From Muricauda sp. MAR_2010_75 (GTDB lineage: Bacteria; Bacteroidota; Bacteroidia; Flavobacteriales; Flavobacteriaceae), in contig NZ_JQNJ01000001.1 of NCBI RefSeq assembly GCF_000745185.1, forward strand, positions 953,501-1,017,500: a DNA stretch of 64,000 nucleotides, in the 5' to 3' direction. The stretch's first letter is position 1, and the number at the start of each line of letters is the position of its first letter. Below the pieces are notes generated by a model. That model was given only the letters and a program-made list of their open reading frames with translations. It was not told the DNA's origin and made no database searches. Below are positions 1 to 64,000 of the stretch, piece after piece. Position numbers and translations under genes: made by a program.

Positions 1-2
1 GG

Positions 3-170
3 TCTCTGGCCATTGTGCTTAGTTATCAGGCGTATTCCAACCCAGATTATAAGGAGAATCTTTGGTTATTGGCCATTGAATATATTTTGGTCTTTGGCTT
101 TTTCATTTATGAAATGATAGGTAGAGGTTCAAAAAAGTTATATTTCTTCAAAAAACAAGTCAATCTCTAG
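3..170 (+). CDS. C-terminal end of an unidentified membrane protein (partial)
   Basis: An open frame runs in from the left edge and ends at a TAG at 168-170, leaving the last 55 residues of a protein. The fragment begins with a hydrophobic stretch (SLAIVLSYQAYS), has a polar loop, then a second hydrophobic segment rich in Leu, Ile, Phe and Trp (about fragment residues 20-38), and ends in a basic tail (GSKKLYFFKKQ). This is typical of a cytoplasmic C-terminus after a last membrane helix. I do not recognise the family from the fragment, and the function cannot be assigned. Confidence 0.55.
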   Translation, partial: SLAIVLSYQAYSNPDYKENLWLLAIEYILVFGFFIYEMIGRGSKKLYFFKKQVNL

Positions 171-181
171 GCCAATTAGAA

Positions 182-189
182 TTAATTTG
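182..189 (+). promoter_or_regulatory. possible Bacteroidota -7 box for the arginine operon
   Basis: TTAATTTG matches the Bacteroidota sigma-ABfr -7 consensus TAnnTTTG at all fixed positions but one. Transcription would start near 194-197, only about 10 bases before the ATG of the arginine-rich leader peptide at 205. No clear -33 TTTG is visible upstream, so the call is tentative. Confidence 0.3.
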
Positions 190-204
190 TACTTTTATCC
201 CACA

Positions 205-285
205 ATGAAAGGACAAGAATACATATTTACAACATTGAGCATTCCCGCTCCCGTACGTCCATTTTCTCCACGTCGTCGCCCGTAA
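205..285 (+). CDS. arginine-rich leader peptide of the arginine operon
   Basis: A 26-codon reading frame starts with ATG at 205 and ends with TAA at 283-285, 90 bases before the first gene of the arginine operon. Its last ten residues are VRPFSPRRRP: four arginines within the final nine codons, all CGT or CGC, interspersed with prolines. Arginine-codon clusters in a short frame directly ahead of arginine genes are the classic mark of a leader peptide that senses charged tRNA-Arg by ribosome stalling. All four codons belong to the CGY pair, so one tRNA species could be the sensor. The peptide itself probably has no other role. I infer attenuation or coupled translation control. The placement and composition are seen directly; the mechanism is not proven. 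Confidence 0.7.
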   Translation: MKGQEYIFTTLSIPAPVRPFSPRRRP

Positions 286-301
286 GGGTGCACTATTATC
301 T

Positions 302-325
302 ATGGAAATAGGTGAGTCCATTTCC
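302..325 (+). promoter_or_regulatory. two mutually exclusive small hairpins after the leader peptide
   Basis: ATGGA (302-306) can pair with TCCAT (317-321), or GGAAAT (304-309) can pair with ATTTCC (320-325). The two stems share bases on both sides and cannot form together. A T-run follows at about 345-350, but it is 19 bases away, too far for a standard intrinsic terminator. They lie between the arginine-rich leader and the first operon gene, where alternative structures would act in attenuation. The stems are short, so chance is possible. Confidence 0.3.
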
Positions 326-375
326 GCAAAACCAACAAAACATCTTTTTTAATTTTATCTGTTTAATCGCTTGCA

Positions 376-1002
376 ATGGATATTGTAATTGCTAACGAAT
401 CACATTTTAAATACGCACAAATTATCTGCAATACCATAGCGGAATCCGCTAAGGTGCGTGGCACCGGAATTGCCAAACGTACCCCTGAATATATCATGAA
501 ACGTTTACAGAACGGAAACGCCGTCATTGCTTTGGATGGTGATAAGTTTGCTGGCTTCTGTTATATTGAAGTTTGGGGGAACAAGGATTTTGTGGCCAAT
601 TCAGGACTTATTGTACACCCCGATTATAGAAACCAGGGACTGGCCAAAAAAATAAAAAAGGCTGTCTTTGACCTGTCACGAAAGAAATTTCCGGATGCCA
701 AAATTTTCGGGATCACCACGGGACTTGCTGTCATGAAAATGAACTACGAGCTGGGCTATAGGCCCGTAACATTTTCAGAACTTACCGATGACCCTGATTT
801 TTGGAAAGGCTGCCAAACCTGTAAGAATTTTGACATTCTAACACGCACCGAACAAAAAATGTGCCTGTGCACCGGAATGCTGTACGACCCCAATGAAAAA
901 AAGAGCGGAAAAAATACCACATCAAAAAAATTAAATGGAAAGGCTTTTCAAAGATTGAAAAATATAAAAGAAACCCTTTTCCTTAAGAAGAAAGAAAAGT
1001 AA
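376..1002 (+). CDS. GNAT N-acetyltransferase, probable acylglutamate synthase
   Basis: This 208-residue protein has a GNAT fold: the central strand FAGFCYIEVW, then LIVHPDYRNQGLAKKI, whose R-N-Q-G-L-A is the acetyl-CoA pyrophosphate-binding loop (motif A, about residues 78-90), and a C-terminal half containing CQTCKNFDIL and CLCTG, a small cysteine cluster. It is the first gene of an otherwise complete arginine operon that has no classical argA, argJ or fused argAB. In Bacteroidota a short GNAT protein at this place is thought to make N-acetyl- or N-succinylglutamate from glutamate, the first step of arginine synthesis. The role is inferred from context; the GNAT assignment is firm. The extreme C-terminus is lysine-rich and probably disordered. 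Confidence 0.8.
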   Translation: MDIVIANESHFKYAQIICNTIAESAKVRGTGIAKRTPEYIMKRLQNGNAVIALDGDKFAGFCYIEVWGNKDFVANSGLIVHPDYRNQGLAKKIKKAVFDLSRKKFPDAKIFGITTGLAVMKMNYELGYRPVTFSELTDDPDFWKGCQTCKNFDILTRTEQKMCLCTGMLYDPNEKKSGKNTTSKKLNGKAFQRLKNIKETLFLKKKEK

Positions 1003-1009
1003 AATGTCT

Positions 1010-1061
1010 GTTCAAGCTGTTATCCTGATCGCCCACCTGCCGCAGGAAGGCAGTTGTGAAC
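1010..1061. repeat. nested inverted repeat between the GNAT gene and argG
   Basis: GTTCA (1010-1014) pairs with TGAAC (1057-1061), and inside it CTGCC (1037-1041) pairs with GGCAG (1049-1053) around a 7-base loop. The stretch is more GC-rich than its surroundings and has no T-tract, so it looks like a dispersed extragenic palindrome rather than a terminator. It may fold in the operon mRNA and alter stability between the first two genes. Confidence 0.45.
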
Positions 1062-1086
1062 CGCAATTTAAAATTGAAGAACCAAA

Positions 1087-2277
1087 ATGAAAAAATTAGT
1101 ATTAGCCTATAGTGGCGGACTGGATACCTCCTATTGTGCCAAATATTTATCCCAAGAAGAAGGATTTGAAGTACATGCCGTTAGCGTAAACACCGGTGGA
1201 TTCAGCAAAGCTGAGATTGAGGAAATTGAACAAAAGGCACTGGCCTTGGGTGCAACTACTTACACCTCTATCAACGCCATTTCCAATTTTTATGAGAAAG
1301 TAGTGAAATACCTCATTTTTGGAAATGTGCTAAGAAACAACACATACCCCCTTTCAGTAAGCGCAGAACGGATTGTACAAGCTATTGAAATTGTAAACCA
1401 CGCCAAGAAAATTGGCGCCCAGTATATCGCCCATGGCAGTACCGGAGCTGGAAACGATCAAGTGCGATTTGATATGATATTCCAAATCTTGGCACCAGAA
1501 ATTGAAATCATCACCCCAATCAGGGACAAAAAATTGGCCCGAGAGGAAGAAATCAATTACTTACAACAAAATGGTATTGATTATTCTTGGGAAAAGGCGA
1601 AATATTCCATTAACAGAGGATTGTGGGGCACATCCGTAGGTGGTGAGGAAACCCTGACATCGCACCTTTCCTTACCGGAAACCGCGTACCCAAGTCAATT
1701 GGAAAAAGAATTGCCCAAAGAATTAAAATTGACGTTTAAAAAAGGGGAGCTCGTAGCCCTGGATGGTGAGGAAGATAATCCTGTTGCCAATATTGAAAAG
1801 TTAGAGGCCATTGCTTCCAAATACGCCATTGGACGAGACATCCATGTAGGTGATACCATCATCGGAATCAAAGGTCGGGTTGGTTTTGAGGCTGCTGCCC
1901 CTTTAATAATTATTAAAGCGCACCATCTCTTGGAAAAGCATACGTTGAGCAAGTGGCAGCAGTATCAAAAAGAGCAAATGGCCAACTTTTATGGAATGCT
2001 GTTGCACGAAGGCAACTATTTGGACGAAGTAATGCGAAACATTGAGGCCTTTTTGACGGATACCCAAAAGAACGTTTCAGGAGATGTATTTGTTACCCTT
2101 CATCCTTACAGATTTGAATTGAACGGCATCGCTTCAGACCATGATCTAATGAATGCTTCCTTCGGAAGTTACGGGGAAATGAACAAAGGTTGGACCGCCG
2201 ATGACGCCAAAGGTTTTATCAAAATTCTGTCCAATTCAGGGAAAATTGCAAACCACGTAAACCAAAAACATGATTAA
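1087..2277 (+). CDS. argG: argininosuccinate synthase
   Basis: This 396-residue cytosolic enzyme joins citrulline and aspartate with ATP to give argininosuccinate, the penultimate arginine step. The ATP-pyrophosphatase loop AYSGGLDTS is at residues 8-16. AHGSTGAGNDQVRF (about residues 115-128) is the conserved citrulline/aspartate-binding segment, and YSINRGLWGTSVGGEE follows in the C-terminal synthetase domain. Length is typical of the family. The ATG at 1087 places the P-loop strand at the very N-terminus as expected. The gene overlaps argC by 8 bases (2270-2277), which suggests translational coupling. Confidence 0.97.
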   Translation: MKKLVLAYSGGLDTSYCAKYLSQEEGFEVHAVSVNTGGFSKAEIEEIEQKALALGATTYTSINAISNFYEKVVKYLIFGNVLRNNTYPLSVSAERIVQAIEIVNHAKKIGAQYIAHGSTGAGNDQVRFDMIFQILAPEIEIITPIRDKKLAREEEINYLQQNGIDYSWEKAKYSINRGLWGTSVGGEETLTSHLSLPETAYPSQLEKELPKELKLTFKKGELVALDGEEDNPVANIEKLEAIASKYAIGRDIHVGDTIIGIKGRVGFEAAAPLIIIKAHHLLEKHTLSKWQQYQKEQMANFYGMLLHEGNYLDEVMRNIEAFLTDTQKNVSGDVFVTLHPYRFELNGIASDHDLMNASFGSYGEMNKGWTADDAKGFIKILSNSGKIANHVNQKHD

Positions 2278-3244
2278 AGCGGGAATCATAGGCGGTTCTG
2301 GGTATACAGGTGGGGAACTCATTCGATTGTTATTGAACCACCGTGAAACCGAAATCGATTTTGTGTACAGCACAACACGAGCAGGAAAACCCATCACCTC
2401 GGCTCATCAAGATCTCTTAGGATTGACCGATTTGGCATTTTCAGGAGATATCAACCCAAACGTGGATGTTGTCTTTCTTTGCTTGGGGCATGGTAATTCC
2501 ACCTCGTTTCTAAAGGAGTACACCTTTTCCAAGGAGACCAAAATCATTGATTTGAGCAATGATTTTAGGCTAAAGGCCGATGCCAAATTTGATGGAAAAG
2601 ATTTTGTTTACGGATTGCCAGAACTCTACAAAGAAGAGATTCAATCAGCCATTGCCATTGCCAATCCCGGTTGTTTTGCTACGGCCATTCAGCTGGCATT
2701 GTTGCCCTTGGCTAAGGCCAATTTGTTGAATAATGATGTCCACATTAACGCTGTCACTGGAAGTACCGGTGCTGGTGTTGGATTGTCATCAACCTCACAT
2801 TTTAGCTGGCGGAACAACAACATTTCGTGGTACAAACCTTTTACCCACCAACATTTGGGAGAAATAGGCGAAAGTTTGGATTCCTACGGAAATCAAGTGG
2901 GAAAATTATTGTTTTTGCCCACACGGGGGAATTTCACCAGAGGAATTTTGGCAACGGCCTACACCTCTTTTGAAGGTACTTTGGAAGAAGCCAAAAAGCT
3001 ATACAACGATTTTTATACCGATGCAGCGTTTACCCATGTTTCTGAAGAGGAAATCCATCTAAAACAAGTAGTGAACACCAACCAATGTCATATTCATTTG
3101 CACAAACATGAAGACTTGCTATTGGTGACTTCAGCCATTGATAATTTACTGAAGGGCGCTTCTGGGCAAGCCGTACAAAATATGAACCTGATGTTTGGTT
3201 TCCCTGAAACCGAAGGTCTGTTATTAAAAGCAGGAGTTTTTTAA
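2270..3244 (+). CDS. argC: N-acetyl-gamma-glutamyl-phosphate reductase
   Basis: This 324-residue enzyme reduces N-acyl-gamma-glutamyl phosphate with NADPH to the semialdehyde, step three of arginine synthesis. The Rossmann loop GIIGGSGYTGGEL is at residues 5-17, and the catalytic cysteine is Cys135 in ANPGCFATA. VTGSTGAGVG follows in the catalytic domain. It starts within the end of argG and is followed after 11 bases by proC. The pathway may use succinylated rather than acetylated intermediates (see the transcarbamylase). The assignment is firm; which acyl group it carries is open. Confidence 0.96.
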   Translation: MIKAGIIGGSGYTGGELIRLLLNHRETEIDFVYSTTRAGKPITSAHQDLLGLTDLAFSGDINPNVDVVFLCLGHGNSTSFLKEYTFSKETKIIDLSNDFRLKADAKFDGKDFVYGLPELYKEEIQSAIAIANPGCFATAIQLALLPLAKANLLNNDVHINAVTGSTGAGVGLSSTSHFSWRNNNISWYKPFTHQHLGEIGESLDSYGNQVGKLLFLPTRGNFTRGILATAYTSFEGTLEEAKKLYNDFYTDAAFTHVSEEEIHLKQVVNTNQCHIHLHKHEDLLLVTSAIDNLLKGASGQAVQNMNLMFGFPETEGLLLKAGVF

Positions 3245-3255
3245 AAAAATCAACC

Positions 3256-4050
3256 ATGAAAATAGCAATCATAGGAGCGGGAAACTTGGGATTGGCCATT
3301 GCCAAAGGGATTTTGCATACCAACGGCGCCACCACCATGTACCTCACCAAACGAAATACCAAATCCATCCAGGATTTTGAAAAATACGGGAACGTTACGG
3401 TCACTTCGGATAATGAAGAAGCTGTCAAAAACTCCGATATTCTCATTTTTGCGGTACAACCGGGTCATTTTACCTCCATTTTGGAGCAAACCAAAGACCT
3501 GCTCACCGAAAAACATGTGATCATCAGTACCATCACCGGTTTTGGCATACCCAGAATCGAAGGCATTATCGGTTCCGATAAATACATCATCCGAAGTATG
3601 CCCAATACCGCCATTTCGGTGGGGAAATCCATGACCTGTATCTGTAGCAATGAACTCGGCAAAAAACGAATCGATTTGGCCAAGGCCATTTTTAATCGGA
3701 TGGGACATACCATGGAGATTCCAGAGGTACAAATGCAAGCGGCCACCGTTATCTGTGCAAGTGGAATCGCCTTCTGGATGCGATTGATTCGCGCTACAAC
3801 CCAAGGGGCCATTCAATTGGGATTTGATGCCAAGGAAGCACAGGAATTGGCTATGCATACCTGTAATGGAGCGGCCAGTCTTTTGATTGAATCCGGTAGC
3901 CATCCCGAAGAGGAAATTGATAGGGTAACCACGCCCAAGGGCTGTACCATAGAAGGATTGAACGAAATGGAACACCAAGGATTGAGCTCCTCGCTCATAA
4001 GAGGTATTGTGAGTTCCTTTGAAAAAATCAGCCAAATTAAAAAGGGGTAA
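3256..4050 (+). CDS. proC: pyrroline-5-carboxylate reductase
   Basis: This 264-residue enzyme reduces pyrroline-5-carboxylate to proline with NAD(P)H. The N-terminal Rossmann domain begins IIGAGNLGLAIAKGI (residues 5-19). IIRSMPNTAISVGKSMT (about residues 115-131) is the P5CR hallmark, and the C-terminal dimerisation domain has VTTPKGCTIEGL, close to the family's VTSPGGTT signature. It sits inside the arginine operon, 11 bases after argC and 3 bases before argD. Glutamate semialdehyde, its substrate precursor, connects the proline and arginine routes, so co-transcription would balance both. Confidence 0.94.
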   Translation: MKIAIIGAGNLGLAIAKGILHTNGATTMYLTKRNTKSIQDFEKYGNVTVTSDNEEAVKNSDILIFAVQPGHFTSILEQTKDLLTEKHVIISTITGFGIPRIEGIIGSDKYIIRSMPNTAISVGKSMTCICSNELGKKRIDLAKAIFNRMGHTMEIPEVQMQAATVICASGIAFWMRLIRATTQGAIQLGFDAKEAQELAMHTCNGAASLLIESGSHPEEEIDRVTTPKGCTIEGLNEMEHQGLSSSLIRGIVSSFEKISQIKKG

Positions 4051-4053
4051 AGC

Positions 4054-5181
4054 ATGAAATTATTTGACGTATATCCATTGTATGATGTCACCCCGGTGTC
4101 CGCAAAAGGCATTGAGGTTTGGGATGATACAGGACAAAAATATTGGGATTTTTATGGAGGTCATGCCGTGATTTCAATTGGGCATACTCACCCGCATTAT
4201 GTAAAGCGAATCAAAGACCAATTGGACAAGATTGCATTTTACAGCAATTCCATCCAAAACCCCATTCAAGAGGAATTAGCCGAAAAACTGGGAGAGCTAT
4301 CCGATTGTGAGGCGTATGATCTGTTTATGTGCAATTCTGGGGCGGAAGCCAATGAAAATGCGCTGAAAATGGCATCGTTCCACACGGGAAAATCCAAAGT
4401 CATTGCGTTTACCAATAGTTTTCATGGAAGGACATCTGCTGCAGTTGCCGTTACGGACAACCCAAGCATTAATGCACCCATCAACAAACAACAGGCGGTT
4501 ACTTTTCTCCCATTGAATGATTTTGATGCCTTTGAAAAAGCAATTGCTTCGGATGAGTATTGTGCGGTGATTTTGGAAGCGATTCAAGGTGTGGGTGGAT
4601 TGGACGAACCCACCACAGAGTTTTATCAATTCATCGCAGAAAAATGTAAGACGCATCATGTTGTTTTGATTGCGGATGAAGTCCAATCTGGCTATGGAAG
4701 AAGTGGTAAGTTCTTTGCCTTTCAACATCATGGGATTCAGCCTGATATTATTTCCATCGCAAAAGGAATGGGTAATGGTTTTCCAGTTGGAGGTATACTG
4801 ATCCACGAATCTTTCAAACCCTCATACGGCCTTTTGGGGACCACTTTTGGTGGAAACCATTTGGCCTGCGCGGCGAGTTTGGCTGTTCTGGAAGTGTTGG
4901 AAAGTGAGGGACTCACTAAAAATGCGGATGAATTGGGAACCTATTTTAGGAAAAAGGCCCAAGAAATTCCAGAAATCAAGAACGTAAAGGGTCGGGGGTT
5001 GATGATAGGCCTAGAATTTGATTTTGAAGTGGCCGACCTCCGAAAAAAACTGATCTATGACCAACATATTTTTACAGGTAGTGCCAAAAACAAGAAGTTA
5101 TTGCGGTTTTTACCCGCATTGAACATCACCAAGGAACATGTGGACCTATTTTTTGAAGCACTCAAAAAAGCATTGAAATGA
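4054..5181 (+). CDS. argD: acylornithine aminotransferase
   Basis: This 375-residue class-III aminotransferase moves an amino group from glutamate to N-acylglutamate semialdehyde, forming N-acylornithine with PLP. FMCNSGAEANENALK (residues 91-105) binds the cofactor phosphate, ADEVQSGYGRSGKFF (208-221) holds the PLP-contacting Asp, and the Schiff-base lysine is Lys237 in SIAKGMGNGFPVGG. The protein is shorter than most ornithine aminotransferases and matches the ArgD length. The stop overlaps the next start by 4 bases (5178-5181). A catabolic ornithine aminotransferase is an alternative, but the operon argues for biosynthesis. Confidence 0.92.
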   Translation: MKLFDVYPLYDVTPVSAKGIEVWDDTGQKYWDFYGGHAVISIGHTHPHYVKRIKDQLDKIAFYSNSIQNPIQEELAEKLGELSDCEAYDLFMCNSGAEANENALKMASFHTGKSKVIAFTNSFHGRTSAAVAVTDNPSINAPINKQQAVTFLPLNDFDAFEKAIASDEYCAVILEAIQGVGGLDEPTTEFYQFIAEKCKTHHVVLIADEVQSGYGRSGKFFAFQHHGIQPDIISIAKGMGNGFPVGGILIHESFKPSYGLLGTTFGGNHLACAASLAVLEVLESEGLTKNADELGTYFRKKAQEIPEIKNVKGRGLMIGLEFDFEVADLRKKLIYDQHIFTGSAKNKKLLRFLPALNITKEHVDLFFEALKKALK

Positions 5182-6116
5182 AGCATTTTTTATCTGTTAA
5201 CGATATTGAATCCCTGCCCGATTGGGTGGACGAAGCAATTACCCTAAAACAAAATCCCTATCAATTTGAAGATTTGGGGAAACATAAGACCGTATGCCTG
5301 TTGTTCTTCAACAATAGTTTGCGAACACGTTTGAGCACGCAAAAAGCCGCCATGAACTTGGGCATGGAAGTCATGATCATGAATTTTGGCAGCGAAAGTT
5401 GGGTTTTGGAATACCAAGATGGTTCCGTGATGGACCAAGGCACCTCTGAACACATCAAGGAAGCCGCCCAAGTGGTATCCCAATATTGCGATATTGTTGC
5501 CATACGTGCTTTTCCCGATTTAAAGGATAGGGAAAAGGATGAAGCCGAGGAAGTGCTAACCGGTTTTGCCAAACATGCTTCCGTTCCTGTGGTAAATATG
5601 GAAAGTTCTACGGGTCATCCTTTGCAGGCTTTGGCAGATGCCATAACTTTAGCGGAATATAGCCTAAAACCAAGACCCAAGGTGGTTTTATCCTGGGCGC
5701 CCCATCCAAAGGCTTTGCCCCATGCTGTGGCCAATTCATTTACGCAAATGATGAAGTTGCAAGATGCGGAATTTATCATCACCCACCCCAAAGGGTATGA
5801 ACTCAACCCCAACATCACCCAAGGCTGCCAAATTGAGTATGATCAAGAAAAAGCACTGAAGGAAGCCGATTTTGTCTATGTGAAAAACTGGAGCAGCTAT
5901 ACCAATTACGGAAAAGTGCTGCACCAAGATCTGAACTGGACCATGACACAACAAAAATTGGGACAGGCCAAATTTATGCACTGTCTTCCCGTGCGGAGAA
6001 ACATTGTTGTGGAAGATGCGGTTTTGGATGGAAATCAATCATTGGTAATCAACCAAGCACAGAATAGAACCTTTTCAGCACAAATAGTCCTGAAAAAAAT
6101 ATTGGAAGCCTTATGA
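5178..6116 (+). CDS. argF': N-acylornithine (succinyl- or acetyl-) carbamoyltransferase
   Basis: This 312-residue enzyme carbamoylates N-acylornithine instead of free ornithine. The carbamoyl-phosphate loop reads FFNNSLRTR (residues 43-51) where true ornithine transcarbamylases have STRTR. HPLQALAD and HCLPVRRN complete the active site. The pathway therefore goes through N-acylcitrulline, which the downstream deacylase must cleave. Residue 90, in the segment QGTSEHIKEA, is Ser. As I recall, this position is Glu in the Xanthomonas acetyl enzyme and Pro in the Bacteroides succinyl enzyme, and small residues there favour succinylornithine. The substrate is thus more likely N-succinylornithine, but this rests on one residue. 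Confidence 0.92.
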   Translation: MKHFLSVNDIESLPDWVDEAITLKQNPYQFEDLGKHKTVCLLFFNNSLRTRLSTQKAAMNLGMEVMIMNFGSESWVLEYQDGSVMDQGTSEHIKEAAQVVSQYCDIVAIRAFPDLKDREKDEAEEVLTGFAKHASVPVVNMESSTGHPLQALADAITLAEYSLKPRPKVVLSWAPHPKALPHAVANSFTQMMKLQDAEFIITHPKGYELNPNITQGCQIEYDQEKALKEADFVYVKNWSSYTNYGKVLHQDLNWTMTQQKLGQAKFMHCLPVRRNIVVEDAVLDGNQSLVINQAQNRTFSAQIVLKKILEAL

Positions 6117-6892
6117 AACAAGCACTATCCATCGTAAAAGTAGGGAGCAACCTTATTGAAGATGATAAGGAGTTCACCCGGATTTTAGAGCTTTTTTCCA
6201 AAATGCCAGGAAACAAAATCATGGTACACGGGGGAGGTAAAAAAGCAACACAGATTGGCAAGAAACTGGGCATTGAGGCCAAAATGATCAATGGCCGAAG
6301 AATCACCGATGAAAAAAGTTTGGAAATCGCCATTATGGTGTACGGTGGATTGGTAAGTAAACAGATTGTGGCCCAATTGCAAGCTTTCGGAACCAATGCC
6401 ATTGGAATGAGCGGGGCAGATGCCAACGCCATTCTGGCACACAAAAGACCTGTTACAAAAGTGGATTTCGGCTATGTGGGCGATGTGGACAAAGTGAATG
6501 CCTATGGTATTTTCAAACTATTGCAGGCAGGTTTTACCCCAATACTTTGCGCATTGACACATGATGGAAAAGGACAATTGCTCAATACCAATGCCGATAC
6601 CATTGCAGCAGAAGTGGCCATCGCCATGTCCGATCAATTCGACACTACTTTATATTATTGTTTTGAAAAGAAAGGTGTGCTAGAGGACGTGGACAATGAA
6701 AATTCAGTCATTACCCATATCAATTCCAAAACGTATGAAGAACTTCTGGCCTACGGCATTATTTCAAATGGGATGCTTCCCAAAATGCACAATTGTTTTT
6801 ATGCCCTCAGAAACCAAGTTAAGAAGGTATGTATAGGAGATATTGACATGCTGGAAAAAGGCAACCCAAATTTTACCACAGTAACACTATGA
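6113..6892 (+). CDS. argB: acetylglutamate kinase
   Basis: This 259-residue amino-acid kinase phosphorylates N-acylglutamate at the gamma-carboxyl, step two of arginine synthesis. VKVGSNLIED at the N-terminus and VHGGGKKATQIGKKLG (about residues 37-52) form the phosphate-binding glycine loop. NTNADTIAAEVAIAM (about residues 161-175) is the nucleotide-binding signature, and SNGMLPKM closes the active site. It starts 4 bases inside the transcarbamylase gene and ends 4 bases inside the deacylase gene, so translation of the three is probably coupled. I see no N-terminal helix of the kind used for arginine feedback in hexameric forms, so regulation may lie in the leader. Confidence 0.95.
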   Translation: MKQALSIVKVGSNLIEDDKEFTRILELFSKMPGNKIMVHGGGKKATQIGKKLGIEAKMINGRRITDEKSLEIAIMVYGGLVSKQIVAQLQAFGTNAIGMSGADANAILAHKRPVTKVDFGYVGDVDKVNAYGIFKLLQAGFTPILCALTHDGKGQLLNTNADTIAAEVAIAMSDQFDTTLYYCFEKKGVLEDVDNENSVITHINSKTYEELLAYGIISNGMLPKMHNCFYALRNQVKKVCIGDIDMLEKGNPNFTTVTL

Positions 6893-7965
6893 AAACCAAT
6901 CAAGAAACATTGACCGAAAAGGCTATTGAACTATTAAAGGAATTGATTGCCATTCCTTCCTTTTCCGGTGAAGAGGATAAAACGGGAGATGCCATTGCCA
7001 CTTTTTTAGAGGGGTTTGGTATAAAGACCGAACGGCAATACAATAATATTTATGCCTTTAACAAACATTTTGATGCTTCCAAGCCAACATTGTTGCTGAA
7101 TTCCCATCACGATACCGTAAAACCTAACAGCGCTTATACCAAAGACCCCTTTCATCCCCATATTGAAGATGGAAAACTCTATGGACTTGGTAGTAATGAT
7201 GCTGGCGGTTGCTTGGTATCACTTTTGGCCACTTTTGTTCATTTTTATGAGATGGAAGGATTGAGCCATAATATAATTATGGCCGCAACAGGTGAGGAAG
7301 AAGATGCGGGCGAAAAAAGTATTCGGGCGTTGTTACCCATCCTTCCTGAAATAAACCTTGCTGTTGTGGGCGAACCTACTTTAATGGACCTCGCCATTGC
7401 CGAAAAAGGTCTTGTGGTCTTTGATGCTGTTGTGGAAGGAACGCCTTCACATGCTGCACACCCAAACGATAACAATTCCATTTACAACACCATTGATGTC
7501 TTGCGGTGGTTCAAAGATTACACGTTCGATAAAGTTTCCGATGCTTTGGGTGAGGTAAAATTGACCGTTACCCAGATCAATGCGGGAAAACAACACAATG
7601 TGGTTCCTGCCCAGGTGGATTTGGTGGTGGATGTTCGGGTAAACGACTGTTATTCCAATAAGGAGATTTCGGATATGTTGCAAAAGGAAGCCCCTTGCAA
7701 AATGACACCACGTTCTTTGCGATTGAATTCATCCTGCATTAATCCCAACCATGATCTGGTAAAAAGTGGTTTGGCCTTGGGACGAAAAACCTATGGTTCC
7801 CCTACCTTATCCGATCAAGCTGCGCTGAGTTGCCAATCCGTGAAATTGGGTCCTGGGGATAGTACCCGTTCACATTCGGCCAATGAATTTATTTATGTAA
7901 ACGAAATTGAAGAAGGCATCGACCTTTATATTAAAATATTACAAGGTTTTTTAAAAAAGAATTAA
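6889..7965 (+). CDS. argE: M20-family deacylase (N-acylcitrulline/N-acylornithine)
   Basis: This 358-residue zinc peptidase of the M20 family has the metal-site motifs NSHHDT (residues 71-76), GSNDAGG (101-107, metal-bridging Asp104), and ATGEEEDAG (133-141, catalytic Glu136 and metal-ligand Glu137). A lid/dimerisation domain with HAAHP follows. It removes the acyl group blocking the alpha-nitrogen, here most likely from N-acylcitrulline, the product of the upstream transcarbamylase. The gene overlaps argB by 4 bases. It is close to the acetyl-lysine/acetylornithine deacetylase branch. The exact acyl group is unknown. Confidence 0.88.
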   Translation: MKTNQETLTEKAIELLKELIAIPSFSGEEDKTGDAIATFLEGFGIKTERQYNNIYAFNKHFDASKPTLLLNSHHDTVKPNSAYTKDPFHPHIEDGKLYGLGSNDAGGCLVSLLATFVHFYEMEGLSHNIIMAATGEEEDAGEKSIRALLPILPEINLAVVGEPTLMDLAIAEKGLVVFDAVVEGTPSHAAHPNDNNSIYNTIDVLRWFKDYTFDKVSDALGEVKLTVTQINAGKQHNVVPAQVDLVVDVRVNDCYSNKEISDMLQKEAPCKMTPRSLRLNSSCINPNHDLVKSGLALGRKTYGSPTLSDQAALSCQSVKLGPGDSTRSHSANEFIYVNEIEEGIDLYIKILQGFLKKN

Positions 7966-8052
7966 AAGGAGTTCGAGCGGAGTCGAGAACTCGATAAACA
8001 GATTCCCGCCGGAGTTTATGCTGAGCAAAGCGAAGTGCGGGAATGACAACTA
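7966..8052. repeat. double extragenic palindrome before argH
   Basis: Two inverted repeats stand side by side between argE and argH. GAGTTC and GAACTC bracket the first (about 7970-7993), and ATTCCCGC and GCGGGAAT bracket the second (about 8003-8045). No T-tract follows, so they are not typical terminators. The layout resembles the dispersed REP-like palindromes of flavobacterial genomes. In the mRNA they would form stable stems that could lower argH expression relative to upstream genes. Confidence 0.5.
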
Positions 8053-8058
8053 CATACT

Positions 8059-9345
8059 ATGAAACTCTGGGACAAAGGTTTTAGTACCGATAAAAAAATA
8101 GACCATTTTACCGTTGGAAATGACCGCGAACTGGATTTGGTCTTAGCAAAATATGATGTCATTGCATCCACCACCCACGCCAAAATGTTGGGCAAAGTAG
8201 GATTGATCACTGAAGAGGAGTCCGGTGACTTGGTGAAGGCTTTGGGCCAAATCGGCAAGGATATTGACAATGGAAAATTTACCATTGAGGACGATTTTGA
8301 GGACATGCACTCCAAAATTGAATTTCTCCTTACCGAAAAGCTGGGTGATACCGGCAAAAAAATCCATTCAGCCCGTTCCCGAAACGACCAGGTATTGGTG
8401 GCCATGCAGTTGTACCTGAAGGACGAATTGACTGAAATCACTTCACAAGTAAAGTCTTTGTTTGATTTGTTGCTGGATTTAGCGGAAAAACACAAAAACG
8501 TATTGCTGCCTGGTTACACGCATTTGCAGATTGCCATGCCTTCCTCATTTGGACTTTGGTTTTCGGCCTATGCCGAAAGTTTGGTAGATGACCTGTACTT
8601 TGTGCAGGTGGCCCATAAAGTGGCGGACCAAAACCCGTTGGGGAGCGCTGCAGGTTATGGTAGCTCTTTCCCCATTGACCGAAGCTTTACCACCGCCGAA
8701 ATGGGTTTTGACACCCTAAAATATAACGTGGTTGCTGCCCAAATGGGTCGTGGGAAAGTGGAAAAAGCTGCCGCTTTCGGGATTTCCAGCGTTGCTGCTA
8801 CGCTATCCAAAATGGCCATGGACATTTGCCTGTACATGAGCCAGAATTTTGATTTTATCTCTTTTCCCAATGAACTGACCACGGGAAGCAGCATTATGCC
8901 CCACAAAAAGAATCCGGATGTCTTTGAACTGATTCGGGCCAAGTGTAATAAAATTCAAACGGTTCCCAACCAATTGACGTTGATTACCAACAACCTGCCC
9001 AGTGGATATCATCGAGATTTGCAATTGGTGAAGGAAGTTATTGTTCCTGCTTTGCAGGACATGCAGGCTTGTCTGGAATTGATGACTTTCAGTTTAAAGG
9101 AAATCAAGGTGAACCCAAACATTTTGGAAGACCCCAAATACGATTACCTCTTTAGCGTAGACACTTTGAACGAGCTCGTAAAAAGCGGAATGCCCTTTAG
9201 GGATGCCTACAAAACCATGGGCAAGGCCATTGAAAATGGCAATTTTAAACCCAAACGGGACATTGAACATACCCATGAGGGGAGCTTGGGCAATTTGTGT
9301 TTGGAGGAAATCAAACAGAAAATGGAAAAGGCACTTAACCCTTAA
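8059..9345 (+). CDS. argH: argininosuccinate lyase
   Basis: This 428-residue enzyme splits argininosuccinate into arginine and fumarate, the last arginine step. GSSIMPHKKNPD (about residues 280-291) is the fumarase/aspartase superfamily signature containing the catalytic serine loop. ARSRNDQV (about residues 108-115) and LPGYTHLQ (about 149-156) are two further conserved active-site blocks. It is slightly shorter than the E. coli enzyme but complete. It is the last gene of the arginine operon, 93 bases after the deacylase, separated by a palindromic repeat, and is followed by a hairpin that could end the transcript. Confidence 0.96.
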   Translation: MKLWDKGFSTDKKIDHFTVGNDRELDLVLAKYDVIASTTHAKMLGKVGLITEEESGDLVKALGQIGKDIDNGKFTIEDDFEDMHSKIEFLLTEKLGDTGKKIHSARSRNDQVLVAMQLYLKDELTEITSQVKSLFDLLLDLAEKHKNVLLPGYTHLQIAMPSSFGLWFSAYAESLVDDLYFVQVAHKVADQNPLGSAAGYGSSFPIDRSFTTAEMGFDTLKYNVVAAQMGRGKVEKAAAFGISSVAATLSKMAMDICLYMSQNFDFISFPNELTTGSSIMPHKKNPDVFELIRAKCNKIQTVPNQLTLITNNLPSGYHRDLQLVKEVIVPALQDMQACLELMTFSLKEIKVNPNILEDPKYDYLFSVDTLNELVKSGMPFRDAYKTMGKAIENGNFKPKRDIEHTHEGSLGNLCLEEIKQKMEKALNP

Positions 9346-9372
9346 ATCACGCTTCATATTTTAGGGAAAGTA

Positions 9373-9412
9373 AAAATCCAGAAGGTTACGCTCTAAATTC
9401 ACACTGGATTTT
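9373..9412 (+). terminator. possible terminator of the arginine operon
   Basis: AAAATCCAG (9373-9381) pairs perfectly with CTGGATTTT (9404-9412), 28 bases after the argH stop. The loop is 22 bases and the 3' arm ends in Ts. The stem is strong for this genome but the loop is long, so efficiency is uncertain. Confidence 0.45.
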
Positions 9413-9459
9413 AATTGTGGAAAACGCTAACTTCATTCGATCATTAAAGTATACTTTGA

Positions 9460-10347
9460 ATGGCGTTTATAGACTACTATAAAATCCTTGGGATCCAAAA
9501 AAATGCAACCCAAGACGAAATTAGAAAAGCGTACCGAAAGCTGGCGCGTAAATTTCATCCTGATTTAAATCCAAACGACAAAGAGGCTGAGAAAAAGTTC
9601 AAAGAAATCAATGAAGCCAATGAGGTGCTCAGCAATGAGGAAAATCGTAAGAAGTATGACAAGTATGGAAAAGATTGGATGCATGCTGAAGAATTTGAAA
9701 AAGCGCAGCAACAACAGCGTTCGCAACGAGCCTACACAGGAAGGTCATCTGAACATTTTTCAGAGGGCGATTATTCCGACTTCTTTGAATCCATGTTTGG
9801 AGGAGGAAGAGCCAGAGGCGGAAGTATAAAGTTTAAAGGGCAGGACTATAATGCGGAGCTCAACCTGAACCTAAAGGACGTCTACAAAACACACAAACGT
9901 GTTCTCACGGTGAACGGTAACAACATTCGAATTACCATTCCCTCGGGAGTCAAAAACGGCCAAACAATCAAAATCAAAGGACATGGTGGCCAAGGCATCA
10001 ATGGTGGTCCAAATGGAGATCTTTTCATTACTTTCTCCATTCTAAATAATACCGATTTTAAACGTGACAAGGACAATCTGTACAAAACAGTGGATATCGA
10101 CTTGTACCAAGCTCTACTTGGAGATGAAATTGTTGTAGATACTTTTGATGGCAAAGTGAAGTTGAAGGTCAAGCCAGAAACTCAAAATGGCACCAAAGTA
10201 AAATTAAAAGGGAAAGGGTTTCCGATATATAAAAAAGAAGGTGAATTCGGTGATTTATTTATCACCTATAATATTGTACTTCCCACTAAATTGACGGATA
10301 AAGAGAAGGAATTAATTAAGGAACTGGCAAAATTGCGGAACAAATGA
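9460..10347 (+). CDS. cbpA: CbpA-type DnaJ co-chaperone
   Basis: This 295-residue protein starts with a J domain (residues 5-70) containing the HPD motif at 33-35, which stimulates the ATPase of DnaK. A Gly/Phe-rich linker ([16 protein letters not shown], about residues 107-122) leads to two C-terminal substrate-binding beta domains (about 125-290). The CxxCxGxG zinc finger of true DnaJ is absent, so this is the class-II/CbpA type. It overlaps the next gene, a CbpM-like modulator, by 4 bases. No DnaK gene is near, so it must act with a DnaK encoded elsewhere. Confidence 0.9.
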
Positions 10348-10637
10348 GCAAAGAAAATTTAATCCTGGTCAACAAGTTGTGCACACACTATGAGGTAGAA
10401 ATGGTGTTATTTCACCATCTTCAGGAACTTGGCATAATAGAACTCAAAACTATTGACGATTCGCATTTTATTCATGAGGACAAAATCGGTGTTGTGGAAA
10501 AAGTTATCCGGATACACAGGGACCTTAATGTTAATTTGGAAGGGGTAGATACAGTCTTAAATCTACTGGAAAAAATAAATGCCCTGCAGACAGAATTGAA
10601 TACCGTAAAAAATAGATTGCGATTGTACGAAGACTAG
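10344..10637 (+). CDS. CbpM-like chaperone modulator
   Basis: This 97-residue protein has an N-terminal MerR-like helical half and a C-terminal coiled-coil helix ([19 protein letters not shown]). It starts inside the end of the CbpA gene with an ATGA overlap. In E. coli the CbpM protein encoded just after cbpA binds the J domain and blocks its contact with DnaK; this protein matches in size, layout and position. No DNA-binding role is assumed. The sequence alone is weak evidence; the gene pairing makes the call. Confidence 0.75.
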
Positions 10638-10765
10638 AATCAATTTATTTGACAAAGTCTATTATAAAACACCTCCCTTTTTTGTTCTTTTTAGTTCTAT
10701 TAAATTTCCAAGGCCATTGCCATAAATTGGGTAAATTGGGCCAGAAAACTGTTAGTGGTCCATTT

Positions 10766-12343
10766 ATGCAGCAAAAAATTGTAACCTCTATTGTGGCTTT
10801 CGCCATGGTTTGTCTTCTGGGAAATGCCCAAGATGCCTATCCAAAAAACGAAAACGTAGATGTACAACACTACGTGTTCGGCCTTTCCTTAACTGATGCC
10901 TCCAACAAAATACAGGGCGAAACCCAAGTAACCGTCTCCTTTAAAGAAAAGGCTGTTCCATTTGCTTTGGATTTGGTTGGAAAGTCAGGAGAATTTGGCA
11001 TGGAAGTCACGGAGGTTTTGGAGGATAGTCTCCAAGCAGACTATTCCTATTCTGAAAACAGAATCAATATTCTTCCAAAAACCGAGGCCAAAACACAAAA
11101 GTTCACCATAAAATACCACGGCATTCCTGAAAGAGGTCTTGTCATTGATACCACCAAATATGGAAAACGCTCCTTTTTTGGGGACAACTGGCCCAACTTG
11201 GCGCGGCATTGGCTTGCCTCGGTAGATCATCCGTATGATAAAGCGATTGTGGAATTCCAAATTACGGCTCCAGACCACTACGATGTAGTGGCCACCGGTG
11301 AAAAAATTGAAGAAAGCAATTTGGAGAACGGCTACAAACTCACCATATACCGAGAACCTGCTCCCGTGGCTACCAAGGTCATGACCATCGGCGTTACCGA
11401 ATTTGCAAGTCGCTTGGTAGATGAAGTGCAAAACATCTCCGTTACCGCTTGGGTCTATCCACAAAACAGATTAGAGGGGTTTCACGATTACACCGTGGCC
11501 GGAAAAGTGCTGGAGCCGTATTCCTATGCCAAACTGGCCAACATGCAGGCCAAGACGCAGTGGGGTGGACTTGAAAATGCCGGAACCATCGCCTATTTTG
11601 AAAATTCAGTCACCGGAAACAATACCGTAGAACCTTTGATTGCGCATGAAATCGCCCACCAATGGTTTGGCAATTCCGCCACCGAGAAGAGTTGGAACCA
11701 CGTTTGGCTAAGTGAGGGTTTCGCTACCTATTTCTGCATCCTTTATCTGGAAGATGTGTATGGAAACGAACGTAGAAAAGAAGAATTGGCCATTGATCGT
11801 AGAGAAATTATTGACTATTACAAAACCAACCCATCACCCATTGTTGATTTGACCATATCCGACCCCATGCGGGTACTTAGTACAAATACCTACCAAAAAG
11901 GGGGTTGGGTATTGAACATGCTCCGCCATAAATTGGGTGACAAAACCTTTTGGAACGGAATTCGAAAATACTACACCACCTATCGGAACAGCAATGTCCT
12001 TACCGATGATTTTCGGAAGGTGATGGAAGATGTTTCTGGTGAAAAGCTGGACGATTTTTTTCAGCAGTGGCTCTTTACCAAAGGACACCCCCAGCTAAAA
12101 TGGAACTGGGAATACAAAAAAGGGAAAGTAATACTCCATTTGGAACAACTACAATCGCATCATGTGTTCCAGTTTCCGATGGAAATTGGTTTGGTAAAAG
12201 ATGGTAAAACAGTTATGGAAACCATTCAAGTAAATGAGCAGTCCCAAAATTTTGAACTGAGGTCAAGTACACACCCAGACAATGTCATCCTCGACCCCAA
12301 CCAATGGACCCTTTTTGAAGACATGGGAAAATCAAAAAACTGA
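10766..12343 (+). CDS. secreted M1-family zinc aminopeptidase
   Basis: I choose the ATG at 10766, which gives a clear signal peptide (MQQKIVTSIVAFAMVCLLGNAQ); the frame stays open upstream to a TTG at 10649 but that stretch does not look like a secreted N-terminus. The mature protein has an N-terminal beta domain, the M1 substrate loop GGLENAGT (a GAMEN variant), and the gluzincin site HEIAH at residues 294-298 with the third zinc ligand Glu317 in WLSEGF. At 525 residues it lacks the large C-terminal helical domain of PepN. It probably trims N-terminal residues from peptides in the periplasm or outside. It follows the co-chaperone genes after a 128-base gap. Confidence 0.88.
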   Translation: MQQKIVTSIVAFAMVCLLGNAQDAYPKNENVDVQHYVFGLSLTDASNKIQGETQVTVSFKEKAVPFALDLVGKSGEFGMEVTEVLEDSLQADYSYSENRINILPKTEAKTQKFTIKYHGIPERGLVIDTTKYGKRSFFGDNWPNLARHWLASVDHPYDKAIVEFQITAPDHYDVVATGEKIEESNLENGYKLTIYREPAPVATKVMTIGVTEFASRLVDEVQNISVTAWVYPQNRLEGFHDYTVAGKVLEPYSYAKLANMQAKTQWGGLENAGTIAYFENSVTGNNTVEPLIAHEIAHQWFGNSATEKSWNHVWLSEGFATYFCILYLEDVYGNERRKEELAIDRREIIDYYKTNPSPIVDLTISDPMRVLSTNTYQKGGWVLNMLRHKLGDKTFWNGIRKYYTTYRNSNVLTDDFRKVMEDVSGEKLDDFFQQWLFTKGHPQLKWNWEYKKGKVILHLEQLQSHHVFQFPMEIGLVKDGKTVMETIQVNEQSQNFELRSSTHPDNVILDPNQWTLFEDMGKSKN

Positions 12344-12370
12344 CATTGACAGATTGTGACATACTGACAC

Positions 12371-12402
12371 CCAGTGTGTTAATTTTTTTTACATAACACT
12401 GG
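12371..12402. promoter_or_regulatory. inverted repeat, possible activator site upstream of hsp20
   Basis: CCAGTGT (12371-12377) pairs with ACACTGG (12396-12402) around an 18-base AT-rich spacer. It lies about 100 bases before the predicted transcription start of hsp20, the usual distance for a sigma-54 enhancer-binding protein. Just before it the motif TGACA occurs four times (about 12342-12369). It could instead be a weak terminator for the aminopeptidase gene, although no T-tract follows it. Confidence 0.35.
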
Positions 12403-12456
12403 TTGTATTCTTAAAAATTTTTAAAGTCAAGTTTCTTTAGGCCCAAAACAATCGGT

Positions 12457-12472
12457 TTGGCATTTATTTTGC
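12457..12472 (+). promoter_or_regulatory. candidate sigma-54 promoter of hsp20
   Basis: TTGGCA at 12457-12462 and TTGC at 12469-12472 match the -24/-12 consensus TTGGCAC-N5-TTGC. The GG and GC dinucleotides are separated by exactly 10 bases, as RpoN requires. Transcription would start near 12484, about 40 bases before the hsp20 ATG. The inverted repeat at 12371-12402 would then be an enhancer site. Confidence 0.4.
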
Positions 12473-12523
12473 CCATATCACTGCGAACATTTGAATTATT
12501 GTCTAACTTAAAATTTAGCAGTT

Positions 12524-13000
12524 ATGAGTAATTTAGTTGCAACAAAAAATGGAAGTGTGGCAAAATCAAATTCGAATGGCCTAACCTTCCCCATGTGGTC
12601 TTCCTGGATCGATGAATTGTTTAACAGGGAGCTCCCTTCAGTATTTACATCAAATTTTAATACGGGCCTAACCCTACCCAAGGTGAACATTAGGGAGACC
12701 AAGGATTCCTATTATGTTGACATGGCGGTACCAGGGTTACAAAAATCGGACTTTACGGTAGATTTGGACAATCAAGTACTTTCCATTACCGCCGAGACCA
12801 ATGAAAACAATCTTGACAATGAGGACAACCATATCCGAAGGGAATTTGGATATGCCTCATTTAAACGTTCCTTCTCCTTGCCAGAGACTGTGAACGAGGA
12901 CAAGATCAAGGCAGAATATAGAGATGGTATTTTAAGCATTCATTTGCCTAAAAAAGAAGAGGCCATCCAAAAACCTGCCCGTAGTATCAAAATTTCTTAA
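12524..13000 (+). CDS. small heat-shock protein, Hsp20/alpha-crystallin family
   Basis: This 158-residue ATP-independent holdase has a short N-terminal arm containing MWSSWIDELFNREL (about residues 23-36), the alpha-crystallin domain from LPKVNIRETKDSYYVDMAVPG (about residue 50) to about residue 145, with the A-x-x-x-G-x-L-type signature YRDGILSIHLPK, and a short basic tail with a weak I-x-I-like end (SIKIS). It would bind unfolding proteins in the cytoplasm. The gene is monocistronic or pairs with the lipoprotein gene downstream, but a terminator lies between them. A possible sigma-54 promoter precedes it. Confidence 0.94.
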   Translation: MSNLVATKNGSVAKSNSNGLTFPMWSSWIDELFNRELPSVFTSNFNTGLTLPKVNIRETKDSYYVDMAVPGLQKSDFTVDLDNQVLSITAETNENNLDNEDNHIRREFGYASFKRSFSLPETVNEDKIKAEYRDGILSIHLPKKEEAIQKPARSIKIS

Positions 13001-13012
13001 TACGGGTTATGC

Positions 13013-13046
13013 AGGAGAGGCCAAAATAGGTCTCTCCTAATTTTTT
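13013..13046 (+). terminator. terminator after hsp20
   Basis: AGGAGAGGCC (13013-13022) pairs with GGTCTCTCCT (13029-13038) with one mismatch around a 6-base loop. A run of six Ts at 13041-13046 follows. This is a good intrinsic terminator 13 bases after the stop. Confidence 0.8.
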
Positions 13047-13069
13047 GTTTAATCTTAAAATGTAATCCC

Positions 13070-13552
13070 ATGAAAAAGTTTGTGCTACTTTCCTTGCTTT
13101 CGTTGGTGTGTTTTGGTTGTAATGGCCAAGAAAAAGAGAGCGAGGAAAAAAAGGAAGATCAAAGTCTTGCCGAACAGCCCAAAGGCAGCTGGAAAGTAAA
13201 CCGGGAATTTGATGAAAATGGAAACCTTATTCGTTACGATTCTATTTATTCCTGGTCCTCTTCAGAGTATATGGACGATTTGGCCCAAATGGACCGGGAT
13301 AGCTTACTTGAATCCTTTAGATCGAGGTTTTCCAGAAGTTTTTCGCATTTTAATCACAATGGATTTCCCAATTTTTTTGAAGAAGATTCGCTGTTCACTA
13401 AACATTTTTTCGAAGATGATTTTTTTGAAAGCCCGCTAGGCAAGGACTTTATGGATTTGGATAAAATCCAAAAACGGATGGAAGCCATGCAACGGAAGTT
13501 TTTGGAACAATACGCACCTAATCCCGACAAAGAAGAAAATGAGCAGCTTTAA
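13070..13552 (+). CDS. acidic, phenylalanine-rich lipoprotein of unknown function
   Basis: This 160-residue protein has a lipoprotein signal peptide ending LVCFGCNGQ (lipidated Cys17), then a charged Lys/Glu linker, a segment with paired Phe and Asp/Glu residues (FPNFFEEDSLF, FFEDDFFESP), and a C-terminal helix with coiled-coil character (LDKIQKRMEAMQRKFLEQY). It should sit in the periplasm attached to a membrane. I do not recognise the family. Its position after hsp20 could mean a stress role such as a periplasmic chaperone, but the only evidence is position and the amphipathic helix. Confidence 0.7.
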   Translation: MKKFVLLSLLSLVCFGCNGQEKESEEKKEDQSLAEQPKGSWKVNREFDENGNLIRYDSIYSWSSSEYMDDLAQMDRDSLLESFRSRFSRSFSHFNHNGFPNFFEEDSLFTKHFFEDDFFESPLGKDFMDLDKIQKRMEAMQRKFLEQYAPNPDKEENEQL

Positions 13553-13580
13553 TTAAAAAACATCATCCAAAAATTGAATT

Positions 13581-13612
13581 CCCCTTGCCAAAGTGCAGGG
13601 GATTTTGTTTTT
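13581..13612 (+). terminator. terminator after the acidic lipoprotein gene
   Basis: CCCCT (13581-13585) pairs with AGGGG (13597-13601); GC/GC pairs extend the stem past one bulged T. A T-rich tail (13603-13612) follows. It ends the rightward transcript before the leftward gene at 13647. Confidence 0.7.
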
Positions 13613-13646
13613 GGGAAATTCATCCATCGGCTATGGTTGTACTGTC

Positions 13647-14489
13647 TTATTTAATCATCCTTAAATTGATGACTTCCTGCTCAGTGAGGTGGCGCCAATG
13701 GCCCCGAGGCAAGTCCTTTTTGGTGAGTCCGGCAAAGATTACCCGGTCCAACTTGGTGACCTCGTAGCCCAAATGTTCAAAAATGCGCCGTACAATTCGG
13801 TTTCGGCCGCTGTGAATTTCCACACCCACTTCGCGTTTGGGCGCCCCTTGGATAAAACTGATGCTGTCCACGTCAATGGAACCGTCTTCCAGTTCCAACC
13901 CTGCTTCAATTTTATGCAAATCGGCCAAACTTAAACTTTTGTCCAAATGCACGTGGTAAATCTTGCGAACACCGTGTTTGGGATGGGTCAACTTTTTTGT
14001 CAAATCACCATCATTGGTAAAGAGTAGTAGACCGGTAGTATTTCTATCCAAACGGCCAACGGGCAACAAACGGGCCTTGGTGGCACTTGAGATGAGTTCC
14101 ATGACCGTGCGCCTACCTTTTTCATCGCTAGTGGTGGTGATAAAGTTCTTGGGTTTGTTCAAAAGGATATATTCCTTTTTTTCAGGGTTAAGGCGTTTGC
14201 CATCAAAACGGACATCATCAGAGCGCTTAACCTTAAAGCCCATTTCGGTAATAACTTTCCCATTCACGGTTACATTGCCTGCGGCGATGTACGTATCAGC
14301 CTCCCTTCGGGAACAAATACCAGCATTGGCAATATAGCGGTTCAACCGAATCTCATCCGGATTCGATTTTTTTACTGGGGCATTTTGCTTGTCCTTGGGT
14401 TTAAAATTTTTGGAATAGGGCTTTCGTTGATCGCCCCCTTTGGTGTTTCGAAAAGGTTTCCGGTTACGGTTATTGTCTGATTTCGCCAT
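13647..14489 (-). CDS. rluB: rRNA pseudouridine synthase, RluB/RsuA family
   Basis: This 280-residue enzyme isomerises uridine to pseudouridine in rRNA, probably 23S. A basic, low-complexity N-terminus of about 45 residues precedes an S4 RNA-binding domain (residues 47-92, IRLNRYIANAGICSRREA) and the catalytic domain with the nucleophile Asp148 in VGRLDRNTTGLLLFT. The basic extension, rich in Lys, Asn and Arg, is usual for flavobacterial members and probably adds rRNA affinity. RluE or RsuA activity cannot be excluded from the sequence. It is the last gene of a leftward group. Confidence 0.88.
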   Translation of the reverse strand: MAKSDNNRNRKPFRNTKGGDQRKPYSKNFKPKDKQNAPVKKSNPDEIRLNRYIANAGICSRREADTYIAAGNVTVNGKVITEMGFKVKRSDDVRFDGKRLNPEKKEYILLNKPKNFITTTSDEKGRRTVMELISSATKARLLPVGRLDRNTTGLLLFTNDGDLTKKLTHPKHGVRKIYHVHLDKSLSLADLHKIEAGLELEDGSIDVDSISFIQGAPKREVGVEIHSGRNRIVRRIFEHLGYEVTKLDRVIFAGLTKKDLPRGHWRHLTEQEVINLRMIK

Positions 14490-14533
14490 CAGTCATCAAT
14501 TTTTTGCAAATGTAGTCTTTTTACACCCCTAAA

Positions 14534-14549
14534 GTCCCCTCAAGGGGAC
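14534..14549. repeat. perfect hairpin between the UbiA and rluB genes
   Basis: GTCCCC (14534-14539) pairs with GGGGAC (14544-14549) around TCAA. No clear T-tract follows on either strand. The GC-rich stem in an AT-rich spacer looks like a dispersed extragenic palindrome, or a weak leftward terminator. Confidence 0.4.
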
Positions 14550-14563
14550 AATTTGTTTTCGAC

Positions 14564-15469
14564 TCATAAAATACGATTCAACACCAAATCCACATCAATC
14601 AAAAGAATACTAAAAACACCTGCTACTATAATGAATTTCAATATGTTGTGAAGCCGCACATAGTGTCTTTTGTCACTGGATTTCCATAAGAGCACCAAAA
14701 ACAAAATAAGTAGGGCAATGCAAGCGATGAAATAGAGGTACATATAGCCCACATCAAAAGTTTTGATGAGCAAGAGTGCGGGAATCAAGGTGAGAACAAT
14801 CAGCAGCGCAATGATGAACTTGGACACTTTTGGACCATAAATTATGGGAATGGTCCGGTAGTTTTGGGCCATATCGCCCGCCATGTTTTCCAGATCCTTG
14901 ATCATTTCCCGGGCCAAAATCAACAAAAACAAAAAGAGGGCGTGCACAAAAATCACCGTTTGAAAGTTTCTGTAGTACACAAACACCACAAAGAAGGGGG
15001 CTATGGCCAAAGTGGCCGACACCAAGTTCCCAATAAAGGGTATCCGTTTAAGTTTGTGCGAATAGAACCAAATCCCAAAAATATAGGCCGAAAAAAACAA
15101 AACCGCCCGAAACGAAATATAACTAGCGGCCAAAACGGCCACAAAATTGAGAATAAAATAGGTGGTCAATTTAAAGCGTTGACTCACCAAGCGGTCCAAC
15201 ATGCTTTTGGTGGGTTTGTTGATCAAATCCTTTTCGGCATCATAAAAATTGTTGATGATATACCCACTGGCTATCACGAGGGCCGAAGCGGTTACGATCA
15301 AAAATAGATTGAGGTCGAAAACCACTTGCCGAAGTGGAATATTTGGGGATAAAATGTAGATGGATGCCAAATATTGGGCAAGGGTAATGACCAAAATATT
15401 GTAGCCGCGCACCACAGAGAATAGACTCAATAGCTTAAAAAGCAAGAGTTTGTTTTTTCTACTAAGCAT
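14564..15469 (-). CDS. UbiA-family prenyltransferase
   Basis: This integral membrane enzyme of 301 residues starts at the ATG at 15469; the frame runs on upstream but would overlap the mevalonate kinase gene. The first Asp-rich metal site reads NNFYDAEKD (residues 73-81), and a second with REMIKDLENMAGD lies about 110 residues later. About eight or nine hydrophobic helices are visible. UbiA enzymes move a polyprenyl chain onto an acceptor. Flavobacterial homologues next to mevalonate genes are often named geranylgeranylglycerol-phosphate geranylgeranyltransferase, but the acceptor is not known here; quinone or haem-type acceptors are possible. Confidence 0.85.
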   Translation of the reverse strand: MLSRKNKLLLFKLLSLFSVVRGYNILVITLAQYLASIYILSPNIPLRQVVFDLNLFLIVTASALVIASGYIINNFYDAEKDLINKPTKSMLDRLVSQRFKLTTYFILNFVAVLAASYISFRAVLFFSAYIFGIWFYSHKLKRIPFIGNLVSATLAIAPFFVVFVYYRNFQTVIFVHALFLFLLILAREMIKDLENMAGDMAQNYRTIPIIYGPKVSKFIIALLIVLTLIPALLLIKTFDVGYMYLYFIACIALLILFLVLLWKSSDKRHYVRLHNILKFIIVAGVFSILLIDVDLVLNRIL

Positions 15470-15479
15470 GGGATTGCTT

Positions 15480-16418
15480 TTAGAAGTTGTACACGACTTC
15501 CAAATTGTAGTCTTTGAGCGCTTTTTTGGCTTTCTCCAAATCTTCGGTAAAGCCCAAAATATATCCGCCGCCGCCTGAACCACAAAGTTTTAGGTAATAA
15601 TCATTGGTTTCAATGCCCTGCTGCCACAACTGGTGGAATTTGGCTGGAATCATAGGTTTAAAATGATCCAAAACCACATGGGAAAGCTGTTTTAGGTTTC
15701 CGAAAAGGGATTTTACATTGCCGTTCAAGAAATCCTCCACACAGGCATCGGTGTGCTTCACGAACTGGTTTTTAATCATGTTCCTGAAACCTTCCTGCTT
15801 CATCTTCTCCATAAAAATCTGAACCATGGGTGCCGTCTCCCCTGTGACTCCACTATCCAACAAAAACACCGCTCCTTTGCCGTTCGTGTTTTGGGATGGA
15901 ATACTGGTGGATTCGATATTGTCCTGTGAATTGATGAGAATGGGCAAACTGAGATAACTGTTCAAAGGATCCAATCCAGAGGATTTTCCGTGGAAAAAGG
16001 ATTCCATTTTTCCAAAAATCTTCTTCAAGGTCAAGAGCTTGTCCCGGGTAAGATTTTCAAGAATGGTAATTTTATCATTGGCATACCTATCGTAAATGGC
16101 AGCTACAAGGGCCCCACTACTTCCAATACCATAACCTTGCGGAATGGAACTGTCAAAATACATGCCGTTGGCAATATCCTTTTCCAAGGTTTCCATATCA
16201 AAAGAGACCAAACCCTTTTCCTGCTTTTCAATATTTTTCAGGTATTTTGCAAACCCCTTAAGGCTTTCATTGGACTTTTTGGCCATCTCGGATGGGTTCT
16301 TGTCCTTCTTTAAGGCACCCTTAAAAAAGTTATAGGGAATTGAAAGGCCTTTGGAGTCTTTGATGATACCATACTCGCCAAAAAGCAGAATCTTAGAATA
16401 AAATAGTGGACCTTTCAT
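15480..16418 (-). CDS. mvk: GHMP kinase, mevalonate kinase
   Basis: This 312-residue GHMP-family kinase has the ATP loop PQGYGIGSSGALVAAIYD (about residues 95-112), an N-terminal KILLFGEYGIIKD strand-turn, and a C-terminal glycine loop LCGSGGGGYILG. It phosphorylates mevalonate in the isoprenoid pathway. It lies between a prenyltransferase gene and diphosphomevalonate decarboxylase, all leftward, so the substrate is fairly clear. Phosphomevalonate kinase, the intermediate step, is not in the window. A GHMP kinase of a different sugar acid is unlikely in this context. Confidence 0.88.
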   Translation of the reverse strand: MKGPLFYSKILLFGEYGIIKDSKGLSIPYNFFKGALKKDKNPSEMAKKSNESLKGFAKYLKNIEKQEKGLVSFDMETLEKDIANGMYFDSSIPQGYGIGSSGALVAAIYDRYANDKITILENLTRDKLLTLKKIFGKMESFFHGKSSGLDPLNSYLSLPILINSQDNIESTSIPSQNTNGKGAVFLLDSGVTGETAPMVQIFMEKMKQEGFRNMIKNQFVKHTDACVEDFLNGNVKSLFGNLKQLSHVVLDHFKPMIPAKFHQLWQQGIETNDYYLKLCGSGGGGYILGFTEDLEKAKKALKDYNLEVVYNF

Positions 16419-16529
16419 ATACTATGACCAAGATACAAACAATTCTGTTCAATTTTCAAAACATTCCGATAAACAAAACTGTTTCTTCTTTGAAAATATC
16501 AATTTTTGTAAAATACGGAACAAATAACG

Positions 16530-16550
16530 CAAAAAAACAGCTATGCTGTT
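16530..16550 (-). terminator. possible terminator after diphosphomevalonate decarboxylase
   Basis: On the minus strand AACAGC pairs with GCTGTT around ATA (16536-16550), followed by a run of Ts (the As at 16531-16535). The stem includes part of the decarboxylase stop codon. It would reduce read-through into the mevalonate kinase gene. Confidence 0.5.
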
Positions 16551-17643
16551 ACTTCTTGTCCATTATTTTTTTGGCTCCAATCCCAATTCTGTCGCAAATA
16601 TAATGCCCTTTCTCGCAGTGCACAACCAATTCATTCTGAATAAATTGAATAGCCTTTTCTTTTACCGATTCTGGATAGAGCACATGTACATTGGCCCCAG
16701 CATCCAACGTAAAACAAATAGGAACCTTGCTCTCTTTTCTATACTCCCAAATTTTGTTGATGATTTCCAGGGTATCGGGCTTCATCAAGATAAAATAGGG
16801 CATGCTGGTCATCATCATGGTATGGAGGGTAAGTGCCTCACTTTCCACTATTTTGATGAAATTTTCCAAATCACCTTCCGCTAAAATGGATTTCAATTTG
16901 TGCAGATTTTCATGAGCTTGTTGAAAACGGTTTTCGGCATAGGGATGTCCATGCATCAAATCATGCCCCACGGTGCTGCTCACTTGTTTCTGGCCTTTGT
17001 GCACCAACAAAATGGTATCGTGATAATTTTTGAAGACCGGGTTCACTTCAAACGGATACTTAATGCCATAGAAGTTTGAGCTATTGGGAATTTTGGAATG
17101 CTCGCCCCATTGGATCAAATCGCCTTCAATGCTCCTGCAGGCACTTCCAGAACCCAATCGAGCCAAAAAAGAGGCCTTCTTTTTAAAAAACTGGTCATCC
17201 ATATTTGGGGTCAACTGCTTTTCAATATCCATCAAGCAAAGCGACAATGCTGCCATTCCGCTCGCCGATGAAGCAATTCCACTGCTGTGGGGAAAAGAAT
17301 TGGAGGTTTCAATGGTAAAGTCATACTCCTTTAAAAAAGGAACATAACCCACAATTCTATTGAAAAAAGTTTCAATCTTAGGTTTAAAATCTTCTTTGGG
17401 CTTTCCCTCAAAAAGCAAATCAAAAGAGAGTCCATCCGTATTACTTTCTTTCTTTTGATAGGAAACTGTGGTGGTGGTAGCACAAGCATCCAAGGTAAAG
17501 CTAATGGAGGGGTTTGCTGGAATCTGATCGGCCAATTTGCCCCAATACTTCACCAAGGCAATATTGCTGGGGGCCTTCCATGTCACTTTTCCCCCATCGG
17601 AAAAATGCTGGTATGGTGCTGGCAAAAAATCTTTTTCCGTCAT
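16549..17643 (-). CDS. mvaD: diphosphomevalonate decarboxylase
   Basis: This 364-residue GHMP-family enzyme converts mevalonate diphosphate to isopentenyl diphosphate with ATP. The N-terminal VTWKAPSNIALVKYWGK (about residues 18-34) is the decarboxylase signature, and SSGIASSASGMAALSLCL (about 119-136) is the ATP loop. FTLDAGANVHVLY near the C-terminus completes the active site. I start at the ATG at 17643, which leaves a short leader before the family core; the frame extends 12 codons further. With mevalonate kinase it shows the cell makes isoprenoids by the mevalonate route. Confidence 0.93.
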   Translation of the reverse strand: MTEKDFLPAPYQHFSDGGKVTWKAPSNIALVKYWGKLADQIPANPSISFTLDACATTTTVSYQKKESNTDGLSFDLLFEGKPKEDFKPKIETFFNRIVGYVPFLKEYDFTIETSNSFPHSSGIASSASGMAALSLCLMDIEKQLTPNMDDQFFKKKASFLARLGSGSACRSIEGDLIQWGEHSKIPNSSNFYGIKYPFEVNPVFKNYHDTILLVHKGQKQVSSTVGHDLMHGHPYAENRFQQAHENLHKLKSILAEGDLENFIKIVESEALTLHTMMMTSMPYFILMKPDTLEIINKIWEYRKESKVPICFTLDAGANVHVLYPESVKEKAIQFIQNELVVHCEKGHYICDRIGIGAKKIMDKK

Positions 17644-17735
17644 GGGAAAGCTATTTGGGCAAATATACGGTTGCAACACACGTATTGGAAATTGGATTGA
17701 AATAAATTCTTATTTTAGACGGAGTTGCGCCAACC

Positions 17736-18212
17736 ATGAAAAAAAGAATCATTTACATTGCCATAAGTGTTGCTGTGTGCCTTTTGATAGGGTTCTTGGC
17801 TGGAATGGCCACACAAAGCTCTGTAAATGATTGGTATGTTACGCTAAACAAACCTGATTTTACGCCTCCAAATGCTCTTTTTGCTCCGGTTTGGACCGTG
17901 TTGTACATTCTTATGGGAATAGCAGCCGGAATTGTCTGGTCCAAAGGTTACCACCATGTTTGGGTGAAGACTGCGCTGTACCATTTTGTATTTCAACTCC
18001 TCGTAAATGCTTTGTGGAGCATTGTTTTTTTTGGGTTGAAAAATCCTTTTGGGGCCCTTTTGGTGATTTTGGTGTTACTAACGTTGATCATACTGACCAT
18101 AAAATGGTTCAACGTGGTAAGCAAACCTGCAGCTTTTTTGATGATTCCCTATTTACTTTGGGTCGGTTTTGCGGCGGTGCTCAACTACAGAATTTGGGAG
18201 CTTAATCCTTAG
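17736..18212 (+). CDS. tspO: TspO/MBR family membrane protein
   Basis: This 158-residue protein has five membrane helices and the TspO hallmarks: a tryptophan- and proline-rich first loop (WYVTLNKPDFTPPNALFAPV, about residues 30-49), WTVLYILMGIAAG in helix two, NALWSIVFFGLKN in helix three, and a late ALAYxxW-like motif (LNYRIWELN). TspO proteins bind tetrapyrroles and sterols and act in stress or light responses. It is divergent from the mevalonate genes with a 92-base spacer. Its link to isoprenoid chemistry is only positional. Confidence 0.92.
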   Translation: MKKRIIYIAISVAVCLLIGFLAGMATQSSVNDWYVTLNKPDFTPPNALFAPVWTVLYILMGIAAGIVWSKGYHHVWVKTALYHFVFQLLVNALWSIVFFGLKNPFGALLVILVLLTLIILTIKWFNVVSKPAAFLMIPYLLWVGFAAVLNYRIWELNP

Positions 18213-18215
18213 GGA

Positions 18216-18305
18216 AAGTTCAAGGGCAAGCATTTAAGTTCAAGAGCAAGAATCAAGTTCAAGAGCAAGGGGTCAGGCTCAAGTTCAAGAGCAAGAATCA
18301 AGTCC
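18216..18305. repeat. 19-base tandem repeat (minisatellite)
   Basis: The unit AAGTTCAAGAGCAAGAATC recurs at 18216 (diverged end), 18236, 18255 (followed by an 11-base insert), 18281 and as a stub at 18300. Within each unit CAAG recurs about every six bases. The array lies between the convergent tspO and DUF1697 genes and encodes nothing visible. Copy number probably varies between strains through slippage. Confidence 0.85.
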
Positions 18306-18338
18306 AAATATTGTTTTTTATTTTGTGGGATTTGGAGT

Positions 18339-18881
18339 TTAATCATTCTTTGTCATATCCAATAACTTCTGCATGGTTTTTTGGTTACGGGTGGTGGCTT
18401 CCACTTTTAATTTTCGTTCAATGAGGTTATTGTTGAGCTTGGCATTTCCATATCTTTTTTTGCACATTAGGTAGACACACTTTTCCGTGACATGAAAATC
18501 TTCGTTGACAAAGCGGAGTTCTTCAAATTGCGCCACCAAATCCTTCTCCGGAGCTTGTTTGAGCAGTACATAATACAATCTGTTCTCCTCCTCTTTTTCC
18601 GTAAATGGATTGTCTTCCAAAACCCTTTTTATGTCATTTCCGCTAACCACCAAAGTGGGCACGTTAAACCCAAAATCTTTGGCTATAACTTCATGAATCG
18701 TATGTTCAAGAGTGCTTACTTCCGTAATCCCACTTTCAAAAATAATATTGCCACTCTGAATATAGGTCTGCACATTTTCCAGTCCACTTTGGGTCAAGGT
18801 TTCCCGTAATTCGGCCATTTTAATTTTCTTTTGGCCACTCACATTGATGCCACGTAAAAGTGCTATAAAAGTCTTCTTCAT
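18339..18881 (-). CDS. DUF1697 domain protein
   Basis: This 180-residue protein starts at the ATG at 18881. It carries the DUF1697 opening [14 protein letters not shown] (residues 2-15), followed by a MAELRETL helix and [14 protein letters not shown], both family hallmarks. No membrane segments or signal peptide are seen, so it is cytosolic. The biochemical function of the family is unknown. The gene is divergent from glpK across 61 bases and so may share its promoter region. Confidence 0.85.
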
Positions 18882-18942
18882 TAGTGTCAAGGAAATTACT
18901 CAGATTAATTTTAGTAAATTCAAACGCATTAAATTAACTAAA

Positions 18943-20442
18943 ATGAATCAATATATTCTTGCCCTGGATCAAGGCACCACAAGTTCCCGTGCTGTGGTCT
19001 TTGATCAAAAAGGGGCCATAATTTCTGTTGCACAAAAAGAATTCACCCAAATCTTCCCCCAACCGGGATGGGTAGAGCACGACCCCAGTGAAATTTGGGC
19101 CACCCAAGCCGGAATGGCCGCTGAAGCCGTTAGTAAGAAAGGCTTAAAAGGAGAACAGATGGCCGCCATTGGCATTACCAACCAACGGGAAACCGTGGTG
19201 GTTTGGGACCGAAATACCGGAGAACCCATTTACAATGCTATCGTTTGGCAGGATAAGCGCACAGCGGATTATTGTGATGAATTAAAAAGTCAAGGAAAAT
19301 CCCAAATGATTCGGGAAAAGACTGGGCTGGTCATTGATTCCTATTTTTCAGGAACCAAAGTCAAATGGATTTTGGACCATGTGGAAGGTGCTAGAGAGAA
19401 AGCCGAGGCTGGTGATTTGGTTCTCGGCACCATCGACACCTGGCTCATTTGGAAAATGACGGAGGGCCAACTTCATATTACAGACGTTACCAATGCCTGC
19501 CGTTCCATGTTGTTCAACATTAATACCATGGATTGGGACGATGATCTTTTGGAGCTATTGACGATTCCCAAGAGTATGCTACCCATAGTAAAGCAATCCA
19601 GCGAGGTCTACGGCCATACCAGCCCCAACTTCTTTGCCTCCAAAATTCCGATTGCCGGCATTGCCGGAGATCAACAAGCAGCCCTGTTCGGGCAGATGTG
19701 CACCAAAAAGGGGATGGTAAAAAACACCTACGGCACAGGTTGTTTTATGCTGATGAACATTGGCGACAAGCCCATTGTTTCCGAAAATAGACTCTTGACC
19801 ACAGTGGCTTGGAAAATCAACGGGAAAACCCAATACGCCCTTGAGGGAAGCATTTTTATTGCCGGAGCGGTGGTGCAATGGCTTCGCGACAGTCTCGGCA
19901 TCATTAAAAAATCTTCTGATGTGGAAAAACTGGCTGGCTCGGTGGATAGTTCCGAAGGGGTTTATTTTGTTCCGGCATTTGCTGGATTGGGTGCCCCGCA
20001 TTGGAACCAACGGGCCCAAGGAACCATTTTTGGGTTGACACGGGGTAGCACCGATGCCCATATTGCGAGAGCCGCTTTGGAATCCATAGCTTACCAAACC
20101 ATGGATATTTTAAAAGCCATGGAAGCCGATTCTGGAATCTCCATCAAGGAGCTTCGGGTAGATGGTGGCGCAACGGTGAATGATATGCTCATGCAATTTC
20201 AGGCCGATGTATTGAATACGATAACGGTACGACCAAAAATTGTGGAGACCACCGTTATGGGTGCTGCTTATTTAGCCGGATTGGCTGTGGGATATTGGAA
20301 GAGTACGGATGAAATCCAAGATATATGGCAAGCCGATGTGCATTTTAATCCTTCATCTGACCGGGAAACCATTGAAAAAGGCATTCAAGGTTGGTACAGG
20401 GCCATAAAAGCTTTGGAATATTGGACAGAAAATCCCAAATGA
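18943..20442 (+). CDS. glpK: glycerol kinase
   Basis: This 499-residue FGGY kinase phosphorylates glycerol to sn-glycerol-3-phosphate. I choose the ATG at 18943, placing [18 protein letters not shown] at residues 3-20, the phosphate-binding motif; the upstream extension would run into the divergent gene. GITNQRET (about residues 78-85), the substrate residue set including WQDKRT, and [10 protein letters not shown] in the second domain are all typical. Length equals the E. coli enzyme. Glycerol facilitator follows after 47 bases, and a glycerophosphodiesterase lies 2 kb on. No glycerol-3-phosphate dehydrogenase is nearby. Confidence 0.96.
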
Positions 20443-20489
20443 TCGAACAAATAAAAAAACCAAACCATTAACTTTTATCATAGAACCTT

Positions 20490-21218
20490 ATGACTCCTTT
20501 TATTGCTGAGATTGTTGGCACCTTTTTACTTATGCTCTTGGGGTGCGGTGTAAACGCCAATGTTGTGTTACAGAAAACCTACGGTTCAGGTTCAGGTTGG
20601 ATTGTCATTACCACAGGTTGGGCCTTTGCGGTCTATACCGGGGTTGTTGTGGCTGGGCCTTACAGTGGGGCACACATTAATCCCGCCGTGACCATTGGCC
20701 TAGCGGTTGCCGGTGAATTTCCCGTAAATGATATTGTTCCGTATATCATCGCTCAATTTATCGGTGCTATGTTGGCCGCTTTTTCGGTTTGGCTGATCAA
20801 CAAGGATCATTTTAATGCCACTTCAGATGGTGACATCAAAAGAGCCGTTTTTTGTACTGCACCTGCCATCCCAAACACATTTTTGAACCTTCTTACTGAA
20901 ATCTTGGGAACTTTTGTGCTCATGTTTGCCGTGCTATATTTTACTGATGCCACAATTTCTTCGGATAATACCATTATTGGACTTGGGTCCTTGGGTGCTC
21001 TTCCAGTGGCCTTGATTGTGTGGAGCATTGGCTTGTCATTAGGCGGTCTTACAGGATATGCCATAAATCCCGCAAGGGATTTGGGGCCAAGAATTGTGCA
21101 CGCTTTACTGCCCATAAAAAATAAAGGCTCCCATGGTTGGGCGTATTCATGGATTCCCGTAGTGGGGCCCATTGTAGGGGCTTCAATAGCAGCAGGAATT
21201 GCGCTGCTATTGAATTGA
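20490..21218 (+). CDS. glpF: glycerol uptake facilitator (aquaglyceroporin)
   Basis: This 242-residue membrane channel has six helices and two half-helices with NPA motifs: SGAHINPAVT and GYAINPARDLGPR. The Asp directly after the second NPAR (NPARD) is the mark of glycerol-conducting aquaporins, since water-only channels lack it. It lets glycerol diffuse through the inner membrane, where the upstream glycerol kinase traps it as phosphate. The stop codon is 1 base from the stop of the convergent flavoprotein gene, so no room is left for a terminator. Confidence 0.94.
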   Translation: MTPFIAEIVGTFLLMLLGCGVNANVVLQKTYGSGSGWIVITTGWAFAVYTGVVVAGPYSGAHINPAVTIGLAVAGEFPVNDIVPYIIAQFIGAMLAAFSVWLINKDHFNATSDGDIKRAVFCTAPAIPNTFLNLLTEILGTFVLMFAVLYFTDATISSDNTIIGLGSLGALPVALIVWSIGLSLGGLTGYAINPARDLGPRIVHALLPIKNKGSHGWAYSWIPVVGPIVGASIAAGIALLLN

Positions 21219-21219
21219 T

Positions 21220-22491
21220 TTATTTTTGGGAAGCAATGGCATTAGCGGCTAAATAGCCCCCAGTCCAAGCATTTTGAAAATTGAATCCACCCGTAATGGC
21301 ATCTACATTAAGAATCTCCCCGGCAAAATAAAGATTGGGATGCAATTTGCTCTCGAAGGTCTTAAAATTGATTTCCTTTAAATCCACCCCGCCCGCTGTG
21401 ACAAATTCTTCTTTGAAGGTACTTTTCCCTTCTACCCGAAAGGAACAGGCGGTAAGCTGTTTGGCCAGCTTTTGAAGCTTTTCTTTGGTGATATCGGCCC
21501 ATTTTTCATCCTTTTGGATGCCAGCTGCCTCTACCAATTTCGTCCATAAACGTCTAGGAAGATGCACCGCTTGGGTACGGGCTACGGTTTTTTTGGGTTC
21601 TACTTCCTTAACTTTTTTTAGAAAACCTTCCATAGATCCAGTGGTATATTCTGGGGTCCAATTAACATTCACCCGAAACACATAATTGTAATCATGGAGA
21701 ATGTTGGCTCCCCACGCGGAAAGTTTCAAAATGGCCGGACCGCTCAATCCCCAGTGGGTGATCAACACTGGTCCTTCGGAACATAATACCGGTTCTTCCT
21801 TGACGACACTTTTCAATCCCAAGTCGCTCCTATCCGTGGAAAAAATACGTTTTGGAGGGATTTCCACCGAGACATCGGCACTGATACCTTGGATTCCATT
21901 TAATCTTTCATCTCTTATATTGAACGTAAACAGGGAAGGAACCGGAGGAACAACGGTATGGCCCAAATCTTTCAACTGATTCCATATTTTGGTATTGCTT
22001 CCCGTGGCCAGCAGTAATTTTTTGGCTTGGTAGTGCTTGTTCATGGTAGTGACCTGCCATCCATCACCATGCTTTTTGAACTGTTTTACGGAGCTGTTCT
22101 TCAATACTTTGATACCAAGTCGTTTGGCTTCATCTTCAAAACAATCGATAATGGTTTGGGAAGAATCACTTTGTGGGAAGACCCGGCCATCATCCTCAAT
22201 TTTGAGCGAAACGCCCCGTTCCTCAAAAAATGCCATAACATCCATAGGAGCGTGGGAGTGGAATGGTCCTAAAAGTTCCTTTTCGCCCCGTGGGTAATTG
22301 GTGATCAGCTCCCTGGGATCAAACTCACCATGGGTAACATTGCAGCGACCTCCGCCAGAGACCTTTACTTTGGAAAGTACGGTCTTGCCCCGTTCAAAAA
22401 TAGCCACGTTGAGGTGCGGTGCCTGTTCCACAATATGGATTGCCGCATAGAATCCGGCGGCGCCACCTCCCACAATTATGACATCAAACAT
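21220..22491 (-). CDS. BaiN/HI0933-type flavoprotein
   Basis: This 423-residue FAD protein starts VIIVGGGAAGFYAAIHIVEQ, the Rossmann dinucleotide fold (residues 4-23), followed by KVSGGGRCNVTHGE, the hallmark of the BaiN/HI0933 family. GLSGPAILKLSAW (middle) and the C-terminal FAGEILNVDAITGGFNFQNA FAD-binding block complete it. These proteins are predicted NAD(P)/FAD oxidoreductases; gut homologues act on bile acids, but the substrate here is unknown. Its start shares one base with the glycerophosphodiesterase stop, so the two are co-transcribed. Confidence 0.9.
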   Translation of the reverse strand: MFDVIIVGGGAAGFYAAIHIVEQAPHLNVAIFERGKTVLSKVKVSGGGRCNVTHGEFDPRELITNYPRGEKELLGPFHSHAPMDVMAFFEERGVSLKIEDDGRVFPQSDSSQTIIDCFEDEAKRLGIKVLKNSSVKQFKKHGDGWQVTTMNKHYQAKKLLLATGSNTKIWNQLKDLGHTVVPPVPSLFTFNIRDERLNGIQGISADVSVEIPPKRIFSTDRSDLGLKSVVKEEPVLCSEGPVLITHWGLSGPAILKLSAWGANILHDYNYVFRVNVNWTPEYTTGSMEGFLKKVKEVEPKKTVARTQAVHLPRRLWTKLVEAAGIQKDEKWADITKEKLQKLAKQLTACSFRVEGKSTFKEEFVTAGGVDLKEINFKTFESKLHPNLYFAGEILNVDAITGGFNFQNAWTGGYLAANAIASQK

Positions 22492-23243
22492 CAGTGTGCA
22501 CGCTCAGGGTAATTCGTGATGATGCCATCCACACCAAAATCCTTCATTCTCTGAATGTCTTCGGGTTCATTAACGGTCCATGTGTAGATTTTTAGGTTTT
22601 CATCATGGATTTTGGCCGTATTTTCTTGGGTCAAGGTTTGATAATTTGGATTTATGGCCACGGCATTGAGCTCTTTGGCCACTTCAATGGCCTGTACTGG
22701 ATCTTCTTCAGTAAGCACTGCGATTTTAACCTCTGGATTGAGCTTTCTCATTTCCCTTAATTCATCCCAAATAAAGCTTGAAATGATGATATTATCGGGA
22801 GACCAACCTCTATCAGCAATATAGTAGTTTATGATATGGTTGACTTTATCTGCCGTTTTGTATCCCTTCAATTCAATGTTAAGGGCCATCTGATTATTGA
22901 TAAGTTTTAAAACATCTTGGAGCAGTGGGATCTTATGGCCACCCTCCAAGGTAAGCTGTTTCATGGTAAACACATTGTAATCCTCAATCATACCCGAACC
23001 ATTGGACAACCTATCCACCGTTCTGTCGTGAAAGACCACAATTTCTCCACTTTCTATTCGAAATACATCAATTTCAATCATATCCACCCTCAAATCCAAT
23101 GCTTTTTGTACGGAAGCCAATGTGTTCTCGGTCTCGTGGCCCATGGCCCCTCTGTGGCCAATAACCAAAGGTTTTGAATCTTTCATACCACAACTATTTA
23201 AAAGCAAAATGACCAAGGAGGCCAACAGCAAACTTTTTTTCAT
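22491..23243 (-). CDS. glpQ: glycerophosphodiester phosphodiesterase lipoprotein
   Basis: This 250-residue lipoprotein (lipobox LLLNSCGM, Cys18) has a TIM-barrel GDPD domain. The active site starts with IGHRGAMGHETENTLAS (His-Arg pair and Glu), then MIEIDVFR and VFHDRTVDRLSNGSG, which hold the metal ligands and catalytic histidine. It hydrolyses glycerophosphodiesters from phospholipids to glycerol-3-phosphate and an alcohol in the periplasm. This fits the glycerol kinase and facilitator nearby, although those are on the other strand. It is the first gene of a two-gene leftward operon. Confidence 0.92.
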   Translation of the reverse strand: MKKSLLLASLVILLLNSCGMKDSKPLVIGHRGAMGHETENTLASVQKALDLRVDMIEIDVFRIESGEIVVFHDRTVDRLSNGSGMIEDYNVFTMKQLTLEGGHKIPLLQDVLKLINNQMALNIELKGYKTADKVNHIINYYIADRGWSPDNIIISSFIWDELREMRKLNPEVKIAVLTEEDPVQAIEVAKELNAVAINPNYQTLTQENTAKIHDENLKIYTWTVNEPEDIQRMKDFGVDGIITNYPERAH

Positions 23244-23340
23244 CCTGTTTTAGTTTAAGAATGCTAAAAATACAATTTGAAACCGAAACGGGGAATCCTT
23301 TTTTAGAAATCCAAAAGCATGTGCAAATCACCTTCAAAAA

Positions 23341-23359
23341 ATAATATTGATAATATTAT
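23341..23359. promoter_or_regulatory. AT-only palindrome before the small membrane protein gene
   Basis: ATAATATT (23341-23348) pairs with AATATTAT (23352-23359) around GAT. It lies in an AT-rich divergent spacer (23244-23432). It may be an operator or only compositional chance; no -7 box of good quality stands next to it. Confidence 0.25.
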
Positions 23360-23432
23360 AAGTATAATTTTATGTATTTGATAATTTTTATTTAATATAT
23401 TTATCACATTAACAACCAATTAAATAACCAAC

Positions 23433-23852
23433 ATGTTTTCAAAATCTAACTTGCTGGCCACCTTGGTCGGCGCTATTGTTATGTTTTTTTTGGGATACCT
23501 CATTTGGGGTCTCGCCACAGTAGATTTTTTTACAGAGCACACCATCGTGAACACGATGAAGGAAACCCCTGATTTGGCTCTTATTGCCGTCTCCAATCTG
23601 ATTGGGGCTTTTATTTTGAGCACATTGTACAGCAAATGGGCCAGAGGGCATCACTCTCTTGGTCAAGGATTTGAATTTGGAGCCTTAATCGGTGCTTTTG
23701 TAGGTTTATCCATGGGATTGCTTTGGTATGCCACAGCAAATATGATGGACTTGACAGCTCACGTGGTAGAAGCCATTTTGGATGTCATCTTTTACGGGAT
23801 TGTGGGTATTTCCATTGCCTTGGCCTACCAAAAAACAGCCAAAAAGGAATAA
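23433..23852 (+). CDS. small four-helix membrane protein, DUF1761-like
   Basis: This 139-residue protein has four hydrophobic segments (about residues 8-28, 46-65, 78-100, 112-133). Small and helix-breaking residues are frequent (GFEFGALIGAFVGLSMG), suggesting tight helix packing. The general layout resembles DUF1761 membrane proteins, but I cannot confirm the family. It stands alone between divergent and convergent neighbours and ends in a perfect terminator. Function unknown. Confidence 0.7.
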   Translation: MFSKSNLLATLVGAIVMFFLGYLIWGLATVDFFTEHTIVNTMKETPDLALIAVSNLIGAFILSTLYSKWARGHHSLGQGFEFGALIGAFVGLSMGLLWYATANMMDLTAHVVEAILDVIFYGIVGISIALAYQKTAKKE

Positions 23853-23877
23853 AATCAATAGCCACCTTGAACTTGGG

Positions 23878-23904
23878 CGGATTGCTTTGCAATCCGTTTT
23901 TTTT
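23878..23904 (+). terminator. perfect terminator after the small membrane protein gene
   Basis: CGGATTGC (23878-23885) pairs perfectly with GCAATCCG (23889-23896) around TTT, and eight Ts follow (23897-23904). It acts rightward only; the opposite strand lacks a T-tract. Confidence 0.92.
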
Positions 23905-25774
23905 ATTGCTCCAAACTAAAAACAAAAGATTGTAGGGGTTGGAGCTCTAGTTGTATTTCCCCTCTCCCGTTGCTGACGGCAAGCGTCTTGTCGACCTGTC
24001 CGTACAGCTTTTCGCCGAGCTGATATACTTTATTTTCCAATTGCCACTTACTGATGACCTCCTCGGGAATTTTTAGTTGGAAGCTATAGTTTTTATGTGC
24101 ATCAAAATTGGAGACAATGATAAGTTTTTCGTTGGACGACCATCGTACAAAGGAAAATACGCGATGGTCGTATCCTTCGGTGTGCTCCTTATTGTAATAA
24201 TGGATTTCTTCATAGTCCCCCATTAAAGCATCACTCTCAATGGTAAAATTCAAAAGGCGTTGGTAGAAATCGCGTAAATCTTTTTCCTCTTCTGAAAGTT
24301 GACCCCCATCAAATTTTTTGTTGTTCATCCATCGCTGGTGATGGGGCACTCCAATATAATCGAAAATGGAAGTACGGGTAGGTTTGCCAAAACCGGCATC
24401 CTCCGCACCGGGTTCCCCAACTTCCTGTCCGAAATAAATCATTGTGGGCGAAGTGCTTATTGTGGCCGAAACTACCATCGCCGGTTTGGCCAATTGTGCA
24501 TCCCCCACAAAATCTGGACTGGCAATCCGCTGCTCATCATGATTTTCCAAAAAATGGAGCAAGTGGTGTTCAATATCCGCCACTTTTTGCTGAACCACAG
24601 GAATATGGTCCGTCCAGCCATAGCCCTTCATAATATGTTTGATACTGTCATAAAGGTCGACCTTGTCATATAGGTAGTCCATTTTCCCTAAATGGATGTA
24701 GGCCCGGTATAAATCCGGATTATATACCTCAGCCAACAAAAAAGCATCGGGGTTTTTCGTTTTGATGTTGGAATTTAGATAACTCCAAAATTCCACTGGT
24801 ACCATTTCGGCCATATCAAACCTGAAACCATCCACACCAAATTCCAGCCAATACAAGGCAATATCTCTAAACTTGTGCCACGAATCGGGAAGGGTTTTGT
24901 CTTGCCAAAATTCAAAATGGGCTTTGTGGTCCTTCAATGCGAAACCTTCTGGAAGTTCGTCAAAATCTTTGGTCCCATCGAGCCGAATGCCATAGTTGAC
25001 CTTCACGGTCTCATACCAATCATTGAAATGGGGTTGGGCCAACCGCGAGCCGTTACCGGTCCATTTGGCAGGATTTTCTTCAAACTTGTCATCAGCCAAC
25101 TCATTCTTTTCACCTCCCAAGGGCAAATACCCGTTATCCCACTCTGGAACTTTGAAAGCTTCCCCGGGAATGTAGTAGAAATTGTTGTTGACATCGTATT
25201 CCTTACTCGTATCATCGCTCGCCCCAAAATCCTCAATCCCTTTGGGATTGGTAGTCCCTTGATAATTTCGGGCCACATGATTGGGGACAATATCGATGAT
25301 GACCTTCATTCCAGCTTTGTGTGTTCTTTTAATAAGTGCTCTGAACTCCTCCAACCTATTTGCGGGGTCAATCGCCAAATCTGGGTTTACATTATAGTAG
25401 TCCTTTACGGCATAGGGAGACCCAGCTCTACCTTTAACCACATCGGGGTCATCATTGGAAATACCATAGTCGGTATAATCGTTAATCAAGGCATGATGTG
25501 GCACTCCAGTGTACCAAATATGGGTAATGCCCAAATCCTTGATTTCTTCCAGCGCCTTATCGGTGAAATCCGCAAATTTCCCCACACCATTTTCCGCTAT
25601 CGTCCCCCACGGTTTGTTGGTGGTATTGGTATTTCCAAAAAGTCGGGTAAAAACTTGATAGACTACCGCTTTTTTCTTCATAGGTGGCTCGGTGGGCTTT
25701 GGGTTGCTGTTCTCTTTACATGAATATACTGCACCCAACACAATCAAAAAAGTGATGAGGCGATAAGTTTTCAT
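23903..25774 (-). CDS. GH13 alpha-amylase-family lipoprotein
   Basis: This 623-residue lipoprotein (lipobox AVYSCKEN, Cys19) has a GH13 barrel. IVPNHVARN (162-170) is conserved region I, GFRFDMAEM holds the nucleophile Asp320, LLAEVY the acid/base Glu349, and FLENHDEQR the third carboxylate Asp413. A C-terminal beta domain (about 520-623) ends the protein. It should cleave alpha-glucans or transfer glucosyl units in the periplasm or at the cell surface. It overlaps the GH65 phosphorylase gene by 4 bases (ATGA) and follows LacI in the same leftward operon, consistent with starch or maltodextrin use. Exact specificity is unknown. Confidence 0.92.
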   Translation of the reverse strand: MKTYRLITFLIVLGAVYSCKENSNPKPTEPPMKKKAVVYQVFTRLFGNTNTTNKPWGTIAENGVGKFADFTDKALEEIKDLGITHIWYTGVPHHALINDYTDYGISNDDPDVVKGRAGSPYAVKDYYNVNPDLAIDPANRLEEFRALIKRTHKAGMKVIIDIVPNHVARNYQGTTNPKGIEDFGASDDTSKEYDVNNNFYYIPGEAFKVPEWDNGYLPLGGEKNELADDKFEENPAKWTGNGSRLAQPHFNDWYETVKVNYGIRLDGTKDFDELPEGFALKDHKAHFEFWQDKTLPDSWHKFRDIALYWLEFGVDGFRFDMAEMVPVEFWSYLNSNIKTKNPDAFLLAEVYNPDLYRAYIHLGKMDYLYDKVDLYDSIKHIMKGYGWTDHIPVVQQKVADIEHHLLHFLENHDEQRIASPDFVGDAQLAKPAMVVSATISTSPTMIYFGQEVGEPGAEDAGFGKPTRTSIFDYIGVPHHQRWMNNKKFDGGQLSEEEKDLRDFYQRLLNFTIESDALMGDYEEIHYYNKEHTEGYDHRVFSFVRWSSNEKLIIVSNFDAHKNYSFQLKIPEEVISKWQLENKVYQLGEKLYGQVDKTLAVSNGRGEIQLELQPLQSFVFSLEQ

Positions 25775-28077
25775 GCCTGCGTGGTTTCTCCAGGAATCAA
25801 TTTGACCGATTTTCCGTCAACCTGAATGGTCAATGATTCATTTCCAGTGATTTCAAAAGAACTTCCTTTTGCTGAAACATGAATGGTAATGATCTGGTTC
25901 CTAAAATTGATCTTGAAGGAATAGGAATCCCATTGATCTGGAATCTTGGGTGCAAAGCAGAGTTGGTCGTTCAAAATGCGCATACCCCCAAAACCTTCCA
26001 CGATGCTCATCCACGTTCCGGCCATGGAGGTGATGTGAAGGCCTTCTTTTACCTCTTTGTTGTAATCGTCCAAATCTAGTCTTGAGGTGCGCAAATAAAA
26101 GGTATAGGCCTGTTCCATTCGTCCCAATTTAGCCGCTTGGATACTGTGCACGCAAGGTGACAATGAAGATTCATGAACGGTGAAGGGTTCGTAGAAATCA
26201 AAATGGCGTTCCAATTCTTCTGGGCTGAAATGGTCTTCGAAGAAATAGAACCCTTGGAGCACATCGGCCTGTTTAATGTAGGGTGAGCGCAAAATGCGGT
26301 CCCAGCTCCATTTCTGGTTGATGGGCCGTTCGGACTTGTCCAAATCCTGAACTTTGACCATTTTCTTGTCCAAAAAACCATCTTGTTGTAAAAAAACTTT
26401 ATGCTTTTCTGAATAGGGAAAGTAGATATTGCCCGCAACTTTTTCCCAATCGTTAGTTTCGGCTTCGGTCAGTTCTACTTTATCTATGATTCTTTTGTAG
26501 TCATCGGGATAGGATTCCTTAACATTTTTTAGTTGTTCCAAGGCATATTCAATGCACCATTTTGCCAAGTAGTTGGTGTACCAGTTATTGTTGACGTTGT
26601 TTTCGTACTCATTGGGTCCGGTAACCCCCAACATTACATATTTCTGTTTCTCTTCAGAAAAATTGACACGTTGGTGCCAGAACCGGGCTATCCCGATTAA
26701 CACTTCCAACCCCATTTTTGGGATATAGCTGTAATCTCCGGTGAATCGATAATAATTGAAAATGGCGAAGGCAATGGCACCATTTCTGTGGATTTCCTCA
26801 AAAGTGATTTCCCATTCGTTATGGCATTCCTCCCCATTCATGGTCACCATAGGATAGAGTGCGGCCCCGTTGGAAAAGCCTAACTTTCCTGCATTTTCCA
26901 TAGCTTTTTCCAGATGGTTATAGCGATATTTAAGCAAGTTCCAGGCTACTTCTTGGTTCTTTGTGGCCATGTAAAAAGGTAAGCAATAGGCCTCGGTGTC
27001 CCAGTAAGTACTTCCTCCGTATTTTTCTCCTGTGAAACCCTTGGGTCCGATATTCAAACGGGAATCCTTGCCCAGATAGGTCTGATTCAACTGAAAAATA
27101 TTGAACCGGATACCTTGTTGCGCTTGTACATCGCCCTCAATGGTAATGTCGCTCATCTCCCAAATCTGCGCCCAAGCTTCTTTTTGTTTTTGCAGGAGTT
27201 CATCAAACCCCAATTGAGAAGCTTCGTCCAAAACGGCATGGGCGGCTTGTTGCAGTTCATCTTTTGGATGGTTTCTATCTACGGTGTAACCTCCAAATTT
27301 TATCAACGTAAGGGTTTCATCTTTTCCAAGCTTAATTATATAGGAGTGACCAACAGAGGTATCATTCTTTTTTACTGTAGGTTCTTCTTCAAATTTGGTC
27401 CCATCAACATACAATTCACTTTGCATAAAGGTACAGACCGAAAAGTTAGTCTTCATGGTATGGGATTGAACAAACGCTCTCTTTCCTTCCGAAGTAATAT
27501 TGGTAATGTTCCAGAACTTATCGTCCCAATTGGTGTCCTTGTTTTTGATTCCTCCATCCAAATACGGAATTATGCTTACTTCCACATCTGAATTCAGTAC
27601 TTGAAGATTGTATTGAATGGCTCCGGTTTCATCCAGGTCCAAACTCAAGAACCGAACTACCTCAACAGCTACCTCTATGTCATTGGGCATTGTGGCCACA
27701 AAGCTGCGCTTGTACCAACCTTCCTGCATATTAAGCTCGCGATGGAAATGCTCTACTTTTTTGCAAGTGTTCAAATCCAAAGGAGCATCATTGATAATGA
27801 CATCAATCCCAATCCAATTGGGGGCATTGAGCACTTTGGCAAAATATTCGGGGTACCCGTTCTTCCACCACCCTACGCGAGTTTTGTCCGGGTAATAGAC
27901 GCCCGCAATATAGCTTCCTTGAAAAGTTTCTCCTGAGTAGTGTTCTTCAAAATTGGCACGTTGTCCCATGGCCCCGTTACCCAAGCTGAAAAGGCTTTCG
28001 GAAGATTCTACCTGCTCTTTACTAAACCCCTCCTCAACAATTGACCAAGGGTTTGCTTTTATATAATCCTGATTCAT
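25771..28077 (-). CDS. GH65 disaccharide phosphorylase (maltose/kojibiose type)
   Basis: This 768-residue cytosolic protein, no signal peptide, has an N-terminal beta-sandwich (about 1-280), a linker and an (alpha/alpha)6 barrel. GGSTYWDTEAYCLPFYM (354-370) lines the sugar site and the catalytic Glu490 is in GVTGPNEYENN. GH65 phosphorylases use phosphate to break an alpha-glucosidic bond with inversion, giving beta-glucose-1-phosphate and glucose. The disaccharide (maltose, kojibiose, trehalose, nigerose) cannot be told from this reading. beta-Phosphoglucomutase, the usual neighbour that processes the product, is missing here. Confidence 0.92.
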   Translation of the reverse strand: MNQDYIKANPWSIVEEGFSKEQVESSESLFSLGNGAMGQRANFEEHYSGETFQGSYIAGVYYPDKTRVGWWKNGYPEYFAKVLNAPNWIGIDVIINDAPLDLNTCKKVEHFHRELNMQEGWYKRSFVATMPNDIEVAVEVVRFLSLDLDETGAIQYNLQVLNSDVEVSIIPYLDGGIKNKDTNWDDKFWNITNITSEGKRAFVQSHTMKTNFSVCTFMQSELYVDGTKFEEEPTVKKNDTSVGHSYIIKLGKDETLTLIKFGGYTVDRNHPKDELQQAAHAVLDEASQLGFDELLQKQKEAWAQIWEMSDITIEGDVQAQQGIRFNIFQLNQTYLGKDSRLNIGPKGFTGEKYGGSTYWDTEAYCLPFYMATKNQEVAWNLLKYRYNHLEKAMENAGKLGFSNGAALYPMVTMNGEECHNEWEITFEEIHRNGAIAFAIFNYYRFTGDYSYIPKMGLEVLIGIARFWHQRVNFSEEKQKYVMLGVTGPNEYENNVNNNWYTNYLAKWCIEYALEQLKNVKESYPDDYKRIIDKVELTEAETNDWEKVAGNIYFPYSEKHKVFLQQDGFLDKKMVKVQDLDKSERPINQKWSWDRILRSPYIKQADVLQGFYFFEDHFSPEELERHFDFYEPFTVHESSLSPCVHSIQAAKLGRMEQAYTFYLRTSRLDLDDYNKEVKEGLHITSMAGTWMSIVEGFGGMRILNDQLCFAPKIPDQWDSYSFKINFRNQIITIHVSAKGSSFEITGNESLTIQVDGKSVKLIPGETTQA

Positions 28078-28134
28078 TGCTTACCAAAATTGTGCAACAA
28101 ATGTAGGTAGCTTTACGATAAGGACAGAATAAAC

Positions 28135-29154
28135 TTAATGAAATATAGAATCCCTGATGACCAAGGTAGGCTCCAAAGTTTTGGTCTGGAAGGTTTCCTC
28201 TTCCTCTTTTTCACCTTCAACCTTATCTATTAACATTTGGGCGGAAATCTCTCCCATTTTTTCACCATGTTGGGCCACTACTGTTAAACTGGGGTAGGCA
28301 TATTTAGACAGAAAACCATCAGTAAATCCAATAAATGAGATATCCTCGGGAATCTTAAGCCCCTTTTCTTGAGCCAAGCGCATACTATAGACTGCAAAAA
28401 TCTCATTGACACATAAAACGGCATCCACATCTGGGTGGTCCTCGAAAAAATCCTTGATGCCTTTTTCATCCATTTCCATGGTGGGAAGTTTCAGTATTCT
28501 GGATTCGTTCACACCCAAACCACTGTCAATCAATGCTTTTTTATACCCTATGGTACGGGCTTTACTCACACTGAGGTAGTCATCTGTACTGATCAAGGCT
28601 ATTTTTTTTCTGCCTTGCTCAATAAGTTTTTGGGTGGCCATGTAGGCACCAAACTCATCGTCAATAACAACCTTATCACAGTCTATTTCGTTGGTGATTC
28701 TGTCAAATAGCACCACTGGGATTCCCTGTTCGGTAACTTCCTTAAGGTGGTTATAGTCCCCTTTTTGTTGGGTCTCCGAGGACAAGGACATGATGAACCC
28801 ATCAATGCTTCCGTTGGCCAACATTTCCATGTTTATCACTTCTTTATCAAAAGATTCCTCTGAAAGACAGACAATTACATTATAGCCCTTGGCATTTGCA
28901 TATTTCTCGATGCCCCGGATAACAGTGGTAAAAAAATGATGCACAATATCCGGAATAACCACTCCGATGTTCTTGGTCCTCTTATTTTTGAGGCTAATGG
29001 CAATGTTGTTGGGCTTATAATTATAGAGTTTGGCAAATGCCTGTACCTTTTCCTTGGTATCCCTACTGATTTCTTCACTGTTCTTCAACGCCTTTGAAAC
29101 TGTTGAGATGGATACTTCAAGTTCTCTTGCAATATCTTTTAATGTGATTTTCAC
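28135..29154 (-). CDS. LacI-family transcription regulator
   Basis: This 339-residue regulator begins at a GTG codon (29152-29154). The LacI helix-turn-helix and hinge, ITLKDIARELEVSISTVSKA (3-22) with NYKPNNIAISLKNKRTKNIG, is followed by a periplasmic-binding-protein-like sugar domain (about 60-339). It should repress or activate the GH65-GH13 genes behind it and the SusCD operon across the divergent spacer, with a sugar as inducer. A matching CG-centred palindrome occurs at 29422-29435. The gene lies 57 bases ahead of GH65 on the same strand. Confidence 0.93.
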   Translation of the reverse strand: MKITLKDIARELEVSISTVSKALKNSEEISRDTKEKVQAFAKLYNYKPNNIAISLKNKRTKNIGVVIPDIVHHFFTTVIRGIEKYANAKGYNVIVCLSEESFDKEVINMEMLANGSIDGFIMSLSSETQQKGDYNHLKEVTEQGIPVVLFDRITNEIDCDKVVIDDEFGAYMATQKLIEQGRKKIALISTDDYLSVSKARTIGYKKALIDSGLGVNESRILKLPTMEMDEKGIKDFFEDHPDVDAVLCVNEIFAVYSMRLAQEKGLKIPEDISFIGFTDGFLSKYAYPSLTVVAQHGEKMGEISAQMLIDKVEGEKEEEETFQTKTLEPTLVIRDSIFH

Positions 29155-29407
29155 TTTATGGTGTTACTAATTTAATTCTTAAGATTTGGGTTCGGGAAAT
29201 TACGTAATAAAGAAAACAGGCTTGACCAAAATATGCATTTTAACAAAAACACGATGTGGTCAAAAAAAACTCTTATCAAAATGTTAATAGGTGCTAAAAA
29301 ATAAAAATACTATATTAGTGGTAAAATTGCGCATTTCTTAATTATTTGCTATTATATTATGATATAAGTGTTATTTGCACATTAATTTTATCAACCTTCT
29401 ACAGATA

Positions 29408-29415
29408 CAAAGTTA
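29408..29415 (-). promoter_or_regulatory. candidate -7 box for the lacI operon
   Basis: Read on the minus strand, TAACTTTG matches the Bacteroidota -7 consensus TAnnTTTG perfectly. Transcription would begin near 29401, leaving a leader of about 245 bases before lacI. No clear -33 box is seen; the LacI palindrome occupies that position. Confidence 0.35.
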
Positions 29416-29421
29416 TCAACA

Positions 29422-29435
29422 CGAAACCGTTTTCG
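29422..29435. promoter_or_regulatory. LacI-type operator palindrome
   Basis: CGAAACCGTTTTCG is a 14-base near-palindrome with a central CG, half-sites CGAAAC and TTTTCG differing at one base. The central CpG and A/T-flanked half-sites are the usual form of LacI-family operators. It lies midway between the divergent lacI and susC genes and would overlap the -33 region of both, so one bound dimer could control both operons. Confidence 0.6.
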
Positions 29436-29454
29436 CTTTATATTGTAATATGCT

Positions 29455-29463
29455 TAAATTTTG
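29455..29463 (+). promoter_or_regulatory. candidate -7 box for susC
   Basis: TAAATTTTG is the -7 consensus TAnnTTTG with one extra base. Transcription would start near 29470, about 60 bases before susC. The LacI palindrome ends 19 bases upstream, over the -33 position. The rest of the 376-base spacer (29155-29530) is AT-rich and holds no other feature I can support. Confidence 0.3.
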
Positions 29464-29530
29464 ATTAACCTTTTTTTTATATATGTTTAACACTTGAATT
29501 AAAATTAACTAAACTTAAAATTAACTATTT

Positions 29531-32500
29531 ATGAAGATTACGCTACTTAGAAGCCTTTTGCTGCTTGGAGCTTTTTTATGCTTCAGTATGGTGAAAGCTC
29601 AAACAGTATCTGGTACTGTTTCGGATGCAAACGGACCATTGCCGGGAGCAAGCGTATTGGTTAAAGGAACAACCAATGGTACGCAAACCGATTTTGACGG
29701 TAATTACACATTGGACGGTATCGGCGAATCGGCAACTCTTGTGTTCAGTTATATTGGATACAAAACTGTAGAAACCGCTGTTAACGGCCGATCTACCATT
29801 AACATAACCATGGAGGAAGATGCCCAGGCATTGGATGAGGTTGTTATCATTGGTTATGGTCAAACAACGGTTAAAGACGCAACGGGTGCGGTGGCAGCCG
29901 TAACCTCGGAAGATTTCAACCAAGGTGTCATTTCTTCACCAGAGCAGTTGATACAAGGTAAAACTGCAGGTGTTCAAATCACGCAAAGTAGTGGTGAGCC
30001 CGGTGCAGGCATTGCTCTGCGTATCAGGGGAACAGGTTCCGTTAGGGCCAACAACAGTCCGCTATTTGTAATTGACGGTGTTCCTGTTACCAATGAAGGA
30101 GTCTCTGCTGGTGGTGCCGATTTGGGTACAGGTACAAGTGGGAATCGTAACCCTCTTAACTTTCTTAACCCAAACGACATAGAAAGTATGAGTATCTTAA
30201 AAGATGCTTCTGCAACAGCAATCTATGGTTCACGTGGCGCGAACGGTGTTGTTATCATCACCACCAAGTCCGGTAAAGGGGCAGGTTCAGAAGGTCAATG
30301 GAGTTTTAATACCAGCTTGAATATTTCTGAAGTTAGGGAAACCTATGATTTGTTGACCGCCGAAGAGTTTATTGAAGCAGGTGGTGCAAATTTGGGTTCT
30401 AAGACAGATTGGCAAGATTTTGTGTTCAGAACTACTGCGTCAACAGACAATACACTTTCATATGCGCGTAATTATGGTAAAGGGAACGTTCGCGCGACTT
30501 TTGGATATGCAAAGCAATTCGGTGTAATTGAGGATACGAATTTAGAACGTATTACCGGTCGCATCAACGCCAACCACAGATTCCTTGATGATAAACTTAG
30601 GGTTGGACTACAGGCCACAATTTCTAGAATCAATGACCAAAGACCTTTTGTAAGTAGAACTTCCGGGAGTACAGGTGACTTGCTAGCCTCTGCATACTAC
30701 GGTAACCCTACCTTGTCTTCAAACCCAGACACAAGCGCAGAGCCCGATAGAAATCCCGCTAACCTGCTTGCCTATTATCAAGATATCACTAATACCAACA
30801 GGTTTTTAGGAAACCTTTCATTGGAATATGATATTACTGATGAATTTACTGCCAAACTGAATTTGGGATACGACGCTTCTGACTCATCCAGGGGACAGGT
30901 AGTTGGCCCTCAAATTCTTGGTTTGCAAAACGGCGCACAAAATAATGGACGTGCCGCAGTGAGTAATTTGGATACTGAAAACAAGTTAATGGAAGTTACC
31001 GTTAACTATACAAAAGAGTTTGAGAACTCAAACTTGGATGCGTTAGTAGGTTATTCATTTCAAGATTTTAACAGAAATGGACAAAATATCCTGGGGCAAG
31101 GATACGGAGGCGGTAATTTGAATCAAATCCTCGCAGCTACAAACCAAGCTTTTAATGCTACAAAAAATTTGGCCTCCGGTTATCAGGCTTACGGGGTGGG
31201 TACATTCGAAGATGAGCCTGATGCTGGCAATCAATTCAGAATTTTAAATTTATTCCCGAGTCCTAATATCACAACGGGTCCGGTACCATTACTACCGGTC
31301 ACTGCATTTACAGTGGATACCTTTGATACCACGGACGAATTGCAGTCTTTCTTTGGAAGGGTTAACTATACCTTATACAACAAGTATTTGTTCACTGCCA
31401 CTTTTAGGGCAGACGGTTCCTCAAGATTTGGTGGAAACAACAAATACGGTTATTTCCCCTCGGCGGCGTTTGCCTGGAAGTTAAACGAAGAAGACTTTGT
31501 TGGTGATGCCTTTTCCACACTTAAACTTCGTTTGAGCTGGGGTATTACAGGTAATCAAGAAGGTATTGGTTACGGTAACTATTTGAACAGAACCAGATGG
31601 GGAAGATTCAATGCTCCAACACTTGATATCTCCTCCAACTCGCAAATTACAGCTCCCGCTACACGTGCGCTTGCGTTTGAGAACCCAGATTTGAAATGGG
31701 AAGAAACAACACAATACGCTGTGGGTCTTGATTTTGGTTTTTCCAACGATCGATTGACGGGTAACTTAGATTTTTATCGAAAGGAAACCTCAGACATCCT
31801 TCTAAACCTTCCAGCGGTACAGCCTTCCAATGAACCATTTTCATTTCAAAATGTAGATGGAGTAATTGTGAACCAAGGAGTTGAATTTGGTTTGGATTAT
31901 GACATTATTAGATCGGAAGATGTTAGCTGGAACGCTAATTTCAATATTGCATACAACGACAACGAATTAACCGACTATGACGGACCAGACATTCAAGCTG
32001 GCCAGGTTTACGGACAAGGTTTGTCCAATGCATTTGTGCAAATATTGACAGAAGGAAGATCACTTTTTACTTACAATTTAAGAAATGTAGATGCTGATCT
32101 TAACGTAGACACCGATCCCAGCATACAAGATAAATCAGGTCTGCCTACGGTAACAGCTGGTTTCTCAACAAGCGCTAGTTATAAAAACTGGGATGCTTCC
32201 CTATTCTTCTCAGGTCAGTTTGGACATTATGTCTACAACAATACTGCCAATGCACTTTTTGCGCTACCTCAAGTTGGAAGTAGAAACAACTTAAAAAGTG
32301 TTATTGATAGTGGCGTTGGCCCATCAAGCCAAAATCCAAGCACCTTTTTCTTGGAAAAAGGAGATTTTGTGCGGCTCCAAACTGCTTCTATCGGATATAA
32401 TGTGCCCTTAAGTGGAGATGGAACTCTAAAAAGCATGCGATTGAATCTAACCGGTCAAAACTTATTGTTGATTACCGATTACAGCGGTCCAGACCCTGAG

Positions 32501-32614
32501 GTAAGTACTTCAGACGTACCTCAGGCAATCGGAGGAGTTCCTTCTGCATCTATAGATTATTTATCCTATCCTAGACCTCGAACTTTTAGTTTAGGTATAA
32601 ATGTTACATTTTAA
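29531..32614 (+). CDS. susC: SusC-family TonB-dependent outer-membrane transporter
   Basis: This 1027-residue protein has a signal peptide (cleaved about after VKAQ, residue 24), a carboxypeptidase-D-like domain (about 25-110, VSGTVSDANGPLPGASVLVK), the TonB-box/plug domain (115-245, with LFVIDGVPV and MSILKDASATAIYGSRGANG typical of SusC), and a 22-strand barrel ending in SLGINVTF, a C-terminal aromatic as needed for barrel insertion. It imports oligosaccharides with the SusD lid. It is followed after 12 bases by susD. The neighbouring GH13 and GH65 genes suggest an alpha-glucan, yet the downstream operon may point to another substrate. Confidence 0.95.
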   Translation: MKITLLRSLLLLGAFLCFSMVKAQTVSGTVSDANGPLPGASVLVKGTTNGTQTDFDGNYTLDGIGESATLVFSYIGYKTVETAVNGRSTINITMEEDAQALDEVVIIGYGQTTVKDATGAVAAVTSEDFNQGVISSPEQLIQGKTAGVQITQSSGEPGAGIALRIRGTGSVRANNSPLFVIDGVPVTNEGVSAGGADLGTGTSGNRNPLNFLNPNDIESMSILKDASATAIYGSRGANGVVIITTKSGKGAGSEGQWSFNTSLNISEVRETYDLLTAEEFIEAGGANLGSKTDWQDFVFRTTASTDNTLSYARNYGKGNVRATFGYAKQFGVIEDTNLERITGRINANHRFLDDKLRVGLQATISRINDQRPFVSRTSGSTGDLLASAYYGNPTLSSNPDTSAEPDRNPANLLAYYQDITNTNRFLGNLSLEYDITDEFTAKLNLGYDASDSSRGQVVGPQILGLQNGAQNNGRAAVSNLDTENKLMEVTVNYTKEFENSNLDALVGYSFQDFNRNGQNILGQGYGGGNLNQILAATNQAFNATKNLASGYQAYGVGTFEDEPDAGNQFRILNLFPSPNITTGPVPLLPVTAFTVDTFDTTDELQSFFGRVNYTLYNKYLFTATFRADGSSRFGGNNKYGYFPSAAFAWKLNEEDFVGDAFSTLKLRLSWGITGNQEGIGYGNYLNRTRWGRFNAPTLDISSNSQITAPATRALAFENPDLKWEETTQYAVGLDFGFSNDRLTGNLDFYRKETSDILLNLPAVQPSNEPFSFQNVDGVIVNQGVEFGLDYDIIRSEDVSWNANFNIAYNDNELTDYDGPDIQAGQVYGQGLSNAFVQILTEGRSLFTYNLRNVDADLNVDTDPSIQDKSGLPTVTAGFSTSASYKNWDASLFFSGQFGHYVYNNTANALFALPQVGSRNNLKSVIDSGVGPSSQNPSTFFLEKGDFVRLQTASIGYNVPLSGDGTLKSMRLNLTGQNLLLITDYSGPDPEVSTSDVPQAIGGVPSASIDYLSYPRPRTFSLGINVTF

Positions 32615-32626
32615 AAAATTGTTTTT

Positions 32627-34219
32627 ATGAAAAGAATCGCTAATTATTTAAGTATATCGCTTCTAGTTCCTTTAATGTTCTCATGTACAGATTTGGAAAT
32701 AGAAGAAACAGATTCCCTTATAACCGACGGATTTGCAGGGGTTCAAGACGTACAAAGTGAAGTTACCAACCTAGCAAACAGTATCGCTGGTGGAGCACTT
32801 GCCAATCAGGAGAGTTTATTTGCTTTGAACGAAGTTACCACGGACGAATATGTAGTGCCTACAAGAGGTAGTGACTGGGGAGACAATGGTCGTTGGCTTT
32901 CCATTCATCGTCATACCTGGAATGCTGAATTATTTGACATCATTCAGCCATGGCAGCAATTGAACGCCGTAAGTTTTAATGCCAGTCGGGTAATCAGCCC
33001 TAAAAGTGTCAACACTTCTGGAGGAGACCTTACTACTTTAAAAGCACAAGCACATTTTTACCGTGCTTGGGCATACCATTGGATATTGGATATGTGGCGG
33101 CAGATTCCGTATAGAGATTTGGATCTCCCAAACAGTGCAATTCCTGAGGTTTTAACAGGCCAAGTTGCCATTGATAGTATTGTTGCTGATTTGAATATTG
33201 CCATTGCTGACCTTCCGGAAGTATCCGTTGGAGACCCGATCAGCGCCAAAGCAACCCCTTCAAAAGCTGCCGCCCACCTCTTAATGGCAAGGCTTCACCT
33301 GAACAAACATGTCTACTTGGGAACAGAACCCCAAGCTTCGGATATGCAGGTCGTTGTTGATGCTGTGGATGCAATAACCGCAAGTGGTTATACCTTGGCT
33401 GAACCTGGAAAATATTTTGACATATTCAAACCAAGTAACGACGTGGAAACCATTTGGTGGTCAGCTGCTGATGCCGGCCCAAGGATTTGGCACACACTTC
33501 ACTACAACCAAGACTTCCCAGGATTCAATGACGGAGGAGGTTGGAATGGATTTACAACACTTGCAGAATTCTATGATCTTTTCGAAGGACCCGCGGATAC
33601 AAATTACCCTGGGGACGGACAAGAAGAACGAAGAGGAGTTGTACACGACCCAAGTACGGCCAACGCAGAAAATTTAGGGATTGGCCTTGGTTTCTTGATC
33701 AATCAACAATATGAGCAAGATGGAACACCCCTAGATGCCAGAGAAAATGTGGGAGGAGTTCCCTTAGTATTTACAAGAGAAGCCGAAAAAGCAGAATATT
33801 CGGCACCTGCAGACAATGCAGTTTTAGAAACCTCCGGAATTAGGATGTTCAAATACCACCCTAATGAAGAAGGTGGAGATAGAAGACGACACATTGTACG
33901 TTACAGATATGCCGATGCCTTCTTGATGAAAGCCGAAGCCATGTGGCGTATGGGAGGAGATCCAACAGCAATGATAAACGAATTGAGAACTACTAGAGAT
34001 GCTTCTCCATTGTTATCTGTTACAGCAGCAGATATGCTCGCCGAAAGAGGTCGTGAACTTTATCAGGAAATGGTAAGAAGACAGGATTTAATACGATTTG
34101 GTGAATATTCACGCGCTTGGAATCTTAAGGAAGCTAGTGATGACACTAGATTGATTTTCCCAATTCCGATTTCGGATGTTCTGGCGAATCCAAACCTTCA
34201 GCAGAATCCTGGATACTAA
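32627..34219 (+). CDS. susD: SusD/RagB-family outer-membrane lipoprotein
   Basis: This 530-residue lipoprotein (lipobox LMFSCTDL, Cys20) has an N-terminal SusD-like half with TPR helices and a C-terminal RagB/SusD domain that begins about residue 270 and ends with LIFPIPISDVLANPNLQQNPGY, the usual RagB ending. It forms the hinged lid on the SusC barrel and binds glycans. The segment VVPTRGSDWGDNGRW is common in starch-type SusD proteins, in my recollection. It is followed by a perfect terminator at 34247-34272. No SusE or SusF gene is found. Confidence 0.94.
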   Translation: MKRIANYLSISLLVPLMFSCTDLEIEETDSLITDGFAGVQDVQSEVTNLANSIAGGALANQESLFALNEVTTDEYVVPTRGSDWGDNGRWLSIHRHTWNAELFDIIQPWQQLNAVSFNASRVISPKSVNTSGGDLTTLKAQAHFYRAWAYHWILDMWRQIPYRDLDLPNSAIPEVLTGQVAIDSIVADLNIAIADLPEVSVGDPISAKATPSKAAAHLLMARLHLNKHVYLGTEPQASDMQVVVDAVDAITASGYTLAEPGKYFDIFKPSNDVETIWWSAADAGPRIWHTLHYNQDFPGFNDGGGWNGFTTLAEFYDLFEGPADTNYPGDGQEERRGVVHDPSTANAENLGIGLGFLINQQYEQDGTPLDARENVGGVPLVFTREAEKAEYSAPADNAVLETSGIRMFKYHPNEEGGDRRRHIVRYRYADAFLMKAEAMWRMGGDPTAMINELRTTRDASPLLSVTAADMLAERGRELYQEMVRRQDLIRFGEYSRAWNLKEASDDTRLIFPIPISDVLANPNLQQNPGY

Positions 34220-34246
34220 AAAATGATCAATTGATTATTTTTATAT

Positions 34247-34272
34247 AAAAGCCCGCCAAATGGCGGGCTTTT
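34247..34272 (+). terminator. strong terminator after susD
   Basis: A perfect 12-base stem, AAAAGCCCGCCA with TGGCGGGCTTTT around AA, ends in Ts. Being symmetrical with A and T flanks, it works on both strands. It separates the SusCD unit from the FG-GAP/haloperoxidase operon. Confidence 0.95.
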
Positions 34273-34625
34273 GAATTAAACTATTATTATACAACGCACT
34301 GGATTTTAAATCATTTGCTACCCAAAATTTATTCCTTCTTTTCTAATCCCCTGAAGTCAGTATACTTTTATGAAAATTTTGACAAAGAAATGATTAATGA
34401 AATATTAATGGGTGGAAATAATTTTGAGATAAGTATCCAACGTGGTAGTTTAGATGTTTAGCATTGACTTAAATCAAAGAATTTATGAGTCCAGTGATTT
34501 GACCTAAAATTTGCCCTTGGATATTTCTGAATTCATTGAAAAGATTAAAAGATGGACTAGATTGAGAAGAATTCGTCCTTATAAATAGAAATTCTCCCTT
34601 TTTTAATCAAAAAACGCAACTTAGC
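34273..34625. other. 353-base AT-rich gap; possible decayed ORF end and operon promoter
   Basis: No complete gene is found here. One short frame from a TTG at about 34516 to a TAG at 34586-34588 encodes LPLDISEFIEKIKRWTRLRR and five more residues, which looks like the basic C-terminus of a lost protein; upstream of it the frame is closed. The promoter of the operon starting at 34626 must lie here, but I see no strong -7 box; TAAAATTTG at about 34505-34513 is the nearest match. Confidence 0.35.
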
Positions 34626-37600
34626 ATGAAACTTACATATCTAATCATATGTCCTTTTATAATTCTTTTTTTGTCCTGTACGGAAAAGGAATCAGAAAGG
34701 GTGGATAAACCAGATGTTGAGACACTCTTCACCTTATTACCCCCAGATAAAACAGGGGTAACTTTTGTCAACACAGTAAAAAACAAAAAAGATTTTAACA
34801 TCTTTAAGTATCGTAACTTCTACAACGGCGGCGGTGTAGCTCTTGGAGATATAAATAATGATGGCTTGCTGGATATCTATTTCACCGGCAACATGGAACC
34901 CAATAGGCTTTATCTAAACAAAGGCAATATGCAATTTGAAGATATATCGGAAAGTGCCGGGGTCTTGGGCAACAAACCATGGTCCACCGGAGTGTCCATG
35001 GTTGATATAAACCAAGATGGACTATTGGACATCTATGTCTGCAACGCGGGAAACATGGAGGGCAACAACCACGATAACGACCTCTACATTAACAATGGAG
35101 ATCTAACTTTTACCGAAAAGGCCAGTGAATACAACTTGGCCAAAACAGGCTTTACCACCCATGCCTCTTTCTTTGATTATGACAAGGATGGTGATTTGGA
35201 TGTTTATATTCTTAACAACAGCAACATACCTGTAAGTAGTCTTGGTTATGCTGAACAACGTACAGTCCGTGCCCAAGATTGGGAAGGTGTGCCACATATC
35301 TTTAAAGGGGTGGGTGATATGCTGTTACGAAATGATAATGGCAAGTTTGTAGAAGTAAGCGAAGAAGCAGGTATATATGGCAGTCTCATTGGTTTCGGAC
35401 TAGGAGTGTTGATTACGGATTTTAACGGCGACCTTTTTCCTGATATATATGTATCCAATGATTTTTATGAAAGGGATTATCTCTACATCAACCAAAAAGA
35501 TGGCACCTTCAATGAAGAAATAATGAAGTGGACCTCGCATTTGAGCCTATCTGCTATGGGAATTGATATTGCAGACATCAATAATGATGGGCATAACGAT
35601 ATTTTCATCACCGACATGTTGCCCGAAAAAGAACATCGGGTAAAATCTGTGATGGAATTTGAGGGATATACAATTTTTGACCTAAAACAGAGCAAGGATT
35701 TTGGCCAACAATACATTCAGAATACACTGCAACTCAACAATGGAAATGGAACATTTTCGGAAATAGCCTATTATAGCGGTGTTGATGCCACAGACTGGAG
35801 TTGGGCCGGACTTATGTTTGATATGGACAATGACGGTTTCAAGGACATCTTTATCACCAATGGTATCAATCACGATCTTACAGACTTGGATTTTGTCGAT
35901 TTTTTCGCCAACGAAATCGTTCAAAAAATGGCCCTTACAGGTAAAAAGGAATCCATTGACTCCATAATCAATAAAATGCCGGTTAAACCCCAACCCAATT
36001 ACGCTTATAAAAATAATGGGGACTTTTCATTTAAGAATGCCAATAAAGAATGGGGGTTTGAACTGCCGTCCCGCTCCAATGGCGCCGCCTATGGGGATTT
36101 GGACAATGATGGCGACTTGGATTTGGTCATCAACAATGTAAACACTCCTGCCTTTATTTACAGAAATAACACTGACACCCAATTGGACAACAACTATATT
36201 CAATTGAAGTTCAAAGGGTCCAAAACCAACCTATTTGGTGTGGGCACCCTGGCCAAGTTTTATTTTGATGGCCACATCATTAACCAAGAGCTTATCCCTT
36301 CCAGAGGGTTTCAATCCTCCATGGAATATGGCATGACCATCGGCCTGGGCAAATCAGAAACCTTGGATTCAATACGCATTGTTTGGCCCGATCAACAAAC
36401 CCAGAAAATCACAAATGTAGAAGCCAACCAGCGCATCACTTTAAACTATGCCGATGCAACCGAAATCTATGATCCCATCAAAAAAGAAAACAAAAAACCT
36501 TTCTTGACAGAGTTGGAAACTGGAACCATAATGGCTCACCAAGAGGACAACTACAACGATTTTGACTACGAAGGTCTTATCTATCAAAAACTCTCGCAAG
36601 AAGGCCCTTCTTTGGCGGTGGCCGATATCAATGGAGATGGAAATGAGGATTTCTTTATTGGTGGAGCCCGGAACCAGCCTGGAACCATCTATCTGCACAA
36701 CGGAAATGGAAAAATCACCCAAAAACCATCAAGGGCATTTGAGGAAGACCAAATGCTAGAAGATGTTGCCGCGGCCTTTTTTGATGCCGATGGTGATAAT
36801 GACCTAGACCTCATGGTAGGTTCGGGCGGTAATAATGTTAGTGAACAACGCAGTTACGTCCCTCGATTATACTTAAATGACGGCAAAGGGAATTTCACCC
36901 GTTCTGAAAGTCAGCTGCCATCAACCTTTAAAAATGTTTCGACCATATCCCCTTTTGATTTTGACGATGATGGTGATATGGATGTATTTATAGGTTCGCG
37001 TAGCGTGGTGGGCGTTTATGGCATATCACCAGACCATCTTTTCCTGGAAAATATGGGAGATGGTACCTTTGCCAATGTTACCGAGCGATTGGGCTACGAC
37101 CTTAAGGATGCCGGAATGGTAACCGATTCCAAATGGGTGGACATTGATGGGGATTCCAAAAAAGACCTCATTGTTACAGCGGAATGGGACACTCCAAAAA
37201 TCTACAAAAATACGGGCAGAAGGCTCACCAAAATGCCTTCTTCATTGGATAGCCTTTACGGATGGTGGAATACTGTGGAAAGTGCAGATTTGGACAATGA
37301 CGGGGACATGGATTTGATTCTTGGGAATCAAGGATTAAACCTGCACTATAAACCTTCCATGGAGCACCCCATGAAATTATGGATCAACGATTACGACAAC
37401 AATGGTACCATTGAACAAATTGCAACCATGGGTCAAGATGGCGGTGATTACCCAATCCACCAAAAAAGGGAGCTCACCCAGCAGTTGCCGGGCCTAAAAA
37501 AGCAAAACCTGAAAGCGTCGGACTATGCCCACAGGACCATCCACGAACTTTTTCCAGAGCAAGTGGTTAAGAATTCCATCGTAAAAAAAGTGGAAACTTC

Positions 37601-37970
37601 CGCTTCGGTGATAGCCATTAACGAAGGTGGTGGTAAGTTTACCATTAAAAATCTTCATCCTCGGGTGCAACTATCCTGCGTTTGTGATATTACCTGTGCC
37701 GATGTGAACAAAGACGGCAATCTGGACCTGATCATGGCAGGGAACAATTTTGAATACAAACCGCAATTCTCCAGACTGGACGCCAGCTATGGAAATCTTT
37801 TATTGGGCGACGGCAAGCTTGGATTTGAATGGCAGGAGTATAACGTGAGTGGGTTTAAGGTAAAGGACGAGGTAAAGTATATGGAGCAATTCAAGGACAA
37901 AAACGGAAAAACATTCGTTATAGTGGCCATCAATAACAATAAACCAAAGATTTTTGCCATTGATGAATAA
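34626..37970 (+). CDS. FG-GAP/VCBS-repeat lipoprotein with ASPIC/UnbV domain
   Basis: This 1114-residue lipoprotein (Cys18 in FLSCTEKE) is a beta-propeller protein. Calcium-loop repeats with the pattern D-x-[ND]-x-D-G-x-x-D, such as DINNDGLLDIYFTGN, recur along both halves. Between them, about residues 530-610, is an ASPIC/UnbV domain (GVGTLAKFYFDG, IPSRGFQSSMEYGMTIG, IRIVWPD). It lies at the cell surface or periplasm and probably binds calcium and a ligand; no enzymatic residues are evident. It overlaps the next, paralogous gene by 8 bases. Function unknown; the family accompanies SusCD loci in marine Bacteroidota. Confidence 0.9.
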   Translation: MKLTYLIICPFIILFLSCTEKESERVDKPDVETLFTLLPPDKTGVTFVNTVKNKKDFNIFKYRNFYNGGGVALGDINNDGLLDIYFTGNMEPNRLYLNKGNMQFEDISESAGVLGNKPWSTGVSMVDINQDGLLDIYVCNAGNMEGNNHDNDLYINNGDLTFTEKASEYNLAKTGFTTHASFFDYDKDGDLDVYILNNSNIPVSSLGYAEQRTVRAQDWEGVPHIFKGVGDMLLRNDNGKFVEVSEEAGIYGSLIGFGLGVLITDFNGDLFPDIYVSNDFYERDYLYINQKDGTFNEEIMKWTSHLSLSAMGIDIADINNDGHNDIFITDMLPEKEHRVKSVMEFEGYTIFDLKQSKDFGQQYIQNTLQLNNGNGTFSEIAYYSGVDATDWSWAGLMFDMDNDGFKDIFITNGINHDLTDLDFVDFFANEIVQKMALTGKKESIDSIINKMPVKPQPNYAYKNNGDFSFKNANKEWGFELPSRSNGAAYGDLDNDGDLDLVINNVNTPAFIYRNNTDTQLDNNYIQLKFKGSKTNLFGVGTLAKFYFDGHIINQELIPSRGFQSSMEYGMTIGLGKSETLDSIRIVWPDQQTQKITNVEANQRITLNYADATEIYDPIKKENKKPFLTELETGTIMAHQEDNYNDFDYEGLIYQKLSQEGPSLAVADINGDGNEDFFIGGARNQPGTIYLHNGNGKITQKPSRAFEEDQMLEDVAAAFFDADGDNDLDLMVGSGGNNVSEQRSYVPRLYLNDGKGNFTRSESQLPSTFKNVSTISPFDFDDDGDMDVFIGSRSVVGVYGISPDHLFLENMGDGTFANVTERLGYDLKDAGMVTDSKWVDIDGDSKKDLIVTAEWDTPKIYKNTGRRLTKMPSSLDSLYGWWNTVESADLDNDGDMDLILGNQGLNLHYKPSMEHPMKLWINDYDNNGTIEQIATMGQDGGDYPIHQKRELTQQLPGLKKQNLKASDYAHRTIHELFPEQVVKNSIVKKVETSASVIAINEGGGKFTIKNLHPRVQLSCVCDITCADVNKDGNLDLIMAGNNFEYKPQFSRLDASYGNLLLGDGKLGFEWQEYNVSGFKVKDEVKYMEQFKDKNGKTFVIVAINNNKPKIFAIDE

Positions 37971-40900
37971 GCTCAAAATAGCCGTTTTGATTTTAATCCT
38001 TTTTGTGGGCTGTAAGAAGGAAGGTAGTCTTTTTGAAAATCCTACCCCAGAAAAGACTGGTGTGGAGTTTACCAATACGTTGACCACAACCGAAGATCTG
38101 AGCATTTTGGACTACCTCTATTTTTATAACGGCGGAGGGGTATCCATTGGGGACATTAACAACGATGGGCTCCCAGATATTTTCTTCACCGGAAACCAGG
38201 TGAAAAACAAGTTATACCTCAACAAAGGCAATCTAAGTTTTGAAGATATTTCCAGTTCAGCTGGAATTGAGGGAAATAGCAGCTGGAACACCGGAACAAC
38301 CATGGCTGATGTGAATGGAGACGGTCTTTTGGACATTTATGTCTGTGCCGTTGTGGGCATCAATGGGTTTAACGGATTCAATGAACTCTACATAAACAAC
38401 GGCGACAACACCTTTGCGGAAAGTGCAGCAGAATACGGCCTCGATTTCGATTCCTACAGTTCCAACGCCGCATTTTTTGACTATGATCTTGATGGAGACT
38501 TGGATTTGTATCTTCTAAACCATGCCGTGCACACCCAAAATTCATTTGGCAGGTTCGACCTGCGGTTTGAGCGCCGATACGAAACAGGAGACAAATTGCT
38601 TCGCAATGATGACGGTCGGTTTGTGGATGTGAGCGAAGAAGCCGGCATTTATGGCGGCATCAATGGGTACGGCCTTGGTTTGGCCATAGCCGACTTCAAT
38701 CAGGATGGGTACCCGGATATTTATGTGGGGAACGATTTCCATGAGGACGATTACTATTACTTAAACAACGGTGATGGCACTTTTACGGAAAGTCTCAAAA
38801 AATATTTTGGCCACACTAGCCGGTTTTCCATGGGAAATGATGTCACCGATATTAACAATGACGGGCGTCCCGATATTATTTCGTTGGACATGTTGCCCGA
38901 GGACGAGGTAACCTTAAAATCTTCTGAAGGCGATGACAACATTCAAACACAAAAGCTACGGGTTGATCGTTTTGGGTACCACTACCAGTTTACCCGAAAT
39001 ATGCTTTTTGTAAACCAGCCCGATGGAAATTATATAGAAACTGCCCTGATGAGCGGTATTGCTGCAACCGATTGGAGCTGGAGTGCGTTGTTCGGGGACT
39101 ATGACCTGGACGGCACACAGGATCTCTTTATTTCAAATGGGATTCCAAAACGGCCCAACGACCTTGATTTTGTGAAATTTGTTTCCAGTGACGAAATCCA
39201 GAAAAAAATAGACAACACCAAACTTGTAGATCAAAAAGCATTGAATCTAATGCCGTCAGGAAATGTACACAACTACGTATTCCAAGGAAGCAAGGATTTG
39301 AAGTTCAAGGACAGGTCTGGGGACTGGATTACCAAAGACACTTTAATTTCAGGAGCTACGGCTATGGGGGATTTTGACAATGACGGCGACCTTGATCTGG
39401 TAACAAATAACATCAACCAACCTGCTTCCCTTTACATTAACAAAGCCGCCAAAAAAGGAAATTATCTCAAATTAAAGTTCCAGTTTACCCAAAAAAACGT
39501 GTTTGGTATCGGAACAAAAGTGTACTCCTATCAAAATGGAGAACTTCAATTCAAAGAATTGTTCCCCACACGTGGATTTCAGGCATCGTCAGAACCCATA
39601 ATCCATTTTGGGTACGGCAACATTCAAAAAGTGGATTCCATCAGAATCATTTGGCCAAACAAAACCTATCAAACCCTAAAAGATGTTGTCACAAACCAAA
39701 CTTTGACCATTCAACCCAAAGACACAAAACCTTTTGACTACAAATCACTGCACAAGAAACCCCAAAGCCTCTTTGAGCCTGTCCCCAATAGTCTAGGCAT
39801 AGATTTTACCCATGTAGAAGACAACTACACCGATTTTAACCGCGAAAAACTGATTCCGTACCAAGTTTCGGATAGAGGTCCGGCACTCGCTCTGGGCGAC
39901 CTTAATGGCGACGGAAAGGAAGATGTTTTCGTTGGAGGATCAAAATTCGTTCCTTCACAAATCTATCTACAACAAGACTCAACTTTTGTGGAGCAACGTT
40001 TTGAAACCATAGCCACCGATTCCATCAAAGAAGACATTTCGGCAACCATTGCCGACTTCAATAACGATAAAAAAAATGATTTGTTTGTAACAGCAGGTGG
40101 CGGTGACTTTTTTGGTGAGTCCGATGTATTATTGGAAACCTATTATGTCAGCAAAGATTCCAGCTTTTCAACAATGGAATTGCCCAAGTTTTTTCAAAAT
40201 GCCTCAGTGGTCAAACCCCATGATTTTGATGGGGACGGTGATTTGGATGTTTTCGTGGGAGGACATACCATTACCGCCAAATTTGGAGCTCCTGCAACTT
40301 CTTATATTTTGGAAAACAACAATGGGAATTTTTCTGTTTTTAAAGGATTTGAAGCCTATTCCAAAGGAATGGTGACCGATGCCATTTGGGAAGATTTTAA
40401 TGGGGATGGAGCCCAAGATTTGATTTTGGTGGGTGAATGGATGTCACCCAAATTTCTCGAATACAACAACGGTACTTTTACCGAAGCCAAATCCCTGGAT
40501 GTAAAGGGGCTATGGCAAAGCGTAGCTTCATTTGATATTGATGGCGATGGTGATAAAGACTACCTCTTGGGTAATTGGGGTACGAACTCAAAATTTAGGG
40601 CCTCTAAAAAGTATCCCATGAAGTTGTTTTTCAATGACTTTGATGCCAACGGTCAAACCGAAACCGTAACAGCCTTGGAAAAAAATGGTGAATATTATCC
40701 ATTGGAATCCTTGGATGGGCTTTCCTCGCAATTGGTCTATTTGAGAAAGGAGTTCACCACCTATAAATCTTTTGCCGGTAAGACCATGGAAGAGCTATTT
40801 GGTAAAGAAATCTTGAAAAAATCGACCCTTTTGGAGGTAAACACGCTTGAGTCTGGGTATTTAAAAAATGATAACGGCAATTTTACTTTTGTCCCTTTTA

Positions 40901-41202
40901 AAAGTGAACTCCAAGTTTCGCCCATTATGGAATTTTTGGTGGAAGATTTTGATGGTGATGGGACCCAAGAAGTATTGATGGGTGGCAACTTTTTTGGGGT
41001 CAAGCCCTACCATGGCCGCCTTGATTCCTTTCCCGGGGCACTCCTAAAAAGTGAAAATGAGGTAATTTTGGGCAATGAACTGGGCCTGGACTTTACAAAA
41101 AAGTCCTTGAGGCATTTAAACACATTGACCCTAAACGGCGAAAAGTACGTACTCGCCATTTTCAATAACGACAAAGCACAAGTATATAGAATCAATAATT
41201 AA
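37963..41202 (+). CDS. second FG-GAP/VCBS-repeat ASPIC lipoprotein, paralogue
   Basis: I choose the ATG at 37963, 8 bases inside the preceding gene, giving 1079 residues and the lipobox LILFVGCKK (Cys17). It shows the same order as its neighbour: FG-GAP repeats (DINNDGLPDIFFTGN, DVNGDGLLDIYVC), an ASPIC/UnbV domain (FGIGTKVYSYQNGEL, TRGFQASSEPIIHFG, RIIWPNKTY), and more repeats. The two clearly arose by duplication yet have diverged strongly, which suggests a pair with distinct jobs, perhaps a heterodimer. Location is periplasmic or surface. The haloperoxidase gene follows after 8 bases. Confidence 0.9.
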   Translation: MNKLKIAVLILILFVGCKKEGSLFENPTPEKTGVEFTNTLTTTEDLSILDYLYFYNGGGVSIGDINNDGLPDIFFTGNQVKNKLYLNKGNLSFEDISSSAGIEGNSSWNTGTTMADVNGDGLLDIYVCAVVGINGFNGFNELYINNGDNTFAESAAEYGLDFDSYSSNAAFFDYDLDGDLDLYLLNHAVHTQNSFGRFDLRFERRYETGDKLLRNDDGRFVDVSEEAGIYGGINGYGLGLAIADFNQDGYPDIYVGNDFHEDDYYYLNNGDGTFTESLKKYFGHTSRFSMGNDVTDINNDGRPDIISLDMLPEDEVTLKSSEGDDNIQTQKLRVDRFGYHYQFTRNMLFVNQPDGNYIETALMSGIAATDWSWSALFGDYDLDGTQDLFISNGIPKRPNDLDFVKFVSSDEIQKKIDNTKLVDQKALNLMPSGNVHNYVFQGSKDLKFKDRSGDWITKDTLISGATAMGDFDNDGDLDLVTNNINQPASLYINKAAKKGNYLKLKFQFTQKNVFGIGTKVYSYQNGELQFKELFPTRGFQASSEPIIHFGYGNIQKVDSIRIIWPNKTYQTLKDVVTNQTLTIQPKDTKPFDYKSLHKKPQSLFEPVPNSLGIDFTHVEDNYTDFNREKLIPYQVSDRGPALALGDLNGDGKEDVFVGGSKFVPSQIYLQQDSTFVEQRFETIATDSIKEDISATIADFNNDKKNDLFVTAGGGDFFGESDVLLETYYVSKDSSFSTMELPKFFQNASVVKPHDFDGDGDLDVFVGGHTITAKFGAPATSYILENNNGNFSVFKGFEAYSKGMVTDAIWEDFNGDGAQDLILVGEWMSPKFLEYNNGTFTEAKSLDVKGLWQSVASFDIDGDGDKDYLLGNWGTNSKFRASKKYPMKLFFNDFDANGQTETVTALEKNGEYYPLESLDGLSSQLVYLRKEFTTYKSFAGKTMEELFGKEILKKSTLLEVNTLESGYLKNDNGNFTFVPFKSELQVSPIMEFLVEDFDGDGTQEVLMGGNFFGVKPYHGRLDSFPGALLKSENEVILGNELGLDFTKKSLRHLNTLTLNGEKYVLAIFNNDKAQVYRINN

Positions 41203-41210
41203 TAAAGGCC

Positions 41211-42539
41211 ATGAAAGAAAGAATTAGTTTACTGGTAGCACTACTGTTGGTTTTTGTTTCCTGCCAAAAAAAGCAGGAACCCATTACCATAACCCCCGAA
41301 GACTATCATAAATCTGTGGACAAGGTTGTTGAGGTCATGATTCATGATATCTTCTCTCCCCCTGTTGCAAGCCGAATTTTTGCGTATCCCAACATTGCGG
41401 CTTATGAAATAATCGCCCAAAAAGAGGACGGTTATAAGTCACTGGCAGGACAAGTGCACGACCTAAAGAACATTCCAAGTCCCAAAGAAGATAACATCAA
41501 TTATGAAATGGCCGCCTTGGTGGCCCACATGGATTTGAGCAGAAGATTGATTTTCTCCGAAGAACGAGTCAAAAGTTTTCGGGATAGCCTATATACCCTC
41601 TGGGCCGATAAAAATGAGCCTGTTTTCAATGCATCCAAAGCTTATGGCCTGGAAGTGGCCGATTTTATTGGAGCTTGGATGGACAAGGACAATTACAAAC
41701 AGACACGGACCATGCCAAAGTTTACCGTGAACACAGAAGATCCTTCACGTTGGCAGCCCACTCCACCTGCTTATATGAGCGGTCTGGAACCGCATTGGAG
41801 CAAAATACGCCCGTTTGCCATTGATTCGGCGGAACAGTTTAAACCCATCCCTCCACCTGCTTTCTCCATGGAAGAAGATTCACCATTTTACAAAGAGTTG
41901 ATGGAAGTATATGAGGTAAGAAAAAGCATGATAGGCAAAGGTGATAAGTCAGAGGAAATCGCCATAGCACAATTCTGGGACTGTAACCCCTATGTTTCTG
42001 TAACTAGGGGACACTTAATGTTCGCCACAAAAAAAATCACACCGGGAGCCCATTGGATAGGAATTACCAAAATAGCCAGTAGAAAAGATAATGCCGATTT
42101 TGCCAAGACCGTTTATGCCTATACCAAGACCTCCATTGCCATTGCCGATGCATTTATTAGCTGTTGGGATGAAAAATATAGAAGTAACCTTATTCGCCCG
42201 GAAACCCTGATCAATGAGTACATTGATGATAGTTGGGAACCTGTGTTGCAAACCCCTCCCTTTCCAGAATATACGAGTGGGCACAGCGTGGTTTCCGGTG
42301 CTGCATCCACAGCCCTTACGGATATTTTTGGTGATAACTTCTCTTTTGATGATGATACCGAGGTGCCTTATGGCTTGCCCGTTCGTTCCTTCACATCATT
42401 CAAGCAAGCTGCCGATGAAGCAGCCATAAGTAGAATGTATGGTGGCATCCACTATCGTGCTGCAATAGAGGTGGGTGTAAAGCAAGGGCGCGACCTTGGA
42501 AAATTCATCGTAGATAAACTTGACATGACTAGAGGGTAA
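41211..42539 (+). CDS. vanadium-dependent haloperoxidase / PAP2-family lipoprotein
   Basis: This 442-residue lipoprotein (Cys18 in VFVSCQKK) has the shared vanadium-haloperoxidase/PAP2 phosphatase active site: K322-x6-R329-P330 in EKYRSNLIRPE, S356-G-H358 in EYTSGHSVVSG, and S407-R408-x5-H414 in ISRMYGGIHYRA. H414 would bind vanadate and H358 act as acid-base. It may oxidise halides or act as a phosphatase; sequence cannot decide. The long first half (about 30-250) is helical. It is the third gene of the operon with the two ASPIC proteins, suggesting a secreted oxidising or dephosphorylating system. Confidence 0.88.
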   Translation: MKERISLLVALLLVFVSCQKKQEPITITPEDYHKSVDKVVEVMIHDIFSPPVASRIFAYPNIAAYEIIAQKEDGYKSLAGQVHDLKNIPSPKEDNINYEMAALVAHMDLSRRLIFSEERVKSFRDSLYTLWADKNEPVFNASKAYGLEVADFIGAWMDKDNYKQTRTMPKFTVNTEDPSRWQPTPPAYMSGLEPHWSKIRPFAIDSAEQFKPIPPPAFSMEEDSPFYKELMEVYEVRKSMIGKGDKSEEIAIAQFWDCNPYVSVTRGHLMFATKKITPGAHWIGITKIASRKDNADFAKTVYAYTKTSIAIADAFISCWDEKYRSNLIRPETLINEYIDDSWEPVLQTPPFPEYTSGHSVVSGAASTALTDIFGDNFSFDDDTEVPYGLPVRSFTSFKQAADEAAISRMYGGIHYRAAIEVGVKQGRDLGKFIVDKLDMTRG

Positions 42540-42562
42540 TTTTCTATTTTTGCTTGTTGTTT

Positions 42563-43462
42563 ATGAGAAAAATTATTTTAGCAGCCCTAACGCTTGTAGT
42601 AGGTGTAATTTTATGGTATCTTTTTTTAAAACCTTCAGACTATACTGTCCGTTTTAAAGCAGACACCTTCCCTGGAGCAATCAACCAAAGCCTTAAACTT
42701 TGGGATAGAAATTTGGATCCCGTGGAAAAAATTCATCAAGAAAACGACCTGTACCACCTTATCCATAAAGTAAAGTTTGGTGATTCCATACATAGCTATA
42801 AGTGGACAATTGAGCCACTTACAGACTCCACATCCCGCGTCAAAGTGAATATCAAGGATGAGGATCACAGTCTTATGAACAAGTTACAGGTACCATTTTT
42901 TGATACAGATTTTGAAAAGCGCAGCAGGAAAACTGTGATGGATTTTATGGAAGTCCTTAAAAACCATAAAGAGAAATTTAAAGTCCGTATTATTGGGGAG
43001 GAGGAAATGCCAACCAAGTACATTGCCTATCTCCCTATTAAGTGCACCCAACTGCAAAAGGCCGATGAAATGATGAAAAACTTCAGTTATCTTTTTGGGT
43101 CACTTGTGGAAAGTGGTGTTGAGTTTGATGGTTTTCCAATGATTGAAATAACGCAATGGGATCAAGAAACTGACAGTATCCATTTCAATTTTGGTCGTCC
43201 CATAATACGCTCGGAAAAACTTCCCATTGGAACAGATATTCAGTATAAAAGAATTTTTAGGAAAAAAGCTTTGAAAGCGGAATATTTTGGCAATTATATT
43301 ACATCAGACAGAGCTTGGTATGCCTTACTGGACTACGCCAAAAAGAATAACATTGACGTTGAAAAAACTCCAATAGAAGTGTTTTATAATGACCCAAAAA
43401 GTGAAGGTAACGAAATAAAATGGAGAGCTGAGATATATCTGCCCATAAAGGAGTCCAAATGA
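42563..43462 (+). CDS. SRPBCC - GyrI-like effector-binding domain protein
   Basis: This 299-residue protein starts at the ATG at 42563, with one N-terminal membrane helix (about 2-22), an SRPBCC (START-like) half (about 28-140) starting FKADTFPGAINQSLKLWD, and a GyrI/AraC effector-binding half (about 145-297) ending VEKTPIEVFYNDPKSEGN and EIYLPIK. Both domains bind small hydrophobic molecules. Here they are membrane-anchored rather than tied to a DNA-binding domain, so I expect a ligand sensor or carrier. It is 23 bases after the haloperoxidase gene and overlaps the next by 4. Confidence 0.8.
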   Translation: MRKIILAALTLVVGVILWYLFLKPSDYTVRFKADTFPGAINQSLKLWDRNLDPVEKIHQENDLYHLIHKVKFGDSIHSYKWTIEPLTDSTSRVKVNIKDEDHSLMNKLQVPFFDTDFEKRSRKTVMDFMEVLKNHKEKFKVRIIGEEEMPTKYIAYLPIKCTQLQKADEMMKNFSYLFGSLVESGVEFDGFPMIEITQWDQETDSIHFNFGRPIIRSEKLPIGTDIQYKRIFRKKALKAEYFGNYITSDRAWYALLDYAKKNNIDVEKTPIEVFYNDPKSEGNEIKWRAEIYLPIKESK

Positions 43463-44316
43463 GCCGACTTGCCCTTATTTTGATTTTGGTTTTTGCCCAA
43501 GGATGTGCCCAAAAAACCTATTACGGGAAATTGAAACATTTGGGGAGTTTTCCATCAAAGCTCAAAGAAGTATCGGGGATTGGGATTGGCCAGGGAGACA
43601 TTTGGGTTATTCAGGATAGTGGCAACAAGGATAAAATTTACAAAGTCGACAAGAAGGCCAATGTCATCAAAGATCTTAAAATTGACCATGCCAAAAATGA
43701 GGATTGGGAAGACTTGGCCATGGACAAACAGGGTAATCTCTACATAGGCGATTTTGGAAATAATAACAACGACAGAAAGAACTTGACCATTTATCGTGTT
43801 TCAAGTTCCCAGTTGGAGAAAAAAGAACCCAATGCAGAAAAAATTGAGTTCCATTACCCCCAACAAAAGGAATTTCCGCCCAAAAAAGACAGTTTGCTTT
43901 TTGACACCGAGGGTTTTTTTCATAGAGAAGGACATCTCTACATTTTTACCAAAAATCGTACACGACCTTATACTGGAGAAACCCTCATCTACAGGGTTCC
44001 TGATATTGAGGGCGAATACGAGGCCGAATTCTTGGGCTCAATGCTATTATGCCAAAGTCAAAATCGCTGTTCGGTCACGGGAGCCGATATTTCACCCGAT
44101 GGCAAAACCATTGCTTTGTTGGGATATGGCCTGATTTTTTTGGTAAGGGACTTTGAACTTCCCAATTTTGAAACGGCCTCTATACAAATCATTGACTTTA
44201 ATAGCAATACCCAAACAGAATCCATTGGGTTTTTGGATGGAAAAACACTCTTGATCGCCGACGAAAAAAATATAATAACAGGAGGGGGCAGTCTGTATTC
44301 CTTTTCCATTAACTAA
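43459..44316 (+). CDS. propeller-like lipoprotein of unknown function
   Basis: This 285-residue lipoprotein (VFAQGCAQK, Cys16) has recurring strand pairs with Gly/Asp turns, among them VSGIGIGQGDIWVIQDSG, DLAMDKQGNLYIGDFGNNN and DTEGFFHREGHLYIFTKNR, and ISPDGKTIALLGYG. The pattern is that of a beta-propeller of the SdiA-regulated or phytase-like esterase kind, but no catalytic set is visible. It is the last gene of the operon. Its TAA shares two bases with the TAG of the convergent gene (CTAA, 44313-44316), so no terminator fits between them. Confidence 0.7.
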   Translation: MSRLALILILVFAQGCAQKTYYGKLKHLGSFPSKLKEVSGIGIGQGDIWVIQDSGNKDKIYKVDKKANVIKDLKIDHAKNEDWEDLAMDKQGNLYIGDFGNNNNDRKNLTIYRVSSSQLEKKEPNAEKIEFHYPQQKEFPPKKDSLLFDTEGFFHREGHLYIFTKNRTRPYTGETLIYRVPDIEGEYEAEFLGSMLLCQSQNRCSVTGADISPDGKTIALLGYGLIFLVRDFELPNFETASIQIIDFNSNTQTESIGFLDGKTLLIADEKNIITGGGSLYSFSIN

Positions 44317-47300
44317 AACCCGAAGCCCATTCCAAAGGCAAACCGAAGCCCATCGGTACTATTGAACAACCCAAAATTGGCGGTAAGCATATCGGCCCCG
44401 TTCACAAAAAACCCTCCACCATACGAATTGTGCCATTTATCCGAGTCCTCACCGGGTAGCCAAACACGGCCATAATCAAATCCTCCATAAATTCCAGGCG
44501 TTACGGGCAACAATCCCGTTTGCCGACTCCTAAAACTGTAGCGGAGGTCTGTACTATGATAAAACGAGGTCTTTCCCGTAAAACGCTGAAACCGGAAACC
44601 GCGCAACCCATCATTCCCTCCTATACTGGCAGCTTGATAAAACTCAAAATCGTCCCCAATATTTATGTGTCCTTTTACTTTTGTGGCAAGGACCAACTTG
44701 CCATTGGAGCACAATCTATGATCTATGGACAAACTGGGCACCACATACCCAAAAGACCTACCCGATTCTTGAACATTGGTCTTATACCCACCATGCAAAG
44801 AAAAGCTCATCCCCAAAGTGGGAAAGGCTTCATTATCCGTATTTGAATAGGAGTATTCTGCATCTACACCCAAGAATCTCTGGTGTTGTTCTTCCCCATT
44901 TCCAATATAAAATTCATTAATGAATCTATCTTCTGTGGCTTCAACCTCAATGTCTTCATAAGAAACACCAACCCGAACTTTAGATTCCAAATACCCACGC
45001 CAAACCAGTGAGGGAGCAACCCTAAATGTTCGCAACTTGACCCTGTTATAATCCAATCCAAGGGGTTCGTCATCATCATTATTGACCGTTTCATTACCAA
45101 ACCCGAAGAAGTTCAGGGTAAAATTAGGGCTGGTGAACTGAGCTTGAACCTCTAGGTTTACTTCATTTATCACATTGGCAAACTCTCCCCTGTATCCCAA
45201 ATTAAATCCATTTGTGGCAAAATAAAATGCCGCGTTGAAAGTATGCTGCTGGGTAAAAGGATTCTGCCGAAAAGCATTCAGCGTATACGTGTCGGTAAAT
45301 CCAAGTCTAAAACCATCATCCGGATTAAACCCCAGGCTGGGCAATAATTGATTATTGCTTGCCTTGATTTTCATAAACTCATAGGTGTTGGTCTCGTAAT
45401 CGTTCAAACGGTGGATTTTCCCTCCAAAGGCTTCATCATAGGTGTTCTTTTTGCGCTTAAAATCATAAACGTGCACTTTTTCCGAGCGCTCTCCAATCTT
45501 GTACACATCGTTGTTCTGCCCGCCCACAATCCTGATTTTTATCCGGGAATTTTTTGCAGTGACATCAAAAACATCGTCGTCGTCCAAGCCATATACCCAA
45601 ATTTCCTTGGTAAACTTTGGCTGGTAGACTTTTTGAAAGAAAATATCGGCATTTTCCCCTCCTTTAATGCGGTAGCCTATCACCTCAACACTTCCATCCT
45701 GCAGTGAATTGATGCTGAAATAATCATCCTTGTCCGTTCCGGTGATCACACTGTACTTGTTGAGAATGGCAAAGTACTCTCTTGCGGTTTCTACCAAATT
45801 CTCCTTTCTAGCCAATAAAGTATTTTTGATATTAATAACCGTTTCATCCCTTACTTCTTCGGGAAAGGCCATGAATGCTTCGTCTATGACCTCTTCATTA
45901 ATATGCTGCTGAATGAACTTGGCCTCATCAACCCACATTTGCATGTCGGTTTCAGAAAGCAGGGCCATATCCAATGCAAAGGTCCGTGGTGAGGAGGTAA
46001 ACCCTTTCACACTCCTGATTTCATCATGGAATCCTTCAAAAATGCGCAAAGCAGGAACTGATTTTGAACCAAATTCCATTATAAGGCCATCGCCCCAACG
46101 AGAAAACACCTGATCCCTATCTCTTGGAATAGGTTTAAAAATTTTGTTGCCATCTTCCGTTTTAAACTCGGCCCATCGCCATTGATCTACATGACGGTCC
46201 CAGTCTCCCAGCAGCATATCGAACAAACGGGCCTTCACATATTCCTTTTGGTCAATTTTGTATTCCTCATCTTCCCTTAGTTTATTGATAAGGTCATAGG
46301 TGCTTTCAATTTTTTTGGTTTTCCCGAAGCTTTCCAATTCATCATGCCCATCAGATACGTGTTCCTCAATCATGTAAAGACCATCACCAAAATCAGAATT
46401 GAAATCGCCTAAAACGGATTGTTTGGGAACATAATACAATTTAGGATTGGTATGATAGATGTCCACAGCATCAGATAATTTGGCTATGGTAAACGGTGCA
46501 TACGGATGGGCCCCGGTGTAGAGATCCAAAAGTAAATCTTCTGTGTAGGTATCTTCAAACTGCCCAATAATATATTGATCTTGAAATGCAATGGCCTGCA
46601 GGTAGCGTTCAGCACTTTTCCGAAGGTCGCGCATTACATATTCCCTTCCTTCCTTGTCCGCCAATCGTAAAGAGTTTGATTGGTTCCCTCCTCCTTTTCG
46701 CACCACGGTAAGTCCGCCGAAAAGGGTATCCAAACGGACCGTTGGCGCCTTTACTTTTGTGGCGTAATATTTTCTGTAGCGTTCCCCCCATAACCATTTA
46801 TGGAAGCCACTTTTATCGATTTCTTCCGCAGTATACACAGAGGCCTCCTTATAGAGCGGAAAATCATCCGGTAGCGGCGTTTTTAGTGTTGATCTATCAG
46901 GTGGCAGCACCTCGGTGGCAAACAATGCTTTATTTCCATCTTCTTCAATTCCATGGAAACTAACACTGGATGACCCATCCTTGTACACTTTTAGCACTGC
47001 AAAACCCATTTCCCCTGTAGAAAATTTACTTCCGTTCAAAAGTCGGGTGGCACCGGTTTTGGCACCGGCTCCACTTACGATCTGTGGTTTCCCGGATTCC
47101 ACAATATATTGAAGGGTATGCTCATGCCCTGAGACAAAAATCACCTTATCTGAATATTGTGAAAGGGTCAGAATGCGCTTTCGAAGCTCGTTGTACTTTT
47201 TGTTGGACAAATCCTCAATACTAACCCCCGAAGTTCGTCTCAACATATTGGCCACTGTTCCCAAAATGGGAAGTGGAAAGCCATCACCGCTTGGATATAT

Positions 47301-48026
47301 ATGCTGTTTAAAAGAAAACTGTCCTCCGTGGGAGCCATACGTGAACATAGGGTGATGCAGAGCAATGATAATGGTCTTGTCCAGATTTTTTTTGATTTCG
47401 CTTTCCAGCTCTTCAAAAAAGCGTCCCCGATCTTTGATCTCGCATTTGTCGTTCATGGTGGGATGCTTGTCCCAATCGGTCAGGTACCACTCCGTATCTA
47501 TGGCCAACACCAAAATGTTATTGCCAATTTCAATTTCTTCAATAGGGCAACCATTGTCCGGAAGAAATACATCCTTACTGTCCAGTGCTTTTTGAATGTA
47601 TTTTTCTTCGCGTTCCAATCCTTCCAGCCCATTGCTGTACCAATCATGGTTGCCAGGAATAAAAACCGTTTTTCCTTTAAAGGATTCCACTGTACTCAAT
47701 TGGGCATCTAAGTAGTGCTTTGAAAGTTCATGTCCTTTGGGATCATCATCTTTATCGGGGAAACCAGCAGGGTAAATGTTGTCTCCCAAAAAAAGGGCGG
47801 TACTGTTTTCATCGGCCTTGGCTAAAACAGATTTAAACTTTTTTAGTGTAGGATTTAGGTCCCCCTCTGGCGATAAACCCGCATCTCCGATGAGATAAAA
47901 GGTATGCTCAACTTCCTTGGTATCAAAAGGGATGGGAGTACCAGAGGTGTCTGCATATTTTGCCTCATAGGTTGCACAACCGTATACCATTGCCAACAAG
48001 AGGATGAACAGGTAATGTTTCTTCAT
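44313..48026 (-). CDS. giant metallophosphoesterase - kinase-like - outer-membrane barrel lipoprotein
   Basis: This 1237-residue lipoprotein (LAMVYGCATY, Cys17) appears to have three parts. Residues about 40-370 are a calcineurin-type phosphoesterase: LIGDAGL, FLGDNIYP, PGNHDWYSN, LHHPMF and SGHEHTLQY hold the metal ligands. Residues about 428-650 look kinase-like: RKGGGNQSNSLRL resembles a glycine loop and LLGDWDRHVDQWRW with PIPRDRDQVF resembles the catalytic and metal-binding loops of HipA/FAM20-type kinases. Residues about 840-1237 are a beta-barrel with GLRGFRFQRF, as in BamA/Omp85 surface antigens, ending in Phe. The phosphoesterase and barrel calls are good; the kinase call is inference. 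Substrate unknown. Confidence 0.85.
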   Translation of the reverse strand: MKKHYLFILLLAMVYGCATYEAKYADTSGTPIPFDTKEVEHTFYLIGDAGLSPEGDLNPTLKKFKSVLAKADENSTALFLGDNIYPAGFPDKDDDPKGHELSKHYLDAQLSTVESFKGKTVFIPGNHDWYSNGLEGLEREEKYIQKALDSKDVFLPDNGCPIEEIEIGNNILVLAIDTEWYLTDWDKHPTMNDKCEIKDRGRFFEELESEIKKNLDKTIIIALHHPMFTYGSHGGQFSFKQHIYPSGDGFPLPILGTVANMLRRTSGVSIEDLSNKKYNELRKRILTLSQYSDKVIFVSGHEHTLQYIVESGKPQIVSGAGAKTGATRLLNGSKFSTGEMGFAVLKVYKDGSSSVSFHGIEEDGNKALFATEVLPPDRSTLKTPLPDDFPLYKEASVYTAEEIDKSGFHKWLWGERYRKYYATKVKAPTVRLDTLFGGLTVVRKGGGNQSNSLRLADKEGREYVMRDLRKSAERYLQAIAFQDQYIIGQFEDTYTEDLLLDLYTGAHPYAPFTIAKLSDAVDIYHTNPKLYYVPKQSVLGDFNSDFGDGLYMIEEHVSDGHDELESFGKTKKIESTYDLINKLREDEEYKIDQKEYVKARLFDMLLGDWDRHVDQWRWAEFKTEDGNKIFKPIPRDRDQVFSRWGDGLIMEFGSKSVPALRIFEGFHDEIRSVKGFTSSPRTFALDMALLSETDMQMWVDEAKFIQQHINEEVIDEAFMAFPEEVRDETVINIKNTLLARKENLVETAREYFAILNKYSVITGTDKDDYFSINSLQDGSVEVIGYRIKGGENADIFFQKVYQPKFTKEIWVYGLDDDDVFDVTAKNSRIKIRIVGGQNNDVYKIGERSEKVHVYDFKRKKNTYDEAFGGKIHRLNDYETNTYEFMKIKASNNQLLPSLGFNPDDGFRLGFTDTYTLNAFRQNPFTQQHTFNAAFYFATNGFNLGYRGEFANVINEVNLEVQAQFTSPNFTLNFFGFGNETVNNDDDEPLGLDYNRVKLRTFRVAPSLVWRGYLESKVRVGVSYEDIEVEATEDRFINEFYIGNGEEQHQRFLGVDAEYSYSNTDNEAFPTLGMSFSLHGGYKTNVQESGRSFGYVVPSLSIDHRLCSNGKLVLATKVKGHINIGDDFEFYQAASIGGNDGLRGFRFQRFTGKTSFYHSTDLRYSFRSRQTGLLPVTPGIYGGFDYGRVWLPGEDSDKWHNSYGGGFFVNGADMLTANFGLFNSTDGLRFAFGMGFGF

Positions 48027-48082
48027 AAGCACATGAGGTTGAATCCAAAATTTTGTACTTTGGATAATTCAAACATGCAGTT

Positions 48083-49276
48083 ATGTCGGATATTGTTGAA
48101 AAAACTGAACAATTTGTCTGTGAACTTTTTGATAAAAAGCTCGACCCGAGGTTTTTATACCACAATTTACGACATACCCAGCGTGTAGTTAAAAGTACTA
48201 AAGAATTGATCAATTTCTATGACCTAAAGGAAGAGGAAAATGAAAAGTTGCTTTTGACCGCTTGGCTGCATGATACGGGTTATATTGAGGACCCTCTGAA
48301 CCATGAAGAAGCTAGTTGTAAGGTTGCTGCTGACTTTCTTATGGATAATGGCTATAAAACACAGGATATCAAGGAAGTCTGTGATCTCATCTTGGCCACA
48401 AAAAAAAGGCACGAGCCACAAAATTTATTGGAGGAAATCATTAGGGATGCAGATATGTCCCACTTTGCCAAGAAAAGTTATTGGGAAACCACGGACTTTT
48501 TAAAGAAAGAACTGAAAGATCTGGGCATTGCGGACTATTCGAGCAAAGAATGGAGGGAAAAAAACATTCAAATGTTCCGAAATGAACATAGGTTCTATAC
48601 CGACTATGCCAATGAAAATTGGCAAAAAGGAAAAGAACGTAATTTGAAACAGTTGCTCAAAGAGAAAAAAACGGAAAAGAACATCGCCAAAAAGGAAGCT
48701 CTTAAGGCCAAATACAAAGAGGAAAGCCCTGATAGAAGTGTACAGACCCTCTATAGAGTGACGCTGAAAAACCACTTGAAGCTGAGTGACATTGCCGATA
48801 CCAAAGCCAACATTTTGTTGTCTGTAAATGCCATTATCATTTCTTTGGTACTGGCCAATTTGCTCACCAAACTGGATAACCCCACCAACACCTACCTGAT
48901 TTATCCCACGATGATCCTAATCCTTTTCAGTGTCATCTCCATGGTATTATCCGTTTTGGCCACCAGACCCAATGTTACCACCGGTAAGTTCACCAAGGAA
49001 GATGTGGAACAAAAACGGGTGAACCTTTTATTCTTTGGCAATTTTCATCAAATGGAGCTAAATGAATATGAGTGGGCCTTGAAGGAATTGGTGAAGGACA
49101 AGGACTACGTTTATTCCTCCCTCACCAAAGATCTATACTATTTGGGGCTGGTATTGAACAAAAAGTACCGGATATTAAGGCTCACCTATAACATTTTTAT
49201 GATAGGAATGATTATCTCCGTTCTTTCATTTGGTATTGCTTTCCGGTTTTTTGGACCTGACAGACTGATATTTTAG
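48083..49276 (+). CDS. HD-domain protein with Pycsar-type (PycTM/DUF5706) membrane domain
   Basis: This 397-residue protein has an N-terminal HD phosphohydrolase domain (about 1-150): H31 in LRHTQRVV, HD at 63-64 in WLHDTGY, and IIRDADMSHF (119-128) supply metal ligands. A charged coiled linker (185-220) leads to a membrane domain (230-393) with three helices (243-263, 273-294, 369-391) starting DIADTKANILLSVNAII, the PycTM/DUF5706 hallmark. PycTM proteins are membrane effectors of cyclic-nucleotide antiphage systems, but no cyclase is nearby. The HD domain could degrade a nucleotide signal that the membrane part senses. Defence function is inference. Confidence 0.85.
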   Translation: MSDIVEKTEQFVCELFDKKLDPRFLYHNLRHTQRVVKSTKELINFYDLKEEENEKLLLTAWLHDTGYIEDPLNHEEASCKVAADFLMDNGYKTQDIKEVCDLILATKKRHEPQNLLEEIIRDADMSHFAKKSYWETTDFLKKELKDLGIADYSSKEWREKNIQMFRNEHRFYTDYANENWQKGKERNLKQLLKEKKTEKNIAKKEALKAKYKEESPDRSVQTLYRVTLKNHLKLSDIADTKANILLSVNAIIISLVLANLLTKLDNPTNTYLIYPTMILILFSVISMVLSVLATRPNVTTGKFTKEDVEQKRVNLLFFGNFHQMELNEYEWALKELVKDKDYVYSSLTKDLYYLGLVLNKKYRILRLTYNIFMIGMIISVLSFGIAFRFFGPDRLIF

Positions 49277-49277
49277 G

Positions 49278-51647
49278 CTAAGCTTTTAACTCTTCCATTA
49301 AATCATCGTACGTGTAGGTCTCTTCAGATTTTTTGTCTTTTTTGTACAAAATCTCAGCACGGATGGCCTTAAGGCCCGTTACCCCTTGCAGACCTTCCAA
49401 CTCTACAATTTCAATATTGTCCGTAAAGTACCCCTTATTTTTTAGGAAGCGAATGTAACGCATGTACTCCCGCTCATCCTTTCGTTGGGAATACACAATG
49501 GCCAACTTGCCCTTTTGGGTCAACCGTTCGTTGGTGCCCTTAATATAGGATTTATCAATGCGCTTTTTAATCACTTCATATCGCGCATTGTAGGTGCCAT
49601 CCACATCAAAACGTTTTTCATCCATTCGAAAACGGATGGACAAGGAGGTGCTATAAACCAAAATAAGCGAGGCCACATCCAGCTTTACAGGCAAGTGTGG
49701 TTTAAGGGAGTAATACTTGTTCTCCATGTCGCACATTACCTGAAGCTGCCACAACCTCAAATTGCTCAAATACAGTTCATTGAACTTCCTGTCCCGGGCA
49801 ATGGAACTGCCAATGTACATATTGTGCTCAACACCATCGGTCTTATAGCGCTCAAAATAATGCGGGAACATTTCTTGCGCAGCCAATTGTTTCTTGTCCA
49901 AAAGTGCGGCCAATTGCATATTGGATTCCATCACACTTTCATCATAATTGCGTCGGTGGTCATAGTAGGATTCCGTAGTTTCATCTATTTTGGACTCGTA
50001 TGCTTTAATAAGTGCCTTAATGGTACTATCCTCTTTTTTCAAATGCTTGAAAACAGGATTGATTTCTTCCTTCACAAAATCGAACACGGCCTGTTCTGTA
50101 TGGGTATACAGGGTCTCTTTAACCTCATTGAGATAGGTGCTCACCCGAAACATCAACTCCTCATAAATGAGCAGTCCATATTTTTCAACGGCAATTTGTA
50201 GAACATCGTTGATTTCAGAGAGCTGAATCATTAAATCCCGTTGGATGGAAAGGTTTCGTTCCTTGGAAGAATCCTTTATATCGATTTGGCCATAGAGCGG
50301 ATATACATCCTTGAACACAATTTCCTTGAACACGGGCTGATTTCCGGATAATTCATCGGCCATAAACCGTTTGGCCTCTTCCTGAAATTTCCAATACACC
50401 GATGGGTGCACTGTGGTACACTCATGTTGGATAATGGCATCCACTAAATTTTCTTCTTCCTCAATGGATCGCAACACGGATGATATAATGTACGGCATAA
50501 CATCATCCAGCTTATTGGCATTGACGCTGTTCAGTTCGTTAACGGTATCCGAAACCAGCTCCAAGACCCCCAAAAGTTCCCCATTATTGGAAATAGGGGC
50601 CAATATGGCACTCCGTATCCCCTGTTCGTAAAGGTTCTTATACGGTTGGGACCCTTCCTTTTTATAATATTTTTCCACATTGGAAATGGCAAAATACTTG
50701 CTCTCCCGGAATAGTTTTCCATGGGAATAGTCACAGAGCATTACATCACAGGCTTCTGTTTCCTTTCCGTTTAGGATGTAACTTTCCATACCCCTTCCAT
50801 AGATTTTGAAAAAGCTATTGGCATTGGAATCATAGCCCGCAAAGCCCACATTGATCTTCTTGAGTTTAAAGAGCGAACGGAAGGTATCCTGAAAACTTTC
50901 CATATAGTTTTCGCTCTCACTCTTCTTTTTGCCAATTAGGGTGGATTTTATCTCCGAAATGGAATGTTCCGTGGTCACATCGAACATGTTGGAAATAACA
51001 AAGCCTTTGGCAATAAAACTGTTCGGCGGTATTTTTTCTTTCCAAAGCTCTAAATTCTCAAAATTATCCAATAATTCATCTACATCCTCCTGGGTCAACT
51101 TCTTGGATTTTTCCGTTGGCAGGATTTCCATGAAATCCGCATTATAAAGAATGCGATAATGGCGCATTACCCCATTGGCATCTGGAATATCGTAAAAGAT
51201 GGGTCGCTTAAAATCTAAATTAAACCCATAATGGAAGTTCAAGATCACAGTACATTTCATGATGTAGCTGAGCTCTGTGGGTATGTTCTGAATTTCCAGT
51301 TCAAAGTCCTCCCCGGCCTCCTTCAATATTTTCTGAAAGCGTTCCGATGAATTGAACACCGCACTTTCAAAAGCTGTGGATGCAGTTTTAATCTCATTAT
51401 TGGTCAAAGCGGGAGCAAAGCTTTCCTTTAAAATAATGCTGATGACATCCTTGTGCTTTTCCAATAAACTAAGGTCTGTAAACCCATCCCTAAGCTCAGG
51501 ATAAGGTGCCTGTGTATCCAAGACATACTTTGCCCAATCAGCAAAGAATTTGTCCTTGCTCTTAAGTTGTTGGTCGTAGTGTTCCAACAATTTGTTGAAA
51601 CTTACCAACTGCACCATTGGGCTTTCGGCATCACAGTTCTGTTTCAT
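49278..51647 (-). CDS. large GAF-domain protein
   Basis: This 789-residue cytosolic protein has a GAF domain around residues 260-390, best seen at IRSAILAPISNNGELLGVLE. The N-terminal 250 residues and the C-terminal 400 are mainly helical, with coiled stretches (about 500-620), and resemble no enzyme I know. There is no kinase, cyclase, HD-GYP or DNA-binding motif. GAF domains bind nucleotides or other small ligands, so this may be a sensor or scaffold. Its stop is one base from the stop of the HD-Pycsar-type gene. Whether the two work together is unknown. Confidence 0.7.
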   Translation of the reverse strand: MKQNCDAESPMVQLVSFNKLLEHYDQQLKSKDKFFADWAKYVLDTQAPYPELRDGFTDLSLLEKHKDVISIILKESFAPALTNNEIKTASTAFESAVFNSSERFQKILKEAGEDFELEIQNIPTELSYIMKCTVILNFHYGFNLDFKRPIFYDIPDANGVMRHYRILYNADFMEILPTEKSKKLTQEDVDELLDNFENLELWKEKIPPNSFIAKGFVISNMFDVTTEHSISEIKSTLIGKKKSESENYMESFQDTFRSLFKLKKINVGFAGYDSNANSFFKIYGRGMESYILNGKETEACDVMLCDYSHGKLFRESKYFAISNVEKYYKKEGSQPYKNLYEQGIRSAILAPISNNGELLGVLELVSDTVNELNSVNANKLDDVMPYIISSVLRSIEEEENLVDAIIQHECTTVHPSVYWKFQEEAKRFMADELSGNQPVFKEIVFKDVYPLYGQIDIKDSSKERNLSIQRDLMIQLSEINDVLQIAVEKYGLLIYEELMFRVSTYLNEVKETLYTHTEQAVFDFVKEEINPVFKHLKKEDSTIKALIKAYESKIDETTESYYDHRRNYDESVMESNMQLAALLDKKQLAAQEMFPHYFERYKTDGVEHNMYIGSSIARDRKFNELYLSNLRLWQLQVMCDMENKYYSLKPHLPVKLDVASLILVYSTSLSIRFRMDEKRFDVDGTYNARYEVIKKRIDKSYIKGTNERLTQKGKLAIVYSQRKDEREYMRYIRFLKNKGYFTDNIEIVELEGLQGVTGLKAIRAEILYKKDKKSEETYTYDDLMEELKA

Positions 51648-51764
51648 ACCAATATAGGTCGTAGATTAGCACGTAAAGTTACAAAAAGAAAGAATGCCCG
51701 TCTTATAATGGAAATCTTAATAGATTAATCGCCATTTTTAAAGATATTTAGTGAAAAATACGCC

Positions 51765-52661
51765 ATGTCCTCTACTTTTAGGTTAGATCGGGCCTACAAG
51801 AACGCCAAGATTATTCCTTTTGATGATGATTCCAAATTCATTTTCTTCAGTGATTGTCACAGAGGGGACAACAGTTTTGCCGATGACTTTGCCAATAACA
51901 GAAACATTTATTTTCATGCCCTAAACCATTACTACCGACAAGGTTTCCAATATTGTGAACTTGGTGATGGTGATGAGCTTTGGGAAAACATAAGTTTTGA
52001 TGAAATTTTTGAAGCACACAAAAATGTGTACCAATTGTTGCGACAGTTTCATTTGGAAAAAAGGTTGCACATGCTTTGGGGCAACCACGATATGGTGTAT
52101 AAGGACAAGGGCTACGTGGACAAACACCTTTCTAGCTATTTTGAGCCCATAGATGGTTCGGACAAGGAACTTTTTGAGGGTATTACCTATCATGAAGCCC
52201 TAATTTTAAAACATTCAAAAACGGGGCAAGAGCTTTTCTGCACCCATGGGCACCAAGCCGATTGGTGGAACTATGTCTGCTGGCGGATTGGCCGCTTTCT
52301 GGTTCGGGTGTTGTGGAAACCGCTTCAAGTAGTGGGCATTGCCGACCCTACCAGTCCGGCGAAAAATTACAAGGAACTCATCCGAATAGAAAAACGTATC
52401 AAACGTTGGATCTTAAGGAACAAACTGCTGATTACCATTGCCGGGCATACCCATAGACCCCGATTTCCAGAACCGGGCCAAATTCCCTTTTTCAATGATG
52501 GAAGCTGTGTACACCCCCGAAGCATAACCGGTATTGAAATTGAAGGTGGCAAAATAGCATTGATCAAATGGCACATTGCCACCAAAGCAGATGGCACGCT
52601 GCAAATTGTTCGGGTGTTACTTGAAGGGCCTGAAAAATTATCAGATTATATGGAATCTTAG
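51765..52661 (+). CDS. metallophosphoesterase, LpxH/UDP-diacylglucosamine hydrolase-like
   Basis: This 298-residue calcineurin-fold phosphatase shows the ordered metal motifs FFSDCHRGDN (about 27-36), LGDGDELWEN (about 66-75), WGNHDMVYK (about 106-114), THGHQADWW, and AGHTHRPRFP. The second and third motifs place it near LpxH-type hydrolases, but it is longer and has an insertion, so the substrate is unknown. It has no signal peptide. It is divergent from the GAF gene. Its TAG shares four bases with the TAA of the convergent aminotransferase (TTAG, 52658-52661). Confidence 0.85.
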   Translation: MSSTFRLDRAYKNAKIIPFDDDSKFIFFSDCHRGDNSFADDFANNRNIYFHALNHYYRQGFQYCELGDGDELWENISFDEIFEAHKNVYQLLRQFHLEKRLHMLWGNHDMVYKDKGYVDKHLSSYFEPIDGSDKELFEGITYHEALILKHSKTGQELFCTHGHQADWWNYVCWRIGRFLVRVLWKPLQVVGIADPTSPAKNYKELIRIEKRIKRWILRNKLLITIAGHTHRPRFPEPGQIPFFNDGSCVHPRSITGIEIEGGKIALIKWHIATKADGTLQIVRVLLEGPEKLSDYMES

Positions 52662-53920
52662 GTGCGTTTGGCCAAGGTTTTGATGGCTGCCACAAAACGG
52701 TCCAGTTCGTTAAAAGTGGTATACACATTGGGTGTAATTCTGCATCCATGAACATTTTCAAAATCTATGGCAACCGTCCAAATATCAAATTCCTTCAAAA
52801 GCGTTTTTGCCAGGTCGTGGGGCTTCATGTTCTTCAAACCCACATTGGCAATACCACAACTTCTATAGGGCTCCACGGGTGTATTGATCATTACGTTGTC
52901 CACAGAACGCAATTGATCGCTCCAATAACGCTGCAGTTGCCGCAACCGTTCCTCCTTGCGCTCCATGCCAATCAGTTCCAGATAATCCAAACTATCGGAA
53001 ATGGTAAGGTCCGTATGCACGGGATGGGTTCCCGTATGGTTTAAACGCCTGATTTTGGTCTCGTCATCTTCATGTTCAGCCAACAAGGGCCAAATTTTGG
53101 GAATATGTTTTTCAGCTACATACAGCATTCCAACTCCAAGCGGCGTACTCACCCATTTATGGAGACTTGACCCATAATAATCGCAATTCAGCTCCGCCAA
53201 ATCAACTTTAATATGGCCCACACAATGGGCACCATCCACCATCACCTCAACACCATGGGAATGGGCCATATCGCAAATCTTCCGGATGGGCAAAATCTGT
53301 CCAGTTACATTGACCATATGGCAAACCATTAACAACTTGGTCTTCGGTGTGATTTGGGACTCGTACAATTCCACAATTTCCTCATCGGATTTAGGATGAT
53401 TGGGCAAGGACACTTTTTTACAAACTATGCCATATCGTTTCTGCATTTGTTCAAAATGTAGCTGCATGGCCCCATAGTCCTGTACGGCAAAAACCGCTTC
53501 ATCTCCTTTTTTCCAGGGATATCCCCCAATGATCAAATCCAAAGATTCGGTAGTGTTTCGGGTAATGACCAATTCCTTTTCAGAGCAGTTCACCAATTGC
53601 GCTACCCGTACCGCCGCTTTGTTTTTGTTCTCCCATTGTTCGGTTCTCATGTAATAGGAACCTTGATAATTCACCTCCCGAACATGTTCCATGAATTTGT
53701 TCAAAATGGGAGTCGGCACAAAATTGTAATACCCATTCTCCAAATTAATGTAATCCGGCTTAAGTCGGTAATCCATTCTAATCCGCTCCCAAAAAGCCTC
53801 TTCATTCGTATCTGGGTACGATAAGTTTTCAAAGGATTCCTTTGCATTGGCTGAAAGCGGGAAAAAGGGAGCCGCCATGACCGCGCTGCCCATATATCGC
53901 AAGAATTGTCTTTTTTTCAT
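52658..53920 (-). CDS. exported class-V aminotransferase (isopenicillin-N-epimerase-like)
   Basis: This 420-residue PLP enzyme begins with MKKRQFLRYMGSAVMAAPFF, a signal resembling a Tat leader but with Lys-Arg in place of Arg-Arg. The fold-type-I core contains VEVMVDGAHCVGH (Asp229 pairs with the PLP ring nitrogen) and YGSSLHKWVSTPLG (Schiff-base Lys255). The enzyme would act on an amino acid or a sulphur-containing amine, in the manner of isopenicillin N epimerase, cysteine desulphurase or kynureninase relatives. Export of a folded cofactor enzyme by Tat would be reasonable. Substrate is unknown. Confidence 0.85.
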   Translation of the reverse strand: MKKRQFLRYMGSAVMAAPFFPLSANAKESFENLSYPDTNEEAFWERIRMDYRLKPDYINLENGYYNFVPTPILNKFMEHVREVNYQGSYYMRTEQWENKNKAAVRVAQLVNCSEKELVITRNTTESLDLIIGGYPWKKGDEAVFAVQDYGAMQLHFEQMQKRYGIVCKKVSLPNHPKSDEEIVELYESQITPKTKLLMVCHMVNVTGQILPIRKICDMAHSHGVEVMVDGAHCVGHIKVDLAELNCDYYGSSLHKWVSTPLGVGMLYVAEKHIPKIWPLLAEHEDDETKIRRLNHTGTHPVHTDLTISDSLDYLELIGMERKEERLRQLQRYWSDQLRSVDNVMINTPVEPYRSCGIANVGLKNMKPHDLAKTLLKEFDIWTVAIDFENVHGCRITPNVYTTFNELDRFVAAIKTLAKRT

Positions 53921-54000
53921 TTTTGGTCAACAGTTGATTAAAAAAAGAATGGTAATTTCCACTTTTGATGGTGTATCAAGATACGATTTAAGTTCTTAGC

Positions 54001-55176
54001 ATGGAAGACATTAAGACCATATTGGAGCAAATTCCCATTCGGCACAATCTGGCATCACACATCATGTTAGTTGGTATTGTTCAAGGGCTGTTCCTGGTCC
54101 TGGTTATTTTTCTTAGAACGAAAAAAGGCTCTGAAATTCGACTGTTTGGGTGGGCTTTGTTGGTGCAATGTTTGGTGTTTGCGGACATTTACCTTTGTTA
54201 TACGGGACTTATGAAAAAGGTGCTGTTCCTAAATGATTCCACGGAAATTTTTGTCCTGCTCATAGCGCCTACATTATATTTTTTCTTGCATTCGTTGTTG
54301 AAACGAGAGCCCTTTTCGCTAAAAAAACAATGGTATCATTTTATACTGCCTGTTGCGTATGGATTGTCACAACTTAATTATACTTTGAGTCCACTGGAGG
54401 TGAAGCTCAATGCTTATTTAGGGGCTTATCATCGCGAATTGGGTTTTGTGGAGGTGCCTGAATCCATAAATTATTCCTACCATATCATTAAAGATAAGTT
54501 CCGGTGGATTTTGCTTTTCAGTTTTACATTCTACCTTGTCTTATCCTCAAGGTTGGTGGCCCAAACCTGGCGGAAAAAAGAAGTTTCAGCAAAAAACATT
54601 AAGGTGGACAAGTATGCCTTCTCCAGAAGTGCCGTACTATTTTTCTTGATTCTACTTGTGTTTATCTTTATGATTTTCCTAAACTATAATGATGATGGTG
54701 GTGATCACTATATTGCGATTTTTGGAACAGTGATCATCTTTATCACCTCCTTCTTTATTTTTTCCGAATCCCGTTTTTTTGAAAAATCTTGGATTGCAGA
54801 TAAGTACGAAACCCTTTCCACCAACTCGCTTCAATTTGAAGCCGTTGAACAATTTTTGATCGATACGGATTATTATTGCAAGCAAGATGTGTCCCTCAAA
54901 AACCTGGCCCTGGAACTCAATACCAATGCCAACACCGTTTCCAAATTGATCAACTCTAAAACCGGGATGAACTTTAATGACTTTATCAACAGTAAAAGAA
55001 TCCTACTTGCTAAAACCCGGTTGTTGGATGAAGAATTCGCCCACTTAACCGTTGAAGCTATCGGTCACTCTGTGGGTTTTCGGTCCAAATCTGCATTTTA
55101 TACCGCTTTTAAAAAGCATGTGGGAAGCTCTCCCTCCAGCTTTATGAAGCAAAAAAAGGAGCAAAAAGCTTCCTAA
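54001..55176 (+). CDS. membrane-bound AraC-family regulator
   Basis: This 391-residue protein has seven N-terminal membrane helices (about 18-255) and a C-terminal AraC DNA-binding domain (about 285-388). The latter shows two helix-turn-helix units: VSLKNLALELNTNANTVSKL and LTVEAIGHSVGFRSKSAFYT, followed by FKKHVGSSPSSF. This is a common flavobacterial layout in which a membrane sensor directly controls transcription. The acyltransferase gene 92 bases downstream is a plausible target. The signal is unknown. Confidence 0.9.
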   Translation: MEDIKTILEQIPIRHNLASHIMLVGIVQGLFLVLVIFLRTKKGSEIRLFGWALLVQCLVFADIYLCYTGLMKKVLFLNDSTEIFVLLIAPTLYFFLHSLLKREPFSLKKQWYHFILPVAYGLSQLNYTLSPLEVKLNAYLGAYHRELGFVEVPESINYSYHIIKDKFRWILLFSFTFYLVLSSRLVAQTWRKKEVSAKNIKVDKYAFSRSAVLFFLILLVFIFMIFLNYNDDGGDHYIAIFGTVIIFITSFFIFSESRFFEKSWIADKYETLSTNSLQFEAVEQFLIDTDYYCKQDVSLKNLALELNTNANTVSKLINSKTGMNFNDFINSKRILLAKTRLLDEEFAHLTVEAIGHSVGFRSKSAFYTAFKKHVGSSPSSFMKQKKEQKAS

Positions 55177-55268
55177 TTTCTCCCAAATTGTAATTCTGCA
55201 CGTTTTGAGAGCCCAAAAACTGTATCATTTTGCCGTGTTACCGCAACTTTGGTTAAAATTCATCTAGT

Positions 55269-56408
55269 ATGCAGGCAAAAATCAGACGCTACGATTTAGA
55301 TTGGCTACGGGTCATCGTTTTTGGACTCCTTATTTTTTACCATGTGGGTATGTTCTTTGTACCCTGGGGGTGGCACATTAAAAACAATAATATATATGAC
55401 TGGTTGCAATGGCCCATGCTGTTTTTAAACCAATGGCGTTTGCCCATTCTTTTTGTTATTTCAGGGATGGGTACTTATTATGCATTTGGAAAGCGAACGG
55501 TTCGACAGTTTAATTGGGAGCGGTTCAAACGCTTGGGCATTCCCCTCATTTTTGGCATGTTGTTCATTGTACCTCCACAGATTTACTTTGAACGTGTGGC
55601 CAATGCTCAGTTCACAGGTTCATACTGGGAATTTTTCACAACAGCGGCCCGAGATGGTATTTATCCCGAGGGGAATTTCTCATGGCACCACCTTTGGTTT
55701 TTGCCTTACCTACTCGTTTTTTCTTGGGCTTTATCCCCTATTTTCATCCGAATTCGAAAAAGACCGGGGAAGTTTGTGCAATGGACAAAACGCCTTGTAG
55801 CCAAACCGTTGGGGTTATACTGGTTTATTCTGCCACTATATCTTTGGGAAGCTTTGGTGGAACCTTTTTTTGACATTACCCATGATCTCATCCACGATTG
55901 GTTTGCCATCATCAACTACAGTACGCTTTTCTTTTTCGGGTTCGTATTGATCTCGCTGGGCGATACTTTTTGGCTAAGTGTTAAAAAAATAAAGAAAAAA
56001 GCCTTGATTATGGGATTGATATGCTTTACGGGGCTCATCATTTCTTGGCAATTTGAGGATGGATATGCCAGACATTTCACAGAGGCATTTTTAAAAGTAG
56101 CCAATCTTTGGAGTTGGATTCTAGTTCTATTTGCCTACGCGGCCCAATATTTAAATCGTCCTAGCAAGACATTGGCCTATGCCAACCGTGCGGTCTACCC
56201 GTTTTACATTTTGCATCAAACCACAACGATTACCATTGGGTACTATCTAATGGATTTGGATTGGGGTTTTTTCCCAAAAGCAATCATTTTGGTCGTGGGC
56301 ACTTTTGGCATTAGTTGGCTCATCTATGATTTGATCATTCTTCGGATTCCGCTTTTACACCCTTTGTTTGGACTAAAACCAAGGCAAAAAGAAATAGTTA
56401 CAGCTTAA
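55269..56408 (+). CDS. integral membrane acyltransferase (acyltransferase family 3)
   Basis: This 379-residue protein has about ten membrane helices. It starts RRYDLDWLRVIVFGLLIFYH, with Arg and His in the first helix as in acyltransferase-3 proteins, and FVISGMGTYYAF in helix two. These enzymes put acyl groups on sugars or lipids at the membrane (OpgC/OafA type). The acceptor is unknown. It is on the same strand as the AraC-type gene 92 bases upstream, which may regulate it, and no glycosyltransferases are near. Confidence 0.88.
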   Translation: MQAKIRRYDLDWLRVIVFGLLIFYHVGMFFVPWGWHIKNNNIYDWLQWPMLFLNQWRLPILFVISGMGTYYAFGKRTVRQFNWERFKRLGIPLIFGMLFIVPPQIYFERVANAQFTGSYWEFFTTAARDGIYPEGNFSWHHLWFLPYLLVFSWALSPIFIRIRKRPGKFVQWTKRLVAKPLGLYWFILPLYLWEALVEPFFDITHDLIHDWFAIINYSTLFFFGFVLISLGDTFWLSVKKIKKKALIMGLICFTGLIISWQFEDGYARHFTEAFLKVANLWSWILVLFAYAAQYLNRPSKTLAYANRAVYPFYILHQTTTITIGYYLMDLDWGFFPKAIILVVGTFGISWLIYDLIILRIPLLHPLFGLKPRQKEIVTA

Positions 56409-56482
56409 CGATTTAACGCCACTTTATCATCTTCATGGCAAGGTATTTGCTAACTTTATAATTATCTATCGACCAAGTTGCT

Positions 56483-57124
56483 ATGAAAAAGCTTGTATTG
56501 TTTTTAATGGGTTTTGCGGTGGGAATTATTTCCCTTCACGCACAATCTGATATCCCTACAACCCGTCCCCTACAAATTGGCGACAACAACAATTTGGATG
56601 TCAAGGCCAGCAACCAAGGAACTTCCCTACGTATGCCTTCCGTACTTGATGAGAGTTTAACCTCCGACAATGAAAAGCCCGGTGTTCAAATGCTACCCGA
56701 CAGGGAGCTCCTCCAGGCGGGACACGATATGGTAATTGACCCTAAAGTGGGTGAAAAAGAGAAGAAAGGCTCCAATGAACATTTTGGGGATCAATATTTG
56801 GGTGATTTAAAAACCACCTCAAAATTTGTGGGTATTGTGTGCCGAGACCATGAGTATGTGGATGGCGACCGAATAAAAATCTACCTCAACGGCGAAGTGG
56901 TGGAATACAATTTGTTACTTTCAGGTTCCTTTAGAGGGGTTAATCTTGATTTGACCCAAGGCTTCAACCGAATTGAGTTTGAAGCTTTGAACCAAGGATC
57001 ATCCGGTCCCAATACGGCTCAAGTTGTGGTAGCTGATGAAAAAGGTCAAGTAATCCATAACAATCGTTGGAATCTCTCCACAGGCTCCAAAGCCAGTCTC
57101 ATCATTGTTAAAGAAGAAGAGTAA
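56483..57124 (+). CDS. small secreted protein of unknown function
   Basis: This 213-residue protein has a signal peptide (cleaved about after LHAQ, residue 21), a low-complexity polar stretch, then a beta-rich domain (about 95-210) with HEYVDGDRIKIYLNGEVVEY and LDLTQGFNRIEFEALNQG. The latter looks like a beta-sandwich that binds calcium or sugar; I cannot place it in a family. It ends one base before the convergent acylase gene. The function is unknown; extracellular or periplasmic location is clear. Confidence 0.7.
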   Translation: MKKLVLFLMGFAVGIISLHAQSDIPTTRPLQIGDNNNLDVKASNQGTSLRMPSVLDESLTSDNEKPGVQMLPDRELLQAGHDMVIDPKVGEKEKKGSNEHFGDQYLGDLKTTSKFVGIVCRDHEYVDGDRIKIYLNGEVVEYNLLLSGSFRGVNLDLTQGFNRIEFEALNQGSSGPNTAQVVVADEKGQVIHNNRWNLSTGSKASLIIVKEEE

Positions 57125-59287
57125 TCATTCCCCCGGCTTGTACGTCCGCTCAGCTCTTTTCAACACATCTTCCTTGTAATAAGCGGCATCCTTGAATTGC
57201 TTGTCCGCATAGCGTTGCGCCTGATCATTAAAATGGGGAGAATCTGGGTCGCCACTCTGACCACCGGCTAACATGGTCTTTGCTTTTACCTTATCTCCAA
57301 ACTCTACCACGGCTACAAAGCTGTTGCCACGGGTTCCGTAGATTTTCTTGGTACCATTGTCATATCGCGCACCATACGCGGCCAAAGCCCCCCAACGACC
57401 ACTGGCAAAACCAATAGGGATACTGGGTTTGGCATCATCAAAAGGTTGACGAATATCCCCGTTCAAACGTTGATAGCGATTGACCTCGCCCCAAGGCATT
57501 TCCCACGTGCCAAAATCGTTCTCCAATTGATGAACAACTTCTTCGAACATTTCCAATTTTCTGGAATTGGGCCAATCACTTCCCCAATAGTTGACCCACT
57601 GCATCGGATACATGCCCTCTGTCCTTTCCGCTTTTGCGTAGCAATGGGTTCCATAATAATGTGCCAAAGTCATCGCCACAGATGCTTTAGATGTGGTAAA
57701 ATTCCATTCCCGCAATACTTGAATCGGTTCTTTTAAAGCTGGAATTGGATTTGTATCATAAGCTTTCACCAAGCCTGGAATCAAAGCCTCAAAAGCAGGT
57801 AAATACGGGTCGTGCGCCAATTCAATTAAACTGTCCAAGGTATAGCCACTACGTCCCGTCAGTAGTTCAATGGCATGTATACCCCTAAAATTTTCTTGAT
57901 CGCGCGACATATAATTTGGATAATCTTCCCGTTTTGGACTGTATTCCAACGCCGAAGTGTAAGGGGTAGAATTACAGTTCTGAATCCACCCATTTTCTGG
58001 GTTCAATACCAAAATATTCTCGTCGACCGTATGTAATCCTTGCCAATCGGTTTTGGGATTGTGTCCATCGACAGGCTGGGTGTAATCAAAAATGGTATCA
58101 CGTTTTGGCACAAAATTGCCGTGGAAATAAGCAATATTACCTTCAGCATCAGCATAAACCGTATTGTTTGAGGAGTTGGTTCGGATGTCCATCATCTCCC
58201 TGAAACCTTCATATCCATCCTGTTTGGTTCGGATGTAGGATTGTTCCAAAGCCTTCACCGGTTCCCACATCATGGCCGAAGCCGTCCACTGGCCATCCAC
58301 CAAATGGGTGATGGGTCCATGATGAGTGCGATAAACGGGAAAGGTCTTTTCTTTTAAAAAGTCTCCATCCTTGTACTTTAAAGTGACTTCCAAAGAATCC
58401 ACTGGACGTAATTCCTCACCATATTGATAGAAAAGTTGGCCATCATTCTTGACCAAAGTTTCCTTGAATTCATCCATCACATCGGTATAGGTTGAAGTGT
58501 GCATCCACCCCGTTTTCTCATTGAAGCCCTGATAGACAAAAAATTGACCCCAAGTTACCGCGCCGTAGGCATTCAACCCTTCTTCACTGACCACATGCAC
58601 CTCACCCCGAAAATAAAATGAAGTATGTGGATTGATCAAGAGCATGGCATTCCCCGATTGCGTCAGTTTTCCCGAGATAGCAATCCCGTTGGAGCCTTGG
58701 GGTTCGGCCATTTCAGCTTCTTTTTGGAGTTCTAGTTCTTCCATTTCAGGAAGTTCCATACCACTTTCATAAAACCTTTTGATTTTTTCTGTGGAAATGC
58801 GCTCGATGTCCCCTCCAATGGATCCCTCACTGAAATACATGGGCATCCAAGGTTCAAAATGGGTGAGTAGTTTGGGTTTTACCTCGGGATGGGTGTGCAG
58901 ATAATAGTTGATGCCATCTGCAAAGGCATCACAAAGCTTTTTCAGCCATTCGGGGCTGCTCTCATATTTGGCGATGGCCTCTTCTTCGGTCATGAACAGA
59001 TTGGCACGCAGGTCACTGTAGATAGCTTCCTCACCCTCAACTTCGGCCAATCGGCCTGTGGCCCAAATGTAATTTTGTTCCACCCGATTAAAATCATCCT
59101 CACATTGGGCGTACAACAATCCGAATACGGCATCGGCATCAGTTTTGCCATAAATGTGGGGCACCCCAAAATCATCCCGAATAATGGTAATATTCTCAGC
59201 TTGTGCTTTCCATTTGTCAACTTGGGTCTGTGGTTGTTTGGAACAGGAAAGAAATATGAATAGGACGGTCAGGATTGCAATTCTCAT
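57125..59287 (-). CDS. penicillin-acylase-type (S45) Ntn hydrolase lipoprotein
   Basis: I start at the ATG at 59287, giving 720 residues and the lipobox FIFLSCSKQ (Cys15). S45 proteins are self-cleaved: the catalytic Ser is expected at the new N-terminus of the large chain, here Ser199 in PQGSNGIAISGK. The block SNNTVYADAEGNIAYFHGN and the C-terminal LAGGQSGDPDSPHFNDQ are also typical of acylases. It would cleave amides such as acyl-homoserine lactones or beta-lactam side chains; the physiological substrate is unknown. It is convergent with the small secreted protein and stands upstream of a TPM gene. Confidence 0.9.
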   Translation of the reverse strand: MRIAILTVLFIFLSCSKQPQTQVDKWKAQAENITIIRDDFGVPHIYGKTDADAVFGLLYAQCEDDFNRVEQNYIWATGRLAEVEGEEAIYSDLRANLFMTEEEAIAKYESSPEWLKKLCDAFADGINYYLHTHPEVKPKLLTHFEPWMPMYFSEGSIGGDIERISTEKIKRFYESGMELPEMEELELQKEAEMAEPQGSNGIAISGKLTQSGNAMLLINPHTSFYFRGEVHVVSEEGLNAYGAVTWGQFFVYQGFNEKTGWMHTSTYTDVMDEFKETLVKNDGQLFYQYGEELRPVDSLEVTLKYKDGDFLKEKTFPVYRTHHGPITHLVDGQWTASAMMWEPVKALEQSYIRTKQDGYEGFREMMDIRTNSSNNTVYADAEGNIAYFHGNFVPKRDTIFDYTQPVDGHNPKTDWQGLHTVDENILVLNPENGWIQNCNSTPYTSALEYSPKREDYPNYMSRDQENFRGIHAIELLTGRSGYTLDSLIELAHDPYLPAFEALIPGLVKAYDTNPIPALKEPIQVLREWNFTTSKASVAMTLAHYYGTHCYAKAERTEGMYPMQWVNYWGSDWPNSRKLEMFEEVVHQLENDFGTWEMPWGEVNRYQRLNGDIRQPFDDAKPSIPIGFASGRWGALAAYGARYDNGTKKIYGTRGNSFVAVVEFGDKVKAKTMLAGGQSGDPDSPHFNDQAQRYADKQFKDAAYYKEDVLKRAERTYKPGE

Positions 59288-59338
59288 CTCGGGGTTTTGT
59301 TTCGTTAGCAACGTGAAAATACGTCAAATGAAAAACAA

Positions 59339-60379
59339 TTACCAACTTCCGCTGGCACCACCGCCTCCAGAGCTTCCGCCACCTCCTGAAAAACTGCTGG
59401 AACTTCCCCCAGAAGAGGAGCTGGAACCAAAAGAATGACTCCCTCCAGAAGAAAAGGTCTTGCTCATATAGGTACTATCCGACTTGACTAATGAAAGTTT
59501 GAAATCTTCCTTGCCCTTGATCAAAATCTTCAGGATTGCCAAGGTTATGGCAACCACAAAGAACCCAATAGGCACAAGATACACCAAAGTGGTATTCAAG
59601 CTTATGTTATCTGGGTCAAAATCGAATCCAAAGACCAGAACAAGAAAAAACAGTGGCATAAGCATAAAAACCAATCCAAAAGCAACTATCATAATGGTAG
59701 GGATAAACATGAATATTCCTGGAACAAGCCCGAGTTTTCCAATAAATATTCCCCTGAACATCTCCACGAGATTGGAATACCCCTTATAAAAAACGAAACC
59801 TCCAGCCGCTATGAACACGGATAGGAAAAGTGTCATGAGCAGTATAGCCCACCATGGAAATTCACCTTCGCTTTCTATCTCTTGTCTAAATTCCTCAAGG
59901 GCCTCTGGATCATTAAGAAATGTAATGATTTGGTCTGTGGCCAAGTCCAGTCCTCCAAAATAATCCTCCTCCTTAAATTTGGGAATCATGGTATTTCTGA
60001 TGATGCGCGAAGCAACCGCATCGGTGATATAGGGTTCCAATCCATAGCCCACCTCAATTCGCACTTCCCTGTCAAGTTTGGAGAAAAGAATCAAAATACC
60101 ATTATCCTTTTCGTCTTGTCCCAATTTATTTTGGTTGAACGCACCGTGGGCATACTGCTCAATAGTTTCAGAACCCAATTCGTTTATGGTAAGAATGACC
60201 AATTGGTTGGTGGTCTCCGTTTCAAATTGGGTGAGCTTTGCCCGTAAACCTTCAAGCTGCGGTTGGGTAAAAATCTGGGCGTTGTCGGTGACAATCTCGG
60301 TCAGTTTTGGGTATTCTTCCTGTGCAGCACACAAAGCGAAAACCAAAAATAGAAAACTGAACCATTCTGCTTTTAGCAT
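59339..60379 (-). CDS. TPM-domain membrane protein
   Basis: I start at the ATG at 60379, giving 346 residues with a signal peptide (cleaved about after CAAQ). The TPM domain (about 22-145) starts LTEIVTDNAQIF and holds KDNGILILFSKLDREVRIEVGYGLE. Three membrane helices follow (about 173-193, 225-250, 265-290) and the last 40 residues are Gly/Ser-rich, ending GGGGASGSW. TPM proteins have been linked to photosystem repair in plants and to phosphatase activity; the bacterial role is unknown. Its gene is leftward, 51 bases upstream of the acylase. Confidence 0.86.
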   Translation of the reverse strand: MLKAEWFSFLFLVFALCAAQEEYPKLTEIVTDNAQIFTQPQLEGLRAKLTQFETETTNQLVILTINELGSETIEQYAHGAFNQNKLGQDEKDNGILILFSKLDREVRIEVGYGLEPYITDAVASRIIRNTMIPKFKEEDYFGGLDLATDQIITFLNDPEALEEFRQEIESEGEFPWWAILLMTLFLSVFIAAGGFVFYKGYSNLVEMFRGIFIGKLGLVPGIFMFIPTIMIVAFGLVFMLMPLFFLVLVFGFDFDPDNISLNTTLVYLVPIGFFVVAITLAILKILIKGKEDFKLSLVKSDSTYMSKTFSSGGSHSFGSSSSSGGSSSSFSGGGGSSGGGGASGSW

Positions 60380-60498
60380 AATCTTTTTGTTATTCAAGCA
60401 GTTAAATATACCATTTGTAATCTTTCCAAACTTAAAAACCGACCCCTTCGGCATCTTTTTAATTAGCCGTAACTTGCAACCTCTTTCTCAAAATTGTT

Positions 60499-62235
60499 AT
60501 GCCCGAAAAAAAAGTAAGCATCTTAACCGCTTTTAAAACCATAATTTGGCCAAAACGCAAGCTCGTTTTTATTGGTCTTTTTTTGATTGCTATCAGCAAA
60601 GCGGCCAGTTTTGTTGCACCTATTGCTTCCAAATACCTTATTGATGACGTTATTGTAAAGAAAGATGTCAACATGCTTAAATATTTGGTTGCAGGGGTCA
60701 TGTTGGCCATTTTTGTGCAGGCGGTCACCTCCTTTTTATTGACCAAGATTTTAAGTGTACAGGCCCAGTATTTAATTTCTGAGCTTAGGGCACAAGTGCA
60801 GAAAAAAGTGCTGGCCCTTCCCGTTCGATTTTTTGACAATGCAAAGTCAGGCGCTTTGGTATCCCGAATTATGTCCGATGTTGAGGGCGTCCGAAACTTA
60901 ATTGGCACAGGTTTGGTTCAATTGGTTGGCGGTATCATTACGGCCGTAGTTTCCTTGACCTTACTCATGGAAATCAGTGTTTTTATGACCCTTTTTACCT
61001 TTATTCCCTTAACGATATTTGCCATAATCGCACTCAAAGCCTTTAAAATAATTCGACCCATTTTCAGAAATAGAGGGAAAATTAATGCCGAAGTAAAAGG
61101 TAGGTTGACCGAAACTTTGGGCGGCATACGTGTCATCAAAGGTTTTAATGCGGAAAAACAGGAAGAGGAAGTTTTTGAGGTTGGTGTGGAACGCTTGTAT
61201 GAAAATGTAAAAAAGAGTTTGACCACCACCGCATTTATGACAAGTTCTTCCACCTTTTTACTAGGGGTTGCAACCACCAGTGTCATGGGGTTTGGAGGTT
61301 ATAAGATAATTCAGGACACCTTAACTATTGGAGAGTTTGTGGAGTTTACGGTATTGTTGGGACTCATGATTGCCCCTATTGTGCAAATGAGCAGTGTAGG
61401 GAGTCAATTGACCGAAGCTTTGGCAGGTTTGGACCGCACCGAAGAATTAATGAATTTGGACGAGGAGTCAGATGAGGAAAACCGTACCATTTTATTGGAG
61501 AGGGTAGTTGGGCGTATGTCCTTTACCGATGTTTCCTTTTCCTATGAAGAGGATAAGGAAGTATTGCACAACATCAGTTTTGATGTGGACCCTGGGCAGG
61601 TCATCGCCCTGGTAGGAAGTTCTGGATCGGGAAAATCCACCATTGCGGGTTTGGCTGCCAGTTTTTTAAACCCCGATTCAGGAACCATCACCATCGATGG
61701 ACACGATTTATCCAAAGTGAACCTGAACAGTTTTAGACAACATTTGGGTGTGGTGCTGCAAGATGATTTTTTGTTTGAGGGTACGATTCGCGAAAATATA
61801 CTTTTCCCTAGACCCAATGCCAGCGAAGAAAAATTACTGGAGGCGGTGAAAGCGGCCTATGTTGATGAATTCACGGACCGATTTGACAAAGGTCTGGACA
61901 CCCTTATCGGAGAGCGGGGCGTAAAACTTTCGGGAGGTCAACGTCAACGGATTGCCATTGCCAGAGCTATCTTGGCCAACCCTAAAATCCTGATTTTGGA
62001 CGAGGCCACTTCAAGTTTGGACACCGAATCCGAAGCGCTTATTCAAAAAAGTTTAGGCGAATTGACCAAGGGAAGAACAACTTTTGTAATAGCACACCGA
62101 TTGAGCACCATTCGCAAAGCTGACCAAATATTGGTGATTGAAAACGGCCATATCCTGGAACAGGGAACACACGAAACACTGATAGCTTCCGAAGGAAGGT
62201 ATTTCAATTTATTTACCTACCAAGCAAGAATTTAA
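60499..62235 (+). CDS. ABC transporter, fused permease and ATPase (MsbA/exporter type)
   Basis: This 578-residue half-transporter has six membrane helices (about 20-305) and a C-terminal ATPase domain: Walker A LVGSSGSGKST (about 370-380), signature LSGGQRQRIAIAR, Walker B ILILDEATSSLD, and H-loop IAHRLS. It dimerises to export lipids, drugs or peptides. MsbA-like lipid export is possible since no dedicated substrate gene is nearby. The TAA shares bases with the ferredoxin TAA of the other strand (TTAA, 62232-62235). Confidence 0.93.
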   Translation: MPEKKVSILTAFKTIIWPKRKLVFIGLFLIAISKAASFVAPIASKYLIDDVIVKKDVNMLKYLVAGVMLAIFVQAVTSFLLTKILSVQAQYLISELRAQVQKKVLALPVRFFDNAKSGALVSRIMSDVEGVRNLIGTGLVQLVGGIITAVVSLTLLMEISVFMTLFTFIPLTIFAIIALKAFKIIRPIFRNRGKINAEVKGRLTETLGGIRVIKGFNAEKQEEEVFEVGVERLYENVKKSLTTTAFMTSSSTFLLGVATTSVMGFGGYKIIQDTLTIGEFVEFTVLLGLMIAPIVQMSSVGSQLTEALAGLDRTEELMNLDEESDEENRTILLERVVGRMSFTDVSFSYEEDKEVLHNISFDVDPGQVIALVGSSGSGKSTIAGLAASFLNPDSGTITIDGHDLSKVNLNSFRQHLGVVLQDDFLFEGTIRENILFPRPNASEEKLLEAVKAAYVDEFTDRFDKGLDTLIGERGVKLSGGQRQRIAIARAILANPKILILDEATSSLDTESEALIQKSLGELTKGRTTFVIAHRLSTIRKADQILVIENGHILEQGTHETLIASEGRYFNLFTYQARI

Positions 62236-62564
62236 GCTTCTTCCGGTGCCAGTTCCACTTCCAGCCCATCCAAATCTTCGGTAATATGGAGTTGGCAGCC
62301 CAATCGGCTATTGTCCTTCACAAAAAAAGCTTCGGCCAACATGGCTTCTTCATCATCCGATTTTTCCGGAAGTTGATGATCGGATTGTATGTAGCACTGG
62401 CATGAGGCGCACATGGCCATGCCTCCACAGATTCCAATGGTCCCCTCAGGAGCCAATTCGTAGGAGCGTACCACCTCCATCAGGTTCATGTTCATATCGG
62501 TTGGGGCATCCACTTCGTGGGAAACACCTTCTCGGTCAGTAATCTTTAGTTTGATATCACTCAT
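62232..62564 (-). CDS. adrenodoxin-type [2Fe-2S] ferredoxin
   Basis: This 110-residue protein holds the cluster ligands Cys46, Cys52, Cys55 and Cys90 in the spacing C-x5-C-x2-C...C (CGGMAMCASCQCY), the vertebrate/adrenodoxin type used by Fe-S assembly and P450 partners rather than the plant type. It carries electrons from the ferredoxin reductase encoded 400 bases upstream on the same strand. A four-helix-bundle gene lies between the two. Cys57 is an extra cysteine and probably not a ligand. Confidence 0.92.
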   Translation of the reverse strand: MSDIKLKITDREGVSHEVDAPTDMNMNLMEVVRSYELAPEGTIGICGGMAMCASCQCYIQSDHQLPEKSDDEEAMLAEAFFVKDNSRLGCQLHITEDLDGLEVELAPEEA

Positions 62565-62589
62565 TCTATTTCGTAGGGTATAGGAATTA

Positions 62590-62605
62590 GGGGTTAGGAA
62601 TTAGT
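62590..62605. repeat. left inverted repeat of the four-helix-bundle cassette
   Basis: GGGGTTAGGAATTAGT is the inverse of ACTAATTACTAACCAC at 62966-62981 at 14 of 16 positions. The two copies bracket the four-helix-bundle gene, and the left one includes its stop codon. A related TAGGAATTAG stands just before it (62581-62590). This is the form of a small mobile or REP-like element. Confidence 0.6.
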
Positions 62606-62950
62606 CTTCATAGATTTTATCAATCCATACAGTAATTTCGAGACTTCATTGGTAACCTGAATTATTTCGTCTGCTCTTCCTTTTGCCAACAAATTTAATT
62701 TAACAGAAAGATAAATCATAGATCTTACTTCACTATTGGAACCAAAAGCGTAGAATAAAAACTTGGAAAAGTCAGCATTGGAACTTCTTTCAAAGCCTTC
62801 GGCGATATTATTGGATACTGAAACAGAAGCTCTTCTTATTTGATCCCTGAAACCAAAATCTTTACATCCATGGAAATCATTATAAATAATAATAGCAAGT
62901 TCTTGAGCTTTTTGCCAGACAATCAAATCTTCGAACCTCTGAACCGCCAT
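62594..62950 (-). CDS. four-helix-bundle protein (23S rRNA intervening-sequence family)
   Basis: This 118-residue protein starts at the ATG at 62950 and reads VQRFEDLIVWQKAQELAI, the opening typical of the family, followed by FRDQIRRASVSVSNNIAEGFER (about residues 37-58) and FYAFGSNSEVRSMIYLS. Relatives are encoded in intervening sequences of 23S rRNA genes and in retroelements (Avd-type). The function is unknown. It splits the ferredoxin reductase and ferredoxin genes and is bracketed by inverted repeats. No reverse transcriptase, template repeat or rRNA is nearby, so a diversity-generating retroelement is not supported. Confidence 0.88.
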   Translation of the reverse strand: MAVQRFEDLIVWQKAQELAIIIYNDFHGCKDFGFRDQIRRASVSVSNNIAEGFERSSNADFSKFLFYAFGSNSEVRSMIYLSVKLNLLAKGRADEIIQVTNEVSKLLYGLIKSMKTNS

Positions 62951-62965
62951 ACCCAACTCCTGTGT

Positions 62966-62981
62966 ACTAATTACTAACCAC
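62966..62981. repeat. right inverted repeat of the four-helix-bundle cassette
   Basis: ACTAATTACTAACCAC matches the inverse of the left repeat at 62590-62605 at 14 of 16 positions. It ends three bases before the stop codon of the ferredoxin reductase gene, with the cassette gene's start codon 16 bases inside it. Confidence 0.6.
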
Positions 62982-62984
62982 TTA

Positions 62985-64000
62985 TTAATCTATTGCTTTG
63001 ACTACGGCCTTGGGAGCCTCTTTCTTACTGCCATCAAATCCTGTGACACCACCTACCGTGGTATATTTCATCACATATTTTTTATCAGGATGGATACGCT
63101 GATAGGCACTTTGGCACATCAAAGTGGCTTCATGGAAGCCGCAGAGAATCAACTTTAACTTTCCTGGATAGGTATTGACGTCACCAATGGCATAAATTCC
63201 GGGAATATTGGTCTGATAGTCCAAGGAATTGTCCACTTTAATGGCATTTTTTTCAATTTCCAAACCCCAATCGGCAATGGGACCCAATTTTGGGGAAAGT
63301 CCAAAAAGTGGAATAAAATTATCCACCATTACATCGGTTTCTTTCGAAGTGTCTGTATGCTGCACTGTGACTTTTTCCAACTTTCCTTCCCCTTGAAGCC
63401 CAACCACCTCGGCGGGGGTGATCAAATTGATTTTACCCTCATTTTTGAGCTGCTGCACTTTCTCAACCGAATCCAAAGCTCCCCGAAACTCATTGCGTCG
63501 GTGCACCAAGGTGACCTCATCGGCCACATCGGCCAAGAAAATGGACCAGTCCAAAGCGGAATCTCCACCTCCTGCGATCAATACTTTTTTGCCGCGATAG
63601 ATTTCCGGCTCTTTGATCATATAGGCAACCCCATTATCCTCATAATCTGAAAGGTTGTCCAACAACGGTTTCCTAGGTTCAAAACTTCCCAATCCTCCCG
63701 CAATGGCAATTACAGGTGCTTGATGTTTTGTGCCTTTATTGGTGGTGACCACAAAGGACCCATCCTCCAATTTTTCGATGGTCTCGGCTCGTTCGCCCAA
63801 GGTAAATCCGGGTTGAAACGGCTTGATCTGTTCCATAAGTTTGTCCACCAATTCACCAGCCAAAACTTCTGGATATCCGGGAATATCGTAAATGGGTTTT
63901 TTGGGATATATTTCGGCACATTGTCCTCCGGGCTGGGGCAAAGCGTCTATTAAATGGCATTTAAGTTGCAACAGGCCTGCTTCAAAAACAGCAAAGAGAC
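62985..64000 (-). CDS. thioredoxin-reductase-like ferredoxin-NADP reductase (5' end missing)
   Basis: This frame is open to the right edge and the start codon lies beyond it; 338 residues are visible. The edge reads FAVFEAGLLQLKCHLIDALPQP, the end of the FAD Rossmann fold. AGGLGSFEPRKP and VLIAGGGDSALDWS (NAD(P)H fold) follow, and GIYAIGDVNTYPG is the C-terminal FAD block. A CxxC redox pair of thioredoxin reductase is absent, so it fits the ferredoxin-NADP reductase branch. It would pass electrons from NADPH to the [2Fe-2S] ferredoxin downstream. Confidence 0.9.
   Translation of the reverse strand, partial: LFAVFEAGLLQLKCHLIDALPQPGGQCAEIYPKKPIYDIPGYPEVLAGELVDKLMEQIKPFQPGFTLGERAETIEKLEDGSFVVTTNKGTKHQAPVIAIAGGLGSFEPRKPLLDNLSDYEDNGVAYMIKEPEIYRGKKVLIAGGGDSALDWSIFLADVADEVTLVHRRNEFRGALDSVEKVQQLKNEGKINLITPAEVVGLQGEGKLEKVTVQHTDTSKETDVMVDNFIPLFGLSPKLGPIADWGLEIEKNAIKVDNSLDYQTNIPGIYAIGDVNTYPGKLKLILCGFHEATLMCQSAYQRIHPDKKYVMKYTTVGGVTGFDGSKKEAPKAVVKAID

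Follow-up and report, generated by a model that had tools for sequence, protein, structure and literature searches.

What controls the arginine biosynthesis operon that lies near the beginning of the 64,000-nucleotide stretch of Muricauda sp. MAR_2010_75 DNA analysed here (hereafter, the window)? Arginine operons are the standard example of control by the ArgR repressor. A preliminary description of the locus had pointed instead to an arginine-rich leader peptide, and inspection of the DNA agreed with it on the frame itself: 26 codons run from an ATG to a TAA on the + strand (205..285), the translation is MKGQEYIFTTLSIPAPVRPFSPRRRP followed by the stop, four CGY arginine codons fall within the last nine (CGT at 256, 271 and 274, CGC at 277), and the stop is followed by 90 bases (286-375) before the first gene begins at 376. 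We refer to this leader peptide ORF with its arginine-rich end, identified by a coding signature in 30 loci of the genus, as argL. Three of its arginine codons form a run, CGT CGT CGC (271..279, +; RRR before the final Pro and the stop), evident from the sequence and from codon counts. The upstream arginine codon (CGT of VRP, 256..258, +) is absent in most relatives that have an extra arginine codon in the run.

The operon itself reads GNAT-argG-argC-proC-argD-argF'-argB-argE-argH, all on the + strand. Its first gene (376..1002) encodes a GNAT acetyltransferase (PF00583/PF13508), possibly N-acetylglutamate synthase, judging from its position; named relatives of the gene, the best at 96% identity, point to the Muricauda/Allomuricauda/Flagellimonas group of Flavobacteriaceae. 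It is followed by argG (1087..2277, profile match), argC (2270..3244, TIGR01850), proC for pyrroline-5-carboxylate reductase (3256..4050, PF14748), argD (4054..5181, profile match), a carbamoyltransferase gene (5178..6116), argB (6113..6892, TIGR00761), a gene for an argE-like deacylase (6889..7965, profile match) and argH (8059..9345, TIGR00838). The carbamoyltransferase matched the N-acetylornithine type (argF') best, scoring 275 bits with NF003384 against a cut-off of 288, and the operon may therefore use the acetylated pathway. The location of proC within an arginine operon prompted us to consider proline sensing by the leader, which was set aside since proline was equally frequent in another frame (2.59 versus 2.57).

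A profile search for ArgR (PF01316) found no match in 119 genomes of the family, that of the window included, and matches in 9 of 14 control genomes, a Bacteroides among these. Across the class, 12 of 197 genomes gave a match, ten of them over the cut-off, and one of these ten (G227) belongs to the family. The G227 match, of 26.9 bits inside a frame of 312 amino acids, is probably not ArgR, judging by its score and length, and the same genome also has the leader element described below (at L108). ArgR/AhrC has the same pathway as target but is a DNA-binding repressor, and the ArgR protein that operator control would need was found neither in this genome nor in the other family genomes among the 119. 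The proposal of a leader route distinct from ArgR in a flavobacterium agrees with this distribution; attenuation in its classical form is not supported, as shown below. A family in which no ArgR was found thus has a conserved arginine-codon leader instead.

The GNAT gene was present in 42 of 59 relatives searched, 34 of these in the same genus, and the best 30 of the 34 GNAT-bearing genus genomes, own genome included, formed the genus set. The leader frame was kept in all 30 loci, with an ATG placed 20-30 codons ahead of the stop in every case. Over codons -3 to -9, pairwise differences were concentrated at third codon positions (0.44, against 0.11 at first and 0.03 at second positions), and synonymous codon differences (1180) outnumbered non-synonymous ones (365); in the middle of the peptide the drift was 0.37, 0.16 and 0.34 at first, second and third positions. 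Gaps inside the frame measured 3 or 6 bases in an alignment of 29 of the 30 loci. Arginines lost at one place were regained elsewhere, some species having PVRPF-PRRRP and many sisters PISPF-PRRRRP, and the number of arginines varied a little, one having been lost in L003 (PISPFSPRRRP) and L017 and five being present in L026 and L027. Start, stop and arginine codons were therefore kept among relatives while the remainder drifted, the pattern that the preliminary description had sought by alignment. We conclude from these comparisons that the conserved frame ahead of the arginine operon is not a product of chance, and that a short ORF conserved as coding sequence stands upstream of a biosynthetic operon.

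In other genera, leaders were parsed at 77 of 80 family loci, giving 78 with the window, 70 of which (the window and 69 others) end in Arg-Pro-stop. L048 was misparsed (by eye it ends YRRP-stop); it is counted in the sets of 78 leaders, which rest on the window plus 77 family loci, and dropped from the sets of 77 used for folding, complementarity and step distance, which rest on the window plus 76. The last 12 codons of the 70 Arg-Pro-stop leaders held 4.16 arginine codons in frame versus 1.60 and 0.37 in the other frames, and 68 of the 70 held three to five. CGT or CGC made up 234 of 257 arginine codons at positions -3 to -15 of the 78 leaders, a count that pools leaders running past hairpin P2 (see below) with the rest, versus 23 of 101 in 11 genes of the window. 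A single tRNA (anticodon ICG) decodes both CGU and CGC, so the leader probably senses that tRNA. Codon positions shifted between leaders while the number stayed near four; a few leaders had only two (L048, by eye, and L271). Codons for the end product are enriched and conserved and, as these comparisons indicate, the arginine codons are what selection keeps in the leader. Among the 77 parsed family leaders, 57 offer an ATG, 18 only a suitably placed GTG or TTG, and two no start, one of the two being the misparsed L048.

Just upstream of argL, the sequence TACTTTTA (190..197, +) matches the flavobacterial -7 promoter box TAnnTTTG with one mismatch. With the box-to-start position for this promoter type taken from the accessible text of PMC9723704, the predicted transcription start falls at about 202. 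The leader ATG follows it by 3 nt, and the leader mRNA may accordingly be near leaderless. A box matching in at least five of six positions lies just upstream of 48 of 58 ATG leaders (window and family), versus 18% of shuffled stretches, and is lacking in the other 10 of the 58; the predicted 5′ UTR measures 3 nt in 28 of the 48. The distance from box to ATG is similar across many family loci. A sigma-70 scan, which does not cover the flavobacterial promoter type, gave no promoter at the leader.

Two conserved hairpins, absent from the preliminary description, accompany the end of argL. The first, P2 (277..290, +; CGCCC-GUAA-GGGUG), was found by alignment. Its 5′ arm consists of the last Arg-Pro codons and its loop holds the stop codon; it is therefore an RNA structure overlapping the control codons, and it would be expected to open when a ribosome sits on the stop or on the final arginine codons. 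P2 is mostly invariant, with a double change in one of five pairs in each of the alignments A2 and A4, and covariation consequently says little about it; 92-93% of its cells pair in the two sets. By eye, its sequence was swapped wholesale, pairing being kept, in L065, L072, L074 and L108; the replaced forms include CGCAC-GUUU-GUGCG and GCCCC-UA-GGGGC, with the stop codon shifted in some. A U-rich spacer of near-fixed length follows (291..303, +), defined on 64 canonical cases of 78 with leaders that run past P2 pooled in; it is 53% U and 8% G, and measures 12 or 13 nt in 49 of the 64. The first three bases past P2 are mostly Y-R-Y, not U.

The second hairpin, P3 (304..325, +; GGAAAU-A-GG-UGAGU-CC-AUUUCC), combines a 6-bp stem, a bulged A, GG/CC pairs and a UGNGU loop, and its core lies 25 to 29 nt from the stop in Arg-Pro-stop leaders with P3 placed. 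P3 was identified by covariation on A2 and on the held-out A4. A2 contained 63 double-changed cells, chiefly in P3, against a shuffled mean of 24.2 (0 of 500 shuffles), and A4 contained 74 against 21.7 (0 of 500), the A4 alignment having been fitted to the model, towards which it leans, and the shuffles ignoring relatedness. The number of further pair types in A2 was equalled by 45 of 500 shuffles. Sliding the P3 pairing partners made the covariation signal drop sharply. Because P3 contains G-U pairs, the structure belongs to the + strand RNA, and a DNA operator at P3 was rejected as its arms covary with many G-U pairs. The stem, bulged A, two G-C pairs and loop give P3 a resemblance, in shape alone, to hairpins bound by proteins, the MS2 operator for instance. 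The predicted probability of its inner pairs, over 84 sequences, was 0.53 with no ribosome, 0.61 with a ribosome on the arginine codons and 0.59 with one on the stop.

The remainder of the region showed less structure. A small hairpin, P1 (237..250, +; GAGC/GCTC), inside the leader ORF and very variable in sequence between genera, lies in a region that folds somewhat better than shuffles (mean z of -1.0 and 26 of 77 under the 10th percentile, versus 0.0 and +0.3 in control regions), and is the weakest of the three hairpins. The linker from P3 to the first gene (326..375, +) appeared unstructured and G-poor from its folding and base composition, with 6% G versus 12% before hisG and similar C, and a U run directly after P3 is not typical. 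The window's leader as a whole folded no better than shuffles (z of -0.95; 31 of 200 shuffles did as well). With the genus loci alone, RNAalifold returned one long-range helix and no pair changed on both sides. A pairing of the leader segment GUCCAUUU with AUGGAAAU, competing with P3, was discarded, not being kept in the genus (by eye), and complementarity between leader and P3 was not above shuffles. A second short ORF (302-352, MEIGESISAKPTKHLF) was not taken as a gene because its frame has stops within P3 in many other genera (by eye).

How widespread is this arrangement? The GNAT gene was matched in 171 of 249 family genomes and had no match in the other 78. Loci of other genera numbered 148 (80 in a first set and 68 held out), about 21 lower-scoring genomes of the 171 falling outside the sets. 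We built a covariance model of the leader end and the two hairpins, R1, from 84 sequences (77 of the 80 family loci and 7 from the genus). R1 recovered the element upstream of GNAT in 145 of the 148 loci: in all 80 of the first set, 77 of which had built the model (87 of 87 with the genus loci), and in 65 of the 68 held out, every one of these matches having an E of 7e-8 or better. It found all three loci that a regular expression for P3 had missed (L073, L089 and L103). The held-out loci without a match were L308, L312 and L320. Short frames are still seen at L308 and L312, ending in PRRRIRE and RRRRCRE before the stop, possibly a divergent version of the element, and nothing resembling the leader element was recognised at L320. 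R1 gave no strong match in 13 listed genomes of the family genus g146, among which G184 (carrying L320) has the GNAT gene without the element.

Run over 147 genomes of the order, R1 gave 12 strong matches (E <1e-9), all of them in this family and all adjoining GNAT and argG; the window's own genome yielded a single strong copy plus one chance-level match. Eighteen of the weaker matches (L123-L140, none above 25.9 bits, including some within the family) were treated as chance because none of the nine arg proteins was found in their loci. The P3 pattern, allowing at most two mismatches and searched for in 60 family genomes, occurred at 27 places in 26 of them, 20 of these places at GNAT sites and the remaining 7 unplaced relative to GNAT, and the reversed pattern occurred at 2 places. 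Rfam, Flavo-1 included, had no match at gathering score in positions 1-12000, and a search of 150-420 returned a single chance match (E of 6.7). Coding leader, kept arginine codons, P2, P3, their spacing and their association with the operon are shown by the sequence comparisons themselves.

Outside the family, we inspected the DNA ahead of GNAT at eight loci from other families of this order. Short frames containing arginine precede the gene in families f2, f3 and f15 (L141, L142, L143 and L146), candidate frames were weaker in f9, and f5 had none; R1 gave no match at the sites of these five families. L142 and L143 have RRRP frames and share a hairpin with a UACGU loop and altered stem pairs, and L146 has MNKTTKHINTLAPRFFRRPLWVLN with a P2-like CGCCC-CUUGU-GGGUG (by eye).

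The preliminary description had expected ribosome-mediated attenuation. The conserved coding leader with kept arginine codons is as that idea has it, but the classical terminator and antiterminator were not found. By one rule, terminator-like structures occurred in 6 of 78 arg leaders (shuffled mean 0.6), all six being P2 with its U-rich spacer, whereas the same rule recognised 24 of 25 his leaders of the family, with stems of 11-14 bp and an immediate U run. A scan of positions 1-1000 of the window gave no terminator-like site. Antiterminator-like complementarity in the arg leaders had a mean z of -0.32 to +0.19 over five region pairs (n=77), compared with 3.64 in the his control (20 of 22 tested), in a test that misses 5-bp helices, the P2 arms as control scoring a z of 0.55 (2 of 77). 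Sensing of arginine codons by leader translation is, on the comparative evidence, well supported; the arg leader as classical attenuation, of the trp/his kind with intrinsic terminator and antiterminator segment, is not.

The his leaders used as control (L149-L173, from 25 family genomes) are textbook histidine attenuators before hisG. That of the window's own genome (L170, C1 near 3675787) ends in NTYHHLYTCPQAR before the stop and has the terminator AACCCGTTTGAG-AAATC-AAGCGGGTT with a T run. Like the arg leader, the his attenuator of the same family and genome places codons for the end product just upstream of the operon; it differs in having a terminator and an antiterminator, both missing from the arg leader by the same tests, which has P2 and P3. 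The trp and his leaders of E. coli have a 1:2 pause hairpin that contains both the control codons and the stop and that the ribosome melts. P2 resembles that hairpin, but counterparts of the 2:3 antiterminator and the 3:4 terminator were not found in the arg leader. The arg leader therefore departs from the family's own his attenuators in having no recognisable terminator switch.

What, then, could the element do? We propose an explanation in five steps, probable in our view but held with some reserve, under which positions 205-325 would be the translated cis-regulatory leader of the arginine operon. Since transcription is predicted to start about 3 nt before the leader ATG, ribosomes would load at once, and the CGU and CGC codons of the leader would sense the supply of charged tRNA-Arg. 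P2, forming when no ribosome is nearby, would act as a pause hairpin and detain RNA polymerase at the foot of P3 until the leading ribosome has caught up. With plentiful arginine, the ribosome would finish and leave, P2 would re-form and transcription would stop early in the leader. This stop would come by a route other than an ordinary hairpin-plus-U-run terminator, the leading candidates being Rho-type action on the G-poor RNA that follows P3 and weak termination by P2 with the U-rich spacer, with a factor reading P3 as an alternative end signal. With arginine short, the ribosome would stall on the arginine codons, P2 would stay open and the operon would be transcribed. P3 would form at any ribosome position, and a factor recognising its bulged A and UGNGU loop would take part in the decision. 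Most probably, P2 stays open as long as a ribosome occupies the arginine codons, and early termination is thereby averted in a non-canonical way. We infer the holding by P2, the termination, the ribosome stall, the P3 factor and the direction of control from the arrangement just described.

At the foot of P3, 68 of 77 leaders have a pyrimidine-G step, and in 55 of the 61 canonical cases having it the step lay 11-13 nt from the P2 stem. A hairpin-to-step distance of 11-13 nt is the geometry of hairpin-stabilised pauses. Pause hairpins are described in PMC6336406, in whose accessible text this distance is not among the details given. By analogy, P2 with 11-13 nt to the step resembles a hairpin-stabilised pause site, a reading made post hoc, as the first base of P3 is usually G anyway. 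We further suggest, tentatively and leaning slightly against it ourselves, that P2 and P3 form a new readout, in which a ribosome-controlled hairpin coupled, at a near-fixed distance, to a constant hairpin read by a factor through its bulged A and UGNGU loop would let the occupancy of the arginine codons set elongation with no terminator/antiterminator switch. Candidates for the factor would be RNA polymerase itself, a NusG- or Rho-type protein or another RNA-binding protein. If true, such a readout would account for arginine control in a family apparently without ArgR, and a factor reading P3 would be a new way for leader-peptide translation to steer expression.

Several other explanations divide the same evidence differently. 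Rho-dependent termination in leader or linker, set by the ribosome on the leader and acting as the sole readout, overlaps one branch of the five-step explanation. Leader control of this type by ribosome occupancy operates in mgtL, tnaC and speFL. The linker, unstructured, G-poor and similar in C to the DNA before hisG, would suit Rho, as would the C-rich leader end and the lack of an ordinary intrinsic terminator in the arg leaders, but A/U-rich DNA with C over G also precedes hisG, and the nearly invariant P3 loop would have no explanation; we consider Rho as sole readout to be on the unlikely side. A closely related idea, overlapping another branch, makes P2 and the U-rich spacer a weak intrinsic terminator whose 5′ arm, being Arg-Pro codons, is covered by a stalled ribosome, so that no antiterminator is needed and P3 merely helps downstream. 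P2 indeed supplies the only terminator-like matches, well above shuffles, and its spacer is rich in U. Yet its stem is mostly of about 5 bp with Y-R-Y after it, unlike the long his terminators with their immediate U run, the window scan saw no terminator-like site and P3 is again left over, which makes a P2 terminator unlikely. Control of translation rather than transcription, with the hairpins governing access to the GNAT start or re-initiation there, fits the 90 nt from leader stop to GNAT start in the window, and leaders with arginine codons acting on translation or mRNA stability do exist (orf34-speF, PMC6386406; rbfL, PMC13009471, each as far as its accessible text goes). We rate it distinctly unlikely: P3 ends 50 nt before the start, the linker is open, and the leader and P2 region shows no consistent pairing with the start region.

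Nascent peptides such as TnaC and SpeFL stall the ribosome, and an RRP-stop ending could do so on free arginine; the Arg-Pro-stop that closes 70 of 78 first-set and 51 of 68 second-set leaders would agree with this. However, the P2 arm likewise imposes Arg-Pro, other parts of the peptide show little conservation from genus to genus, and the frame continues past P2 in L065, L072, L074, L081, L102 and L105 and in several held-out loci (RRTFVRA-stop, RRPLGV-stop), so that peptide arrest is very unlikely. Sensing by the RNA alone, as in a riboswitch, with the ORF a mere bystander, would explain the near-invariant bases of P2 and P3 and the covariation of P3, but neither the codon-position signature, the gaps in threes and the floating arginine codons nor the near-fixed distance of the start codon from the promoter box, and we hold it to be very unlikely indeed. 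Finally, P3 (AGGUGNGUCC) could recruit 30S subunits through complementarity to the 16S rRNA 3′ terminus (GGAUCACCU); by eye, nine of the ten bases would pair, one of them as G-U, around a bulge of one base. This is barely credible, as the G opposite the rRNA U is invariant in 84 sequences though A would pair better, one inner P3 pair goes from G-C to A-U or U-A with the hairpin kept, and in most loci some 60-70 nt lie between P3 and the start codon.

Parts of the explanation that we favour have precedents elsewhere. In Salmonella, two consecutive arginine codons of orf34, ahead of speF, sense arginine and an Arg-to-Lys change abolishes the response, according to the accessible text of PMC6386406; this short ORF with arginine codons is like the arg leader, but the target is ornithine decarboxylase, the RNA is another one, and Rho and RNase G are involved. 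Arginine codons of a leader peptide also sense arginine in rbfL of Staphylococcus aureus (PMC13009471, accessible text), but there they are the rare AGA and AGG and the paused ribosome blocks an adjacent ribosome site of a biofilm regulator. In Flavobacterium psychrophilum, of the same family as the arg leader, structured 5′ regions showed signs of leader peptides, and leader-peptide attenuation was proposed in 2021 before amino-acid operons, with pheA and hisG named and no arginine element named in the accessible main text (PMC9723704). The accessible texts of PMC4833913, PMC7366714 and PMC8632094 do not describe the arg leader element, and our search of the openly readable literature found no account of an arginine biosynthesis operon in Bacteroidetes being preceded by an arginine leader peptide. 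The principle is therefore known; what appears to be new within the literature searched is its use for the arginine operon, how widely it occurs in the family and the arrangement of P2 and P3. The leader could serve as an arginine-responsive control element for flavobacteria. Variants of P3 exist in L265, L291 and L319, with loops UGUGG or UGCGC or an altered core (by eye), and these could reveal which loop bases matter.
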